From: Leucosporidium creatinivorum
Taxonomy: Eukaryota > Basidiomycota > Microbotryomycetes > Leucosporidiales > Leucosporidiaceae
Direction of reading: 5' to 3'
Assembly (NCBI GenBank): GCA_001600635.1
Contig: BCKL01000027.1
Location: forward strand, 37,075 to 101,074
Length of the DNA stretch: 64,000 bases
A model generated the notes under the pieces. The model ran no database searches. It was not told the DNA's origin and saw only the letters and a program-made list of their open reading frames with translations. Both the position numbers and the translations under genes were made by a program. Positions 1 to 64,000 of this stretch are shown one piece after another (the first letter of the stretch is position 1; every line of letters begins with the position of its first letter).

Positions 1-301
1 CGAGGGAACTTGTCTGAGAGGGAAGGTGGCGATCATGGCCGAGAGGCTGACTGATGTGATCGACTTGATGAGGTACAGGCTGCAAAGGCAATGGCGCTGT
101 CTTAGCTCGGAAGCCGGTTGCGAGACGGGCTCGGCGATGGGAGAAGAAAGGGAAAAACCCGCCGGACTCGGAAGTCTCGCGGCGCGGGGGGAGAGAGGAT
201 GTAGGAGAGTAAAGCTCACTGAGTGCGATTGAACTCCTGCGCCAATTCCCTCGTGCCTCCTCCAAAGGCGAAGCCGATCCATTCTCCGTCCGACCGAACA
301 G
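1..301. other. Left edge, no assignable gene
   Basis: The 301 bases before the first clear DUF6534-like exon have short open frames in several directions but no domain or intron pattern I can place. The N-terminal exons of the paralogue that follows are not here. Confidence 0.4.
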
Positions 302-1230
302 ATCATGCAGCACATCCTCTCCCGCTTCCTCTACTTGGTCCTCATTGGATGTACATCTTTGGTCACCTTTCTTGCCGTAGCTGTCGTTGCGTGAGTGGAC
401 GACGAGCGGAAGACACAACCGCGCCGAGCTGACCACTCGGCTCTGACTCTCCTCCGCTCCGGTACAGAACCTCTGTACGCTGGCACTACGAGGACAGCAG
501 CGACTGGGCACCCGGAATCTCCCTTCGTACATCACTGATTGTCTGGATGTGGTGAGTCTTTGGGGCGGGGACGGGTTGACCGAAGACCGAAGATCTCGGG
601 GCGCCTCCGGCGAAGAGCTAGATCCCAGGCTGATGTTCGAATCACTCGGCCACGGCACAGGGGCTCATGCGCCATTGACCTCACTATCACCACCGTCTAC
701 CTCGCCCAATTGAGGCGCACACTCTGGGGGAGGAGCGAAACTTCAGACTCGGTCGTCCTCATCATCGCTCGCCTCATCATTCGCTCGGCTGCCTACACCA
801 CTTTCTTCGCGGCACTTGTCGCTATAATGGCACAGCTGTATTGTGACAGCCCAACACTGTTGTAAACTCTCTCTTTTCTCCGTATCGGCGTGCGCCGAAC
901 CGCCGAACGCCACCCTGACCTATTTATCTCCATAGCGACGTCTCCTATGCCTTCTGCATGCCCCTGGGGTCGCTCTACACACTATCCCTCTTCACCACAC
1001 TCACCATCCCCGACGTGGTGGAACGAGAACTAGGCGGACACATCGCACAAATCCGAGCTGGTCACCCTTCGGCGATGCTCTCCCTGACCGATTCGAGGTA
1101 CACTTCGAGCGCGCCACTCAGTGGCCATCTGAGTAGCTATACCATGGATAGGGAGAAGGTTGGGGAGTCGGAGAAGGCTTTCCAGTGGGCAAGAGCGTCG
1201 GCAGGGGTGAACACAGAGGGTTTGCTGTGA
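302..1230 (+). CDS. DUF6534-like multipass membrane protein, copy A (5' end missing or diverged)
   Basis: First of five paralogues in the window. Recognisable exons start after an acceptor near 302 with a transmembrane segment (LVLIGCTSLVTFLAVAVVA), then a short loop exon, then a two-helix exon with VYLAQLRRTLWG and TSDSVVLIIARLIIRSAAYT, and a last exon with PLGSLYTLSLFTTLTIPDV and the tail motif SEKAFQWAR. The stop is at 1228-1230. Genes B, C and E carry two more 5' exons: a short Met exon ending GLAEAL-like, and a long exon with the first helices. I find neither in bases 1-300. A stretch at about 232-275 resembles the end of that long exon (RASSK against RSSK) but is followed by GC rather than GT. 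This copy is therefore 5'-truncated, or its upstream exons have diverged or lie outside the window. The function of DUF6534-type proteins is unknown; a membrane sensor or receptor role is only a guess. Confidence 0.6.
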
Positions 1231-1744
1231 GCGTAAGGCGGGCAATGAAGCTGTTGCAGTGCTGTAATGCGTCTAATATGATCTGTACTCCCTCTCTGGC
1301 GATCTGAGCCCTGTGGGCGTAAGCAGAAAGCTGGCAGCACTGAAGCTAGCCCGATCAAGCCTTCGCCGAGCGTGGCAAGACAAAGTCCAACTCGATTCCG
1401 CACGACTTCGACGGAAGTGGCTAAAAGTGTGGCTACCGACGTGAAGTACATCTGCTAAGAAGGTCTCACCAGCTCGGCCGCTCGCTGTTCTATCTGTAGG
1501 TTTCTGGAGCCGGCCGTGCCTCGACCGAGCTCGCCTTTCGCCTTCCACGCTCGTCAGATGTTCCGCACGCGAAAGGGCTTCGCTCGTTCTCTCTCGCCTC
1601 GCCGTCGTATGCAGGGATCTGCGGTAGAGCAGGTGCTCTACCCTTCGAAGGGTATCTCTTGCCAAGTTGCTCCCTGCTTCAAGTTTCCCTCCATTGCTCC
1701 CTCGCCTTCTGAGCTTCCTCAGCTCGACTGATTAGCCTAGCTAC
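1231..1744. other. Intergenic gap between DUF6534-like copies A and B
   Basis: About 510 bp between the stop of copy A and the ATG of copy B, which run head-to-tail. It should hold the 3' UTR of A and the promoter of B. I see no conserved motif beyond scattered CTACAG and CGCCGAG strings, and no coding pattern. Confidence 0.4.
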
Positions 1745-3266
1745 ATGGACGAGCTTTCGTCTACGGAGCCGGCTTCGCTGGGACTCGCAGAAGCCCTGGT
1801 GAGCCCGGACTGGCGCGTCTTGCTCTTGCTCAAGAAGAGGCTGACCTCGATCTCCTGCCCCTCTTGCCCCTCCTGCTGCTTTTCAACACCTACCGACTCA
1901 GCTCGGACCAGTGCTTCTTGGCTCTTGCGTACAGATCGGCCTCTATGGCTTCATCCTCTCCCATCTCATCAACCTTCGCTCTTCCCCCACTTGGACTCGC
2001 TCCGGCCGAATCACTCGGGTAGTCTGCTACAGCGTCGTGCTCCTCAACACGGCGTACACCTCCCTAGTAGTCAACGACATCTGGTGGTACGGGACATTGC
2101 CGACGCGAGACTACTGGTCACTCGCCGGTGGGAACCTGCCACAGTCCGCCGAGCCGATGCTGTTGACGGCGATTGCGGTCGTGGTGCAGCTGACGCTCGC
2201 TGTTCGTTCTTCGAAGGTGAGTGAAGCTTACCACGTTCTCGGCCTCGGAGCAGGAGTAGAAGAGATTAGGCGATGCGCGCAGCTAATTAAACGCTCTCTT
2301 CGTCGCTCGCAGATCGTCAAACGAGCCATCTACCGCTACATCTACCTCGGGCTAGTCTCATGTACGGCTTTACTTGGAATCATGGGCGCCATAGCTCTCG
2401 TTGCGTACGTCGAACGCCTCAGCATCGGCCGGCGTTGGACTGACCGATGTGCTCTGCTGCCGCGCCCTTGCCGTTCTGCAGCACTACAGTCCGTTTCCAC
2501 GACGGCGACCTCTCTGATTGGGCTCCCGGGATATCTCTGCGGAATGCATTGGTGTGCTGGATGTGGTGAGTTGTCGCCTCGGCGATGGCGAGCGCCGAAG
2601 CGACCTCGGCGACCGGCGCTCGTTGGATCGACGGTGCGGACTCCGGAGAGCTGAGGACTGACAAGCTCTGCCATGTCGACGAACTACAGGGCCGAGTTCT
2701 CCATCGATATCACTATTACATGCGTCTACCTCTACCAGCTAAGGCGCACATTGTGGGGACAAAACGACACGGCCGACTCGGTCTTTCTTCTCATCGGGCG
2801 ACTGGTGGTCCGCTCCGCTGCCTACACAGCCTTCTTCGCCGCTCTAGTTGCCATATTGACGCAGCTGTACTGTGACGACTGGAGGCTCGTGTGAGCCCTC
2901 CTCCGAGTTTGATTCGCAGCGCGCCGAATCGCCGAGAGCTGACTTGGCGCATCGTGGTTCCACAGCAACGTCTCCTACGCCTTCTGCGCTCCCCTTGCAT
3001 CCCTCTACAACCTTTCCCTCTTCACCACCCTCACCATCCCCGACGTCGTCAAGCGCCAGCTCGGCGGGCACGTCACTCAGCTGCAAGAGACCGAGCCCTC
3101 GGCGATCCTCTCACTCACCAGCTCGGCCTACAACTCTGGGCCACCACTTAGTGGGATAATGAGTGGAGTCACAGTGGAGCATGAGGTCACCAAGGAATCA
3201 GAGAAGGCGTTCGAATGGGCGAGGGGATCGGGCGCAGGAGTGCGCGCCGCCGACGGGCTAGTCTGA
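1745..3266 (+). CDS. DUF6534-like multipass membrane protein, copy B
   Basis: Complete member of the family. ATG at 1745 opens a short exon (MDELSSTEPASLGLAEAL) that splices to an exon starting LGPVLLGSCVQIGLYGF. Further blocks are HLINLRSSPTWTRSGRITR, VVLLNTAYTSLVV, TAIAVVVQLTLAVRSSK, IVKRAIYRYIYLGLVSC, a loop ending ALVCWMW, then ITCVYLYQLRRTLWGQNDT, SVFLLIGRLVVRSAAYTAFF and PLASLYNLSLFTTLTIPDV. The tail ends SEKAFEWARGSGAG...DGLV, stop 3264-3266. About seven hydrophobic segments with a cytoplasmic C-terminus are expected. The GP(I/V)L.G start, the AEP block and the helix before the RR.TLWG loop fit the basidiomycete DUF6534 layout; that match is from memory. An inverted fragment of DNM1 follows its 3' end. 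Confidence 0.8.
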
Positions 3267-3330
3267 ACGTGCTCATTGCTTGTAGTCGTATATCGTATCT
3301 GTTGTTCAACAACTGCTTGATTCTGTGCGA

Positions 3331-3780
3331 CTGCTCAGAGTCATTGCGAGCGAATCAGAGCGCCGAGAAGCAAGCCTGTCCGAGTCGCCTTTCGCCGAGC
3401 TCGACCGCTGCCGCTCGTCAGACGAAGTCGATGCCCAGTGAATCACTTGTATGTAGTCACAAGATTGCTGCATAGAGTCGAGTCGAGAGGCGAGGGGGTA
3501 GTAGTGGTAGAACATGGAGGGCGAAGAGGGAGCCGAGAGAGGGGAGAAAGTCGGGGCGAAGAGGGAAGACGCGAGATCGGTGATGAGCAGATGTTCGGCG
3601 AAGGAGAGACAGGCGAGAGGAGAAGAGACTCACGCATGATGGACTTTGGTACGAGGTCCTGAATCGTTTGCCGAACAATGGAAAAGTAGGAGGAAATGAG
3701 AGCGCGGATGAGGGAGGTCTCCATTTCCTCGCCCTCGCGGGCGGCGAGCCCGTTGCCTTCTTGGTGCTCGGCGATGCTCG
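3331..3780 (-). pseudogene. Inverted duplicate fragment of the DNM1 3' end
   Basis: Read on the minus strand, this segment copies the last part of the DNM1 gene at about 14862-15570. It contains the start of the GTPase effector domain ([20 protein letters not shown]), the following intron and, after a gap, the DNM1 3' flank. From about 3562 to 3724 it differs from DNM1 at only about two positions, intron included. The DNM1 piece equivalent to roughly 15080-15340, with the last GED exons and stop, is missing, so the fragment cannot encode a full effector domain. It lies tail-to-tail with DUF6534 copy B, just as DNM1 lies tail-to-tail with DUF6534 copy C, so gene and fragment were duplicated together. 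Confidence 0.85.
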
Positions 3781-4170
3781 GCGACGCTCGGCCAGGGCAC
3801 TGAGCAGCTTTCCAACTGCTGAGCTGTAGCCGAATCCATCTCCACGCTCAGACGCTGAACACTGACGCTTTGGACCTGTACCTCAGCACTCTGCCACCCT
3901 CGGGCGAGCACTTTCCACTCGCACTCCGCTCGGAATCCAGGGGCTTGGCGATGATTCTCGAGCTCTCATCTCTCGGGACGAGCCTTCCGCTTCTACGGCT
4001 ATCATCACCGAGATTCCTGCCTTGCCGGTCTGGCCATCAACGCTCTCGCCGGTCCCCAGTGGGCTCCTTCGGCAAGCACTCTCCGTTGCCCATTCAGCGC
4101 CCGAGGTGGACTTCGGCTCTTTCTCTTCGCTCGTTCATCGCTTCTTGCTCGCTTTCCCAACTCGCAACAA
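3781..4170. promoter_or_regulatory. Upstream region of the FAD monooxygenase
   Basis: About 390 bp between the DNM1 fragment and the monooxygenase ATG. It has no coding pattern I trust and presumably carries the promoter. The last 100 bases are pyrimidine-rich, as expected ahead of a fungal start. Confidence 0.35.
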
Positions 4171-6072
4171 ATGTCTGCTCCTCCTCTCCGTGTTGCTGTA
4201 GTCGGTGGTGGTGAGCTACATCTCTACTCACTCTCGGTCTGAGTGACGCGGGCTGACCACCTCGTCTTGCAGGAATCGCTGGTCTCGCTGCTGCTCAAGG
4301 CTTCCTCAAGCTACAGCAAGAGGGCGCCAACATCGAGCTAAACGTCTACGAGTCGGCTGTACGTCTCGTCAGCTCCCCTACAGCGTTACAAGCCGTCACC
4401 TGACCCCGCTCTTGCATCTTCCAGACCAAGTTCGCTGAGATCGGCGCTGGAGTGAGCTTCGGCCCCAATGCCCAGCGTGCACTTCGTATGATGGGAGCTG
4501 GCGAAGCCCTCGACCTCGTCGCTGGACCCGCCGACGACTATCCCGACGTGTGGTTCGACTTCGTTGTCGGCGAGGCCGGCGAGCAGTCGGGGGACATGAT
4601 CTGCAAGGTGAGTCAAGGTTTGAGAAGCTCTGTGCATTGCATCTTATGTGTACTAACTGCTGCTCCCTCGACTACTCACAGGTCCGAGGAAAGGATGCTG
4701 CTCGAGGAAACGTCCACCGGTTCGCTTCCCTCGCCCGTTTCTCTCGAGCTTCGCTGACCCTTCCGCCTGTCAAAAGCGCCGACTTCCTCGATCAACTCAT
4801 CAAGCGTGTCCCCGAATCTCTCGCACACTTCAAGCATCGCTGCACGGGCTACAAGCCTCACTCGGAGGGCGTCACTCTCGAATTCGCCGATGGGACTTCC
4901 GCCGAGGCCGATGTGCTGGTTGCTAGCGATGGCATCAAGTCACAAGTCCGTGGCGCTATGTACAAGCGCAAGGGGCTCGACCTGGAGAAGCAGAACGCGG
5001 TATACTCGGAGTGGATCGCTGTGAGTTGAGCCATCCCTCGGCGCTCGGCTTGCGCTGACTTTCTTGCTCGCAGTGGAGGGGTCTGATTCCGAGGGCCAAC
5101 TACGAAGAAATCTGGGGAACCGGTGGTCATAACAAGCTCATGCTTTGCGGTGAGAAGAAGCACATCTTGGTGAGCCGTGAGCCTGCTCACGAACTCGGCG
5201 ACAGCAAGCTCATCGACTCTCTTTCCGCAGACCTTCCCCGTTCGTGGCGGAGACCTCATCAACATTGTGCGGCTAACTGCCTCCTTCGTTGATCCTTCCC
5301 ACTGACCTCTCTCTCGCCACAGGTCGGCTTCGTGCAAGATCTTGACCACTCGAAGCTCGGAGACCATACTGGACCCTGGTCGGAGGACCGGCCGAAGGAG
5401 GAGATGCTCTCGGACTACGCCAACTTCGACAAGAAGTCCCTGGACATGTTGGAGGTGAGCTCATGTTGTTTACAACTCTCGCTTTCAGCCTCCCTAACGT
5501 CTCCCTTCTCGCAGGCGATCGACAAGCCCTCGGTCTGGGGCATCTGGTGGCTACCAAAGATTGAGTCGTGCATTGACGACAGGACTGTGATTATTGGGGA
5601 CGCTGTGAGCTCATTCCTTAACATCATGCGCCCACGCTTCGCTGACCCATCTTCGCCGAGCAGGCGCACGCCACCACCCCTCACCAAGGAGCCGGCGCAG
5701 GTCAAGCTCTCGAGGTCGGTTCTGCTGTTCTCTCGTTCTTCTAGTTACTCGCTGACTGTTCTGTGATTCCAGGATGCCCTCTTCATCGCCACCATCCTCT
5801 CCGCCCCCTCCGTGGTCAACGCCCCCCTCGCTCAACGCCCTTCGGCGATCCAACGCGCCCTCGAAGTCTACCAAAGCGCTCGGCACGACCGTGGATCCGA
5901 AGTCGCCAAGACTTCGCGGGAAGCAGGCCTGCTGTACGAGTTTTGTGGCGTCAAGGGCGAGGGCAATGACCTCAAGAAGATGGGAGACAACCTTCGGACA
6001 CGGATGAACTGGATTTGGGACTACTCGTTGGAGCAGGAGTTGCAGAATGCTCTCGATGCTCTAGAGGCATAG
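4171..6072 (+). CDS. FAD-dependent monooxygenase, salicylate hydroxylase type
   Basis: Spliced gene with about ten short introns. The protein starts MSAPPLRVAVVGGG, and the first intron cuts the GxGxxG dinucleotide-binding motif, which finishes as GIAGLAAAQGFLKLQQEG. It continues with YESATKFAEIGAGVSFGPNA, an FAD-contact region typical of the family; DVLVASDGIKSQVR, the DG motif of PHBH-type hydroxylases; VYSEWIA/WRGLIPR; and VIIGDAAHATTPHQGAGAGQ, the GD motif that holds the FAD ribityl chain. The C-terminus is helical and ends LQNALDALEA. The family uses NAD(P)H and O2 to hydroxylate or decarboxylate aromatic acids; the substrate here is unknown. It should be soluble, with no signal peptide. 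It ends 36 bp from the stop of the convergent AsaB-like gene, so the two 3' UTRs must overlap. Confidence 0.9.
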
Positions 6073-6108
6073 TAGATGGTATAGCTAGAGCCGCATGCAT
6101 TATACTAT

Positions 6109-7327
6109 TCAATAGAACACCAGCGCCCGAATCTCAATGGACTGGCGAGGGAGTGCATCGGCGGGGGCGAGGGGGTTGACGAAAGCCGAGTGAGGTGTGA
6201 GCTGTGAAAGGCCGGGCTCCACCAGCGAGTCGTAAATCTTGAAGATGAGTCTGTGCGGCTCAGAGGTCAGCATGGGGCGCGAAAGCGAGAGTCGGCGCTG
6301 AAAGCGAAACTCACGGCTCATCTGGTCGCTGCTCGGAGAGGTAATACCACTTCTGCGCTGGGTTGTGCAGCACTGAATAGTTTTGTCCCTTCCTCCCTCC
6401 CTCGTTCGATCTGCGAAGGGTCAAGTCAGCCTTTGCTCGCTCTCGGCGAAAGGAAGCTCGGCAACTCACAGAATCAGATCGGTCGCTACGAGGTCCTTGC
6501 CAGCATCGAGGGTACGGTAGTCCATTGCCGCGAGAGGACAGTCGACTGCAGGGTATGCGAGGGGTCGCCAGACGTTGATGATCTGCTCGAGGGAACAGGT
6601 CAGCTCACGTCCGAGCGCCGAACCTCCTTCAACGGCGCTCACCTGACATCGACCCTTGCTCAGCTCCTCGCCTTCGTCGCCCATCTCGGCTAACACCCTT
6701 CTCGCACCCGACATGGGCGTATTGTCGTTGTGAGCTCGCGAGACGGGTCCAGTGTTCTCGGGGGTCCTGGCAGTCCCAGCGGCGGGGGCATCGTGCTTCT
6801 TGCGACGGATCTGAGCCGTAAAAGAGTCAGCTCAAACCATCATACAGCTCTGCTGCAACTCACAGTCGAGTTGAAGACGTGTACGCGACTCGAACCGGGT
6901 AGCGAAGCGAGAAGGAGCCTGCGAAAGGGGGAGATCGTCAGTTCGAGCTATGGCAGAGCACGGCAGCAGCACTCACTCCTCCATTTCCTTGTAGTACTTC
7001 TGCTTGCCCTCCTCCGAGTCAACCTCATCCAAGCAACTGCTCTCGTGCTCGACAATCTGCGCCCTCACCAAAGCTTATCAGCAGCCGCTCGTTCTGTAGC
7101 TCGCTCCAACTCACCTGGAAGCCGCTAGTAGCTGTGTTGAATTCAATCAAGTAGTCGGGTACAGACCGCAGATCCGTGATGTCGACAGTGACGGGGTAAG
7201 GCCCGATATTGGTCGGAGGATCGCGAGCAGGCGGTCCCAAGCAGCTGTAGGGGACCTCGTCGAGTGCAGGATCGAGGAAGTCAATCTGAGCGGATACTGT
7301 ATTTGGTTGCTGGAGTAAGGCGGGCAT
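6109..7327 (-). CDS. AsaB/CmcJ-type hydroxylase/desaturase
   Basis: Starts MPALLQQPNTVSAQIDFLDP at 7327. Family blocks appear in order across several exons: VTVDITDLRSVPDYLIEF and ATSGFQ, then EGKQKYYKEME, an SR.HNDNTP block holding the metal-site histidine region, IINVWRPLAYPAVDCPLA, YRTLDAGKDLVATDLIL, YSVLHNPAQKWYYLSEQRPD, LIFKIYDS, and the closing PHSAFVNPLAPADALPRQSI/EIRALVFY. This is the layout of the fungal AsaB/CTB9 and bacterial CmcJ (cephem methoxylase P8) family, which act as hydroxylases or desaturases in secondary metabolism. It has the full usual length. Convergence at 36 bp with the FAD monooxygenase hints at a shared pathway, but two oxidases alone do not prove a biosynthetic cluster. 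Confidence 0.85.
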
Positions 7328-7489
7328 TTGGTCGAAGATGAGAGGGAAACGAGTGCAGCGCGAGAAGCCAAGTTGAGCTCGGCCGCAGCTCGGACGAAGA
7401 CAATTCGCTTCGGATCCGGCTCTCGACAGCTACCGAGGAGGAGCACAGATGCTAGAGTACAGCGCAAGCTAACAAATGAATATCGAGCC

Positions 7490-9250
7490 TCAAAAGTAGC
7501 TCTCCTCGAGCGACCTCTGCTTCCCCTTCCCATCCCTCGGCATCTTCTCCCCAAAGATCAAACCCTTGAACATCTCAGCCACGCTCTTCTTCTTCCTCAA
7601 GCCCAGCGTAGGCGCCTGCAACCCCTTCCCCTTCCCCCTAGGCTGCGAAGGACTGCAGCTCAGCCCGTCCTCACTCCTTCGGCGCCGAATCTCCTTCGAA
7701 ATGGGGTTGCCTCCAGCTGAGTCGAATGGGTCGGCCAAGTCGCCACGCCAAGGAGAGCCAGTAGCGATGGTTTGGGCTGACATGGGTATGTCCTCGTCGT
7801 CCGAGAAGTCGGATTCCACCTGCGTCGAGTGGGAGTGGCTGCGAGGGCGAGCGCCTGAGAGGTCGAGAGGAGGAGGCCGGCGCCTGCGTCCTTCTGACTC
7901 GCTGTCCCTCCTGAGCATCTCCTCCGAGTCGTCCTCCTCTCCATCGCCGCCCCGGAGCAAGCTCTGGAACTCGCTCACTCCCTGCCATCCACCCTTCACT
8001 CCTCGCTCCCGCTCGAGGCCAAGGTTACCATACCCGCTCCTGGAGGCCTTCCCAGCGTCAGGCGTGACACCAAAGAACGAGTCGAGCGCCATCATATCGA
8101 TTTGAAGGGGATTGGCGGCTGCCTCCTCCGCGCGTCGACGTTGGCGCTCCTGCTTGGCTGCTGCTGCCCTCGCCTTGGATTTGGAGCGCTTGGTGGTGCT
8201 GGGCGGCGCGTGAGGAGGGAGTGGGAGAGCACGTTGCAGGCGGATGGGAGAGTGAAGGCTGGGCGAAAGTGGGGAGGTGAAGGGCGAGGAGGAGGCGTTG
8301 ATGGAGCTTCGGCCGCGAGCTGAGCCGGGAGCGAGGGAGGCTTGGCGACTACGCGCTGGAGAGCGGTGGGGCGAGTGGAGAGGTGAGGTGCGAGAGTAGT
8401 GGAAGGGGTGACGAGGAGTGGAGGCGCCTGAGCGACCGCGGCGAGGAGAGGAAGGGGAAGCGAGGGCGGAGGACTTCTTCGGTGAAGGAGAGCCGAGAGT
8501 GGCGTAGAGCTCTGCTTCCCACGCAGCGGTAGCGGCATCGCGTTGGCGAGTGAGGTGATGTGGAGTAAGCGGCACTGGCGTCATATCGGCGTCGTCGGCG
8601 AGAGCTGCGAAGACGGCCGTGGTGGCCGAGGTAGGAGAGAGCAGAGCCTTGTCGTAGGGCCTGCACCACTCGGGAAGTGGGAAAGGGAGCTCTTCTTCCT
8701 GCGAGTGGAGGAAGCTGCCTGCGACGTCGTCGAAGTCCATGGCCTTGGCATCGGCAAAAGGGGAAGACTCGACGGCCGACGAGTGGGTTGGCGTCGAGGC
8801 GTTGGAGGTAGGCGGCGACTCTGCCATCCGAGCCTCATCCCCATTGAAGCGCGGTGCTCCTGCATGCTCTCCCTCCGACGAGCCGACCGACGAGGTTGGC
8901 GAGGAGGAAAGGACAAAGACGTTGGAGAATCGTTCTCTGCCGAAGACGCCACCCTCGATATCCCTCCACGCGCCCTCGCTCTCCATGCTCGTATCGTTGA
9001 GCTCCTCTTGCTTGTCCTCCTCCCGCTCCTTCGACCTCCTGCCCGTCGCCGTCGGCGGCGCGATTCTCGGCAGGCTCGAAATCGCGTCGGTCTTGTATTG
9101 AGGCGGCTTGGGACGGGTGTAGGACGATCCAGCTCGACTGAGGGACGACTTGGTAGGCGAAGGAGTGAGGGGAGCGTCGGGCGAGTAGGAGATCCAGGAA
9201 GGGGAGGTGAGTGCCGGTGCCCGGGGAGGGGTTGCGAGGAGGTCTTCCAT
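7490..9250 (-). CDS. Long disordered hypothetical protein
   Basis: A single open exon of 586 codons from the ATG at 9248-9250. The protein is mostly low-complexity Ser/Pro/Arg/Ala with many SP and SPxK/R sites, which fits a heavily phosphorylated, intrinsically disordered protein. More ordered pieces are EGAWRDIEGGVFGRERFSNV, LPEWCRPYDKALL, AATAAWEAELYATLGSPSP, a basic helix KARAAAAKQERQRRRAEEAA followed by LQIDMMALDSFFGV, and the C-terminal RKKKSVAEMFKGLIFGEKMP. I recognise no domain. The basic alanine-rich helix and SP sites would suit a cell-cycle or cytoskeletal regulator, but that is speculation. The reading frame is real: it is long, uninterrupted and ends in a conserved-looking helix. 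Confidence 0.7.
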   Translation of the reverse strand: MEDLLATPPRAPALTSPSWISYSPDAPLTPSPTKSSLSRAGSSYTRPKPPQYKTDAISSLPRIAPPTATGRRSKEREEDKQEELNDTSMESEGAWRDIEGGVFGRERFSNVFVLSSSPTSSVGSSEGEHAGAPRFNGDEARMAESPPTSNASTPTHSSAVESSPFADAKAMDFDDVAGSFLHSQEEELPFPLPEWCRPYDKALLSPTSATTAVFAALADDADMTPVPLTPHHLTRQRDAATAAWEAELYATLGSPSPKKSSALASPSSPRRGRSGASTPRHPFHYSRTSPLHSPHRSPARSRQASLAPGSARGRSSINASSSPFTSPLSPSLHSPIRLQRALPLPPHAPPSTTKRSKSKARAAAAKQERQRRRAEEAAANPLQIDMMALDSFFGVTPDAGKASRSGYGNLGLERERGVKGGWQGVSEFQSLLRGGDGEEDDSEEMLRRDSESEGRRRRPPPLDLSGARPRSHSHSTQVESDFSDDEDIPMSAQTIATGSPWRGDLADPFDSAGGNPISKEIRRRRSEDGLSCSPSQPRGKGKGLQAPTLGLRKKKSVAEMFKGLIFGEKMPRDGKGKQRSLEESYF

Positions 9251-10119
9251 GGCTGTAGGTGACGCGAAAGGTCAGCGCGCGCCTCAGAGGCAGAGCGTGT
9301 GATGTACTGACCTTCTATTGAGCGACTGACGAGAGAGAACCGGCGAGAGGACGGCGAGCAAGTCCGGCTTGTCGAGTTGAACGGGAAAGGAAGGTGTGCA
9401 GGGGCTGACGAGCTCGGGAAAGGTGTAGAGGTGTACTGGCTAGTCGTCTACCTTAGTAGGACGAGCTCAGCGTGTGTAGAAGGGAAGTTGAAGGGCGAGC
9501 AAGAAGCAAACAAGGGCGGTCACGTCGCTGTAGCCTTTGTCGAAGCGAGAGGCGGGGGGAGGCTGACGAGGTTCGATGTATTAAGAGCCCCACTCCATCA
9601 CCCCCCTTGTCCCTCTACAACGGCTGAAGGCGGGGGGGCTGAAGGTGTCTCGCCTGCCGCTCGAGGACTTGAAAGGGAGCGGAGGACAAAAGGTTTGAGA
9701 GGCTTCATTTGGGTTGTCGCGGGCGAGAACGTTGTACTAGAGCTCCTGATAGTCCAGCTGTTGCTGGGCATCTCTGTTGCTGTGTGTCGACGCGAGACGA
9801 GCTGAACGCAAGCAGAAATGTGGTCGGAGCAAGAGGGGCAAAGCGTCGTTCGCAACTCCTTCTGCAGGCCGTTCGTCTGATCTGTGACGGCTCATCGAAG
9901 GCTCAGAGGTAATTACAAGTCTTCAGAGCCAGCTCGTATCTCGAACGGAATCCGCCAGCAAGCTCCAGAGGACTTCGGCGATCCTTCAGACTCGCTCACA
10001 AGGGCAGATTGTGACGGCTGCGATAGAGTGCAAATCATCTCCGATCCTTCATCAGTGCCATCACATCCCACTCCCAAGTATTCGGTACAACAAGAGCTAC
10101 AGATCGATCCTCCTCTCGT
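9251..10119. promoter_or_regulatory. Upstream region with a 5'-UTR intron
   Basis: About 870 bp upstream of the disordered-protein gene and downstream of the TBC gene. On the minus strand a consensus donor (GTCAGTACATC) and a CTACAG acceptor ending two bases before the ATG mark a probable 5'-UTR intron at about 9253-9311. I see no convincing coding pattern in the rest. Confidence 0.45.
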
Positions 10120-11605
10120 CTAGTAATCCGCCGGCCGTTCTCCCCTCGTCTGCGAGTGCTGGTAGGCGAGTTTAAGGTTATGCGCCTCGACGACGAGCTG
10201 TGAGATACACCGGTTAGCGCAGCTCTCTCTTGAACGCCCTAACAAGCGGAATCACCCTGTCCACGTCCATGAGAGGCAAGCTGAGCAGCATGCTCCGAAC
10301 CTCACTTTGGTCGAGTTCCTCCAGGGACTCCTTGCAGGTGGTGAGGATGGCGAGACATACGTAGGGGTGGAAGTCGAGGGGATCGGGAATCGAGAAGTAG
10401 ACGTCTGTGGGTGATGAGGAATTGGGGAGTGAAAGCGAGATGTCAGGTCGGTCGGCGCTGGCGGCGAAGTCGAGAGAACAGGAGCGGGAGAGAGGACGAG
10501 AGAAGCAGAACTCACCCCACAGCCTCATCAGCATCCCAATCTGCATCTCCCGAGCGAAAAATCCCTCCAACCAAGCACTCGCCAACTCGCGCATATCGAC
10601 CGCCTCCTCCTCAAAGTAGGTATGCAGGTCGGGAAGGAATTGTCGGAAGAGCGAGAGGAAAAAGGACATTCGGACGGAGAGCGGGTGGGTCGCGGTGTAG
10701 TCCTCTGTGGTTCGGGTGAGAATCAGTAAGCGTAGGGGGAGGGGAGAGCGAGGCGAAGGGAGACGAACCGTAGAGCGACATCAACCGCTCGAAGCAGAAG
10801 TACATGCCAGCTTCGGTTTTGAGCGTCCAGACGAACTAGAAGCAAGCACAAGATCAGCGAGCAGCTCCGCCGAGGGGAACCAAAAGCACTCACCGGCGCC
10901 ACGAGCTGCACCAGTCCCGGATGGTACTCGACGCTCGTATTCCGATTCAAATACGCGCTCAACACATTCTCCACACTAGTCGTGAACGCCATGATATCAA
11001 GCGGTTCCTCCTCGCCGTTGCTTGGCGCCGAAGTGGCTGCTCCATTCGCTCCGGCTGCTGGGAGTTGACGACGACGACGGGCGTGGGGGATGAGTCGACG
11101 GGTGTAGTAGCGGGTGCATTCTAGTCGGATGCGGTTCGAGTGGGAGGGGGATTTGTCCATCGCGGTGTAGGAGGCGTACTTGCTTCGGACCGAGGCTGCG
11201 AGGGGAGAAGCGGGTGAGCTCGAGCTGCTGGAGATCGGCAAATGGAGATGGAAAGCTTACTGATCTCGTTTGCTGTAGTTTAGAAGCGTAGGATCAGCGG
11301 TAGGATCGCCGAGCCGAGCGAGAAGGGCCACTCACTCCGGTCGGGCGAGAGGACGCCTAGGAGGTACAGCCAAACTTCCTGCGAGTTGATGGCATGGTCA
11401 GTAAGCCCTCGTGAAGCGGTGCAGGTCATGGCTCACTCCTCGCAGTGCCGGTGGGATTCCATACCGAGCGAAAGAGCGGAGCTTCTGAATGTCGACGTAT
11501 CTGCAGTGCAACAACTCGTGAGCGGGCGGAGTGAGCTGGGCATGTAGCGAAGACATACTGCTCGGCGTTGAGAGTATCGGCAAACTCGTCGACCGTCACT
11601 GACAT
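10120..11605 (-). CDS. TBC-domain Rab GTPase-activating protein
   Basis: Starts MSVTVDEFADTLNAEQYVDI at 11605. The TBC fold is visible: KLRSFARYGIPPALRG then EVWLYLLGVL (block A), RIRLECTRYYTRR where the catalytic-arginine block usually lies, VENVLSAYLNRN and YHPGLVQLVAPFVWTLK (glutamine-finger region, though the usual YxQGM is YHPGL), YFCFERLMSLY, and ASAWLEGFFAREMQIGMLMR then LW. The last exon is joined by an intron at about 10198-10255 and gives LVVEAHNLKLAYQHSQTRG before the stop at 10120; reading through that intron would end the protein early. TBC proteins speed GTP hydrolysis by Rabs in membrane traffic. The changed finger motifs (no IxxDxxRT, no YxQG) could mean weak or absent GAP activity. 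A disordered Gly/Ala insert follows the arginine block. Confidence 0.85.
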
Positions 11606-11993
11606 GGTGCAGCCGCTCCCAAAGCCTGGAGAAGGGGGTCTCGCGCCGTTCTTCGAGGCGTGGGGCTGCCCAAGAGCGGTAGAAAAGGCTTTGAAAGTCT
11701 AGTATCAAGCAGAAATGTGGACGAGCTGAATTGAGCGCGAAACGAATGTAGTCGAGGTGAAACCCTCGCACGCGTCACGAACTTGGGACTCTCTGCCGGA
11801 GGGCGACGAACAGCTCTCTCGCTCCCGCTTCGTCGCTCGTCCAGCTCGTCTCGACTTTATATCGACCTACAGAAGCACTCAGCTCGACAGGTCTTCTACA
11901 ACCGAGCTCCTACTCGTCTACAGCTCGGCTCAAAGGCGCTTTCACTCTCCTCCAAGCTCCCAAGCTCTCAACTCCCGTTCGGCGCTCTTCAAC
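11606..11993. promoter_or_regulatory. Divergent promoter, TBC gene and DNM1
   Basis: 388 bp between two divergent starts. It is pyrimidine-rich on the DNM1 strand near the ATG. It must serve both genes; I see no certain factor site. Confidence 0.5.
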
Positions 11994-14900
11994 ATGGACG
12001 GCGATTTGATCGAGGTCGTCAACCGTCTGCAAGCTAGTGAGTACATGCTACTACAGCTCTGTATCTCTGGTACAGAGCACGACGAACAGACGCGGCAAGG
12101 GAGCAAACCGGGGGCCGTTTGCTGGAGCTTTCGGGGCTGGTCGAGCGGAGCAGCGTCAAGGAGCTTAGCTAGTGCATTAGAGACGCTTACCTATCCTGCT
12201 ACAGCCTTCTCGCAGGTCGGAGGTGATGCCGTCGACTTGCCTCAGATTGTCACCGTGTGCGTACCGTCGTTCGCTCGCCTGCCGTCTCGGAGCTCGGTTT
12301 CTGACGACTTGTACGCTCCTACAGTGGATCGCAAAGTAGTGGAAAGTCTTCGGTCCTCGAGACGTAAGCTACCAGCTACCTCTCTACGATTACACGCCGT
12401 ACCGCGTCGCTCACTGCCGTCTCGCGCTTCCTCTAGCATCGTCGGCAAAGACTTCCTGCCTCGCGGTCAGGGTATCGTAACTCGTCGTCCGCTCGTACTG
12501 CAGCTCGTACACGTCCCTCCCCCTCTCCCCCCTTCCGACAATTACAACTCGTCCAATCCCTCCTTCTCTACCCCGCCCGCCGCGACCGGACCCACCGAAT
12601 ACGGCGAGTTCCTGCATCTCGACAAGCGCTACTACGACTTCGCCGAGATCCGCAAGGAAATCGAGAATGAGACGCTCCGGGTCGCTGGAGGTAACAAGGG
12701 CATCTCGCGCTTGCCGATCCACCTCAGTGCGTGTTTTCTCCTTTGGACTCGCGCGTGACGACGACCGGAGCGCTGATAGGATGGTTTAAACTTGCACAGA
12801 GATCTACTCGCCCAATGTCCTCAACCTCACCCTCGTGGATCTCCCTGGATTGACCAAGATTCCCGTCGGCGACCAGCCTACCGACATTGAACGTCAGATT
12901 CGCAACCTCGTCCTCGACTACGTCTCCAAGCCCAACTGGTGAGCTTCGAGAAATCCTACAAGCCGGATGTACCGATGCTAACACCCTACGCGCAGCGTCA
13001 TCCTCGCCATTTCCCCCGCCAACGTCGACTTGGCCAACTCCGAGTCGCTCAAGCTCGCTCGCGCCGTCGACCCTCAAGGCCGCCGCACCATTGGAGTTCT
13101 CACCAAGCTCGACCTCATGGACGCTGGAACGAACGCCCTCGACATCCTCACCGGTCGCGTCTACCCCCTCAAGCTCGGCTTCATCGGCGTCGTTGGTCGC
13201 AGCCAGGCCGACATCAACGCCAACAAGCCCATGGAGGAGCAGGCGGCTACCGAGAGGGAGTTCTTCCGCAACCACCCTGGATACAGGAACATCGCGCACC
13301 GCTGCGGTACCAAGTTCTTGGCCAAGACGCTCAACCAGGTGAGCGCCGAGCCGACCGAGCCAACTCGAGCGAGAAGCTGACCTCTTCGTTTATAGGTCCT
13401 CATGAACCATATCCGCGACAAGCTCCCCGACATGAAGGCGCGCCTCAACACCCTCATGGGCCAGACTCAGCAGGAGCTCAACGCTTTCGGCGATTCGACC
13501 TTCCTCGGCGAGCAGCACCGCGGCTCCCTCATCCTCCAACTCATGACCCAATTCGTCCGCGACTTTGTGGCCTCCATCGACGGAACCTCCCTCGAGATCT
13601 CGACCAAGGAGCTGTGCGGAGGAGCCAGGATATACTTCATATTCAACGACGTGTTTGGACATGCGTTGGAGAGTATCAACCCTACTCACAACCTCACCGT
13701 CCAGGACATCCGCACCGCCATTCGCAACTCGACGGGTCCCAGGCCAAGCCTCTTCGTCCCCGAGGTCGCTTTCGACTTGCTCGTCAAGCCTCAGATCAAG
13801 CTGCTCGAGCCGCCAAGTCTTCGCTGCGTCGAGCTCGTCTACGAGGAGTTGATGAAGATCTGCCACAACTGCACGAGTGCTGTAGCCTTCTTTCCCCCTT
13901 CTGGTCCGTCGAGCTCTCGCTGACTCGCTTTCGCTCTCACAGGAACTTCAACGCTACCCTCGGCTACACGCTCAGCTCATCGAGGTCGTCTCGGAGCTAC
14001 TTCGCGAGCGTCTCGGCCCTACGTCCGAGTACGTTCAGTCCCTCATCGCCATCCAAGCGGCCTACATCAACACGAACCACCCCGACTTTGTCACTGGCTC
14101 GGCGGCTGCTGCTCAGGCGTCGACACGGGAAGCGCATGCGAGGAAGCAGGCCGCTTTGGAGGGACCCAAGAAGGTGAGTTGGGTTATCCAGATGTTTATC
14201 GAGGTCGGCGCTGACCTCGACTTCCCCACAGGCCGCTTCGGACGACGATGCCGACCGCTCGACTTCGGGACCCGAGGACGAGGAGGAGAACGGCGGCTAC
14301 ATCGTCGCCAACGGTCGCGGCGGCCACAACGCTCGCAACGACCCGAAAGCTCGCTCCACCTCTTCCACCATCCACGACCGAAGCCGAAACGGACCCGACT
14401 TTGGCGGCATCCCCGCCAACAACGCCTCGCAGCAGCACTTGCAGCAGAACTCTTCCTCCTCCTCTCAGCACTCGCGAGGGAACCACTCTGCCACCCCTTC
14501 CTCCTCCAACCACCTTCTCGCACCTCAAGGCGGCATCCCTCCCTTCGCTTCACCATACGGCGCCTCGCCCTCGTCATCCACGGCGAAAGAGTCCTTCCTC
14601 AACTACTTCTTTGGCGGTTCTGAGATGAACCCCGGCGGCGGCGACTCGAGGGGTGGCCAGCGAGGCTTGCCGGATATGAGGGGTGCAGGTCAGGGTCGAG
14701 CAGAGAGGGACGATAACCCCCTGAGCGGCCGGCGAGGCCTCGAGGGTAATGCGGCGGCGTTCGACATGAAGAGCTTGGACAAGCATTTGGAGGCTGTGAG
14801 TGGTTCTTGTGCTGATGATGAGGAGTAGAGCTGACTCTGCTTCGCTACATAGTCACCCTTGAGCGCCGACCACCAGGGCAATGGGCTCACCGACCGCGAG

Positions 14901-15317
14901 GAGATGGAGACTTCGCTCATCCGCGCTCTCATTTCCTCCTACTTTTCCATTGTTCGGCAAACGATTCAGGACCTCGTACCAAAGTCCATCATGCGTGAGT
15001 CTCTTCTCCTCTCGCCTGTCTCTCCTTCGCCGAACATCTGCTCATCACCGATCTCGCGTCTTCCCTCTTCGCCACAGACCTCCTCGTCAACTTCTCGCGC
15101 GAGTCAGTGCAGAACCGTCTCGTCGCATCGCTCTACAAGGAGAGCCTCTTCGACGACCTCTTGTACGAAGACGAGTCGCTCACGGCCGAGCGAAACCGCG
15201 TTAAAACTCTCTTGGAGGCCTACCGGGAAGCGTTCAAGGTGGGTCTTGATCTCTTCGATCTGCTAGACCTTTCGCTGACTCGCCTCTCACCTAAAGACCC
15301 TTTCCGAAGTGCTGTAG
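11994..15317 (+). CDS. DNM1: Dynamin-related GTPase of mitochondrial and peroxisomal fission
   Basis: ATG at 11994 ([14 protein letters not shown]). Several short exons build the G domain: [11 protein letters not shown], the P-loop [13 protein letters not shown] (its exon is about 40 bp), [20 protein letters not shown] (switch I), [16 protein letters not shown] (switch II) and [16 protein letters not shown] (TKLD). The middle domain follows ([59 protein letters not shown]), then a long Ser/Asn/Gly-rich variable region in place of a PH domain, then the GED ([40 protein letters not shown]) ending KTLSEVL at 15317. [17 protein letters not shown] and [10 protein letters not shown] match Dnm1/DRP1 better than Vps1. 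The enzyme should assemble on mitochondria and peroxisomes via Fis1-type adaptors; the variable region is the likely adaptor and phosphorylation site. Its 3' end is duplicated near 3.3-3.8 kb. Confidence 0.95.
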
Positions 15318-15632
15318 ACTCTCCTTTCGACTTTCTCCCTGTCCATCCTTCTTGCCTTCTCCCCTCTCTCTGCTCCCTCTTCGCCCTCCATGTTCTACCA
15401 CTACTACCCCCTCGCCTCTCGACTCGATTCTATGCAGCGATTGCAAATACATACAGGTGATTCACTGGGCCTCTGAGCTTGGGCAAGCGAGAGAGGGCGA
15501 GCTCGGCGAAGGGCGACTCGGACAGGCTTGCTTCTCGGCGCTCTGATGCTCGCAATGACTCTGAACAGGCGCCAAACCCCAGAATCATGGTAACAACAGG
15601 TGAGGTCTACACTGTACAAACCAGCAGCACCC
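15318..15632. other. Convergent 3' region, DNM1 and DUF6534 copy C
   Basis: 315 bp shared by two convergent 3' ends. About 15350-15570 is the part also found, inverted, at about 3331-3560. No separate gene. Confidence 0.5.
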
Positions 15633-17160
15633 TCAGACCAGCCCTTCGGCGCTGCGCACTCCAGCGCCAGGCCCCCTCGCCCACTCAAATGCCTTCTCTG
15701 ACTTCCTGCTATCCTCCTGCTCCAACATGTACCCTCCAATGCCAACGCTCAGCGGTCTGCTGGCTGAGATGCCCGACTCGCCCAAGCTGAGACGTCCAGA
15801 AGGTTGCGAGCTTTGGAACTGAGCCATGTGCCCTCCGAGCTCCCGCTGCACGACATCGCCGACGGTGAGAGTGGTGAAGAGTGAGAGAGTGTAGAGTGCC
15901 CCAAGAGGATTGGAGGCAGCGTATGACAGGTCACTGGCGAAGAAAGGGGCTTGTCAGATCTCGGCCAGTGCAGTCCTCCTCGCTCAAAGCTCACTAGTAA
16001 ATCCCATCATCGCCGAAGCGCTGCGCTAGGATTGCGCTAGCCGCGGCAAAGACAGTGGTGTAGGCTGCCGACCGGATGAGCACCCTTCCAATGACGACGA
16101 CGACCGAGTCGCTGGTTTCGTTCTGACCCCAGAGGTTGCGCCGAAGATGGTACAGGTAGACGAGGGTGATGATGGTGTCGGTAGCGCAGGCTCCCCTGCA
16201 GCGGTATAAGATGGTCAGCCGGCAGTTCCCGGTCCAGATAGCTAGCATGATCGCGAAAGCTTGCGCCGAACGCTCGGTCCATGCTCGGCGCTCAGTGCCG
16301 GAGGCTGGAGGCTGCAGCAAGGCAAGAACTCACCACATCCAGCATATCAGGGCTTTGCGGAGGTCAATCCCGGGTACCCAATCGCTGAGGATCAGAAGAG
16401 ACGACGAGTTGTACCGTACAGTAGTTCTGCGAGAGAAGCGGAGCTCAAGTCAGCTTGGCAACTCACCGGGCGAGACAACCTCTCCCCACTCACGCGGTAA
16501 CAGCTATGCCTGCAAGGAGTGTAAAAATGGCAAGAGCTCCGGTCATGCTGAGGTGGATGTAGCGAGATGCTCGTCGCTTCATGATCTGCGAAAGAGGGCA
16601 ACGTTCGGCGAAGGGGAGCGAGGACGGACGGTCAGCCTCTCATCGCGCCGAGGAGGAGTGAGTTGGAGAAGAAGGTCGGCAGAAGCTCACCCTTGATGAG
16701 CGAAGGCTCCGCGTAGTCTGTACTACGAATGCGATGACCGACAAGACAATCGGCTCGAGGGCTTGAAGGAAGCTACCCAAAGAGACGTTCGTCATGGAGC
16801 GGTTGAAGAGCGTGCCGTAGAACCATATATCGTGCGAGACCATAGCGGTGTAGGCTGTGTTTATGAGTACCACGCCATAGCAGACGAGCTTGGTGCTTGA
16901 CTTCGGCCCGAGCGATTCCAAGTAGGTGAGGAGCGAAGGTGGATGAGATGGGAGAGGACAAAGCCAAATAAGGAGATCTGTAGTATGGCGCCAATGTAGA
17001 GCGGTCCTAGCTGCAAGGAGAGGTACCCAATGGCGAAGAAGTCGAGAATCAGCTGCCGAGGACTGCGACTCTGCGAGAGATTACTCGGCGCTTCTCTGCT
17101 GCTCACCAGTATCTCTGAAGCCCGCAGAGAGATTGGATCAGGCGAGTTCCAGTCGGCCAT
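15633..17160 (-). CDS. DUF6534-like multipass membrane protein, copy C
   Basis: Complete paralogue. ATG at 17160 opens MADWNSPDPISLRASEIL, which splices to LGPLYIGAILQISLFGFVLS and HLIHLRSSPTWN. Later blocks are VLINTAYTAMVSHDIWFYGT, LEPIVLSVIAFVVQT, a one-helix exon, ITLVYLYHLRRNLWGQNETS, VVVIGRVLIRSAAYTTVFAA and PLGALYTLSLFTTLTVGDVV. The tail is SEKAFEWARGPGAG...AEGLV, stop at 15633. It is tail-to-tail with DNM1, mirroring copy B and the DNM1 fragment, so B and C are probably the two members of one inverted duplication. Its protein has diverged well away from B, while the neighbouring DNM1 sequences have not. Confidence 0.8.
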
Positions 17161-17710
17161 AGTGCTTGTGGTCGCTGGCAAAGCGGCTGAGAAGCAAGGT
17201 AAAGCAGGAGACTGAGCGTCGAGAGCAAACAGCGATGACAGTGGGGGAAGGAAAGATGCACAAGAGTCCGCGTCGCACTCTAGCTCGAGGTTCTTACAAT
17301 CCGTTTCAAAGAACCAGGCGAGTCGAGATACAACCTCTTCGACGAGCAAGGAAAGTGGCGAAGGTGACGAGCAGCCTCGCCGAGGCACATTCGGTCCCGG
17401 AACCTCGACAGGCTTGATTAAGTGGGAAAGAGCTTCAAATGTGGCGATCTCGCTGCTTCGCTACAGCTTGAGACAGCTGGAGCGATTGGCATATGGTTTA
17501 CGGTGGGCAGACGGGAAGAAGCAGCGAGGAAACGAATCGCGCGACGCCTCGGCGAAAGGAATTCGCCGCTCAATCACTTCCTGCGGGCGCAATGCTCCAA
17601 GCTTGAACGTACGATGATCGTACAACAGTCACCGATGCTAACACTGCTACACAGCATTCTCTGCCTAGCCGGCTCCATCACCTGTCCCCCAACCTCAGCC
17701 CTCCCTCGGC
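17161..17710. other. Intergenic gap between DUF6534-like copies C and D
   Basis: 550 bp holding the promoter of copy C and the 3' end of copy D. Short open frames here look like chance. No RNA gene or repeat seen. Confidence 0.4.
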
Positions 17711-19208
17711 TCAAACCAGCTCCTCGGCGCTGCTCCCCCGAACGCCCGCCATCCTCACCCATTCGAACGCCTTCTTGGATCCTCTTGTTGTCGCCCTCTC
17801 CACCCCATCACCACCGCCTTCACTGAGCGGCGCGTTGGAGCCCAACCCTGGGCTGCCGAGCGTGAGGATGGCCGAGGGATGCGAGGCTTGAATTTGAGCG
17901 ATGTGACCGCCGAGTTGTCGCTCAACGACGTCGGGGATGGTGAGGGTGGTGAAAAGTGATAGAGTGTGAGGGTGGTGAAAAGTGATAGAGTGTAGAGCGA
18001 GCCGAGGGGTGCGGCGAAGACCCAGCCCAACGAGCTGCATCGGAGTGAGGGTGGCAGTCAGCTCTCCGGGGCTCGGCGCGGAGGGGGACCACCAAGTGAA
18101 ACGGGCGACGTACAAGAGGTCGTAGCTTTTGTAGAATACCTGCGATAGAATGGCGACGAGCGCCGCGAAGAAGGCCGTGTACATGGCCGACCTCAAGACA
18201 ATTCGGCCGATGAGAATGGAGACCGAATCGCTCGTCGAGTTCTCGCCCCAGAGAGTGCGTCGCAGCTGGACGAGGTAGACCGTAGTAATAGTCACATCAA
18301 CGGCGCACTCCGCCCTATGGTCAGTGGTAGAGGAAAAGAGCGTCAGTTGTCAATTCTCTCCCTCGCCGAACAAGCGCGCCTATCGCCGAGCTCGTCTTTT
18401 CTCACCAGGAGTAACCCATGCAGACTCACCACATCCAACAGGTCAGCGCATTGGGTAAAGATATTCCCCGTGCCCAATCTGCGAAGTTCCCGTAGTAGTA
18501 TCGAGCAGCAGTGCTTCGAGGCGCGGCAGAAGAGCGAAGGATCAGTTGGGTTCGGGGGGAGTCACCGGCAGTTCAGACTCACGCTGTAAATGCTACAGCA
18601 CCCAACCAAGCAAACAACGCAGTGCATCCGACGACGGTGAGGTAGATGTAGCGATATAGCGTCCGCTTGATGATCTGCGAGCGCCGAGCAGGGTCGCTGG
18701 TCAGCGCTTCGGCGGGCTCTACATGTCCGTCTCCTCCTTCTGATATAGACGCAAACAAGCACTCACCTTTGAGGTGCGGACGGCAAGAGTGATCTGCACC
18801 ACAAAGGCGATGGAAGTCAAGACTATCGGCTCGGCGCACTGTGAGATGTCTCCCGCGGCGATGGTCGCGTAGTCTCGGGTCGGGACTGTGCCGAACCACC
18901 AGATATCCCTAGCGACCATGCAAGTGTAGGCTGTGTTGAGGAGGACGACGCCGTAGCAGACTCCCCGAGTGATTCGACTGGCGCGAGTCCAGGTTGGCGA
19001 CGAGTGCAGGTTGATAAGATGGGAGATGATGAAGCCATATATAATTAGTTGGAGCATTGCGCCGGCCAGACCGGGACCTATCTGAGACGGGTGTTGCACG
19101 AAGAAGGGTGACGGCGGAGGTCAGCTCATGTCATCTCTTCAGCATAGATGCGCGCCTCACCATTGCTTCGGACAGGCCCAGTGATATTGGGTCTGCGGGA
19201 GCAGCCAT
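17711..19208 (-). CDS. DUF6534-like multipass membrane protein, copy D, with a C-terminal frameshift
   Basis: ATG at 19208 (MAAPADPISLGLSEAM), then an exon with MLQLIIYGFIISHLINLHSS, ITRGVCYGVVLLNTAYTC and VQITLAVRTSK, an exon with IIKRTLYRYIYLTVVGCTAL, and ITTVYLVQLRRTLWGENST followed by ILIGRIVLRSAMYTAFFAAL. In the last exon, after PLGSLYTLSLFTTLT, a 26-bp unit is present twice in tandem (17940-17991). Because 26 is not a multiple of three, the frame shifts and the family's normal tail (IPDVVERQLGGHIAQIQ...KKAFEWVR...EELV, stop 17711) becomes out of frame. As written, translation would end near 17755 with an unrelated Pro/Ser/Arg tail. The lost tail is still well conserved, so the change is recent, strain-specific or an assembly error. 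Very close to copy E in nucleotide sequence. Confidence 0.75.
17940..17991. repeat. 26-bp perfect tandem duplication inside copy D
   Basis: Two adjacent identical 26-bp units, 17940-17965 and 17966-17991. The four paralogues have one unit. It looks like replication slippage and shifts the reading frame of copy D. Confidence 0.9.
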
Positions 19209-19735
19209 GGCGGTCTCAAGGAAGCGAGGAGCAGATAGACGAGGCGGCGAAGGAGCGGCGAAGCAAGGCGGTGCAGGAGGGGGACGAAGAGCGAAGAGAA
19301 GCCTTGTTGACCAGCAGCAAGGACATGCACTCTGATGGATTGTTCCGTATTAAGTGGAGCCTTCCAGAAGCCGAAGCGAGTACGCAGCAGAGCCTACCCC
19401 TGCGCTGATCTTTCGACCGAGCCGGGAAGGAGCTCGGTGAGGCACGACTGACTCCAAAAGCCTGCAGACTGATGAAGCTAGGACCAGCTACTGCCTGGTA
19501 GCAGGGTGTAGAGATGCTTTTGGTCGCTCGGCGTAGGTGTAGGACAATGTTAGAGCTGTAGAAAAGCGGGTTGACCATCGCCGAGCAGTGCTCGACCGAG
19601 CAAGCTACCTGCGCTCGCCCAAGTGAGGCTCTCCAGTTCCCCGAATGTCCAGAGGCATGGTCTAACGTACAACAAGCGAGCAGCTACAAACATACTACCA
19701 ACAACACCCGTCGCATCCACACCTCGGCGATGATC
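19209..19735. other. Intergenic gap between DUF6534-like copies D and E
   Basis: 527 bp with the promoter of D and the 3' flank of E. Nothing coding recognised. Confidence 0.4.
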
Positions 19736-21211
19736 TTAAACGACGTCTTGCGGTCTTGCCCACTCGAACGCCTTCTCAGAATCCTGCACCGGCTCCCTAT
19801 CCTCATAAAAGCCTGATAGCCGAGCGACCCCAGGTGCTCGAGGGGTGTTACCGGCGCCGCTTGCGGTGTAGATGGCGGAAGTCTGCGAAACTCGGGCGGC
19901 GTGCCCTCCGAGTCGTCCCTCTACGACTTCGGGTATTGTGAGAGTGGTGAAGAGGGAGACGGTGTAGAGGGATCCGAGAGGGAGGGCAAAGACAAAGTCG
20001 AGTCCGCTGTGAGAAGGAAGAGGCCCGGAGGTTAGCTCTCGACCTTTCGGTGCTCGGCTGGGGAGGTGCACGAATTGAGACTCACAAATACTCGAGGCTG
20101 TCACAGAAGAGCTGAGCCATGATAGCGACGAGGGCGGCAAAGATGGCGGTGTACATGGCCGACCTGACGACAAGTCGACCGATCAAGAGGAAGACCGAAT
20201 CGCTCGTCGCGTTTTGACCCCAGAGGGTGTGTCGGAGTTGAACGAGGTACACCAGGGTGATAGTGACATCAATCGCGCATTCCGCCCTGTGGTAAGCAGA
20301 CGGGATAGGACTGGTCAGCTCTGAGCCTGCACGCTCGGCGAAGAGCGCCGAGATCGCTTCTGCGCGCTTGCTCACCACATCCAGCACATCAAGCCTTTCT
20401 TAAGGGTGAGAGTAGGTCCCCAATCAACTGTTCCGTCGCAGTGCCAGCGAATGGTGGTTCTGTGCGGCGTTGAGAAGCGGAGGAGCGAAGGGAAGGGCAG
20501 GTCAGCCTCGCCGAGCCTTGCTGCTGCAAGTCGACAGCGCGTACTCACACTGCGAGAACGATGGTACCGAAGTAGGCAACTAGACCTGTACATCCGATGA
20601 CGGCGATGTAGATGTAGCGGTAGAGAGCTCGTTTCATGATCTGCACTCGGCGCCGAGCAGGGAAAGCGGTCAGCCAAAGCGGCCTCAGTACCTCCCAGCT
20701 GAGCCGAACAGCACCTCACAGATGAAAATCAGACCTCACCTTTGAAGACCGACAGGCGAGCGTGATTTGTACGATGGAAGCGATGGTAGTCATGATGACC
20801 GGCCCCGCCGAGGATGGGATGTTGCCAGCGGCGATGGTGCCGTAGTCTCGCGCTGGAAGCGTGCCCCAATACCAGATCGTGTAGACGTTTAATCCAGTGT
20901 ACGCCGTGTTGAGGAAGACGACGCCGTAGCAGACTGCCCGAGTGATTCGACTGGCGCGAGTCCAGGTTGGTGACGAGTGCAAGTTGATGAGGTGGGAGAT
21001 GATAAAGCCATAGAGGCCTATCTGTAACGTGGCGCCGACCAGGATTGGTCCAAGCTGAGTCGTAGGGGTCGCAGAGGAGCAGGAGGGGCGCAGAAACAAG
21101 ATCAGCCTCTTCTTCAGCTTGAACTATGTAGACGCGCCAGTCGGGGCTCACCAAGGCTTCAGCTAGTCCCAACGAGACCGGTTCCGTGGACGTGTACGGG
21201 TCTGGGTCCAT
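19736..21211 (-). CDS. DUF6534-like multipass membrane protein, copy E
   Basis: ATG at 21211 (MDPDPYTSTEPVSLGLAEAL), splicing to LGPILVGATLQIGLYGFIIS and HLINLHSSPTWTRASRITRA, then VVFLNTAYTGLNVYTIWYWG, SIVQITLACRSSK, IMKRALYRYIYIAVIGCTGL, a loop exon ending GLMCWMW, VYLVQLRHTLWGQNATSDSV, LIGRLVVRSAMYTAIFAALV and PLGSLYTVSLFTTLTIPEVV. The tail is SEKAFEWARPQDVV with the stop at 19736. It appears intact. The first long exon is nearly identical in nucleotides to that of copy D, so D and E are the youngest pair or still exchange sequence. Seven hydrophobic segments predicted by eye; function unknown. Confidence 0.8.
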
Positions 21212-22753
21212 AGCGGACGAGAGGCGAAGTAGAGAGCGAATTCGGCGAGGTTTCGAAGTCGAAGCGGGAAGCAGGGGAGCAGCTGGTGAAACGTCGAGCA
21301 GCAAGTCAACAAAATCCCCTCAGCGGGATTCGATGCGAGGCCAGGTGACGGGAGACTCGACACGCGGCGATCTTTCGGCCGAGCAAGGAAGGAGTGGAAG
21401 GCCTGTGAGGCATGATCGGCTCTAGAAACCTACATGTCAAGTCCAGCAGCCGCTCGCTGTGTGCGAGCATACAGAACCTCTCGCACCGCCGAGTCGCGAC
21501 GGGTGGGCGTGTGTCTGTGCGAGTAGAGCGAAGTCGCCGAGCTGGCAGCGTTTGGGCTCATTCAAATGGCTCGGCGATGCTTTGAAGCAATTCGACTGGG
21601 CTGCAGGCGTTCCAGCGTATGCTGGACTAGTATTCTGCAAGAGCGAGAGGTAGTATAGTTGGACAGCTTCAGTAGATGCGACGCAAGAGCTCAGCATCTG
21701 CATGAACAAGCAGCGCCGAGCTCGCTTCTCCTCGCTAGCAGCCGTGCAAAGCCGCTAGGTTCTCGCTTGGAGAAGTTGCCAGTCGGCCCACTTAGTATCG
21801 TGCATACCTCTATTGAGCACATCGAGCCTCCTAGTGCACGGCAGTTCCACTTGGCAGTGGAAGAAGACTTCGCCGAGCTGGCCCCCTCCGTCTCGCCAGT
21901 GCCAGCGCCTACAGCGCTGACTTGCACTGATGTGCGCCTACGTATCTTACAGCTAGTCCCTGCTTCCGACCTTTCCGCGAGCGACAGAGCTGTCGAGGGG
22001 ACTGACAACGAAGCTCGGTTCGGCTTCGGCGATGGTGCGCGAGTGAGGGTCAGATGAAGGCTGTGGGCGGGTCGGGAGGTTCAGCGATGCTGCTCAAGAG
22101 CACTGAAGACGATTCGAAAGCTCACCTGTACCATCTCACTCAAATCAAGAATAGAGATGCAGTCGGAGGATGACAAAGAGCAGCGAGAGAGGGAAGGAGT
22201 GGAAGGTGGTGTCGAGGGCTGACTAGAGAGTGAAGGACTCGCCTTGATAGTGGATATCCTCTTGAAACTCTTACTGAACCCTGTCAGCCTCTTGAACGAG
22301 GGAAAAGGCGACTGCAGGCTCCCCAGATCTTGAGAGCGCCGAGCGCCGAGCACCGGCTCAGACCGTCCTCCTACCCTCCGGGAGGCATGCCCTCAGGGAT
22401 TTCTCCATCTCAGTCCACCGACGTAACTCGCTCTTCCAAGCCGTCTAACAGCCAACAGCTCTCGTCGAGCCATTGTTTGCGAGTCGGCCAAGCTGCGAAG
22501 GAAGCCAGGGGTTCGGCTTTGGCCTACAGAGCGCTATAGAGCAGGCGAGAAAACTCAACAGCTTACAGAAGTACAGGTTACAACCTGCTGCTCAGCTGAG
22601 ACCTGCACGATCATATTGCTGGTGAGGAATGCACGCGCCGCTCCTCGTTCGCGCGCCTTTCTTCCTCCCCCATCTCGTCTCTTGCTCGTTCTCTCGTCGC
22701 CGCCTTTGCGCTCTCACTCTCGTCGCTCGTTACTACTACCAAGCCTGGCTCGG
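21212..22753. other. 1.5-kb region with no assignable gene
   Basis: Between the start of copy E and the next membrane-protein gene. Several open frames of 60-130 codons exist on both strands but lack ATG starts or recognisable domains. On the minus strand at about 22110-22300 a Ser/Thr/Pro-rich stretch with a consensus GTGAGC donor and a nearby branch-like CTGAAC could be one exon of an unknown gene. The last 150 bases may hold the true start of the gene at 22754. Confidence 0.3.
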
Positions 22754-24941
22754 ATGGCGTTCCAGCCCGCGCCTCACGACCCTTCGTCGCTCCTTCGCTC
22801 ATTCCACAAGACTCAGCGCTCCAAGCGAGCCTGCAGCGTCTACTCGGCGCCCCTCGCTTCGGACGACTGGCCCGTGTACGAGGATGTTACCATCAAGTGG
22901 GACCCTTCCTGCGTCACCGTCAAAACCGACAGCATCGACCTGTACTTGAATGTGCAGGAGGATTCGGGCCTGGTCGCCGTGCACGAGTGGACAGACGTCG
23001 TCTACGCCGACGGAGAGCTCGTTACCCAGCTCAAGCCGTCGTGGTGGAATGCTAGTACAGGTGCAGGTACTGTCTCTGCTCAGGTGAGCCCTCGCCGAAG
23101 TGTCCTACAGCCCAAAAGACCGACGCGCTGACCTCCTTCAACAACAACGCGTGCAGCTGGCCATCGTCCCCGCTGGTTCGCCGAGCTGGGACACCCCCGC
23201 TCCCACTGGTCCCATGTTCACCATCACTTACAACGGAACGTGAGTCGGTCTGTCGTTTGTCCGAGAAAGCTCAAAGCTGACCTCCCTTTCGCAGCTACCC
23301 TGCCTCGGCCACGGCTTCGGCTCAATCACCGAGCTACACGGGCCCCTCCGTCGAGTCGGTCGCGGGCAAATCCGAAAGCTCCTCGTCGTCACTCACCGGA
23401 GGCAAGCTCGGAGCTGCTGTAGCAGTCCCGCTCCTCGCCCTCGCGCTGGCTCTCGGCGCATACTTGGCCTGGCACAAGCTTCGGAAGAGACCCGAGAAGA
23501 AGCGCTGGAGTGCTGTAGGTCGAACTTCGAGTCTAGGTGTGTACATCGCTGACCTTCTCGACTATAGGTAATCGACCAGCGGATGTCAATGGTCTCGCAG
23601 GGCACCTGGCAGCCCCCTCGCGGCTCCATGTCGTCGCGCCCCGGCTCCTTCTACCCCGATGCCCCTCGTCCCGGCTCGGCCTACTCTGGCATGGAAGGCA
23701 ACATGCGACCTCACCCCTTCGCCGACCCCAACCGCCCCAGCTCGGCCTACTCGGCCGGCACGCCCTCCCCGCTCAGCAACGGCGCAGTTCTTCGTGCGCC
23801 CCCTGCTGCCGAGATGAGGCAGGTCGGCGCCGGAGAGCGTGGTAGCAAGATTAGCTTCGCCACTGGGGATCCCAACGGCCGCCCGAGCTTCAGCAGCAGT
23901 CGCAAGGCGCCGACGAGCATCTACAACCGCTCGTCGATGCACGCTGGGGGAGCCTCCAACCTTCGACACTCGCGCGTTGGCTCGGATGCGCAAGCGTTGG
24001 ATCGCTCCATCGGCAGCGTGTCGTCTTCGGGCGGCTCCTCGCCCGTCATGTCGCGCTCCGGCACTCGCGAGGAGCTCTCCGCGATGGCTTCCCCTCCTCC
24101 TCTCCCTCGTACCAATTCAGGCGGCGCCCATGCCCGTCTCCCCGGTGGACATGGTCATCAAGCCTCGGTCGCCTCTTCCCTGCGTCACGACCTCTCCGGC
24201 CTGCCCGCTATCGCTGTCGTTCGCGACGGCCAGTTGGCCTACGACACTCCTCCCCTCTCCCCCGCTTTCTCCTACAACTCTCCCCAATCGCCATTCCTCG
24301 ACTCCTCAGCAGCAGTTTCGACCGAGACTCTCGACTCTCCGACCCTCCCCAAACCTCCTCGCCCAACCCTCCAAGTCCAAACCTCCGACTCTCATATGCC
24401 CATGGCGCTCCGCAACTCGATGATGTCGCCCGATCAAGCCCTCGCCTCCTACGCCGTCGCTCGCGATGCGCCGTCCCCTCAACCAACCTCACCGACCCTC
24501 ACTTCCGCCCCTCCCGCCTCGTCGGCCGCTCGTCTCGGCCTCACTCGAGCAGCGAGCAGCTTCCTCGGCGCTCCGGGCAAGATGTTCCGATCTCTCACTT
24601 CCTCCTCCATCACCTCTTCGGCTGGCCGCAACACTCCTTCCGCCCCTCCTCCCGCTCCTCACGGTCGACCAGGCGCCACCTCCCCCTTCGACGACCCTCC
24701 TTCACCCTCGTCCGAGGCCGAAGACCCCTACTCGGTCTTTGACGAGAAGGACGAGATCGGCAAGGAGTACACCAGCTGGGCCGAGACGAAGGGTAAGGAG
24801 CCAGACGAGGTACCTCAACAGTCGGCGTCGACGAGGAGGCCTCGGACGAGCAGCCTGCCGAGCCGTTACTCGAAGAAGAGCGACTACAGGAGCGATGAGG
24901 GAGATGAGAAGGAGGAGCTTCCTTTCGGTGTGGCTTTGTAA
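22754..24941 (+). CDS. Single-pass membrane protein with extracellular domain and long Ser/Pro-rich tail
   Basis: The start is uncertain. The first ATG in the main frame is 22754, but a frame with a hydrophobic stretch lies just upstream, so an extra exon with a signal peptide is likely. Order: a beta-rich domain (YEDVTIKWDPSCVTVKTDSI, LYLNVQEDSGLVAVHEWTDV, QLAIVPAGSPSWD, GPMFTITYNGT), a Ser-rich stalk, a transmembrane helix (LGAAVAVPLLALALALGAYL) followed by basic HKLRKRPEKKRW, then a cytoplasmic tail of about 450 residues starting DQRMSMVSQGTWQPPRGSMS. Repeated RPGS(F/A)Y and RPSSAYS motifs occur early in the tail, and DDPPSPSSEAEDPYSVFDEK near the end. The plan resembles fungal cell-wall sensor-like proteins of basidiomycetes. 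Three introns are visible. No enzyme motif. Confidence 0.7.
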
Positions 24942-25283
24942 GCCCGGGTTAGTTGTATTTAGTTATCTTTATCTCGGTTCATGTGCGGTCCCCCTTCATT
25001 TCCCTATTCGCTCCCTCGTCCCCAGTGGATTCGAGGTTTTCTTCCGTATGCCCCCCATTACTCTCTCTCGCCTCTTCTAGACCCCTGGTGGAAGTGATCG
25101 TGTACAACTCGACAGGCGCAGCGCGAGAGCGAGAGAAGAAAGGCGAAGCGAGCAGGCTCGGCGGCTTTCGAGAGACGAGATAATGTGGGCATGTATTCCT
25201 TCAACGCTAGTCAGATCTACTCGTGCTCAAGTCTGCGGAGGGCAAGGTGTCAGCGAGCTGCTTTGAGAAGTGGTCGAGCGGGC
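24942..25283. other. Convergent 3' region
   Basis: 342 bp between the membrane-protein stop and the end of the minus-strand F-box-like gene. Pyrimidine-rich; no gene seen. Confidence 0.4.
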
Positions 25284-26968
25284 TCACGCCTTGAGGAAAG
25301 GAGCGACGGCGGCGTCAATCTCGCTCGCCTCAGTTCCAGGCTTGAGGTCGAGCTGCAGCGCTTCGATAAAGTTGGCTGAGGGTTCAGAGGAGGTCAGCGC
25401 TTGTCTAGCGGTCGACCAGACGAAACTTCAACTCGCCAACAGCCATATCCCTCCGCTTCTGCGCGCTCCACCTACTCGCAAAGACGGCCTCATCCTCTGC
25501 ATCAAAATCCTCCACCTCCTCCACACCACTCGAAGCGACCCCACTCCCCTCACTGGCGACCTCATCCCCCTTCTCCAACACCCACAGCTCCTCGTTCCCT
25601 CGCCACAACCTCTCATCGGCGGAAGCGAAGAGGATGCCCTCGCGGTCGCAGAGGTTGGAAATGGTCATCAAGTCCTCGACGAGGAGAGGAGGAGTTTCAA
25701 GAGCGATGGGAATGAGGCCCATCAGGCGGAAGGGCGTGTCTGGTGGGTCCTCCTTGTCGATAGAGAGGTAGCGAAGAGCTTCTCGCTGAGGGATCCAGGT
25801 TTCCAGCGCACCTCGCCATCCGTTGGAGAGGCTTTCGATGTTGAGAGTGAGGTGGGTGAGAGTGCGAGGGAGGCTGTCGAGGAGGGAGGGGCGGGCGGCG
25901 GGGCTTGGGTGGGGTGGAGGGCGAGAGGCGATGGGGACGTTGAGGTGCGTGAGGGAGGGGAGTTGGAGGAAGAAGGGCTCTTGGCCTTTGATGAGGGGCG
26001 GGCCGGTGAGGAAGAGTCGTTCGAGGGAGGGGAAGGTCGATTCGCCGAGGATGCCGGACTGAGGAGAGAGCGAAGTGAGCCCTCGAACTGCCGAGACAGT
26101 GAACCGAAAGACGTACCAGAGAGGAAGCAGGAGCAAAAGGGAACTGCTGCACAAACTCCTCGATGACGAGTGTTCTAAGAGATGCAGCCGAAGCCGCGAG
26201 TATATCGGTGACGACCGAGGTCTCCTCCACGTCGGCCTGAGTTTGGAAGTGAAGGAGGGAAAGGTGCTTCAACCCAGTCCACCACTCCGCGCAGTCGTCC
26301 AAGATCCGACCCGTCTTGACAATTGACAACTCTCCCCCCTCCGTCGGCGGTCCGAATCCCTGCAGCAGCATAGAGCCCACGCTCGGCAGCGCCTCGGCGA
26401 AGGCATGGATGACCCAATCCTCGACAACAACCACGTCGTTGGCGAATTGGAGGTTGAGCTTGCGGATGCGCTTCCTCTGCTCGACGGGGAGGCGCTTGAG
26501 CGTGTCGATGATGCAGTCAATCCAACCTCTTGTCGCGCTCGGTCCCTCTGGTCGCGCCGAGACGAGGTCGAGCCTATCGACTCGAACGGTGAGGGAGACG
26601 AGGTGGGTGACGACCTCGAACATCTCCATCCACAGCTCCGGTCGAAGAGGGATGGTAACGTGCTGGACGTCCGACCAGGCTCGCATGGTGAGATGCCGAA
26701 CGAGCGGGCCGACCTGCTTCTCCTTGACGAATTCGAGGATCCGATCTGGCTCTCCTCGGCTCCACCATCGAACGAAGAAGGGGAGGGCGAGGTTGTACCA
26801 TGTCTTGCTGACGAGGAGGGCGTGGACGAAGTATTGGCCGGGAGACGGCGGGACGGCGGCGTAGTCGCGAGCGGGGTGGATCGAGATGAGGTCCCACAAG
26901 GACTCGAAGATGTGGTGCACGACCTCGTTGGGGAGCTGAGGGATTCGGTTGACGGTATTGGCAGTCAT
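25284..26968 (-). CDS. F-box/LRR-like protein 1
   Basis: ATG at 26968: MTANTVNRIPQLPNEVVHHI followed by FESLWDLI, then LLVSKTWYNLALPFFVRWW, an F-box-like N-terminus (LPxEVxxxIxxxL ... VSKxWxxLALP). The rest has leucine-rich strand/helix units: VGPLVRHLTMRAW, HLVSLTVRVDRLDL, RIRKLNLQFANDVVV, GLKHLSLLHFQTQA, SLERLFLTGPP, LPSLTHLNVPIASRP, RTLTHLTLNIESL. The end of the main exon is acidic (GVEEVEDFDAEDEAVF) and the last small exon gives NFIEALQLDLKPGTEASEID and a stop at 25284. F-box proteins bring targets to SCF ubiquitin ligases through Skp1. The divergent neighbour at 27896 shares the layout, the DAED acidic block and the short last exon, so the two are paralogues. Confidence 0.75.
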
Positions 26969-27895
26969 CTTGTGTCGGGCGAGCGGAGGAAACGGCGATG
27001 AGGGGGAGCTGCGAAGGCAAGGTCGGACTTAGCAGGCTGCTTCGAGGCTTGAGTTGTACCGAGCATACATACGGTGCAGCTGAAAGCTCTTGATTCGAGA
27101 TTCAGAGCTGCAGCTTAACAGCTTCGGCCTGCGCGGGGGAGAGATCAGCGACGACACGCCGGGAGAGACGCAGGGCGGCGCACCTTGACAGCCACAGATA
27201 TACGTAGCGCGCAGCAGCACCGTCTTCTACACTAGATAGCAACAATCTACACTACTTGTCACTGCTGCCACGAGAAAGCTGCCCGAGCGGCGCGGTCGAG
27301 GGTGACTGAGGGGCCTTTCGGATTTACTGCGAGCTGCTGCAGGCGACCTGTCGAGCTGTAGCAGTATAGCCGCTCTGCTAGAATGCGGATTGTCGAACAA
27401 GCCGAATCGAGATAAGCGTCGGAGGTCAAGACAGGCAGCGCGAGCTCAGGCGCTTCTTTGTCTCCTCCGTTGTCGCTCGAATTGCCTTGGCATCGCTCTC
27501 GACTCGCCTGCAGGATCTCTGAACATCTCGAGCGACTCTATATCGTACTACAGCTGCTCTTTGCTCATCGCCCATCTTCAGGTGAGTCGCCAGCCTCTCC
27601 CCCCTTTTCGAACGCTTGAGCTGACGAGTAACGGCTTCTGCTGAGCAACAGCTTCTCGCTCCACCTCCAGCTCGAGCTATACGGTATCCAAAGCACTTGC
27701 GCAACGGTCAGCTGCTTTCAGTGAGCCCTACGACGCTCTCAGTCCCGAGGCCCGAGCTCACCAGCCTCCCTTTCACCTCGCTTACAGCCGCCGCACAGGT
27801 ATAGCTACATCGTCACTCCTTCCAGCTCATCATCACCGTACATCCAAATGATATCTCGCACCTCGCATACTTCCCGCTAAACCACACCCTCGCAG
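26969..27895. promoter_or_regulatory. Shared divergent promoter with 5'-UTR intron
   Basis: 927 bp between the two F-box-like paralogues. On the + strand a donor at 27799 (GTATAGC), a branch-like GCTAAAC and an acceptor ending exactly at the base before the ATG at 27896 mark a 5'-UTR intron. Otherwise no gene. Confidence 0.5.
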
Positions 27896-29508
27896 ATGCC
27901 CATCCTCCCCACCGAGCTCATCCACCTCATCCTCGAGCAAGTCTGGGACTCGCTCTGCGCGCACGCCGAGGTCGACTACCGCGTCCGACCCTACCCCTCC
28001 ACCGTCATCTTCGTCTTCGGCAACTTCCGCTTCGTCTGCAAAACCTGGAACGAGCTCATCGTCTCCAAATTCTTGCCTCGCCTACAATGGGGTCCCTGTT
28101 CAGGCGACACCGAGGATCCGAATGATGCGCTCGACAGCAGCAAAGCAGATCTACGGACCTGCCGTCTATTCGAGATGCAGGCTCGGAGGAAGGACACAGA
28201 GGACGACGCGCTTGTACGCTGGAGCGCCGAGCTGGAGGGCAAGACTTACCTCGACGACATCGTGTTGAAGCTACAGAACGCCAGCGACGTGATGGCATTC
28301 ATGCCCATCAGCGTTCTGGCCGAGCAACAGCTATCCACCATGGCGGATGTGCTCGAGAGTCTGTCTCCGGAGCAAGGAGCGCGGGTGAGGACTCTCGAGA
28401 TCCACCTCGAGGATGAAGAGCAGGGTCAACCCCGAGTCACAGGCTTTATCCGAGGGTCAACGCTTGGTCGTCTTGCCGCCATTTTACCGGAGGTGCACGA
28501 CTTGCGCATCATCTCGGGAGGACCTTCGGAGCTGGCGGAGCATGACGACGCCGACGATTGCGACTTTTGGGCAAGCCTTCGCTACCTCACCATTCAGGAT
28601 ATGGACTGCATCATCGGTAGCACACCCCCCGCCCGTCCCATCTCGACCTTGACTCGCATCCTCACCTCGTCGGCGTCAACCCTCCGAGAGCTCGTCGCCC
28701 TCTCCACCGTCTTCGGCACCATGAACCGCACCGGCTCCTCCCTCCTCTCCGTCTTCGGATCTGCGAACTACCCGTCCCTCACCAAGCTACACATCCTCAC
28801 CCCTCCCATCGGGCACGAGTCCCCCGTCGACTCTACCCTCTTCGCCAAACTCCCCGCCCTCACCGACCTCGCCCTCACCCTTTCCGATACCTGCACCCCC
28901 TCCTTCCTCCCTCACATCGCTCGCACCCTCACCCACCTAGCCCTCGAACTCCCCCGCCTCAATGCCCTCTGGTCTCAAGCTCTCATCACCTTCATCACCT
29001 CGCGCGGCTCAACTCTCCGCTTCCTCTATATCGACCTCCCCGAATCCCTCGTAAATGACCCGCACGAAGGCACGCCCCGGCACGTGCTGAAAGAGCTGCG
29101 CCTGCTCATCAAAGTCTGTCGAGCGTACGATATCGTCTTCGCTACTTCGGACGAGAGGACTTGGGGAGGGGACACGGATGTAGGGGACGGGAAGATGGGG
29201 CTGTATGCTCCTGAGAAGGAGGAGAAGGGAGTTGATGAGGATATGAGTAGCTTGGGTGAGAGCGAGGTGGAAGAGGAGGAAGACTATGATGCGGAGGATT
29301 GGGGTGTGTTCCGGAGGAAGTGGAGCGAGGAGAAGAAGAGGAGTATGGCTTTGGGTGAGTTTGGTAGGCACTTTGAGCTGAGGAGCAAGCTGACCTCCCG
29401 TCTTTCCCATGAGCAGCCGATGTCATGGAAAGCCTTCGCGGCCAGCTCAAGCCCTCCGTCAACGCCGAGGACGTCGAAAAGGCGCTCGCCCCGCTCCTTC
29501 TCTCATAG
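27896..29508 (+). CDS. F-box/LRR-like protein 2
   Basis: ATG at 27896: MPILPTELIHLILEQVWDSL, then FRFVCKTWNELIVSKFLPRL, an F-box-like head. LRR-like strands follow: RTLEIHLEDEE, EVHDLRIISGG, SLRYLTIQDMD, SLTKLHILTPP, ALTDLALTLSD, RTLTHLALELPRL, STLRFLYIDLPESL. An acidic stretch (ESEVEEEEDYDAEDWGVF) precedes RRKWSEEKKRSMALGEFG. A 60-bp intron then leads to ADVMESLRGQLKPSVNAEDV and a stop at 29508. It pairs with the divergent gene at 25284-26968. Probably a substrate adaptor of an SCF ubiquitin ligase; the target is unknown. Confidence 0.75.
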
Positions 29509-29944
29509 ATCTCAGCTCGCCTTCATAGTCCCAGAGTACTCTAGATTCACTTAGCAATGTCATGTCGGACAATCGCCAGAGCTAGGGCGAGGCAAGCTCG
29601 GCCAAAGCAATGCTTCTCGACGTTGCTTCTTCGACTTCACGATATTGGCGAGCAGCCTTTGTCTCCCTTGGCAGTAGCTCTCGCTTCGCTTCCTCTCTAC
29701 ATCTCTCATCATCAAATCCAGCGTCAACCAAGTGCTGATATTGTCCATGAGGTAGAAGAGAGCCGGGGGAGCGGGGCTAAGAGTGCGAACGCAGGGGAAA
29801 CATGAACGAATCGATGCGAAAAGCTGGCGGCATATTGTGCGAGTATATGTGTGTGGGCATAAGAAGAGAGAAGGAAGGAGGGCGCGCGAGCGAGAGAAAT
29901 GCGAAGAAGTGCGAGAGCCGAGCTGAGAGGGAAGCTCAAGGCGC
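29509..29944. other. Convergent 3' region
   Basis: 436 bp between two convergent stops. No gene or repeat recognised. Confidence 0.4.
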
Positions 29945-32017
29945 TTAGACTGCTAAATGGGGTTGCGGTCAGCGTCACACTATCAACGAGGAGAGAGCAG
30001 TAGAAGACATACGGTACTTGGCGCCAGCAGCGATCGTCTTGAACGCCTGGCACTGGGAGGAAGCGGCGGGCGCGTGGGCGGCGGGAGTGGGGTTCTGTCC
30101 CTGGTACCAGGTCGAGAGCTGGCCGTTCTTCTTGTCTGTTTGGTGGTGGAGTGGTGGAGTAGAGGAGAAGGTCAGCTTCGAGCCTCGGCGGGGGGAGGGA
30201 AGAAAGAGCGAAGGCTACGCACAGACACCGGGAGGGAGCGAGACGTCCTTGGCGGCGCACGAGTCGAAGGAACCCTTGTTGTAGTTTCCGGGGTGGTTCC
30301 ACTGCAAGAGGGGAGAGCAGTGTCAGCCGTGGTGTCATCACTTCGGCGCCGGCGCACTCCTGCGCGTCGCTCGCTACGACAGCAGTAAGACTCACCTCGG
30401 ATCCCATAACGTCGTAAATGTGAGGGCACCAACGAGCAGCGTCGGAACCGGGAAGGCTGTCGAGTCGAACGAGGGTCAGCGACGTCCTCGGCGAAGTCGG
30501 GTAAAGGCTGAACTCACCAAGCACGGAGACTGAGCTCGTTGTAAGCAAGGAATTGAGCCCACTCCTGGATCTGGACGCGCTTGTTGCCGTTCTGGGCGAT
30601 GACGATACCTATTGAGGAGCAGCGAGGCAGGAGGGTCAGCGAGCTGCTCGGCGAGGATCTGCTTCGCCGTCGGTCGCGAGAGCAGCTTGATGAGAATGGC
30701 AAACTCACCTCCGACGGGGTTTCCGAAGCCGTCAGCTCCGTGGGGGTCGAGCTCTCCTCCCTCATCGCGGGCGGCGACGTTGATCTTGGTGAAGCTGCGA
30801 CGCGAGCGGGCGAGAATGTCAGCTTGCTGCTGCTGAGTTCGCGGAGACGAAGGTCAAGATGACTGACTCTCCAACAGCGGTGATCTGGATGTAGTGAGGG
30901 GTGCGAACGAAGTGAACACCGGTGAAGGTGCCCTTGGGGATGAGGCGAGCTCCGTGGCCGGCCTGTGGAGTGAGGAAAAGATCAGCCGTGAATTCTGATG
31001 TCCCAGCTTAGGTCTAGCGGGAGCTCGATTCGAAGCCTACCTTGGTGCACCTGTGAGCGAATGAGGGCGGGACGGTCAGCGAGCAAGTTCGGCGATCTCG
31101 GCCGGCGAGGCAGGACGAGGGACTCACCAAGCGACAACATCGCGCTCGGCGTTTCCTACCGAGTTCCTCGAGTGAGGGGCGAAGACTGCAGTGAAAGGGG
31201 GGGAGGAGTCAGTCGAGCGTTCGCGTTCGGCGGCTCCGTTTGGCGGCGATTCCGACCAAGCGCGAGGGGAAGCAAACTCACTGCAGAAGTCCTCGGCAGA
31301 ACCGATCCAGAGGGTCTGGCAGTTGGCATTGGGGCTGTCGCGGCCGTGCTTGTAGCAGTTGTTCCATCTGTTGCGGAGAAGGAGGGGAGTCAGCGACGAG
31401 CTCGGGGAGTCCGAAAGTTGGAGGTCTGTAGATGCTCTAGCAAGACTTCTCGGCCTCGGTCGAGGATGTACGACTCAAGCCGACGATGCTGATCGGCTTG
31501 CTCGCCTGCAGAACCTGCTCGACTAGACGCAAGCCCGCCGGCGGCGCAGGGCTCGGGCCTCCAGCGGCAGCCTCTGACTCCTCCGCACCAACACCAAACA
31601 GATTCCCAGCACTCGCTATCATCTCCAACGATCCACTGAGCTCCCTTGCCGCAATCCCAATCCTGCCCCGTCGCATGTTTAGTCGCGTCGGGCCAAGTTG
31701 ATCGAACCGCGACGGCGGTTGAGCATTCCGCGACCGAGAAGTTTTCTCCCAGCGCTGGAATCGCTGTAGGGGAGCAGGGGTGTAGGTAGACACCTGCAGT
31801 GGACCCCTGCCTGTCCCCACAGGCTCCCAGCGGCCTCATACCGCTCTTCGGCTCCTCCGAATCTGGCGCCGGTCCCCCTGCCTCTGTACTGCTACACTCA
31901 CCCGTACTGGCCGTTCTCAGTCTTGGCGGGAGGCGAGTTGGGATCTATCACGACGTTCCCTGCCGAAACGACGGCGGAAAAGGCAGCAGTGGCGATGAGG
32001 GCGAGGGAGGTCTTCAT
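29945..32017 (-). CDS. Secreted macrofage-activating-glycoprotein-like protein
   Basis: ATG at 32017 with a clear signal peptide, MKTSLALIATAAFSAVVSAG, then NVVIDPNSPPAK. After an N-terminal region whose exon limits I cannot fix, the exons spell WNNCYKHGRDSPNANCQTLW, GSAEDFC, SVGNAERDVVAW, ARLIPKGTFTGVHFVRTPHY, DEGGELDPHGADGFGNPVGG, QIQEWAQFLAYNELSLRAC, WCPHIYDVMGSEWNHPGNYN and a Ser/Ala-rich end with SSQCQAFKTIAAGAKY, stop at 29945. The ELDPHGADGFGNP and CPHIYDVMG blocks with paired cysteines match the basidiomycete family annotated as macrofage activating glycoprotein, first named from Cryptococcus. These are secreted or wall-bound glycoproteins of unknown biochemistry. Many introns with the TCGGCG/CTGAC branch context. 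Confidence 0.8.
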
Positions 32018-32428
32018 CTTGAGCGGGAGAAAGCCGAGGGAGGGGGTTGGAAGGGGAGAGGGCGAGTAGTAGAAGGTGGAAACGAGTGTGGGAAGGTGGT
32101 AGACCTGTGTACGAGGTCGAAGTGGGTTGAAGAGCGAGTTGGGAGTTGTTTGCAGAAGAGAGAAGGGCGAAGGGAGCTCGAAGTCCCGTGGTCGAAAGGC
32201 CTCGACCGACTCGACCTAGGCGAAGGGCGGGGAAGCTGTAGCAGAGCAGCTTGACAGCCGTAGGGGAGCAAAAGCACTCGCTTGAGATCCAACAGAATCG
32301 AACGCCGAATCGCCCAAGTTCGGTCAGGAGAGGGGCTCGGCCTTGGACTGGTCCTTTCGGCGCCGACCGCTCGTGCCCTTCGACCGAATCGCTTCAAACT
32401 GGCTTTCTTACGCACCTTGTCCAGAGCA
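32018..32428. promoter_or_regulatory. Divergent promoter, secreted glycoprotein and NAD(P)HX dehydratase
   Basis: 411 bp between two divergent ATGs. Nothing coding. No certain factor site. Confidence 0.45.
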
Positions 32429-33848
32429 ATGTCTAGTCATGCAGAGGTGAGTACTGTGCTACAGCTCTGCTGCAAGCGACCGCTGAGCCTCTCTACAGAT
32501 CATCAGCGAATGCCGAAAGCTGATCCCACCGCTCTCGCAAGAGATGCACAAAGGTCAGGCAGGGAGGATCGGAGTAGTGGGAGGTTCAGCAGAGTGAGCT
32601 CGCTTTTTGATCAGCTACAGGTGATGATTCACGACTTACAATTCGGTCGAGCAGCTACGCCGGAGCGCCGTTCTTCGCTAGCATGGCTACTCTGCGCCTG
32701 GTGAGTAGCAGCATTCACGCTTAACTATTCTAGCTAACCCTCACTGCTCTGCAGGGCGCTGATCTCGCTCATGTCATCTGCGAACCCTCCGCCGGCAGTG
32801 CGTCACTTCTCGACAGCATTCGCGGCTCGCGCTGACCTGTATTGCACCCAGACGTGATCAAGACTTACTCGCCTGGTATGTAGCTTGACTCTGCTTGATC
32901 TGCTACCGCTCACGTGCCCTCACACAGACCTTATCGTCCACACCGACCTCCACCCCGACTCGTTCGTCCTCCCCTTCTCTCCTACATCCCCTCGCTAACC
33001 TCGCCTTACCCTCAAAAGCACCGAATCTTCCCTAACAACCCTCTTCACCTCCCTCATCCCTCGCCTGCACGTCCTAATAATTGGACCCGGGCTCGGTCGT
33101 TCCTCCCACATGCAGCTCGCCTCTCGAGTAGCCATCCGCCTAGCTCGAGAGAAGGGTCTCTACATCGTAGTGGATGCGGATGGACTGTGGTTGGTGCAGA
33201 GTGATCCGGAGGTGGTCAAGGGGTACGAGAAGGCCGTGCTGACGCCGAATGTGGTCGAGTTTGGGAGGCTTTGCGAGGCTGCTGTACGTCTTGAGCTCGC
33301 TTTGACTCTCCCTAGACGCCTACTGATCTGATAACTACAACAGAACCTCAAAGACGACCCCTCCTCTTCTCACTCCCTCGCCTCCCGCCTCGCCGAAGCT
33401 CTCGGCGGAGTGACTATCCTCGAGAAAGGCGCGACGGACCGCATCACCAATGGCACCTCCTCACCACCACTCGTGAACGAAGTGGAAGGTAGCGTACGAC
33501 GATGCGGTGGTCAAGGCGATGTACTGAGTGGAGCAGTCGGAACGTTTTTGGCCTGGGGCAAGAGCTACGAAGAGCGAGAAGGCTCCTCCTCCTCGTGCGT
33601 TCTCTCTCTTCTCCCTTCTTCTCTCCCGACTGACCTTCCTTTTACATTACAGCATCCCCTCCTCCCGGATCCCCCGCCTAGCAGCCTACGCCGGCTCGAC
33701 CGTCACTCGAACCGCCTCTCGCATCACTTTCGGCCGCATGAAACGAGCGATGCAGACGGGGGATATGCTGAATGATGTGGGCACGTCTTTTGAGGAGGTG
33801 TTTGGTGATAAGGAGTGGGCGGAGAGGAAAGTGAAGGGTTTGCTGTAG
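32429..33848 (+). CDS. ATP-dependent (S)-NAD(P)H-hydrate dehydratase
   Basis: ATG at 32429 (MSSHAE, a short first exon), then [31 protein letters not shown] with the glycine-rich motif, [52 protein letters not shown], the core [39 protein letters not shown] and [20 protein letters not shown]. It closes with [20 protein letters not shown] and a stop at 33848. GxGDVLxG is the ATP-binding loop of this ribokinase-like family. The enzyme (YKL151C/CARKD homologue) repairs hydrated NADH and NADPH using ATP. It has the full family length, with no obvious targeting peptide in the first exon. Confidence 0.9.
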
Positions 33849-34253
33849 AGGCGCCGAGCCTCAGTGGGGAATGGAGCGGTGGGGACATATCTCGAGTGGT
33901 GAGATGCTTCGGTGCAAGCTGAAAGTGGACTGCTTCTCTTAGCTTGCTGTCCCTCATTCGCAAGCAAGGCGAGTTCGCACGCTTTCTCGGTGCTCTCGGC
34001 AAAGAAGGGGGGCACGAGCGAGGCCTCAGTTTCAATCTGGGCCATCTAGCATCGTGCATGGCGTCTAAAACAAAGCTCGGGACACCGGTGAAGAGGGTAC
34101 GAAAAAGGTCGTTCAGAGGAGAGCAGAGTGGAGTGAATGAGGGTGGGCCAGCCGGGGCCGAAGGGAGGGAAGGGAAGGGAGCGAAAGCTCTAAGGAAGGA
34201 GGGCATGTATGTACAGCGAAACCAGAAGACCATGAGAAAGAGAAGCGAGGCGT
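33849..34253. other. Convergent 3' region
   Basis: 405 bp between the dehydratase stop and the CPL1-like gene stop. No gene recognised. Confidence 0.4.
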
Positions 34254-35313
34254 CTAAGCGCAGTACGACTGGTTGTGCTTGTGCTTGAGCTTCTGGCCGC
34301 GGGGGCAAGCTGGAGGGAGCGCCGAGTGAGGTCAGCTTCGGCGTTCGTCTCGTCGGCGAGAAGGAAGGGTGAGCAGCTCACTGATGGTGCAGACGCCAAA
34401 GTAGCACTTGGGCTCTCCGACGCCGTTGTACGAGTCTGGGCAGACGTGTCCCTTCTGCGCACGGAGAGGATGGTTAGTAATCGAAGCTTCGCCGAGCGGG
34501 GATTGGAACGGGGGAGGGAGAACTCACGTATCCACAGTTGTTCACGTCGTGCTTGTATTGGCCGTAGTGGTCTGCGAGGGTGGAAGAGTGTGCAGGGTCA
34601 GCTCCTGGTGCACCGAACAGCCGCCGAGGCCCGCCTCGAGCAGCGCCGCTCTCTTACGAGGAAAAAGACTCACTGCCGTTATCGCCTCCGTGACCGTTGT
34701 TGTTTCCCTCGTCATCATCGTCGCCATGTCCGTTTCCGTGTCCGTCTAGAGGCGAAAGGTCAGCGGCGAAGTAAGATAAGAGGGCTAAACTCGAACTCAC
34801 TGCCGTGATCGCCTTGGTCTCCCTTGTCATTTCCCTTTCCCTCTGTAGATTAATAGCCGGGTCAGCTGAGTGCAAAAGAGTAGACCAGTCGACCCAACGC
34901 ACTGCCGTTATCGTTTCCGCGACCGTTGTTGTCTGTTCAAAAAGATCGCCGAGGGGTGGTCAGCATTCCGTCGTGGCGAGGCGTGGAGTGGGGGGAGAAG
35001 CTCACCACGCTGAGCGAGAGCAGCAGCGGCGTTAACCTTGCTAGCACGCTTGAGCTTGGCGAGACGCTTGCGAAGGAGACGGCCGTCGAGGGTGTTGCCA
35101 GAAGGGAGGTCGCCGAGGGAGCGGGCGTTGAGGGAGGTGGAGTCGGTGGCTGTTGGGGTGCACAGTGGTTGAAGCAGAGAATGAAATGGAGTTAGCCAAC
35201 GAGCTCGAACTTGTTATGGGCAGCGAAGTGAACGCACGAAGAGCCGAAGTGAGGGAGGTGCAAGCGACGAGGGCGAGGACCGCCGAGACGGCGAGCTTGG
35301 TGAAGGACAGCAT
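34254..35313 (-). CDS. Small secreted cysteine-rich protein, CPL1-like
   Basis: ATG at 35313 with a signal peptide (MLSFTKLAVSAVLALVACTS). Exon 2 encodes NARSLGDLPSGNTLDGRLLR then KRLAKLKR, with dibasic sites that Kex2 could cut. Three very short exons follow, each rich in Gly/Asn/Asp/His (NNGRGNDNG; KGKGNDKGDQGDHG; NGHGNGHGDDDDEGNNNGHG), all with phase-1 boundaries ending GGC-A at the donor. The last exons give the cysteine domain NNCGYKGHVCPDSYNGVGEP/KCYFGVCTISCPRG...SYCA with six cysteines and a stop at 34254. CG..G..C ... C..G.C...C ... C matches the CPL1-like domain of basidiomycete secreted proteins; Cryptococcus CPL1 is a secreted virulence effector. Whether this one signals to hosts or other microbes is unknown. 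Confidence 0.75.
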
Positions 35314-36329
35314 GAGGAAGGCGCGTGAGAAGGGGCGTGAGAGAGAAGTGAGTGTTTGGAGAAGGTGAGGGGAGGAGAGAGAGAAGTGAAAACAGCTCAA
35401 GCAAGAGAGTTGGCCATCTCGGCGAGAATCGAGGGTGCTCTCCTCTTAGCCTGGTGCAAGCTCGCTCGGACGTCAACGAGCAATGCACGTTCGCTGCAGC
35501 GGTAATTCATCGAAGCTTCTGAGCCGACCCTCGTGCAGAGCCTCTCATAGAACTGTCTGTCTGCTTCGAGGAATGGAGGAGCTCGGCGCTGGCTCGATAC
35601 GGTGAGGACACGTCTGTACGATCGACGCCTAGCTGCTCCTGGCGTACGATACCAGGCCAATTCATGGCCATGCAGCGCGGCGACCAGTTCACCAGCTGTA
35701 CGATAAGCTGCTAGCTTACTTATCCCCAGGCGAACTCTAGTTCCAATTGATCGAGGCCGAAAGGCACTTTCAAAATCCACAAGGAGGAGGAGAGCGAGAG
35801 GGTGGAAGCGAGGATGATGCAGCTTGATGTAATAGAGCCGTCGCTGCTGTTCGCGATGCTCAAGGACAATGTCCTCGGGCTCTCAGCAAAGTCGAGCGGC
35901 GTTAAACAGGCGCCGAAGAGCTTTGCACGGTCGGCTTGCGCTCCCCCGAACGAGGGTGCAGCTTCTGCGAGGTGTAAAGGGATTCAATATTCAAACTGCA
36001 CCGTAGCTTCATCCGTACAACACACACGCCCACCCAGTTGATCGTAGGCCCAAACCATCAATCTCCCCCGCGCAACCCTTACTGGCATCGCCGAACGCGG
36101 CGCTCATCAAATTGCTCATCGTCGTCCTTTCACATCACCATGCACTCTTGTACCGGAGCTGCCTGTTTCGGCGTACGGCGTGGAGCGAGGCCGATGCTCG
36201 TACTCTCGCAAGCGGGGGGCGACGGAGGCGACGGCGAGCGAAGGCCGATGAAGCCGACTGTAGAGCGTGCTCGGGGTCAGGAGGTGGCGCTGCTGGACGA
36301 GAGGAGTCCAATTGAGCTTACTTGGAGTT
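35314..36329. other. 1-kb intergenic region upstream of the CPL1-like gene
   Basis: Likely promoter of the CPL1-like gene. Short frames on both strands, none with a recognised domain or clean exon structure. Confidence 0.35.
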
Positions 36330-36735
36330 TCATAGATTCGGATGGCTTCGGCGTGCAGAGCTGTCATGGGAGAAGGAGTTGAGCGATTCGGTGATGGTGG
36401 AGGAGAGGGTGTCGTGCTCTGCAGAGCGTGTGAAGGGTCAATTATGGCTCACGAGCAAATTCACAGAGCTCTTCACTCACCCTTGACGCTCCACTTGACG
36501 AGCTTGAGGCGTCTGAACTTCGACGAGAGGTGCTCGGCGAAGGGGAGGGAGCTGGTAAACTCGATTCGGCCCGACACGGAGGTGAGGGCTCGGATCGTGT
36601 TCCGGTGGTATCTAGTTGAGATTCGACCTTCTTCACCGTGGATCCTACGGTATCCTTGATCGTCTCCACGAGCCCGAAGCTGGCCAGCTCCGAAGTGCCC
36701 GAGCCGAGAGAACTGGATCGCTTGACGGTGCGCAT
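36330..36735 (-). CDS. Small unknown protein, gene model uncertain
   Basis: A consensus intron (donor at 36480, GTGAGTG; CTCTGCAG acceptor near 36420) joins the frame SGRIEFTSSLPFAEHLSSKF/RRLKLVKWSVK to EHDTLSSTITESLNSFSHDS and a stop at 36330. Upstream, an ATG at 36735 opens MRTVKRSSSLGSGTSELASF and GLVETIKDTVGSTVKKVESQ, an amphipathic stretch, but in a different frame. Either another intron or upstream exon feeds the second frame, or there is a single-base shift. I recognise no domain. The canonical intron and protein-like ends suggest a real gene; the start is unsolved. Confidence 0.35.
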
Positions 36736-37508
36736 GCTGGTGTAGCTGCTTCGGTGACGGTGGTGGAGGAGTAGAAGAGTCTCAGAGGTCAACTCGAGCG
36801 CAAGACCTGCCCAGCATGAGACCGAGTGACTCGAGAAAAAGCGAGGTAGCTTTGCGAATAGCGAGCTGGGCGAGCGGGCGGTGTTGCGAATGGCGATGCG
36901 GTGAGCGGGAGGCTCTGTACAGTGCTCAGACCGGTTGAGGACTACTCAGCTGCCCTACACTCCCCGTCAGGCATCTCTGAAGCGGGATCGGCGAGGGCCC
37001 CTTTCCGGGTTGCGCCAGGAGAACGCCGAGTCGAGCGAGGAAGCTTCAGCGGGTTGGTAGAGCAGGAGCAAGCTTGTCCTTAGCTTTTTGAGCCGTCCGA
37101 GGTGTGTGAGTGACAAGCAGGTGCAGAGCGGAGGAGAAAGACGAGCTCGAGCTCGAAGCCCAGCTTGGCTCCCGCCGAATCGCTCGCTTCGTCGTCGCCG
37201 CCTGTCCGACTGTCTCTTACACTCGTTCTGTACCCAAATGTGAGCCTGTGCTTCCAAACAGCTTCCCTTTGTTCCAAGGCTGGCAGAAGGTGGTGACGCT
37301 GGCCTGGACGCTGGGAATCGCCGAAATCGCGGGAGTTGTAGGTGGGTAGAGGGGTGGGGATGCTCGACCAGCTCAGATCGTGAGGCTGTTGAGCACCATG
37401 TGCTCCTACGAAGCGTCCGAAGCGCCTAGGCAGCGTCTACAACTCCCTTCTCGCCGCCGACGAAGCTGACCTTGATCCCGACCTCTTCTCCCACGCAGAT
37501 CTCTCCTA
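36736..37508. other. Intergenic region upstream of the renalase-like gene
   Basis: About 770 bp. Contains short frames but nothing I can assign; probably promoters of the genes on each side. Confidence 0.35.
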
Positions 37509-38734
37509 ATGAGGTGAGAGCAGGGTATATACTCTACGAAGAATCAGTGACTGACATGTACTTCAAATAGCGCCGCTACCCGCCCTCATATCGTAATTCT
37601 CGGTACTGGCCTCTCGGCGCTCACTATCGCCCGCTCCCTCCTTCTCACCACTCCTCCGCTACCTATCCACCTCACCCTCGTCGACAAAGCCAAGAACCCT
37701 GGCGGTCGTCTGACAACTCGCTACTACGACTCGGGTGTCGCGCTCGAGACTGGGGCTCGTCTCTTCGAATCGCCGAAGGGGGACACTGCGTTCGCGCAGG
37801 AGGTGGAGACTTGGGCGAGCAATGGCTGGGTCAAGGAGGTGGAAGAGAGTAGGAGGAAGGGCGTGATGGGTGAGGGAAAATGGTGGGAGGGTGTCGGCGG
37901 GCTCACGAAGGGTCTGGTTGATGGTCTGCTCGGCGAGATCAAGGCTGCCGCTGCTGGTCGTTTGAGCATTCACTACGATACGGCCGTGAGTCGAAAACAA
38001 CTAGATGTCTCCGCTCCCTTTTGCTAACTCTCACAATATTCCAGGCCGCCAACCCTTCGCCCGTCGAGCAAAGCGAAGGACCCCTCGCCCTCGCCCTCAC
38101 CCTGAACCCTTCCATCGACCTCGAACCCGCCTCTCTTCTCATCCACACCGCTCCTTCGCCTCAAGTCGACGTTCTTCTCCCCTCTGCGTCCTCGAAGCCG
38201 TCTCCAACTCCCTACCTGAAGACCTTCGCCCTGCTCCTCCCTACCCTCACCGTCCCCAACCTCCCCGTCTACCACCGAGACCCTCACCCCTCCCTCAACT
38301 CCATCGCCACCGGTCTCACCTCCTCGACTAACACCACGCCTACCGGTATCGTCATCCAGTCGACGCCCGAGAAGCTCGGTCTCGGCTACACCAAGGAGGA
38401 AGCCAGCGACGAGCAAGTCCGCGAGGCCTTCTTCCGGGTGCTAAGGGAGGCTGAGCTTCTTCCTCGAGATGTCATCGACGAAGCGGCCACCTTGACCGGC
38501 CGACAGTCGCAGGTCAAGCGATGGAAGTTTGCTCAGGTCGAGCGAGCCGTGGAGAGTCCACCTGCATTGGCAGATGAGGAGCCAGTGACGGTGTTGGCGG
38601 GGGGAAGGGTCATTCTTGCTGGTGATGGAACAGCGGGAGGAGCGGGTGGTGTCGTGGGCGCTTGGAGGGCGGGCGAGAAGGCCGCCGAGCTGGTTCGGCG
38701 CTGGGTGAATGAGCGCGGGGAAGCGAAGATGTAG
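37509..38734 (+). CDS. Renalase-like FAD/NAD(P)-binding oxidoreductase
   Basis: The five-base first exon (ATG-AG at 37509) splices to give MSAATRPHIVILGTGLSALT, a Rossmann GxGxxx motif, then LTLVDKAKNPGGRLTTRYYD and SGVALETGARLF. The KxxxPGGR(L/M)xT block followed by a D.GA-type strand is typical of renalase/amine-oxidase-like flavoproteins. The second exon carries PYLKTFALLLPTL, QVREAFFRVLREAELLPRDV, RRWKFAQ-like KRWKFAQVERAVE, and the C-terminal FAD motif GRVILAGDGTAGGAGGVVGA with WRAGEKAAELV. Stop at 38734. Renalases oxidise off-isomers of NAD(P)H; the real substrate here is unknown. Confidence 0.8.
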
Positions 38735-39284
38735 TAGAAGATCTGGACTCAACACACGAGTAGTTATATACTAGGTGCGGCGGCTTCTTGAAGCCTAGGT
38801 CACGGCTTGCTGCAGAACTCGCTCTCGGCGGTCTCTCCTCCTCGCTCCCGAGCTTGCAGTCTGGCCGTTCAGCCTCGCCGTCGAGCCTTGCGATCGTTAT
38901 AGATATCGAGAGCAAGCTATCCTAAGCTATATGACTCCTTCACATCACACCACACTCCTGCTCGACTTGTCCCGAGCAAGGCGCCTTTTTCCCTTCCCCC
39001 TCGGCGCTGTCTTTCCCTTTCGCCGAAGCCGCCTGTTGGCCGGGGCAGAGAGGCTTTTCGATGTACACTGCGAGGGGGATTCGTTAGCCGAACTTTCGCA
39101 CGGTCATCAAGCGGGAGGCTCACTAGGAGTAGCAAAGATCTCTCGCGCCTCGCGAGCGAGGGCTGTGTCTTTCGAGACGGTGCGCTCGGGCGGGGAGGAG
39201 GAAGGCGTACGTGGGCCGGAGGGAGTCACAGAGTGAAGCGATTGTGTCTACAGTCACTCCAGATCAGCGAGCTGCACTCGAGCC
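38735..39284. other. Intergenic gap
   Basis: 550 bp 3' of the renalase-like gene. No supported feature, though a further 3' exon of the small gene at 39285 could extend in here. Confidence 0.35.
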
Positions 39285-39587
39285 TCACGCCCTCCTCCTC
39301 TCAGAGCTCACCCTCGCCGAACCACCTCCCAGCTTCCTTCCTCCCGCTCCCGTAAGCTCACCAGTCTGTCCCCCATCCTGCTCGGGCTGCTCCCTCAACA
39401 AAGTATTGGTAGGAAGCGAACTCGATCGACCCCTAGCGCGATGAGCGAGAGGCAAGCTCAGCTTCTTGAGAGGGAGCTTAAGCCTCGGCGTCGAAGGGCG
39501 AGGGGAGGGAGCAGAGCTGTTAGTAACTCCCTTGGGCATCGAGGGGTGCGCTGTAGGGGAGCTGGGCGACTCGGGCGGAGTGTCCAT
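39285..39587 (-). CDS. Small disordered Ser/Pro/Lys-rich protein
   Basis: Open frame of about 100 codons from the ATG at 39587: MDTPPESPSSPTAHPSMPKG, then PRLKLPLKKLSLPLAHRARG and LREQPEQDGGQTGELTGAGG, ending SSERRRA. Several SP sites plus a basic leucine-rich stretch. A donor-like GTGAGC at the GEL position and another further on could shorten or extend it. No domain recognised. It may be a real small gene or a chance frame. Confidence 0.35.
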   Translation of the reverse strand: MDTPPESPSSPTAHPSMPKGVTNSSAPSPRPSTPRLKLPLKKLSLPLAHRARGRSSSLPTNTLLREQPEQDGGQTGELTGAGGRKLGGGSARVSSERRRA

Positions 39588-39862
39588 GTCGAGTGAGAAA
39601 AGCGGGTTGTGGCAGGAGGGAGAGAGGCGTGCGAGCGCCGAGGAGCTTAGAGGGCGGGAGTCGAGCGGAGGCAATTCGACTACTGCGGACAGCGAGAGTG
39701 TCTTCACTCTACTCAGCAGCGTTGACCACCATCTCAGCTCTCTGCACTGCTCTCCACGCTTTCGCCGACCCGCCCAAGCGATCTCGGCCAATGCAGCTCG
39801 ATTAGAACTCTAACCGACAAAGAGGGAGCCTGTAGGGTCCGACCTCACCCCAGTATTTCCTA

Positions 39863-41323
39863 TCAACACCCTCCCAAGTTCCCACCGCCAATATCCACAT
39901 CCTCCCATTCGGTCAGTAGGCCGATATCCTTGAGGTGCAGCTCGCTGACCGAGGTGTAGACGTCGTACAGCAGGCGGGAGGTGGCGCCGAGACCGTGGAA
40001 GAAGGAGAAGCGTGATTCGGAGGAGCGGAGGAGATTGGGGAGGACGTCGAAGAAGGCGTGGAGGTCCGAGTAGTGCTCCGAGTAGGTGTCTGCGAAACAC
40101 CGAGAGTCAGCTTCCCGGCCTAAGGAGGCGGGACGAGAACCACTCACCGAAGTAGACGGCGTCAAAGGCAACATATGCCTCCTTCTCGTCCTCGAGATCC
40201 TTCAAGTATTGCCTCCAAGTCCCCTCATAGAACCGCACGCCGGGCTTGTCGAAGAAGCCTATTGAGCGAGCGTGGGCGAGAACGTCTGGATGCGGTTCGA
40301 TGATGAGGTGTTGTGTGGGCGCAAACCCTTGCAGGTAAGTGTCGATCTGCGAAGGGGCTAGGGTCAGCGCCGAACTCGAGTGAAAGGCGGAGAGGCAAGT
40401 GAGAGGTCGCAATCTGCTTACGATGCCGAGTCCGAATCCGACGTTAACCACGTTCAGCTCCTCCTCGGGGTCCTTGACGCCCTTCCTCCTTGCCTCGAAA
40501 GGCTCACACATCCTCTCCGCCGAGACTCGCATAATTTCCCTCTCCCATCCCATCATGACACCGTTGCCCTCCTCATCCACAGCGATCTCCTGTCCCGAGC
40601 TATCCTTGGTGAATTTGAGCTTGGAAGCGAGGAAGGTGGCGTTGTCGGAGGCGGTGGAGAGCTTCGGCTTGACATCCCCATCCTCGTCGATCTCGTCGTC
40701 CTCCTCCTCCTCGCCTGCATTGGCGGCCTCCATAGCGGCGCGAAGCATCTCGGCACGGACTCCCTCGCCTAGTAGGAAGTCGTAAACGGCGGCCTCGTTG
40801 AGGGAGAAGGCGATATCGCCGGCGGTCTGCAAAGTGTCGAGCCAGTATCAGCGATAGCTCGGCGAAGACGAAGTGAATGATAGCCGTACGCAGCCGAGGT
40901 TGTCGACAATCTGCCAAACAGCGTTTCCACTGCGAAGAAGGTACTTGCACATGGCTACATTGCCGACCGCTGAAGGAGCATTGCGAAGGGCAGGAGGTCA
41001 GCTCAGCGCTATAGCTCGTATGACCCGCCGAGCAAGCACTCACAGGCAGCAGCGTGTAGTGCGGTCCATCCTTGTGCATCCTGCACCCAAGCATCCGCCT
41101 TGATCTCTCCCACAAGCACCTTGACCTTCTCGAAATTGTCCTCAGCGGCGGCTTCGATCAGCTGCAGAGCGTAGCCGAGCGCCTCGGAGCTGTAGTCCAT
41201 ATCGGTATCTTCTTGCAGAGCATCGAAAGCGGTCGAAGTGGATCCTTCGGCGCTCGTCGGCGCGAGAACCGTCACGGCCTCAGCTTCCGATGTTTTGGCT
41301 CGTTTCGCGGCCTTGACGGGCAT
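39863..41323 (-). CDS. RMT2: Protein arginine N5-methyltransferase, apparent C-terminal frameshift
   Basis: ATG at 41323 (MPVKAAKRAKTSEAEAVTVL). The N-terminal part has an ankyrin-like unit, LGYALQLIEAAAEDNFEKVK and DAQGWTALHAAA, then GNAVWQIVDNLGCTAGDIAF. The methyltransferase part shows NVVNVGFGLGIIDTYLQGF (SAM-binding loop), QHLIIEPHPDVLAHARSIGF, FYEGTWRQYLKDL, FDAVYFDTYSEHYSDLHAFF and SRFSFFHGLGATS...VYTSVSELHLKDIGL. Rmt2 modifies the delta nitrogen of arginine in ribosomal protein L12. As written the frame stops at 39863 right after EWEDVDIGGGNLGGC. In the next frame the expected end VDRKYWGEVGPYRLPLCRLE is intact, stopping at 39802. One surplus A in the run near 39877 would explain it: the homologue-like GGTWEG sequence lacks it. 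Sequence error or a recent lesion. Confidence 0.9.
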
Positions 41324-41567
41324 GGCTATGGTCGTGCAGGTGTTGAGGGCGTACGGAAGTAAGAGAGCCGAGCTGTCGAGCTTGAAACGAAGCGAAATGC
41401 GAAATGTAGGGGGAGGCAAAGGGGCGATTTCGTTTCGCGGCGCTTGACCTCTCGCCAACATCTCGTCGCGACCGGTCGACTCTCGCTACAGCTCGGGCGA
41501 GCATAGGAAACTCGAATACAGAACCGTAAAGCGTTCTATTCCACTCCATCTCGCTCCCAGTCCCGAG
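41324..41567. promoter_or_regulatory. Divergent promoter, RMT2 and F-box-like protein 3
   Basis: 244 bp between two divergent starts. No specific site recognised. Confidence 0.45.
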
Positions 41568-42739
41568 ATGGCCTCCTCGGACGCTGCTCCCGCCGGCATC
41601 GCTCGCGCTTCCGTCAGTTCGCTGCCGCTGGAGCTCATACACCACATCATCAAGCTCTCAGTTCCGCCTCTCACCGAGCGCACCTTCCAGGAGCGCTACC
41701 AAACTCTTCGCCGGCTGGCGCTCGTCAACGTCGCCTGGTCCCGTTTGGCGCAGACGGAGCTCAATCGACACATCAGCCTCAGCCGAGCGGGCTACAACAC
41801 TCTCGCCAATGCGCTTCGGGGTCCCAAAGATGGAGCAGAGGCGAGCCAAAGAGCTGGACAGTCGCCGAGGGGGTGTTGGAAGCTCGCGATGCGCCAGAGG
41901 GCCAGTACGCTTCGGCTACAGGCTAGGGAGGATCCGTGGACGGTGGATGAGGCGCAGGCGATGCTACAGCTCTTACCGAATGCCTACGAGCTTCGCGTAG
42001 GCCATATCATGTCGGATCCTTACGTCTCGGACTACCTGGGGAGCTCGGCTTTCGCTTCATGTGAGTCTAGTGCAACGATATTTCGGAGTACTTGAGCTGA
42101 TTTATCACATCTACAGCTCTTCGCATCCTTCACCTCACTACGACCCTCCTCACCCCCTCCGCCTTCTCCCCCGCCGCCGATGTCTTTCCCAACCTCACCG
42201 AGCTCGTGCTGGAAAGCCCATGCAGCGTCATCCAGGCTATGGACTTCCTCCAATACACCTCCTTCCCTTCCCTTCGCTCTCTCGCCCTCCTCTCGTGGAA
42301 TGACCTTGACCGCCTGCGAGACGGCGCACGACTCGACTCGGCCCTTCGCCACCTCGCTCACAACCTTCACCGTTTCGCTACCGACTGCGCGCACTTCATA
42401 CAAGGGCCAAATGGCGAGATCCCCTACCAGCTCGATCTCACCGACTACACCTCCCTCCGTCACCTCACCGTTCCCCTCGCTCGAGCCAACATCAACGTCC
42501 GCACCCTCGACCGCCTCCCCTCGCAACTTCACTCGCTTCGGCTCCTCGACAACTTCTTTGGTGACGATGTCGAAATCCTGTCTTTATTAGGCAGCGAGTG
42601 GCCAAAGTGCATGGGGACGCTGAAGAAGATCACGCTCCCCGAGTCGGCCGGCACCTCAACGCCGAGGTCAAAGTACAGCGAGTACTGTATCTCTAAAGGT
42701 GTCGCCGTCGAGTATCGCGATACTACCGACTTCGACTAA
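41568..42739 (+). CDS. F-box-like protein 3
   Basis: ATG at 41568. The N-terminal ASVSSLPLELIHHIIKLSVP and LRRLALVNVAWSRLAQTEL are an F-box-like helix pair (LPxELIxxII ... LVxxxW). After a 57-bp intron at 42061-42117, leucine-rich units follow: LRILHLTTTLLTPS, FPNLTELVLESPC, FPSLRSLALLSWNDL, YTSLRHLTVPLAR and LPSQLHSLRLLDNFF. Ends EYRDTTDFD at 42739. It differs from the pair at 25-29 kb (no acidic DAED block) so it belongs to a broader family. Probable SCF adaptor by analogy. Confidence 0.7.
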
Positions 42740-43029
42740 GCTGTGGTGCTTGCCTTTGTCGTATGTCAGGTGACCTTTCTCCTCTCACCACTGCGCCGAA
42801 TCGTCGCTGACCGAGTTCTTGCACTTCCAGATGGTCAGGTCGAGACGTAGGGAAGCTGAGATTCGCGACAACGGCTGGAATGTTGGTCAATGTACTGCGG
42901 CGACTTATAGCGGTACAGCTGTCTCTCCGAGAAGCGTTTCGCGCATTCTCGGCTTCGCTTCGCTCGACGACGACGAGAGAAGCAAAACGAAGCAAGTTGA
43001 CATCTCAAGTACGTCCCCACGAGCAGCCG
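42740..43029. other. Convergent 3' region, F-box-like 3 and MYND copy 1
   Basis: 290 bp between two convergent stops. No gene or repeat recognised. Confidence 0.35.
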
Positions 43030-45225
43030 TCAATCCTGATCTTCGACACCAGCGTCCTCGTTCTCGAAGACGCCCGAAGCCTGCATGACCTTTTTGAACG
43101 CTCGCTCCTTGGTCGCTTCGTCGACGTTGGGACTGCAGGGAGGATGCCATCAGCGAGCGAAGAGGGAGAATGAAATAGATAGCTCACTCTTCGAGCTCGG
43201 GCGTGAGCATAGTGTTGATGATGAGATGGTGGATGGATTTCTCCTCGTCCGAGGTGCCGGGCGGAAACTCGAGGAACTTGTAGACGTCCTGGTAGCTGTG
43301 GTGGTGTCGAGCCAGGGTCAACGAGGCTCTGTATCTTCTCTAGACAAAGTTGCGTACCGACCGCGGTCCAGCGCGTCCTGTTGGCGAGCTTTGTGTTGGC
43401 TGCGAGAAGAAGGAGGGTCAGTCTCGGCAAAAGCACGCGTCCGATGGTGAGCTACTCACGCTTCCTCCAAGGTATCCCTCTGAGCTCCCCTCGCCCAATC
43501 TGGCATGTCCCTCATCGCTAGCTCCATGGCCTCATCCAGTCGCTTCTCGGTGATCTCGAACTCGAGCCGAAGCTGCTCGCGCGTAACGGCAATCATTCTC
43601 GCTCGCTCTTTGCGCTCGGCGTTGATCTCCTTGTCGGTCCTTCTCCACTTGAGCTCCTCCTTCGTTAACTCCCAGCCTTCGGTTGCGAGGAGCGCGATAA
43701 TGCCGATGGCGATGGGGTCCTTCTTCTCAATCGCAAGCTTGCGGTTGGCGATGTGGTGAGCTTTAAGTCGCTCGATCTCGTTGGGCTTCTCCTTCGAGCC
43801 ATTGCCGCCGCGCAAAGTGGTAGGGAAAGCACCGTCTCCGTCGAAGGTATGCCAGAGAGCGTCGGGGTTGCGAGCGAGGAAGTCGAGCTGCCGGCGAAGG
43901 TGTCGGTTGACGGAGGAAGGAGAGGATGCGAGCTGAGACGCCGAGTAAAGGGGAACGGCGCTGACGTCGCTCAAACGCTTGCCGCACGTCGTTTTGTGAT
44001 TTCCGAGCTTGCGGTCGGCTTTCTGGCATTCGCTGTGGGAGCGAAAGGTGAGCGCCGAGGTTCGTCAGGGTCGACTTGCTTCTTACACGGAGCAGTAGGG
44101 GACGTAGCGGCCAACGCTCCGGCACGCTCCACAGTACTTGAACTTGCCTCCGCTCGCAGGAGCTGTGTATTCGGCGAGCAGAGATCAGCGATGCTCGGCG
44201 AGAGGTTCAGACTCTCAAGGGCGGGCTCACCAGTCTTCAAACAAGACTCCGCAGTGCAGCGCTCTTGTACGAGACCACAGAAGGTGACGATGTCGTCGTC
44301 GATGTTTCCTGATGCGAGAGAGGAAGCGACAAAGCCGGGGCTGTTACGAGGATCGCCGACATCGCGAGCGGTATTGCCGGCTTCGAGCCCGTGTGTCAGC
44401 GGCTCTCCGGCCTGCATGGAGGAAGTGGATCAGTGACATCTCACTGGGAGAACCTTAGCCCACTACACGTACTATGAGGTCGAGGATGTCGTTGATGAGA
44501 GAAAGCAGCAGCGAGTGTCGAAGGAGGACGACCTCCTCCATGAAGGCTCGCACTCCCTTTGACAAAGGGAATTGATCGTCGTCCGAAGACCTGGTAAAGC
44601 CGTACAGGCGGTCGAAGTGAGGGTGGGAGACGATGGCAAAGTGCTCGGCGTCGACGGGCACGAGGTTCTTGTCGAGGAGGCGGAGGAATCCGCCGCCGTC
44701 GCCCTCGGTAAGGCCCTGTAGCTGAATCTCGGGAGCGAGGATGCGTACATCTTCCCTCATGGTGACCGCTTCGTGCTGCAGCGCCTCGAGTACGATCTCC
44801 TGGCGACGCTCGACCGCAGCCCCCTTCCAAACGCGCTTGTACTTCTCCTCGAAGTCGTGCTGTCTGACTGTATCGTAGAGTGCTGCAGCTCCTGCTCTGA
44901 GACCGCGTTGCCCTCGCTCCCTGGAAACGTGAGACGGCTCGTCGAGGTGCTCCAAGCCGACCTTCGATTCGACGAGCCTCACGCCGGTGATGAAAGGCGT
45001 CGTCCGGTCGTTGTACGTATCGGCGAGTTCCTGCTCCCATGCAGCGTCCCAAGCCCTGAGGTTGCCTCCAAAGTCCTCGATCCTCGTCGAGGGGAGCGCG
45101 CTCGCTGTCGAAAGCTCTGGCCAGAGGGTACGAGCGAGGCGGGGAGCGGGCGAAGCTGTAGGTGATGTAGAGGGTTTGGTGGTGCTGCTCTTCGGCTTGG
45201 TAGGTCGGTTTTGACCGCGCGCCAT
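43030..45225 (-). CDS. MYND zinc-finger protein, copy 1 (intact)
   Basis: ATG at 45225 (MARGQNRPTKPKSSTTKPST). A helical N-terminal half has TLWPELSTASALPSTRIEDF, WEQELADTYNDRTTPFITGV, LLDKNLVPVDAEHFAIVSHP and VRAFMEEVVLLRHSLLLSLI. The MYND finger lies across two exons: paired cysteines in a C-x-x-C-G start, then ECQKADRKLGNHKTTCGKRL. The C-terminal half has LKAHHIANRKLAIEKKDPIA, ERKERARMIAVTREQLRLEF and EAMELAMRDMPDWARGAQRD, ending FENEDAGVEDQD with the stop at 43030. MYND fingers bind proline-rich partners and occur in SMYD and other regulators; no SET domain is seen. Inverted paralogue of the gene at 56152. The first 88 residues are nearly identical, the rest clearly diverged. Confidence 0.8.
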
Positions 45226-45596
45226 GTCGGAGCTGAGAGACGAGACGAGACGAGTTGATGGCAGGAGGACAAGGGGCGCTGGGCTCGAACGGACGTGGAA
45301 AGGTGGTGTTCGCAGGGTCGGCCGACGTGTAGGGAGATAGAGGGAGGTGTAGCCTGTAGCTCAGCAGCGCGCTCGGAGCTTTCTTGAGCAGCTCAACTCT
45401 CTGACGACGCCTAAGAGTCTGCCCCTTCCCGAGCTCGGCGATGCTTCGGCGCCGACCTCCAAGTCTCTGCTCTCGCTCCTCACTGCCACTCTCACTCAAG
45501 CTGCGAAGAGGTAAACAAACGTAGATTCAAGCAAGATACAAGGCGCCCTCCCAACTCTGCCACGCTACAACGAGTGCGAAAGCGCGCAAGAGCGGC
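44962..45596 (-). repeat. Inverted repeat arm 1 (5' part of MYND copy 1 and its upstream region)
   Basis: Matches 55785-56415 in inverted orientation. Best blocks are the first 88 codons, the 60 bases before the ATG, the GGTCGGCGCCGAAG area and a block with TTGCTTGAATCTACGTTTGT at the far end. The blocks are separated by more divergent sequence. Confidence 0.8.
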
Positions 45597-45749
45597 AGCT
45601 TCGGCGTTCGCGAGCCTGCACGAACTCGACGCTTCCTCTCGTCTGGCGCGATGACTGAGTATACGGAATGGATGCGTTACAACATGGCGTAGAATGAGGC
45701 TGATAAGATAATGGAGGGTTGGGCGAGATGAAGGATGCTCGGCGATGGA
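45226..45749. other. Region between MYND copy 1 and GT90 gene
   Basis: Promoter of MYND copy 1 plus the 3' end of the GT90 gene. Its right two-thirds are part of the inverted repeat. Confidence 0.45.
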
Positions 45750-48542
45750 TCATACTTGAGATGGAGGAGAAGGAAGAACAAAGTCCATGTTCGTGGGATT
45801 CTCCGGATCCTTATTCATCACGCGAGCGTACTGTGTAGAGGGAGAAATGGCGAAAGGTCAGCTCGGAGTGGGGTGAGCGGGCGCTGAGGCGAGACGACGA
45901 ACCTCGAGAATGAGCCGCAAGAAGTCTACAGAGAGCAACAAAACGAGTCAGCGAATCAACTTGGGACGCCGAGGAGGTAGACACGACTCACAAGCCTGCA
46001 TATCCTCCCACCGCCAATTCTCCAACGTCCACTTCTTCCCCTCACTCGCAATCTTCTCCGCCAGATGATCATGCGATCCATTCCCGTCGAGATCGCCCTT
46101 GAAGAAGGCCATAATTCCCCAGAGGTCGGTGTAGTCGACGCGAACGGGGACGTAGCTGTGGGAAGGAGCGGACGTTAGCGCCGAGCGAACTTGAGGACGA
46201 GAGAGGGAGCGTACTGGACCCAAGGCTGAATGCGATCCTTGTACCACTCGGGGAAGACCGTCGATTTGAGGACGAGGGTGTTACTGGCCATGAGGCTGTG
46301 GAGTAGCAGAGTGTCAGCGAAAAGCGACATTGAGCCGAGAAAGCGAAAGCGCACCGATGGAATCGTCCACTCCATCCGTTGCCGTCTATATCGAGCACAT
46401 ATTTGTACTGCGAAGCGAAAGAGGTCAGCTGAGGCCCTCCTTTTTGTAAGGAAGAGCGAGCCTACTTCGTTCTGCTTCTCCACATGCCTGTCGGTCGAGC
46501 GAAAGCGGGTCAGCTTCTTCCTCTCCTCTTCAGCAACATGATCGAGTACTCACATGAATCCATCCCACTCGAACTCTTTCTCAAAGTCTGCGCACGCCTT
46601 CTCGTCACCACACTGCTGCGGGAATCCGTTGAACATGAAGTCGAAGTAATGCTCGGCGAGGTTGGTTGCGTGCTCGGTGTAGGAGGTAGCAGGACCGGGT
46701 GCGTGAGGCGTATCCTGTAGAGCGAGCTGTACGGTGACGGTACCAGTTTGACGATGTACTACAAGAGCAGAGCGATGTCAGCGCTGAGCGAGCCGAATCT
46801 GAGCCGAGCTGCCAAACTCACTCCGACACAACCTCGGCCGCTGCGACCATTTTCTCATATGCGGGAACGTCGGATCGAATCCCGTGGTCGATCCTCGCCA
46901 CACGATCTTGTCCATCGTCTTGTCCTTCCATTCGGGATCGGGACCGACGACCGCTTCGTACTGCTCGAGCGGCGGGATGAGAAGGTCGGCGTGCATGGTC
47001 GAGACGGTGAAGGCGAAGAGGGGGAAGAGGAGGGAAGGACGAGGACCGGGCCTGTTGCATTAAACCGAGATGGAAGTCAGCGAGCGAGCAGAGCGTCGAC
47101 CGAGAGAGGCTCACCACGAAGTGAAGCCGTGGATGGGCTGGTTCTCGGGGTGCTGGCAGATGTCCATGGCGGCGGGGTGGTCCTTGATGAAGCTCGGGTG
47201 CTCGGGAGGGGCCCAGCTGTCCATGCGGTTGTCAAGCCATCCGACGTCGCGAATCTTGGAGCCGGGAGGGCAGATGACCGTCCAGCCGTCGTAGGTGTGG
47301 TTGTCCACTGCGAGTGAGGTAGTCAGTAGAAGTTACGCGATTGAGCGAGTTCAAGGGAGCGCACTGAAGTTGATGTAGTCCTCCTCTTGGATGTCTGCGA
47401 AGGGAGGAATGGTCAGCTCGGCGCGAGATTCGAAAGTCGAACGTGAGCTACTCACACTTGCCGGCCAACGCAGCTTTGCGGTGGTTCTCCATAGCCTCTC
47501 CAGCGGGAACGATCCATGGTACATCGTGACCTGTAGCGAAGGAGCGTCAGTCGAGCTCTAGCGGAGGGCTGAAACGCCGAAACTCACCCGTGATGGTCAT
47601 GTTGAGGTTGACAGGGACGTGCTGCGAGATCCCCTCCAGCAGAGCGGCAATCTGCTCTGCACGGTTATTGCGATGCAGCATAGGACCCCTCGACTCGATC
47701 TTGCCGCCCTTGTCGGCGCTAATCTCGATGGTGAAGGCGAGCTCCTTGAGCCAGAGCTTGTCGTCGTGCTGGAGCATCCAGGAGCGCTTCTCGAGGACCT
47801 CGCGAGGGAGGGAATGGAAGGGGAGGATCTTCTCGTAAATGGAGTCGTACTCGTCGAGGAATTGGACGTTGTTCTCCCTTGCGAAGGCCCACCATCGGTC
47901 GAAGCCGAGCGGCGGGGCCATGTTGTATCGCCGCTGGTACTCGCCTACAGCGTCCTCCAACGTTTGACTCTGCCGAGCGACCTTCTCCTGCCACGCTGCC
48001 TCGGCGTCCTTGATGAGAAGGTGGATCGGATGAGGTTGAGGTGGGGGTTCATCCGAAGAATCGCCCGAGGGTACGGCGAGTTGGGCGGGGAAGTACATGA
48101 GACCATCCTCGACTTTGAACTCCAATCCAGCGAACGGATCTCGGCGACAGCGATGCAGGAAGGGGAGATAACGGCAGGGTTGTTGTTCCATCACCGACTT
48201 GGCGCGCTGCACGGCCGGATGGCTCGTCCCTCCTGCACGAGACCAGAGCGTATAGCTAGTAATGGCCAACGCAAAGACGACGAGCCAGGCTCGGCGATTC
48301 GAGCGCGAGCGAAGCGCTTTCCGGCGGAGGGTGGTCGGTAGGAGAGAGGCTCGTCGAGCAGCGCTGGCGCCGAAGGATAAGCTCGTCGAATCGTATGGCG
48401 AAGAAGGGGTAATTGGAGACGTAGGCGAAGACAGCGAGAACGAGCCGCTGTCCCGCTCCTCGACGATGTTGCCCAGCAGCGGAGTGCCCGTCTTGCTTGG
48501 TCGCCTCGACATGTTGCCGCCCAGCTGCGGCGAGTTCCTCAT
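45750..48542 (-). CDS. GT90 (CAP10-like) glycosyltransferase, type II membrane protein
   Basis: ATG at 48542, with a second in-frame ATG at 48512. A cytoplasmic Ser/Pro-rich head (RRPSKTGTPLLGNIVEERDS) precedes one membrane helix, AWLVVFALAITSYTLW, then a stem. The luminal part has DRWWAFARENNVQFLDEYD, SRGPMLHRNNRAEQIAALLE, the DVPWIVPAGEAMEN block, IVWRGSTTGFDPTFP, YKYVLDIDGNGWSGRFHR, NTLVLKSTVFPEWYKDRIQP, YVPVRVDYTDLW and a last exon YARVMNKDPENPTNMDF with stop at 45750. The WRGSTTG and DGNGWSGRF blocks mark the GT90 / CAP10 family, to which Cryptococcus capsule proteins and the xylosyltransferase Cxt1 belong. It should act in the Golgi on glycans or capsule polysaccharide; donor sugar unknown. 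Confidence 0.9.
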
Positions 48543-48880
48543 CCTTTTGACGACTGTACGAGACTAGCTGTGCTGCTGAGCCGAGCAACGAGAGACGAAA
48601 GACGACGAGGGAGAGCGGAAGAGAGGGAGAGCTCTTCTCGGTGGCTGGAAGGCAGCGGGAGCCGAGATCTGGCCCCTTCGGACCCCACTACTAGAGCCAG
48701 GGAAAAGTTAGAAACTAATAACATGTAGACGTGGCATCCGTGACCATCTTACATCCTCCCTTCCGACATCGCCGAACTTGTCTCCTTTCTCCTCTTCAGC
48801 TCGACCGAGCGACGCTCCTCGATGACCGACAGGCAACATGAACAGCTTGTAGCGTAACGACGACATCTCTAGACTCAAAC
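48543..48880. other. Gap between GT90 and dipeptidyl aminopeptidase genes
   Basis: 338 bp holding the GT90 promoter and the 3' end of the peptidase gene. Nothing else seen. Confidence 0.4.
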
Positions 48881-51800
48881 CTACTCCCTCTCTCTTTCCC
48901 TCCTCTCCCTCTCCCTGTCCTCAGCATGGTGTCGGCTCTCGTCCCAGTCTCGGAGCTTCCAGCGCTGCTTCGTTCGGCCTCCCTCGCCGAACTTCTCGGT
49001 CAGGAAGTCGGAGAGCCATCGCATGAGCTCCCAGTAGGCGCCGCGCATTTGGATGCTGCCGGGTCGCCAGGTGAGAGTCAGCAAGGGCTCGGCGCTCCTC
49101 GAGTTGAGCCTAAAGAGAGCTTACCTGTGGTCCGAGTCGGTGAACATGCGGAAGCGGAAGTTACTGTTGTCATCAGAGGGAGAGTCAGCTTCCTCGCTCA
49201 ATTACGAGCTGCCGAAAGTGAGAGCAACTCACCGAACTTGGGCGCTCGTGAAGCGATCGAGCAAAGCCGCAGTATTGAGGTAGTGCACTGGCGAGTAGGG
49301 AGGAGATTACTAACAATCTTTGATGGAAGCCGATGAGGGCATTACTCACCATTATCGTCGCCCGAGCCATGTGCGAGAGCAAAGTCGACGTTCTTGAAGC
49401 CCTCCATGTCCTTCACCGAGCTATTGCGGTAGCCGACGGGGTTGAGCTGGGGAGTGGACATGTAGCGTTCGGTGTCTGTGTAGCGGGGAGGAGTGAAGAA
49501 GGGAGGTCAGCTCGAGCTCGGCGCTGTCGACGAGTGCCACTGCGACGCCGGGACGGCCAAGGTAGAAGGCGCAAGGAGTGAAAAGCTAGGTTGACTCACA
49601 GACCGAGTCGTAGTACTTCCAATCGGTCACGGGAGCGACTGACATGGCGAGGGAGAAGACAGACGAGTTGGTCTCGACAACTTTGGCGGTCAAGAAGCCG
49701 CCGTAGGACTGTGAGGATGAGAAGGAACGAGCCGAAAAGAATGGCGGAGACGTAGGAAGTGCGAGGAAGAGGGAGAGAGCACCGAACAGTCAGCCTCCTG
49801 CTCGCCATCCCTATACGTCGAACCCTCACTTGCGCAAGAAAAGTGGACCACTCACCCAACCCCAAATCCCAACCCTCTTACGATCGACATACTCCTTCTC
49901 ACTCCACCTCCTCGCCGCCTCGACCGCATCCTCCGCCTCCAGCTTGCCCAACCTGCCCCTCACCGGTACCTTGAAGCCCCTTCCCTTGAACCCCGTTCCC
50001 CTGGGATCAACTTTGACGACAATGAAGCCTAGGGAGGTGACGAGGTAGTGATGGAAGTCGCGGGACCATTGGGTTGAGACCATTTGGGAGGAGGGGCCGC
50101 CGTAGCTGTGTGAGGAGGGATAGGGAGGGTCAGTCGCCGAGCCGAGGGAGGGAAAGGGAGGCAGAGACGTACACTTGGAAGAGAACGGGGTACTTGGTCC
50201 GGCCGGAGAGGTCCATGAGAGGCGGTCGAAGCTCCATCGTGTTGAGTTCTGCTCGGCGGAAGCGGATGAGGGAGAGTGTCAGCCGGCGGTAGCGACTTCA
50301 AGGCGTCTGAGGGACTCCAGCTCTGTCCCTAATACGCTTGAGATGCTAGCTCAGACTACTCACCGACACCCTCCGCAACCTTGACAGAGCCGTACGTGAT
50401 CTCGGCGCTCTGGAACTGAGCGTCGACCTTGGCGAGAGCGGTGTTGTTGGTGAGGATGTGGTCGTAGTCTAGATGGACGAAGTGTCAGCGCCCACGTCGA
50501 CGAAGCGCATGTAGCCTTCTCTCCACTTTCGCCTGTGGCGAAAGCAGAGGAGCGGCAAGCCCCTCGACCCCAGCGCCGAACTCACCTTCCTCCCCGACCT
50601 TGACCAACCTCTGCCACGGCACTCCCGGACCCTCATAGTTCAGCACATAAAACCCTCCAAACGGACTGAAGCTCGTCCTATGGTATCCATCTTTATTCTC
50701 GTTCGCCGAAGTGAGGAGCTTTGGTTGCTCGGGCTTGGACTTGCCTGATTTGAAGGAGGAGAAGGTCGACGTCGTGGGAAGTTGGACGGAGTAAAGGTGC
50801 CGTTGGGTCGAGGGGAGGGCGGCGAGGAAGTAGCTGTTCGATCGAGGACGGGAAAGAGTCAGGCCGGCTCGGCGAAGAGAAGGGGCGGAGGACGTACATC
50901 AATCCTCGTTCGACGTCGATCCCCTGTACTCCTCCGTCAATCTCCCAGTCGCCGCTGGTGAGGAAGACGGGGTCGCTACTCTCTGGCGGGGAGAAGTAGG
51001 CGAGGTGCGAGAAGCCTGAAGGCGAGGGAACGATGTCGAGGTAGCCGGGTGGGTAGTCCTTCGCTTGAGTCGAAGCGGCGACTCCAGAGGAGTGAGAGTG
51101 AAGAAGGAGCGTCGAGGAGATGCCGATGATGGTTTGTCCCTGCGAGGAGAGGGGAGAGCGAGTCAGCGATCGCCGAGCAGCCGTCTCGAGCTCCCAAGAC
51201 TCACAGGCTCGACCCACCCACCATCCTTCTTAACCCAATCCACATTCCTCACCACCTTCCCTACAATCTCTCCCTCCTCGCCGTCCCCATCTCCGCTGCT
51301 CATAGCCCTCTCCTCCCCAACCACAAAATGCGCCACTCTCTCCTTCCCCCCAGTCCTATCCGTCGCCCTAACCATTAACTCATCAGCACCAACCCAAGTG
51401 ACTTCCTGGATGATGGTGTCGTCGGCAGGGAAGGGGGAAGAGAAGGTCAGGCGGTAGGTGAGGGCTGAGACGCGGGGGTCGAGGATGGGTGGAGCGGAGG
51501 CGTTATGAGGGGGAGTTGCGGAGGGACGAGATGGAGAGGAGAGGTAGGAGGAGAGGTCAAAGACGGAGAGAGTGACCAGTGGGTTGGGGTAACCGGGCTG
51601 TTTGAGTAAAGAGCGCGAGAATCAGCTTCTCGGCGCCGAGTCCAGCTACGAGCGAATCGACTCACCTTCGGATATCTCATCACCGTCTTCTCGGGGTAAG
51701 GCAACCCCCCGGGACTCCAAGGACTCGGATTATAAATGGGAAACTCATACTCCGGCACCTTCTCCTCATCAAACGAAAGGAAGGCCAACTTGCTCCCATC

Positions 51801-53122
51801 TGGCGCCCACCAAAGGCTCGACTCCCCCGAGAAGACCTCCTCCTCATACACCCAATCCGGCACGCCATTGAAAGTCGTAGGCGACCCATCGACGGTCACT
51901 CGGATCGCCTCTTTCTCCTTCCCTCCCTTCTCGCTCGAGCCGCCATGAGGCCCTTCGAGGACGTAGAGGTCGTTGGCGTGGACGTAGGCGATGTGATGGG
52001 ATGTTGGGGAGAAGGTGGCGAGTGCGGTGTGTGGGGGATAGGCGTGCTCGGTGGCGTAGGTGGAGAGGCCTGAGGGGGAGGGGATGAGAGGTTCGGTGGT
52101 GCCGCTGGAGAGGGTGTGGATCCAGAAGTTGGCGTGCGAGGAGTGGCGCCATTGCTGTTGGTGGGTGAGACGACGTGTGCGATTGAGGAGGCGAGGGTGA
52201 AGTACGGGAGCAGCGGAGGGTTAGCGAACGCTGAACAAGCTCAAAAGGCGAGCCGAACTAACTTTGGTGTACTCGGTATCGAAGAGAATGTACTTGAGGT
52301 CCGCAGAGACCTTGAAGCGCGACCAATCAAGTCGTGCGCCGCGAGACTGCAGCAGAACTCGAGGTCAGCTCAGCTCGGAGTGAACGAAGACCTCCGCCGA
52401 ACTCACATCGACGACCTTGGATCCGTCGACTAGCATCTTAGTCGTATTGGTCCTGACATCCTCGAGTACGATAGATCCGTCGTCGGTGCGATACGAGTAG
52501 ACTCCATCGCCCGCTGCAGGTTCATTGCGGTTCGGTCAGCCTCCTTCGCAGCGCCGGTTCTCTCTCGCCATAGACTCACCTTCTGCCAGCCAATCCAAGT
52601 GCTCCCTCTCGGGCCAGAATGTGCCATTCTCTATGTGCTCCAGCGTAATGGGTTTGAGGCCGCTGCCGTTGAATGAATGGCGTCCGGCGGCTGAGAAGAG
52701 CTGGGAGAGGAAGAAGGTACCGCCGAGGATGAGCAGGAGGGCGGCGGGAAGGATGGTAGTGAGTATCCGACGACGCTGCGCAGCTCGGACGGGTCAGCTA
52801 ATGACCTGCAGCTATGTAAGCGCGAGCAACGCACCCTGCCTCGGGCGCCATGTCTTGCGATCCAGTGGTCGTTGCCAGCCAGCGCTGTACCTTCTTCTAC
52901 CAGGCGATCCTTCTCATCCATCTCGTCCAAGCGGTCGTCGCTATCCTCCGCTCCCAAAGTTGTAGCTCGTTGACGGTACACGGCGATATCGCTCTCCGTG
53001 TCAGACGACAAGTCGCTCCCTTCCTCGTCGTCCAAGCTCGTGCGCCGAGGTGCGAGCGGATTGCGTACAGGATATGAGAGGATAGAAGGGTGTTGCTGCT
53101 GTAGCAGAGTAGCTGGCGCCAT
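48881..53122 (-). CDS. Dipeptidyl aminopeptidase, STE13/DAP2 type (family S9B)
   Basis: ATG at 53122. A cytoplasmic head (SDLSSDTESDIAVYRQRATT, EKDRLVEEGTALAG) leads to a signal anchor (ILTTILPAALLLILGGTFFL). The beta-propeller has FNGSGLKPITLEHIENGTFW, WHHSSHANFWI-like QWRHSSHANFWIHT, PDWVYEEEVFSGESSLWWAP (the double-Glu motif that holds the substrate N-terminus) and LAFLSFDEEKVPEYEFPIYN. The hydrolase part has YGGPSSQMVSTQWSRDFHHY, VVKVDPRGTGFKGRGFK, IWGW then SYGGFLTAKVVE (nucleophile Ser), VDFALAHGSGDDNVHY (Asp) and TDSDHSI (His). An Arg/Glu-rich end stops at 48881. These enzymes remove X-Pro or X-Ala dipeptides, in the Golgi (Ste13, pheromone maturation) or vacuole (Dap2). Over a dozen introns. 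Confidence 0.93.
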
Positions 53123-53444
53123 CCTTCTTCTTTGCCAACACCGAGCGGAGACCAGAGCGCAAGAGCGAAAGCCCGAACGGGCACTTGGCGGTGAGAGAGT
53201 CGTTCAAGGCGTGCCAGCTGTAGGCTCGTTGTGAGCAGCTGTACATACCTGCAGAGCTATTTCTGAGCCGATATTAGTACTTCCGAGCAGAATGTAGGAC
53301 TTCAAACATTAAAGGAGGCTCGGCTTTCTCAGGCCTCTGGTCGCGCTCTCACTTCCAGCTCTCCCTTCCACCTTCTCCGCTCGCTTTCTCGCTTCTTTCG
53401 CTCTCTTTCTACACCTTCAACTTTACTACAGCACATCAGTCAAC
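53123..53444. promoter_or_regulatory. Divergent promoter, dipeptidyl aminopeptidase and POL30
   Basis: 322 bp between two divergent starts, strongly pyrimidine-rich on the POL30 strand before its ATG. No MluI cell-cycle box (ACGCGT) is visible here; such boxes lie in the POL30 introns instead. Confidence 0.5.
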
Positions 53445-55676
53445 ATGCTCGTGAGTCCTACACCGCCGTCTACTCCCTTACACCCGCTCAAAGTGGCCAA
53501 GGCGCGTGAGATTCGACGCGTCGAGGCGAAAGCTCCAACTTGGAGGTTTTGGGGGCTGCTGTAGGGTGCTGCAGGGTCTGCAAAAGGCTGCAGGACTATC
53601 AGCGGTACTCGCTTAGCGTAGCACACGCGCTGACACTATCTACACGTCCACAGGAAGCCCGCCTGGATCAAGCCGAGACTCTCAAGAAGGTGCGCTCGCT
53701 ACTCTATGCTCTGCAGCACTACAGAACAATCCTAACTGACTTTGGCTCACTCCACTACAGGTCCTCGAGGGTACGCCATGCTCCCCAGTCGCGTCTCGAT
53801 GGCTACGCGTCGCTCTCAAGCTCACCTCGTTCTCTGCTCACTTACAGCCGTCAAGGAGCTCGTCACCGACGCCAACTTTGACTGCACGGATGAGGGAATC
53901 GTGCGTACTGTCTCTGCGCCATTAAAGGCTTCCAGCTGAGATACAGGACTGACGCGCTGCCTCCCCCTCATCGCTTTTCCTCCGCCGTGCGTACTCGTCC
54001 GCTGCTCGCCATGTAACAGAAACTCCAAGCCATGGACAACTCCCACGTTGCCCTGGTCTCGCTCCACCTCGATGCCGCTGGCTTCAGCAACTACAGGTGT
54101 GACCGCGACATGTAAGCTCGTCCTGGCCTACCCATCTTCTCGACGCGTCGCTATGGCGGTCGCGTGGACTCTGCCTATGGCTCTCGGAGGATCTACTACT
54201 GACTCTAGACTTGCTCTATGACTGAACAGGTCCCTCGGAATGTCGCTCGCTTCGCTCCAGAAGATCATCAAGTGCGCGGGTAACAACGACGTCGTCACCC
54301 TGAGGGCCGACGAGAGCCACGACATCCTCGGTCTGCTGTTCGAGAACAAGGGTGAGCAGTTGCTCTCTACTCTGGTGCTCTCGGAGCGGCTAGCCGACCT
54401 CGAGACGAGAAGCAACGCGCGCCCCCGCTCCGGCTCGACGCGTCGATCGTACACGAGTACTGATCATCGCTACATCTCCCACAGAGCACGACCGCGTCGG
54501 CGAGTACGAGATGAAGCTCATGGATATCGACCAAGAGCACCTGGGCATCCCCGACACGGTCTACGACGCCGAGATCCAAATCCCCGCCGCCGAGTTTGCT
54601 CGCATCATCCGCGATCTCAAGGAGTTGGGCGAGAGCGTCAAGATTGAGGTGTCCAAGGATGGAGTGAGGTTCAGCTCCGAGGGAGATATTGGAAGTGCGG
54701 CGGTCACGCTGAAGCAGACTAGTGGGGCGGGCAAGGATGCCAGCGATGATGAGGAGGAGGAGGAGGAGGAGGAGGAGGAGGAGGAGGAGGAGGAGGAGGA
54801 ACCCAAGGAGGAGGAGGATGAGGATGTGAGTTTCTCGAGTCTCGCTCGGCGATATCGCTCTCCCCCTCCCGCCGAGCTTTTGCTGATCTCGCCTCCGTCG
54901 TTCACCAACCACGCAGGTCATCATCGAGGACGAGAAGCCCGAAGTCACGGCCACCGCCAAGGAAGGTTCCGGCTCGCCCGCTCCCAAGGCTTCGACCGCC
55001 GACGCCGACAAGGAGGACGACAAGGACGAGGACGAGAAGCCAGAGATTGAGATCGACTCGGACGACGAGGCGGCCACCAAGAAGCAGGTCAAGAAGGAGA
55101 AGGTCGTCAAGAAGGAGAAGGCCTCCAAGAAGAAGGACGCGTCGAAGAAGCGCAAGGCCGCGCCGTCGAAGAAGAGCAAGAGCACTGGGTCGAAGGAGAA
55201 GAAGGCCAAGAAGGAGGATACCCCTAGGGAGGTTCGCATCAACCTGCAGCAGGTGAATCCTCGCTCAACTCTCTCGTTGTCGACTGGCCCGACTGGGCTC
55301 CCTTCGGCGAGCTTCAAGCTGACCTCGCTCTGCTCTTCTGCCCTCCGCGAACCACAGGCCGTCTCCCTCACCTTCTCAATCAAGTACTTGTCCAACTTTG
55401 CCAAGTCGACACCTCTCAGCGACTACGTCCACGTGAGCCCATCTCCCTTCCCTTCCCGCTTCAATCTCGCCGTCGCTCCGAGCTGACCTTCCTTCCCCTC
55501 TTCTCACAGCTCCACATGTCCAACGAAGTCCCTCTCCTCGTCGAGTACCCCTTCGGACAAGGCCACATTCGCTACTACTTGGCCCCCAAAATTGCTGTAC
55601 GTTCTTCGCGCCGCCTCACTCCAGCTGAGCGCCGAGCTGACCCTCGCCTTCTCGTCCACACCCACAGGAGGAGTAA
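53445..55676 (+). CDS. POL30: PCNA, DNA sliding clamp, with a large charged insertion
   Basis: About eleven exons. The two-codon first exon (ATG-CTC, 53445) splices to [53 protein letters not shown] and [11 protein letters not shown], then [20 protein letters not shown]. The interdomain connector is [15 protein letters not shown]. Domain 2 has [20 protein letters not shown] and [20 protein letters not shown], keeping the lysine equivalent to human K164. After LKQTS, where human PCNA has eight residues before the next strand, this gene has about 139: Asp/Glu-rich, a 17-Glu run, then [17 protein letters not shown] and a Lys-rich stretch ([18 protein letters not shown]). The fold resumes with [40 protein letters not shown] and [16 protein letters not shown], stop at 55676. 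It is the trimeric clamp for replicative polymerases. Confidence 0.95.
53516..54443. promoter_or_regulatory. Four ACGCGT (MCB) boxes in POL30 introns
   Basis: ACGCGT occurs at 53516-53521, 53805-53810, 54143-54148 and 54438-54443, each followed by CG and each inside a different POL30 intron. Three are in the palindrome CGACGCGTCG. ACGCGT is the binding site of the MBF/DSC1 cell-cycle factor, which drives PCNA genes in other fungi; intronic action here is inference. Confidence 0.45.
54751..54801 (+). repeat. GAG trinucleotide repeat coding a glutamate run in PCNA
   Basis: Sixteen GAG codons and one GAA in a row, in frame in the POL30 insertion. Such repeats vary in length between strains. Confidence 0.95.
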
Positions 55677-56151
55677 AGCGACCACCCTCGTCCAGGGTAG
55701 TGTTCGGGTAATAGGGAGCTTGCGGTGTGTGTGTTAAGGTGGGGATGAAGGGGGTCTCTTCGGTCGGTCGTCGTCGTCGTCGTTTCTTTCGCTCTTGCGC
55801 GCTCGTTGTAGCGTGGCAGAGTCGGGAGGGCGGCTTGTATCTTGCTTGAATCTACGTTTGTTTACCTCTTTCTAGCTCGAGTGAGACAAGGAGGGCGACC
55901 GAGCCAGAGCTGAGAGCTGGAGGTCGGCGCCGAAGCCATCGCCGAGCTCGGGCAAAGGGTGCGATTACGACGGAGGGGCTGAGTTGCTCTAGAGAAGCTT
56001 GTCGAGTCTGCTTGAGCAAATCTCTGTGCTTCTGACCACTTCTCTACACCTCAGCCGACCATCGAAACAGCACCTAATCGCGGACGGTCGAGCCCTGCGC
56101 CCCCTTGTCCTCCTGCCATCAACTCGTCTCGTCTCGTCTCTCAGCTCCGAC
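55677..56151. other. Region between POL30 and MYND copy 2
   Basis: POL30 3' UTR, then from about 55785 the upstream region of MYND copy 2, which belongs to the inverted repeat. Confidence 0.5.
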
Positions 56152-56415
56152 ATGGCGCGCGGCCAGAGACGACCTACCAAGCCCAAGAGCAGTACCACCA
56201 AACCCTCTTCATCACCTACAGCTTCGCCCGCTCCCCGTCTCGCTCGTACGCTTTGGCCAGAGCTGTCGACAGCGAGCGCGCTCCCCTCGACGAGGATCGA
56301 GGACTTTGGAGGCGACCTGAGGGCTTGGAACGCTGCATGGGAGCAGGAACTCGCCGATACGTACAACGACCGGACCACGCCTTTCATCACCGGCGTGAGG
56401 CTCGTCGAATCGAAG
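55785..56415 (+). repeat. Inverted repeat arm 2 (5' part of MYND copy 2 and its upstream region)
   Basis: Counterpart of 44962-45596. The match begins just past the POL30 3' end with CTCGTTGTAGCGTGGCAGAG and runs, in blocks, into codon 88 of the MYND gene. Confidence 0.8.
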
Positions 56416-58346
56416 GTCTGCTCGAAGCACTTGGACGAGCATGGCCATGCTGTTCGCTCCAAGGGAAGGACCGGTCTCGCGTACCAAGCAGCGGTGCTCT
56501 CGGAGATGGTGGGCGACCTCGACTTTGAGGAGAAGTACGCGCGCGAGTGGACCGAGGCGTCAGTTGAGCGTCGCAAAGAGATGGTGCTGCAGGCTTTGTA
56601 CCGAGAAGCCAAGGATGGAAAGGAGGAGAAGCGCATCCTCACGCCGGAGCTGGTACTCGCCGACCTCACCGAAGGCGACGGCAGCGGCTTGTTCCGCCTC
56701 CTCGACAAGAATCTCGTCGCCGCCGACGCCGAGCACTTCGCCATCGTTCCTCACCCTCAACTCGACCGCCTGTACGGCTTCGCGAGGACCGTCAGTGACG
56801 ACCAAGTACCTCTCTCGAGGGCCGTCCGAGCCTTCATGGAGGAGCTGTCGCTGCTTCGCCATTCGTGCCTTCTCAATATGCTCCTCGACATTCTCGGGCT
56901 GCTGGTGAGCGTCTTTCTGAGCTTTGTTTCCCGGCCGCCCAGACTATCGCTAACGAGTTCGCACTCTGAACAGGTCGGAGACAAGCCATCGACGGGGCGC
57001 ATCATCGGCAACACCGCTCGCGAGGTGTCCAGCCCTCGCAGCTTCCCGAATATGCGCGCCGCTGCCTTGGACGATGGAGAGGAAGCTACCGACGTCGTCT
57101 TCAACAACCTCGTCGAAGAGTGCTGCAGCTCGATCGTCTGCGCCAGGACTAGTGAGGGGTTTGAATTCCTGACGGACTCGAGGCCACGCTAACACACGCC
57201 TCGCCTGCGTGTTGCAGAAGCCAAAGACGGAGGCAAGCTCATGTACTGTAGCGCCTGTCAGAGCGTCGGGCGCTGGATCCCCTACTGCTCCGTGTAAGCG
57301 CCCTCTCGTCCCTCGGCGCAAGCTCGGCGCTGACTTTGCCTCTTCAGCGAGTGCCAGAAGTCCCACCGCAAGCTCGGAGACCACAAATAGACGTGCGGCA
57401 AGCGTCTGAGCGACCTCAACTCCGTCCCTCTCTTTTCCTCATCCGAGATCGCCGCCTTTTCCTCGACAGTCAATCGACATCTCCGCCGCCAACTCAACGC
57501 CCTCGCTCGCAACCCCGACACGATCTGGCACATCTTCGACGTGGAGCAGACCGTACAGACGACGTTCCGCTGTGCCGATGGCTCTGAGAAGGCCCCCAAT
57601 GGCGCCGAGGAGATCAAGGCCCACCACCTCGCCAACCGCAAGCTCGCCGTCGAGCAAAAAGACCCTCTTGCCATCGGCCTCATCGCGCTCACCGCTACCG
57701 AAGGTTTTGGGGAGAACGACTTGGAGCTCAAGTGGCACAGGACCGAGGAGGAGGTCGAGGCGGAGCGTAAGGAGCGGGCGAGGCTCTTGTCGGTGGCGAG
57801 GGAGCAGCTACAGCGCGAGTTCGAGCTCACCGAGGCAGGTTTGGATGAGCTCATGGCGTTGGCTATGAGGGACATGCCTGAGTGGGGGAAAGAAGCTCAT
57901 CGCGCCACGATGGAGCAAGCGTGAGTCAGAATCTCCTCCAAGTCTCGGCCGAGCGTGACCAACTCTCGTCTCGCAGGCAACTCAAAGCTCGACAACAAGA
58001 CGCGCTTGACCGCGGTCGGTAGGCAGAGGTACGATGGTAGTATCAAGAGCGCTTCTGACCTAGCTCGATTTCGCACAGCTTCCAGGTCGTCTACAACCTT
58101 CACCAGTTCGATCCCGACACGCCCGAGGCGCTCAAATCCGTTTGCCGCCTCCTGACCAATGCCGCGCTTACACCTGGTCTTCTCGAGTGAGTACATAATG
58201 ATGCTTTGAGTCTCTCTCCTGGCTGATTCGATGCCCTTCGTAGCCCGAACGTCGACGAGGAGACGAAGGATCAAGCTTGGAGGAAAGTGTTTGAGGCTTC
58301 CGACGCGCTCATCAACGAAGATGCTGCGCTCGAGGAGCAGGATTGA
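56152..58346 (+). pseudogene. MYND zinc-finger protein, copy 2, with an in-frame stop in the finger
   Basis: ATG at 56152 (MARGQRRPTKPKSSTTKPSS). Layout as in copy 1: LLDKNLVAADAEHFAIVPHP, VRAFMEELSLLRHSCLLNML, then the MYND finger KLMYCSACQSVGRWIPYCSV / ECQKSHRKLGDHK. At 57388-57390 a TAG falls where copy 1 has a Thr codon just before TCGKRLSDL. Beyond it the frame stays open and family-like: IKAHHLANRKLAVEQKDPLA, ERKERARLLSVAREQLQREF, ELMALAMRDMPEWGKEAHRA, NPNVDEETKDQAWRKVFEAS, to a stop at 58346. The product as written would lose the last two zinc ligands and the whole C-terminal half. The stop looks recent, or is read through, or is an error. Copies differ widely after residue 88, so both were once under selection. 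Confidence 0.7.
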
Positions 58347-58696
58347 AGGTTTTGGGGTGTAGGCGAGATAGCTTAAAATGAAGATTCAGCTTGACCGAGC
58401 CTTTCGTCCACTAGTGTTGCAGCGCCGAGAGTTTGCGAGATGGCAGCACGTCGGACTGCTCAGCCTGGTGCTCGGTAGCGATGGAGTGTTCGCTGATGAG
58501 TTCTCTGATAGTGTTCTCGGTTTGGAAATCAGAAACCATGCGATGTTGCAGAGAATCAGAGATCGAGAAGCGAGAGTGGTGCGCCGACCGTAAGGCGGCG
58601 AGGGATATATACGAAGAAGTGGGTACTGGTGATCTTGAGGCTATGTAGGGATATCGAACTATGATTATGCTGCTCTTCCGTTGGCCCGAGACCTCA
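58347..58696. other. Convergent 3' region
   Basis: 350 bp between MYND copy 2 and the HSF-type gene. No gene recognised. Confidence 0.4.
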
Positions 58697-61683
58697 CTAC
58701 CTCTCCAAGTCCATGGTCCCCGCCTGCTCCTCGACCGCCTCGCCGGCGGTAGTCCTCAGGCTCGCCCCAAAGCCGAAGAAGGCGGCTCCCGGCGCTCCGG
58801 ACCTAACACCATCGCCTCCAGCTGCCTCGGATGTGTGGCTGAACCCCAGACCCACAAGCTGAGGGTTCGAGGTGCCAGCCGAAGTAGGAGGCGCCGAGGC
58901 GACGGCGGGCGACGGAGGGAGTGGAGCGCTGGTGGCGGATGTGAGAGACGAGTAAGGATGAGGGTGCGTCGGTGAGTGAGCGTAAATGTCGATGGCGTGA
59001 CGAGTAGAAGCATGATGCGAGGGCATCGAGGTCGAAGTCGAGGCGAACATGCCCGAGCTCTCCTGCTCCTGGGGGATGTAAAGTTGAGGCTGCTGGTACG
59101 GCTCGAACTTGGTCTGAATGTGATGGAGCTGAGTATGGTGATGAGTCGTGACGGGCGAGACGGAGATAGCGGGAGTGTGAGGCTCGACGGGAGAATTGGA
59201 GGGGTCGGCGCTCGAACTTGGTCGAAAGACGTGCGAGGGGAAAAGGTAGGGCACTATATGATACAAGAAGGTCAGCGTCTTTTATCGGAAGCGTCGCCGA
59301 GATCGAGAAGTCCGAGAGAAGAGACGAAACTCACAATCCGCCGAGTTTATCTTCCGCACGGCACCATAAACCTCGCTCAGCAGATCCACCAGCGCAACCT
59401 GCTTCCTCTTCTCATCCTGCACCTCCCTCCACAGCTCAGCGTGACTCCTCTGGCTCGAGGACAGAGCCGTAAACGGCTCGGCGCGCTGACGTTCGAGGAT
59501 CGCGACTCGCTCGGGAAGGGGGATAGACGCTGGAGGAGGAGGCGCGAAGGCGGCGATGGTGTGTAGCGCGTGAGCATGCGGATGAGCCATCGGTCCAGGA
59601 GGAGGCTGCTGGCGAGACATCTGAGATGGGTGAGGACGAGGGCGGGCGAAAGAAGGAGTCGCGCCGAACGAGGTGGGGTAGGGACCTTGAGTCGCCGAGT
59701 AGGTGGCGCGAGCTTCAGCAGCGAGGAGGGAGGGAGGTCCGGTGGATCGGGCGGCCGATTGGGCGCGGGCTGCAGCGCTCGGACGAGAGTCGCGAGCGAG
59801 GTCGACGGATCGACTGGCGACTGGCGAGCCCTCCGCTGGCGCTGTAGACTCCCGGCGGCTTCCCCTCCTCTCCTCCACATAGTCATCGTCACTCTGCGCC
59901 ATGCTGTGCTCCCCATCGTCATCATCCTCCTCGTCCTCTTCGTCCTCGGCATACGCCCTTCCCATCAACGCTCCACTAACGCTCCTCCTCCCTTGGTACT
60001 GCCTCACACCCTCTCCCTCGCTGCTCGACCTCGGTCGATATCGTGGCGTTCGTTCCCGCTGCTGCTCCGAGTCCGGTCCTCGACGTTTGATCTGCTCAAT
60101 CTGGTTCGGCTTGCCCTTCTCGAAGAGTGCATGGGCGAACTCGCTCGGCATGGCTTCGAGTTGAGCCTTGGTCCGGCGGCGACTGACTTTGTTGACCTTG
60201 TGGAAGGAGTACATGTTGAGCTGACGGACGAAAGAGGCGAAGTTGCTGTTGGCGAGAGGAAAAGAGCGAGACGGTCAGCTCGGCCGAGAGGAGAGAGACT
60301 TGACGACATACGAGTGCTTGAAGTGGCGAGGCAGGATATACTTGCTGAGGCTGCAAGAACCCGCAGCGTCAGCGACTGAGCCCTCAACTGGATGAAGAGC
60401 TCTGAAGCTCACCCGACTTGGTTCATGACGATAAAGCTCTTGCCGTTCTCGCTGAACCGGGCGTACCGGTGTGTAGGCGGATCGAGTAGCATGCTATGCA
60501 GCGAGAGAGAGTCACTTATAGTGTCAACAGCAGAAGTCAAAAGCACAACTGACTGGTAGACCTTGTAAACGAAAGCGCCGGCTCCCAAACCCGACTTGGT
60601 CGCAGCGACGGTCGCCATCCTCGCCGCCTGCTCGACCTCAGACTCGGGTCCAGTGGGAGGAACGTAGTATCTTGCGATATCGGGGTCCGCCCACACCAAC
60701 GATTTTCCCTCGTCGTGCTCGGCGCCAAGCTGATCATCCTGCTCCCCCTCGCTCGCAGCCGATACAGCCCCGAACGCCGCTGCGAGGGTAGATACGCCGC
60801 GGCAGCCTCGGTCGGCGGTGTCGTAAGTCCTCTTGCGGCGCGAACGAGCGTGCGAATCGCTCTCAGCCTCGGCGTAGTCCCAGTCTCCGCTGCTCCTCGG
60901 CCTCGACTGGTAGTTCTGCGCCTTCCCGAACGCCGAGTAGGTCGCTTCCCTCTCCAACGCTAACGAGCGAGAGTATGAAGGAGCGGGAAAAGTGTACGGC
61001 GAGACTGGAGTGATGGGCCCGGATCCGGCGCTGCTCGGCGCAAAGTTGCTGCCTCGTCTCTCGCCGGTGACGGAGGAGTAGGGGTTGCAGATGGTCATTG
61101 GCGAGAGCGAGGGGATCTGGGGACTCGGCTGAGCTGAAGCCGTGTAGTTGAAGGGGTTGGATTGAGGAGAGTTGGCCCATTCGGTGACGGCGCCGGAGGT
61201 GGATCGAGGAGGGGCCGTGACCGAGATGGCGAGGTTAGATCCGCCTTTCGAAGCAGCGAAGCCCAATGGAGTAGCGAGAGAAGGGTAGGGAGTGGGAATG
61301 GGAGCGAGCGAGTGTCGACGGGAGGAGGAGCGAGTCGCTCGCGCCGAAGTGGGAGAGCGGCGAGCGGAGACGAAAGCGGCGGTCGTTGAGGAGGGAAATG
61401 TTGCCGATTGGGGTGTAGGAAGAGTTGATCCGCTGCTGGGGTGCTCTCCGGAGCTTCCATCATCTTTCTGCTCGTCTCCTTCAGCGTCGGCCGTAGGATC
61501 CTCCGCCGGCGCGCCCATTTCCTGATCCTCGTCGCCATCTCCCTGCTCCGAGAGTTGAATCGCAGCGGGATTTAAGTCTTTACTCGTCTGTCGGTACTCC
61601 TCGATGTTGCCGCTGTCCTCCGACCTCGCCGAGTGATCGCTTTCGTCGCCGGCGAGTGGAAGCGAGTCGGCGCCGAGGGACAT
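58697..61683 (-). CDS. HSF-type DNA-binding transcription factor
   Basis: ATG at 61683. About 370 residues of Ser/Pro-rich, acidic disorder come first ([37 protein letters not shown]). The HSF domain, split by three introns, reads GAFVYKVYQ, MLLDPPTHRYARFSENGKSF/IVMNQVG, SKYILPRHFKHS, NFASFVRQLNMYSFHKVNKV. SFVRQLNMYxFHKV is the recognition helix and wing of HSF-type factors. After it come QIEQIKRRGPDSEQQRERTP, a long acidic/basic disordered part (EDEEDEEDDDDGEHSMAQSD), a possible coiled coil PERVAILERQRAEPFTALSS / AELWREVQDEKRKQVALVDL, and a Pro/His-rich end, stop 58697. No receiver domain, so it is not Skn7-like. It should bind nGAAn-type repeats; the DNA-binding domain is unusually far from the N-terminus for a classical Hsf1. 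Confidence 0.85.
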
Positions 61684-62524
61684 GCTGGACGAGTGTCAGA
61701 GTCGATTGAGGTGGTGTAGGTGGACGTGCGAGGACAGTGTAGTGGACGAGACGGTGGGAGCTTCGTGCTGGTCTCGAGAAGATCCGAGCACTGCTCTCGT
61801 CGAGCAACGGAGAAGCGGTCAGCTTCCGCGTCTCGTGTAGCAAGTATGAGCCACCCACCTGCTGCTGTGTGCTCTGCTCCAGACGCCTCTGTTGCTCCGA
61901 TGACGGCGAACTACCAAGTCGGCTTTGTTGATGAGCGAGGATCCGTGCTGGACTTGCGCCGAGCCGGAGCTGGAGGGCGGAACAGGCGCGGGGCGGTAGA
62001 ACAGCGAGAAGATGGCGAGGTGCACAAGCTCAAGCTGCTCTCTCGTGAGCTTTGAAGTCGGCGCCGAGCTGGAGGAGGGCAGCTGGCGAGGAGAGCGATC
62101 AGGCAGGAGGAGGCCCCCGCTCGCGGAGGGTTTGTGCGTCACACCTCCTGTTCGGCTTTTCGGGGTTGGATTGTTGTTAGGTGAAATGCACGCTACAACG
62201 GGATTAGACTTTTGTAACACAGTGCCACTTCTTGCAGTTCCCTTCAATCGTCTTTTGCTGCGCCGAACTGAGACAACTTCCGCTTGACGAGTCCTCTGTA
62301 CATCCCTACAAAATTCTCTCCCGGCTTCAACGACCTTCGATGAGTGATGTTCGTACAGGAGACTTGTTCTCGATTAGGGAAAGCTCGGCCGAAGTGGTAA
62401 GGGACGTCGCGCTCCTCTCTCGCGCCGAGCCTGCTCCTGCCTGCTCGTCCCAGGCGAGCGAAAGAGCGACTACAGGAGGCAGCTTTGTAAAGGGTTACGG
62501 AAGGGCAAGCGGAACAGCCGATGC
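61684..62524. promoter_or_regulatory. Upstream region of the HSF-type gene
   Basis: About 840 bp. Short frames on both strands without domains or clean introns. Probably the promoter. Confidence 0.35.
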
Positions 62525-62882
62525 CTATTCTTGAAGTGCCGAACGCCGAGCGCCGAGTTGCTTCGCCTTTCCCTCCGAGTGAGCTGTACAGAGCGACTCG
62601 CCGACTTGCAAGTTGGCCTCCAGCATACCAAGTCTTATTTTATACTCCAATTTGGAATTGGAGGAAGGGAGAGATGGTGAAGAGGTCGAGCGAGTCGGGA
62701 AAGTCGGACTCGGCGCCGAGGTGGGTGTGAGGATGACGGCGAGGGGAGATGCTTGAGCAGCGAGGTTCTGCAGCAAAGGAAATCAGCCACTATAGAAGCA
62801 AAGCAGAGCAACCGCTGAAGCTCACTTCTCTCGCCGTAGTCCTTCTCGCGCTTGAACAGGAGGATGTGAGGCTCGGGGACTG
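62525..62882 (-). CDS. Possible 3' exons of an unknown gene
   Basis: Two exons appear joined by a consensus intron at about 62768-62824 (GTGAGC donor, TGCTGCAG acceptor): PEPHILLFKREKDYGERNLA, then AQASPLAVILTPTSAPSPTF and LEYKIRLGMLEANLQVGESL, stop 62525. An acceptor (CTCTCCAG) precedes the first of these. Exons further upstream (about 62940-63020, LLRTAAGLADELDHL) are possible but I cannot join them in frame. No domain recognised. Confidence 0.25.
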
Positions 62883-63687
62883 GAGAGAAGAGAGGCGAGT
62901 CAGCGGGCGCTCAAAGGAAGGTCAGAGGTCCGGCATTGTTCGGCTACCAGATGGTCCAGCTCATCAGCGAGCCCGGCCGCTGTTCTCAGCAGCTGAACTA
63001 TACCGGAGCGAGAGCCGAGCCGAGCGGGTCGTCAGACGCCACGAGAGGCTAAGTAGTTACTCGGAGAGAGAGACGGCAGCAGTAACAGTGGGTCCGCCAG
63101 GCCTGTTGTCTGCTGAGCCCCACGGAAACGCGCCTCGACCTCCGAGCAGGCCGCACACTCTCGAGCTTGACCGCTCGGCGAGGCTTCCTGTCTTGATCTC
63201 AGTCGAGACGCAGAGTAGCCCTCGATAAGCGAGGCAAGACAGCACCTGTCCATCAATTTTGTCTAGCTACAGCTTGCTGAAGCCAGGCAGCAGCGAGAGG
63301 AGCGAGCCCGAAACGAACTCCCATCTCTCCAGTCCCCTCGTCGACGACATAGCCTCTGATGCCAGTCAGAGAGAAGACAATACTAGGAGCACCTCACCGG
63401 CATGCCCAACTACTGCCCTGCAGCGGCCAGGCCACACCGCAGAGTGCTCGAGTCTGCCTCCTCACGTTCCTGCTAGGTCGTCCGTGCTTTTCCGCTCGAT
63501 GCCATCGGGAAGACGAAAGGCGAGTGCACCATCTGCCAGCATCAGCGAACGGGTCAAGCGCCCTCGCGAGCGCTTGGCCGCGGAGAAGCGAGGTCGGCTC
63601 GGCTCCAGCAGCGAAAAGGTGCTCATCGACCAGCGCAAGGCGCCTCATCCAGCGACGAGAAGAAAAAAGAACAGCCGTAATGAGTAG
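62883..63687. other. Region with no assignable gene
   Basis: About 800 bp. A Ser/Arg/Pro-rich open frame on + at 63265-63687 lacks an early ATG. Nothing firm. Confidence 0.3.
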
Positions 63688-64000
63688 CACACCGGCACCA
63701 TAGTGCTGCTGAACCATCCCGAAGCCTATCCTCTGTCCCTCGGCCTCGGCTTGAACCTACTCGGCGTCCCTCTTAGCTCCAACGCTAAGCGGAGTCAAAG
63801 CGAAGTGAGAGCCGTTGGGATTGACATCTCACTCGATGGGCCCAGCCGCCGCAATGAGCAGCCGAGCCGCGTCGAAAGCCCGCTCGGCGTCGCCAGCTTC
63901 CGGTCCTCCTTCGCCCGAGCGGCCGTCTCACCTCCCGAGCGAGTGCGCAATGACAAGCTCCGGCAAAACGGACATTTTCTACACCGCCTATCAGCCGTGA
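63688..64000 (+). CDS. Possible partial exon running off the right edge
   Basis: An open frame from 63688 to the end reads HPEAYPLSLGLGLNLLGVPL, AVGIDISLDGPSRRNEQPSR and VESPLGVASFRSSFARAAVS. The Ser/Arg-rich style would suit the cytoplasmic N-terminus of a fungal transporter, but no membrane segment is inside the window. No ATG in frame, so it would be an internal exon. Low confidence. Confidence 0.25.

What the first reader, a model, noticed from the sequence alone, without database searches (positions are those of the whole stretch)
54721..55250. PCNA with a roughly 139-residue charged insertion in the domain-2 loop
POL30 orthologues are strongly conserved at about 260 residues. Here the eight or so residues between LKQTS and the next strand are replaced by about 139: Asp/Glu-rich with 17 Glu in a row, then Ser/Thr/Ala/Pro, then a Lys-rich stretch with the NLS-like [12 protein letters not shown]. 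The insertion spans an intron, has no stop, uses the same GC-ending codons as the flanks, and its exon also carries the strand EVRINLQQ that PCNA needs, so it cannot simply be an unspliced intron. An acidic-then-basic tail looped out of each clamp subunit would put three polyampholyte arms on the ring. These could bind histones or chaperones, slow sliding on DNA, or add sites for modification. I know of no described PCNA like this.
Basis: partly seen in the sequence, partly recalled or inferred. Interest (0 to 1): 0.88.

Follow-up and report, generated by a model that had tools for sequence, protein, structure and literature searches.

The report
Fungal replication clamp with charged arm
The ring protein that holds DNA polymerase on DNA carries, in this yeast and in nearly every basidiomycete fungus looked at here, an extra charged arm with a nuclear-import-like signal that the sampled ascomycete, mucoromycete and chytrid relatives lack.

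Summary
The only PCNA gene found in this genome (POL30; 53445-55676, 11 exons, 388 aa) carries a 142-residue back loop where ascomycetes have about 11. The loop is open and coding, and of 63 in-frame splice alternatives scored, none that removes the arm uses a credible donor.

It is not peculiar to this species. At the same place 144 of 146 basidiomycete PCNA rows have 38 to 203 residues, against 4 to 12 in the 120 rows listed by a search from an ascomycete PCNA. The nearest relative is Leucosporidium. One case is in print: a 2022 review notes an insertion of over 80 residues in Cryptococcus neoformans (PMC9225081).

New, as far as I searched: the arm is spread over the phylum and built alike, an acidic run then a basic K[KR][KR][KR] core resembling a nuclear localisation signal (136 of 144 inserts, 30.8 expected from shuffles; 0 of 144 cores; 0 of 116 outgroup proteins). 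Many also carry SUMO-consensus VKKE sites.

My best mechanism, an importin-docking arm that returns the clamp to the nucleus after open mitosis, is inferred, not shown. RNA, protein and structure could not be tested.

The parts
53445..55676 (+). POL30 (PCNA) coding region, 11 exons: 53445-53450, 53654-53689, 53761-53770, 53848-53900, 54020-54111, 54230-54351, 54485-54825, 54917-55252, 55358-55432, 55510-55596, 55668-55676; 388 aa
   Evidence: model; Pfam PCNA_N 179 bits, PCNA_C 141 bits; full-length match to Leucosporidium P0001, 86%
54712..54825 (+). first part of the enlarged back loop (residues 183-220): KQTS linker and acidic run
54751..54801 (+). 17 consecutive Glu (residues 196-212), inside a GAG microsatellite 54751-54824
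54826..54916 (+). 91-nt phase-0 intron inside the insertion; a stretch that looks like a retained intron in the Rhodotorula pacifica protein (P0032) lies at the matching place, judged by eye
   Evidence: (P0032: VSSRALPPSSVVSSLTQQLLQ after DEDED)
54917..55228 (+). second part of the enlarged back loop (residues 221-324): acidic, Ser/Thr/Pro-containing, then Lys-rich
55046..55069 (+). IEIDSDDE (residues 264-271), resembles a SUMO-interacting motif with a CK2-type site (motifs recalled)
   Evidence: sequence only, function not tested
55088..55120 (+). [11 protein letters not shown] (residues 278-288), two psi-K-x-E SUMO-consensus sites in an 18-nt tandem repeat
55145..55156 (+). KKRK (residues 297-300), NLS-like basic core; the pattern K[KR][KR][KR] is in 136 of 144 basidiomycete inserts
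54655..54657 (+). Lys164, equivalent of the ubiquitin/SUMO acceptor K164
   Evidence: role from PMC7225939 (passages) and PMC9225081 (section 23)
55229..55252 (+). strand EVRINLQQ after the insertion, part of the PCNA fold

Best explanation
This is the single, normal PCNA of a Leucosporidium-like basidiomycete yeast. It has an old, phylum-wide insertion in the back loop (residues 183-195 of yeast PCNA), which by its name and position lies on the face that carries K164, away from the polymerase-binding face. The insertion would be a flexible arm, three per ring, made of an acidic run followed by a Lys-rich segment with a KKRK core. Proposed mechanism: the KKRK segment is an importin-alpha docking site that brings PCNA back into the nucleus after each basidiomycete open or semi-open mitosis, and the acidic run shields and tunes it and limits non-specific DNA binding. 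Once inside, the same arm may touch the DNA or histones behind the fork, and in lineages with VKKE sites it may take SUMO. Shown: gene model, single locus, position, wide conservation, motif enrichment. Inferred: disorder, importin binding, re-import, any DNA, histone or SUMO contact.
For: Insertion at the same site in 144 of 146 basidiomycete rows, lengths 38-203, against 11 (117 rows), 12 (2) and 4 (1) in the 120 rows. Outside the loop the protein hardly varies in length: N part 182 residues in 123 of 144, C part 64 in 107 of 144. K[KR][KR][KR] in 136 of 144 inserts (summed shuffle expectation 30.8), in 0 of 144 cores and 0 of 116 outgroup proteins. Among Ustilaginomycotina, the group with the shortest inserts (median 43), 20 of 20 inserts keep the core and put acid before base. 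Acid precedes base in 138 of 144. Paper passages: GFP-PCNA diffuses from the nucleus to the cytosol at mitosis in C. neoformans (PMC6392335); no closed mitosis reported in basidiomycetes while ascomycetes as a group are closed (PMC2951903); [quoted passage not shown]
Against: Animal and plant cells often divide with open mitosis (PMC10329083), yet the three plant rows have 11-residue loops and the solved chain 1axc_A (human, recalled) is 261 residues long. Rhizopus is thought to have open mitosis (PMC2951903), yet PMC9225081 reports no such insertion in Rhizopus, Mucor or Lichtheimia, and the Mucoromycota rows that I recognise here (Linnemannia, Actinomortierella, Geosiphon) have 11 residues. 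So the tie to open mitosis is not general. K[KR][KR][KR] is easy to reach in Lys-rich sequence, and 8 of 144 inserts lack it. A looser motif K[KR].[KR] also occurs outside the insert in 41 of 144 basidiomycete proteins. Three entries lack all or most of the arm (P0035, P0138, P0175), though each looks like a gene-model or contamination case.
Confidence: 0.42

Rival explanations
1. Electrostatic chromatin arm. The acidic segment binds histones and the Lys-rich segment binds the DNA behind the fork, so the clamp slides more slowly or hands histones to CAF-1; it works like the basic tail of human p15PAF, which leaves the ring at the back face and binds DNA.
For: Acid-then-base order in 138 of 144 inserts; an acidic run (7 of 8 D/E) in 139 of 144 against 27.3 expected from shuffles (groups summed); back-face position (PMC7225939 passages, PMC9225081 section 23); the p15 tail at the back face binds DNA (PMC7225939, PMC6182140 passages).
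Against: Ustilaginomycotina arms of about 43 residues have few lysines after KKRK. A CAF-1 large-subunit domain is present in this genome, so nothing needs replacing. No binding data.
Confidence: 0.22
2. Modification platform. Psi-K-x-E sites in the arm are SUMO acceptors that supplement K164; the yeast K127 SUMO site is absent here. IEIDSDDE could bind SUMO.
For: [VI]KKE in 46 of 49 Agaricomycetes (expected 3.1) and 24 of 44 Pucciniomycotina (expected 3.1). A PINIT (Siz/PIAS-type) locus and 14 ubiquitin/SUMO-fold (PF11976) matches are in the genome. No Lys at the K127 place: IDCL reads [20 protein letters not shown].
Against: Only 6 of 30 Tremellomycetes and 0 of 20 Ustilaginomycotina have [VI]KKE, so this is unlikely to be the ancestral role. 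In the window the two sites lie in an 18-nt tandem repeat, so local duplication adds to the count. PF11976 is not specific to SUMO. The CK2-type pattern [ST][DE].[DE] is not enriched in any of the four larger groups.
Confidence: 0.14
3. Tolerated low-complexity expansion. A loop on the free face of the ring grew by repeat slippage and is kept because it does little harm.
For: GAG microsatellite 54751-54824 and 18- and 24-nt repeats in the Lys-rich part; length varies from 38 to 203 among relatives.
Against: Kept in 144 of 146 rows over five groups; order and basic core kept while length changes; loop length 11-12 in 119 of 120 rows of the ascomycete-based search.
Confidence: 0.15
4. Annotation or splicing artefact: the insert is intronic and the mature protein is of ordinary size.
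For: Three deposited models omit all or most of the arm (P0035, labelled partial; P0138, a second Sporisorium scitamineum model; P0175, filed under a bird but with a Tremellomycete-like sequence). A 2002 Coprinus cinereus paper has 'Alternative truncation' in its title (seen only in a reference list).
Against: Open frame with matching third-position GC; the 14 in-frame alternatives that drop both acidic run and KKRK all need a donor far below the gene's own. Nine short contigs (1159-1703 nt) encode whole PCNAs and leave only 106 to 488 nt outside the reading frame, against 1065 nt of introns in this gene, so they are probably spliced transcripts, and nine of nine keep the arm.
Confidence: 0.04

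Closest known systems
Cryptococcus neoformans PCNA (back-loop insertion of over 80 residues, PMC9225081)
   Same: Same loop; the listed entry P0162 has acidic stretches and a KKRK core in the insert; same phylum.
   Different: 344 aa in all and a different sequence, with acidic and basic parts more mixed. The review compared it with 14 other fungi and calls the insertion absent in the rest; section 23 does not describe the arm's pattern or its spread.
Leucosporidium PCNA (P0001, 396 aa)
   Same: Full-length match 86%; insert 117 of 139 aligned residues identical, N part 175 of 182, C part 58 of 64.
   Different: Acidic run interrupted; insert 8 residues longer.
Coprinus cinereus PCNA (Hamada et al. 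2002; title seen only in a reference list)
   Same: Basidiomycete PCNA; the 49 Agaricomycete rows here have 104-147 residue loops.
   Different: The paper is not held, so whether it described the insertion or its splicing is unknown to me; its title says 'Alternative truncation'.
PDB PCNA chains 7wp3_A, 5h0t_A, 5hac_A, 6j0j_A (289-302 aa; I recall these as Leishmania, the tool gives no organism)
   Same: In 7wp3_A, extra charged residues in the same loop (alignment); the other three match over the same stretch but their alignments were not shown.
   Different: Roughly 30 residues more than usual by chain length; no KKRK in the aligned part.
Human p15PAF tail on PCNA
   Same: Disordered tail at the back face, basic, binds DNA (PMC7225939, PMC6182140 passages).
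   Different: A separate protein, not part of the clamp; functional analogy only.

Membership tests
PCNA (eukaryotic sliding clamp) | PCNA_N and PCNA_C domains | tested here: met
   PF00705 3.2e-53 over residues 1-124, PF02747 2.6e-41 in 2 stretches
PCNA (eukaryotic sliding clamp) | Conserved K164 and interdomain connector loop | tested here: met
   window EVSKDGVRF with K at 164, [24 protein letters not shown]; the K164-like pattern that I used matched 133 of the 146 basidiomycete rows
PCNA (eukaryotic sliding clamp) | Only PCNA locus of the genome | tested here: met
   all matches at E <= 0.001 lie in this locus (contig C27); only best candidates are scored and the assembly may be incomplete
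PCNA (eukaryotic sliding clamp) | Homotrimeric ring loaded by RFC | not testable with these tools
   structure prediction switched off
Basidiomycete long-back-loop PCNA (grouping proposed here) | Back loop of 38 or more residues at the same site | tested here: met
   window 142; 144 of 146 basidiomycete rows
Basidiomycete long-back-loop PCNA (grouping proposed here) | Acidic segment before basic segment with K[KR][KR][KR] | tested here: met
   window KKRK at 297-300; 136 of 144 have the core; acid before base in 138 of 144
Classical nuclear localisation signal | Basic core consensus | tested here: met
   (consensus recalled)
Classical nuclear localisation signal | Binds importin alpha and drives import | not testable with these tools
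   needs binding and localisation experiments
SUMO acceptor region | Psi-K-x-E consensus conserved across the group | tested here: inconclusive
   [VI]KKE 46 of 49 Agaricomycetes, 24 of 44 Pucciniomycotina, 6 of 30 Tremellomycetes, 0 of 20 Ustilaginomycotina, 1 of 1 Dacrymycetes

The most novel reading that the evidence does not exclude
At the origin of Basidiomycota, PCNA gained its own classical nuclear import signal on an acidic-basic arm of the back face. The clamp, which leaks out at each open mitosis, then returns to the nucleus by itself, and the arm was later elaborated, separately in different subphyla, into a SUMO-acceptor and chromatin-contacting platform that trails behind the replication fork. 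A core replication part thus acquired a phylum-specific regulatory limb.
Probability: 0.3. Interest if true: 0.78.

Novelty: new variant of a known kind. Interest (0 to 1): 0.56.

Why it matters
PCNA is very constant in length: 119 of the 120 rows of the ascomycete-based search have a back loop of 11 or 12 residues. A phylum with three long charged arms per ring would mean that rules of clamp loading, sliding, import and modification learnt in ascomycete yeast and human cells may not carry over to basidiomycetes. The arm is a discrete element that can be deleted precisely, so its role in nuclear import, chromatin assembly or SUMO control can be tested directly.

Tried and rejected
Unspliced or alternatively spliced intron: rejected as main explanation on splice-site scores and on probable transcripts in relatives. 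On first reading I took 54722-55227 for an in-frame alternative; one search shows that it is not in frame, and I dropped it. Second ordinary PCNA gene: none found. Pseudogene: no frame break, and 86% identity to P0001. CAF-1 replacement (arm standing in for a lost CAF-1): a CAF1A domain is present. SUMO platform as ancestral role: disfavoured because Ustilaginomycotina lack the sites. My first anchor script failed on 54 of 121 sequences and was replaced by an alignment-based one. tRNA and Rfam scans of the window gave nothing.

Literature: ten searches. Seen as passages only: PMC4030836, PMC8357120, PMC548137, PMC7225939, PMC6182140, PMC7255605, PMC10329083, PMC6392335, PMC2951903, PMC4550699, PMC5305215. 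Section 23 read in full plus passages: PMC9225081. Of these only PMC9225081 mentions a basidiomycete PCNA insertion. PMC8357120, on clamp evolution, has no occurrence of insertion, basidiomyc, disorder or loop.

Counting limits: each protein search lists only its best 120 (of 2311, 2619 and 4230 hits), and searches used insert-bearing queries, so basidiomycetes without the insert could be under-listed. Groups were assigned by me from names; nine unnamed proteins (P0012, P0039, P0041, P0047, P0048, P0058, P0062, P0067, P0105) were placed by similarity, and the window counts as one of the 146. Of those 30, 29 have at least 36 residues and P0189 has 11. P0175 (filed as a bird; 13), 3 plant (11), 7 chytrid (11-12), 1 mucoromycete (11) and 2 ascomycete rows (11) were kept apart. 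Related species are not independent, so shuffle expectations are a guide, not a probability. That the arm is disordered, and that it arose once, were not tested.

Full report
What is there. The window holds POL30 on the + strand. Joining exons by GT..AG and by similarity gives 11 coding exons (53445-55676), 388 residues, every intron ending in CAG. Pfam finds only PCNA_N and PCNA_C at E <= 0.001, the latter in two stretches. The closest listed protein is from Leucosporidium (P0001, 396 aa, 86% over the full length), so the source is probably a Leucosporidium-like Microbotryomycete. The genome (27.7 Mb, 63 contigs) shows PCNA matches at this locus only.

The insertion. Residues 183-324 stand where ascomycetes have about 11. 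The loop begins [13 protein letters not shown], has 17 Glu, a Ser/Thr/Pro-containing middle, [19 protein letters not shown] and [12 protein letters not shown], and returns to strand EVRINLQQ. Third-position GC is 0.88 in frame and 0.62 and 0.33 in the other frames. The acidic run lies in a GAG microsatellite (54751-54824) and the VKKEK part in an 18-nt tandem repeat, which suggests how length can drift. The internal intron 54826-54916 is phase 0. In the Rhodotorula pacifica protein P0032 a stretch starting VSS and ending LQ, which looks like a retained intron, lies at the matching place, after DEDED (by eye). This suggests that the intron predates the split of the two genera.

Could it be spliced out? 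One search lists 63 in-frame GT/AG alternatives within the ranges scanned. Fourteen lose both the acidic run and KKRK and give proteins of 242-270 residues. All fourteen use donor GTCACG at 54703 (-3.0; the gene's ten donors score 5.9 to 8.6 on the same matrix), remove the residues VTLKQTS before the loop, and have a best sum of -1.7 against 16.7 for the modelled intron. The matrix rests on ten introns, so this is a guide. Nine short contigs (P0012, P0039, P0041, P0047, P0048, P0058, P0062, P0067, P0105; 1159-1703 nt) encode full PCNAs with little room for introns; nine of nine keep the arm. They are probably transcripts, although the listing does not say so. Contrary entries: P0035 (Rhodotorula sp. 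JG-1b, partial, 18 residues), P0138 (a second Sporisorium scitamineum model, 2 residues; P0126 from the same species has 41) and P0175 (filed as a bird, sequence Tremellomycete-like, 13 residues). P0076 and P0091 seem frame-shifted inside the arm, by eye.

How widespread. Measured with alignment anchors, loops of 30 or more residues occur in 44 of 45 Pucciniomycotina (median of the 45: 144), 49 of 49 Agaricomycetes (130), 30 of 30 Tremellomycetes (78), 20 of 21 Ustilaginomycotina (43) and 1 of 1 Dacrymycetes (99). Together that is 144 of 146, the smallest 38 and the largest 203. In the 120 rows listed by the search from the ascomycete Saitoella (named rows mainly ascomycetes, with some Mucoromycota, chytrids and plants; many unnamed) the loop is 11 residues in 117, 12 in 2 and 4 in 1. 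Seven chytrids and one mucoromycete have 11-12. The rest of the protein keeps its length: N part 182 residues in 123 of 144, C part 64 in 107 of 144. The simplest reading is one gain at the base of Basidiomycota followed by lineage-specific growth; I did not test it with a tree, and the capped, insert-bearing searches could under-list exceptions.

What is conserved. Sequence drifts but plan does not. Acidic residues precede basic ones, by mean position, in 138 of 144; the exceptions are four Tremellomycetes, one Pucciniomycotina and the one Dacrymycete. K[KR][KR][KR] is in 136 of 144 inserts against 30.8 expected when each insert's residues are shuffled, in none of the 144 cores, and in none of 116 outgroup proteins. 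A looser K[KR].[KR] is found outside the insert in 41 of 144 basidiomycete proteins and in 1 of 116 outgroup proteins, which weakens the contrast for weak signals. The shortest arms (Ustilaginomycotina) read essentially acidic run, mostly KP (16 of 20), then KKRK or a like core, which I take as the minimal unit. KKRK-x(5-14)-KKxK, a bipartite-like form, is in 46 of 49 Agaricomycetes, 26 of 30 Tremellomycetes, 23 of 44 Pucciniomycotina, 0 of 20 Ustilaginomycotina and 1 of 1 Dacrymycetes. [VI]KKE SUMO-consensus sites are frequent in Agaricomycetes (46 of 49) and Pucciniomycotina (24 of 44), rare in Tremellomycetes (6 of 30) and absent in Ustilaginomycotina (0 of 20). CK2-like sites ([ST][DE].[DE]) are not enriched.

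Mechanism. Papers place the 'back loop' at residues 183-195 (PMC9225081, section 23) and K164 on the back face, opposite the polymerase side (PMC7225939 passages). Arms there should not block polymerase binding (inference). Among the near-universal elements the NLS-like core is the one with an obvious known use, hence my preference for nuclear import. Two observations from papers fit: GFP-PCNA spills into the cytosol when the nuclear envelope ruptures in C. neoformans mitosis (PMC6392335 passages), and no closed mitosis has been reported in basidiomycetes whereas ascomycetes as a group have it (PMC2951903 passages). Against this, plant and animal cells often divide openly without such an arm, and the Mucoromycota seen here or in PMC9225081 lack it although Rhizopus is thought to divide openly. 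DNA or histone contact and SUMO are rivals that may coexist. PINIT, PF11976 and CAF1A domains are present in the genome but say little.

Known or new. PMC9225081 (section 23) reports an insertion of over 80 residues in C. neoformans PCNA, absent in the other 14 fungi compared, so the kind is in print in one sentence. A Coprinus cinereus PCNA paper of 2002 exists (title only) and may bear on it. In ten searches of the held library and the papers opened from them I found no statement of a phylum-wide arm or of the NLS-like core; most subscription papers are not in that library. Four solved PCNA chains (7wp3_A, 5h0t_A, 5hac_A, 6j0j_A) match the query into the acidic part; for 7wp3_A the alignment shows extra charged residues in this loop. 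I recall these as Leishmania.

Verdict. Real, coding, conserved and functionally unexplained. Ordinary for its phylum as sampled, unusual among the other PCNAs seen. Mechanism open, with nuclear import as the leading and easily tested idea.

Noticed in passing
window 53445-53450, 53761-53770, 55668-55676: POL30 is very intron-rich with tiny coding exons: a 6 nt first exon (Met-Leu), a 10 nt exon 3 and a 9 nt last exon; the model needs them to give the conserved PCNA sequence.
   Followed up: partly
window 54751-54824: Coding GAG microsatellite (24.7 copies) encoding the acidic run; likely to be length-polymorphic between strains.
   Followed up: no
P0175: A PCNA filed under the bird Spelaeornis/Elachura formosa on a 1163-nt contig looks like Tremellomycete yeast contamination with the middle of the arm missing from the model.
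   Followed up: partly
P0113 and P0032: Deposited models of Pisolithus tinctorius and Rhodotorula pacifica PCNA seem to contain retained introns inside the arm (by eye; P0105 resembles P0113 without the extra stretch).
   Followed up: partly
PDB chain 7wp3_A, residues about 179-212: A solved PCNA has a shorter charged insertion in the same loop (organism recalled as Leishmania), so this loop may have been extended more than once.
   Followed up: partly
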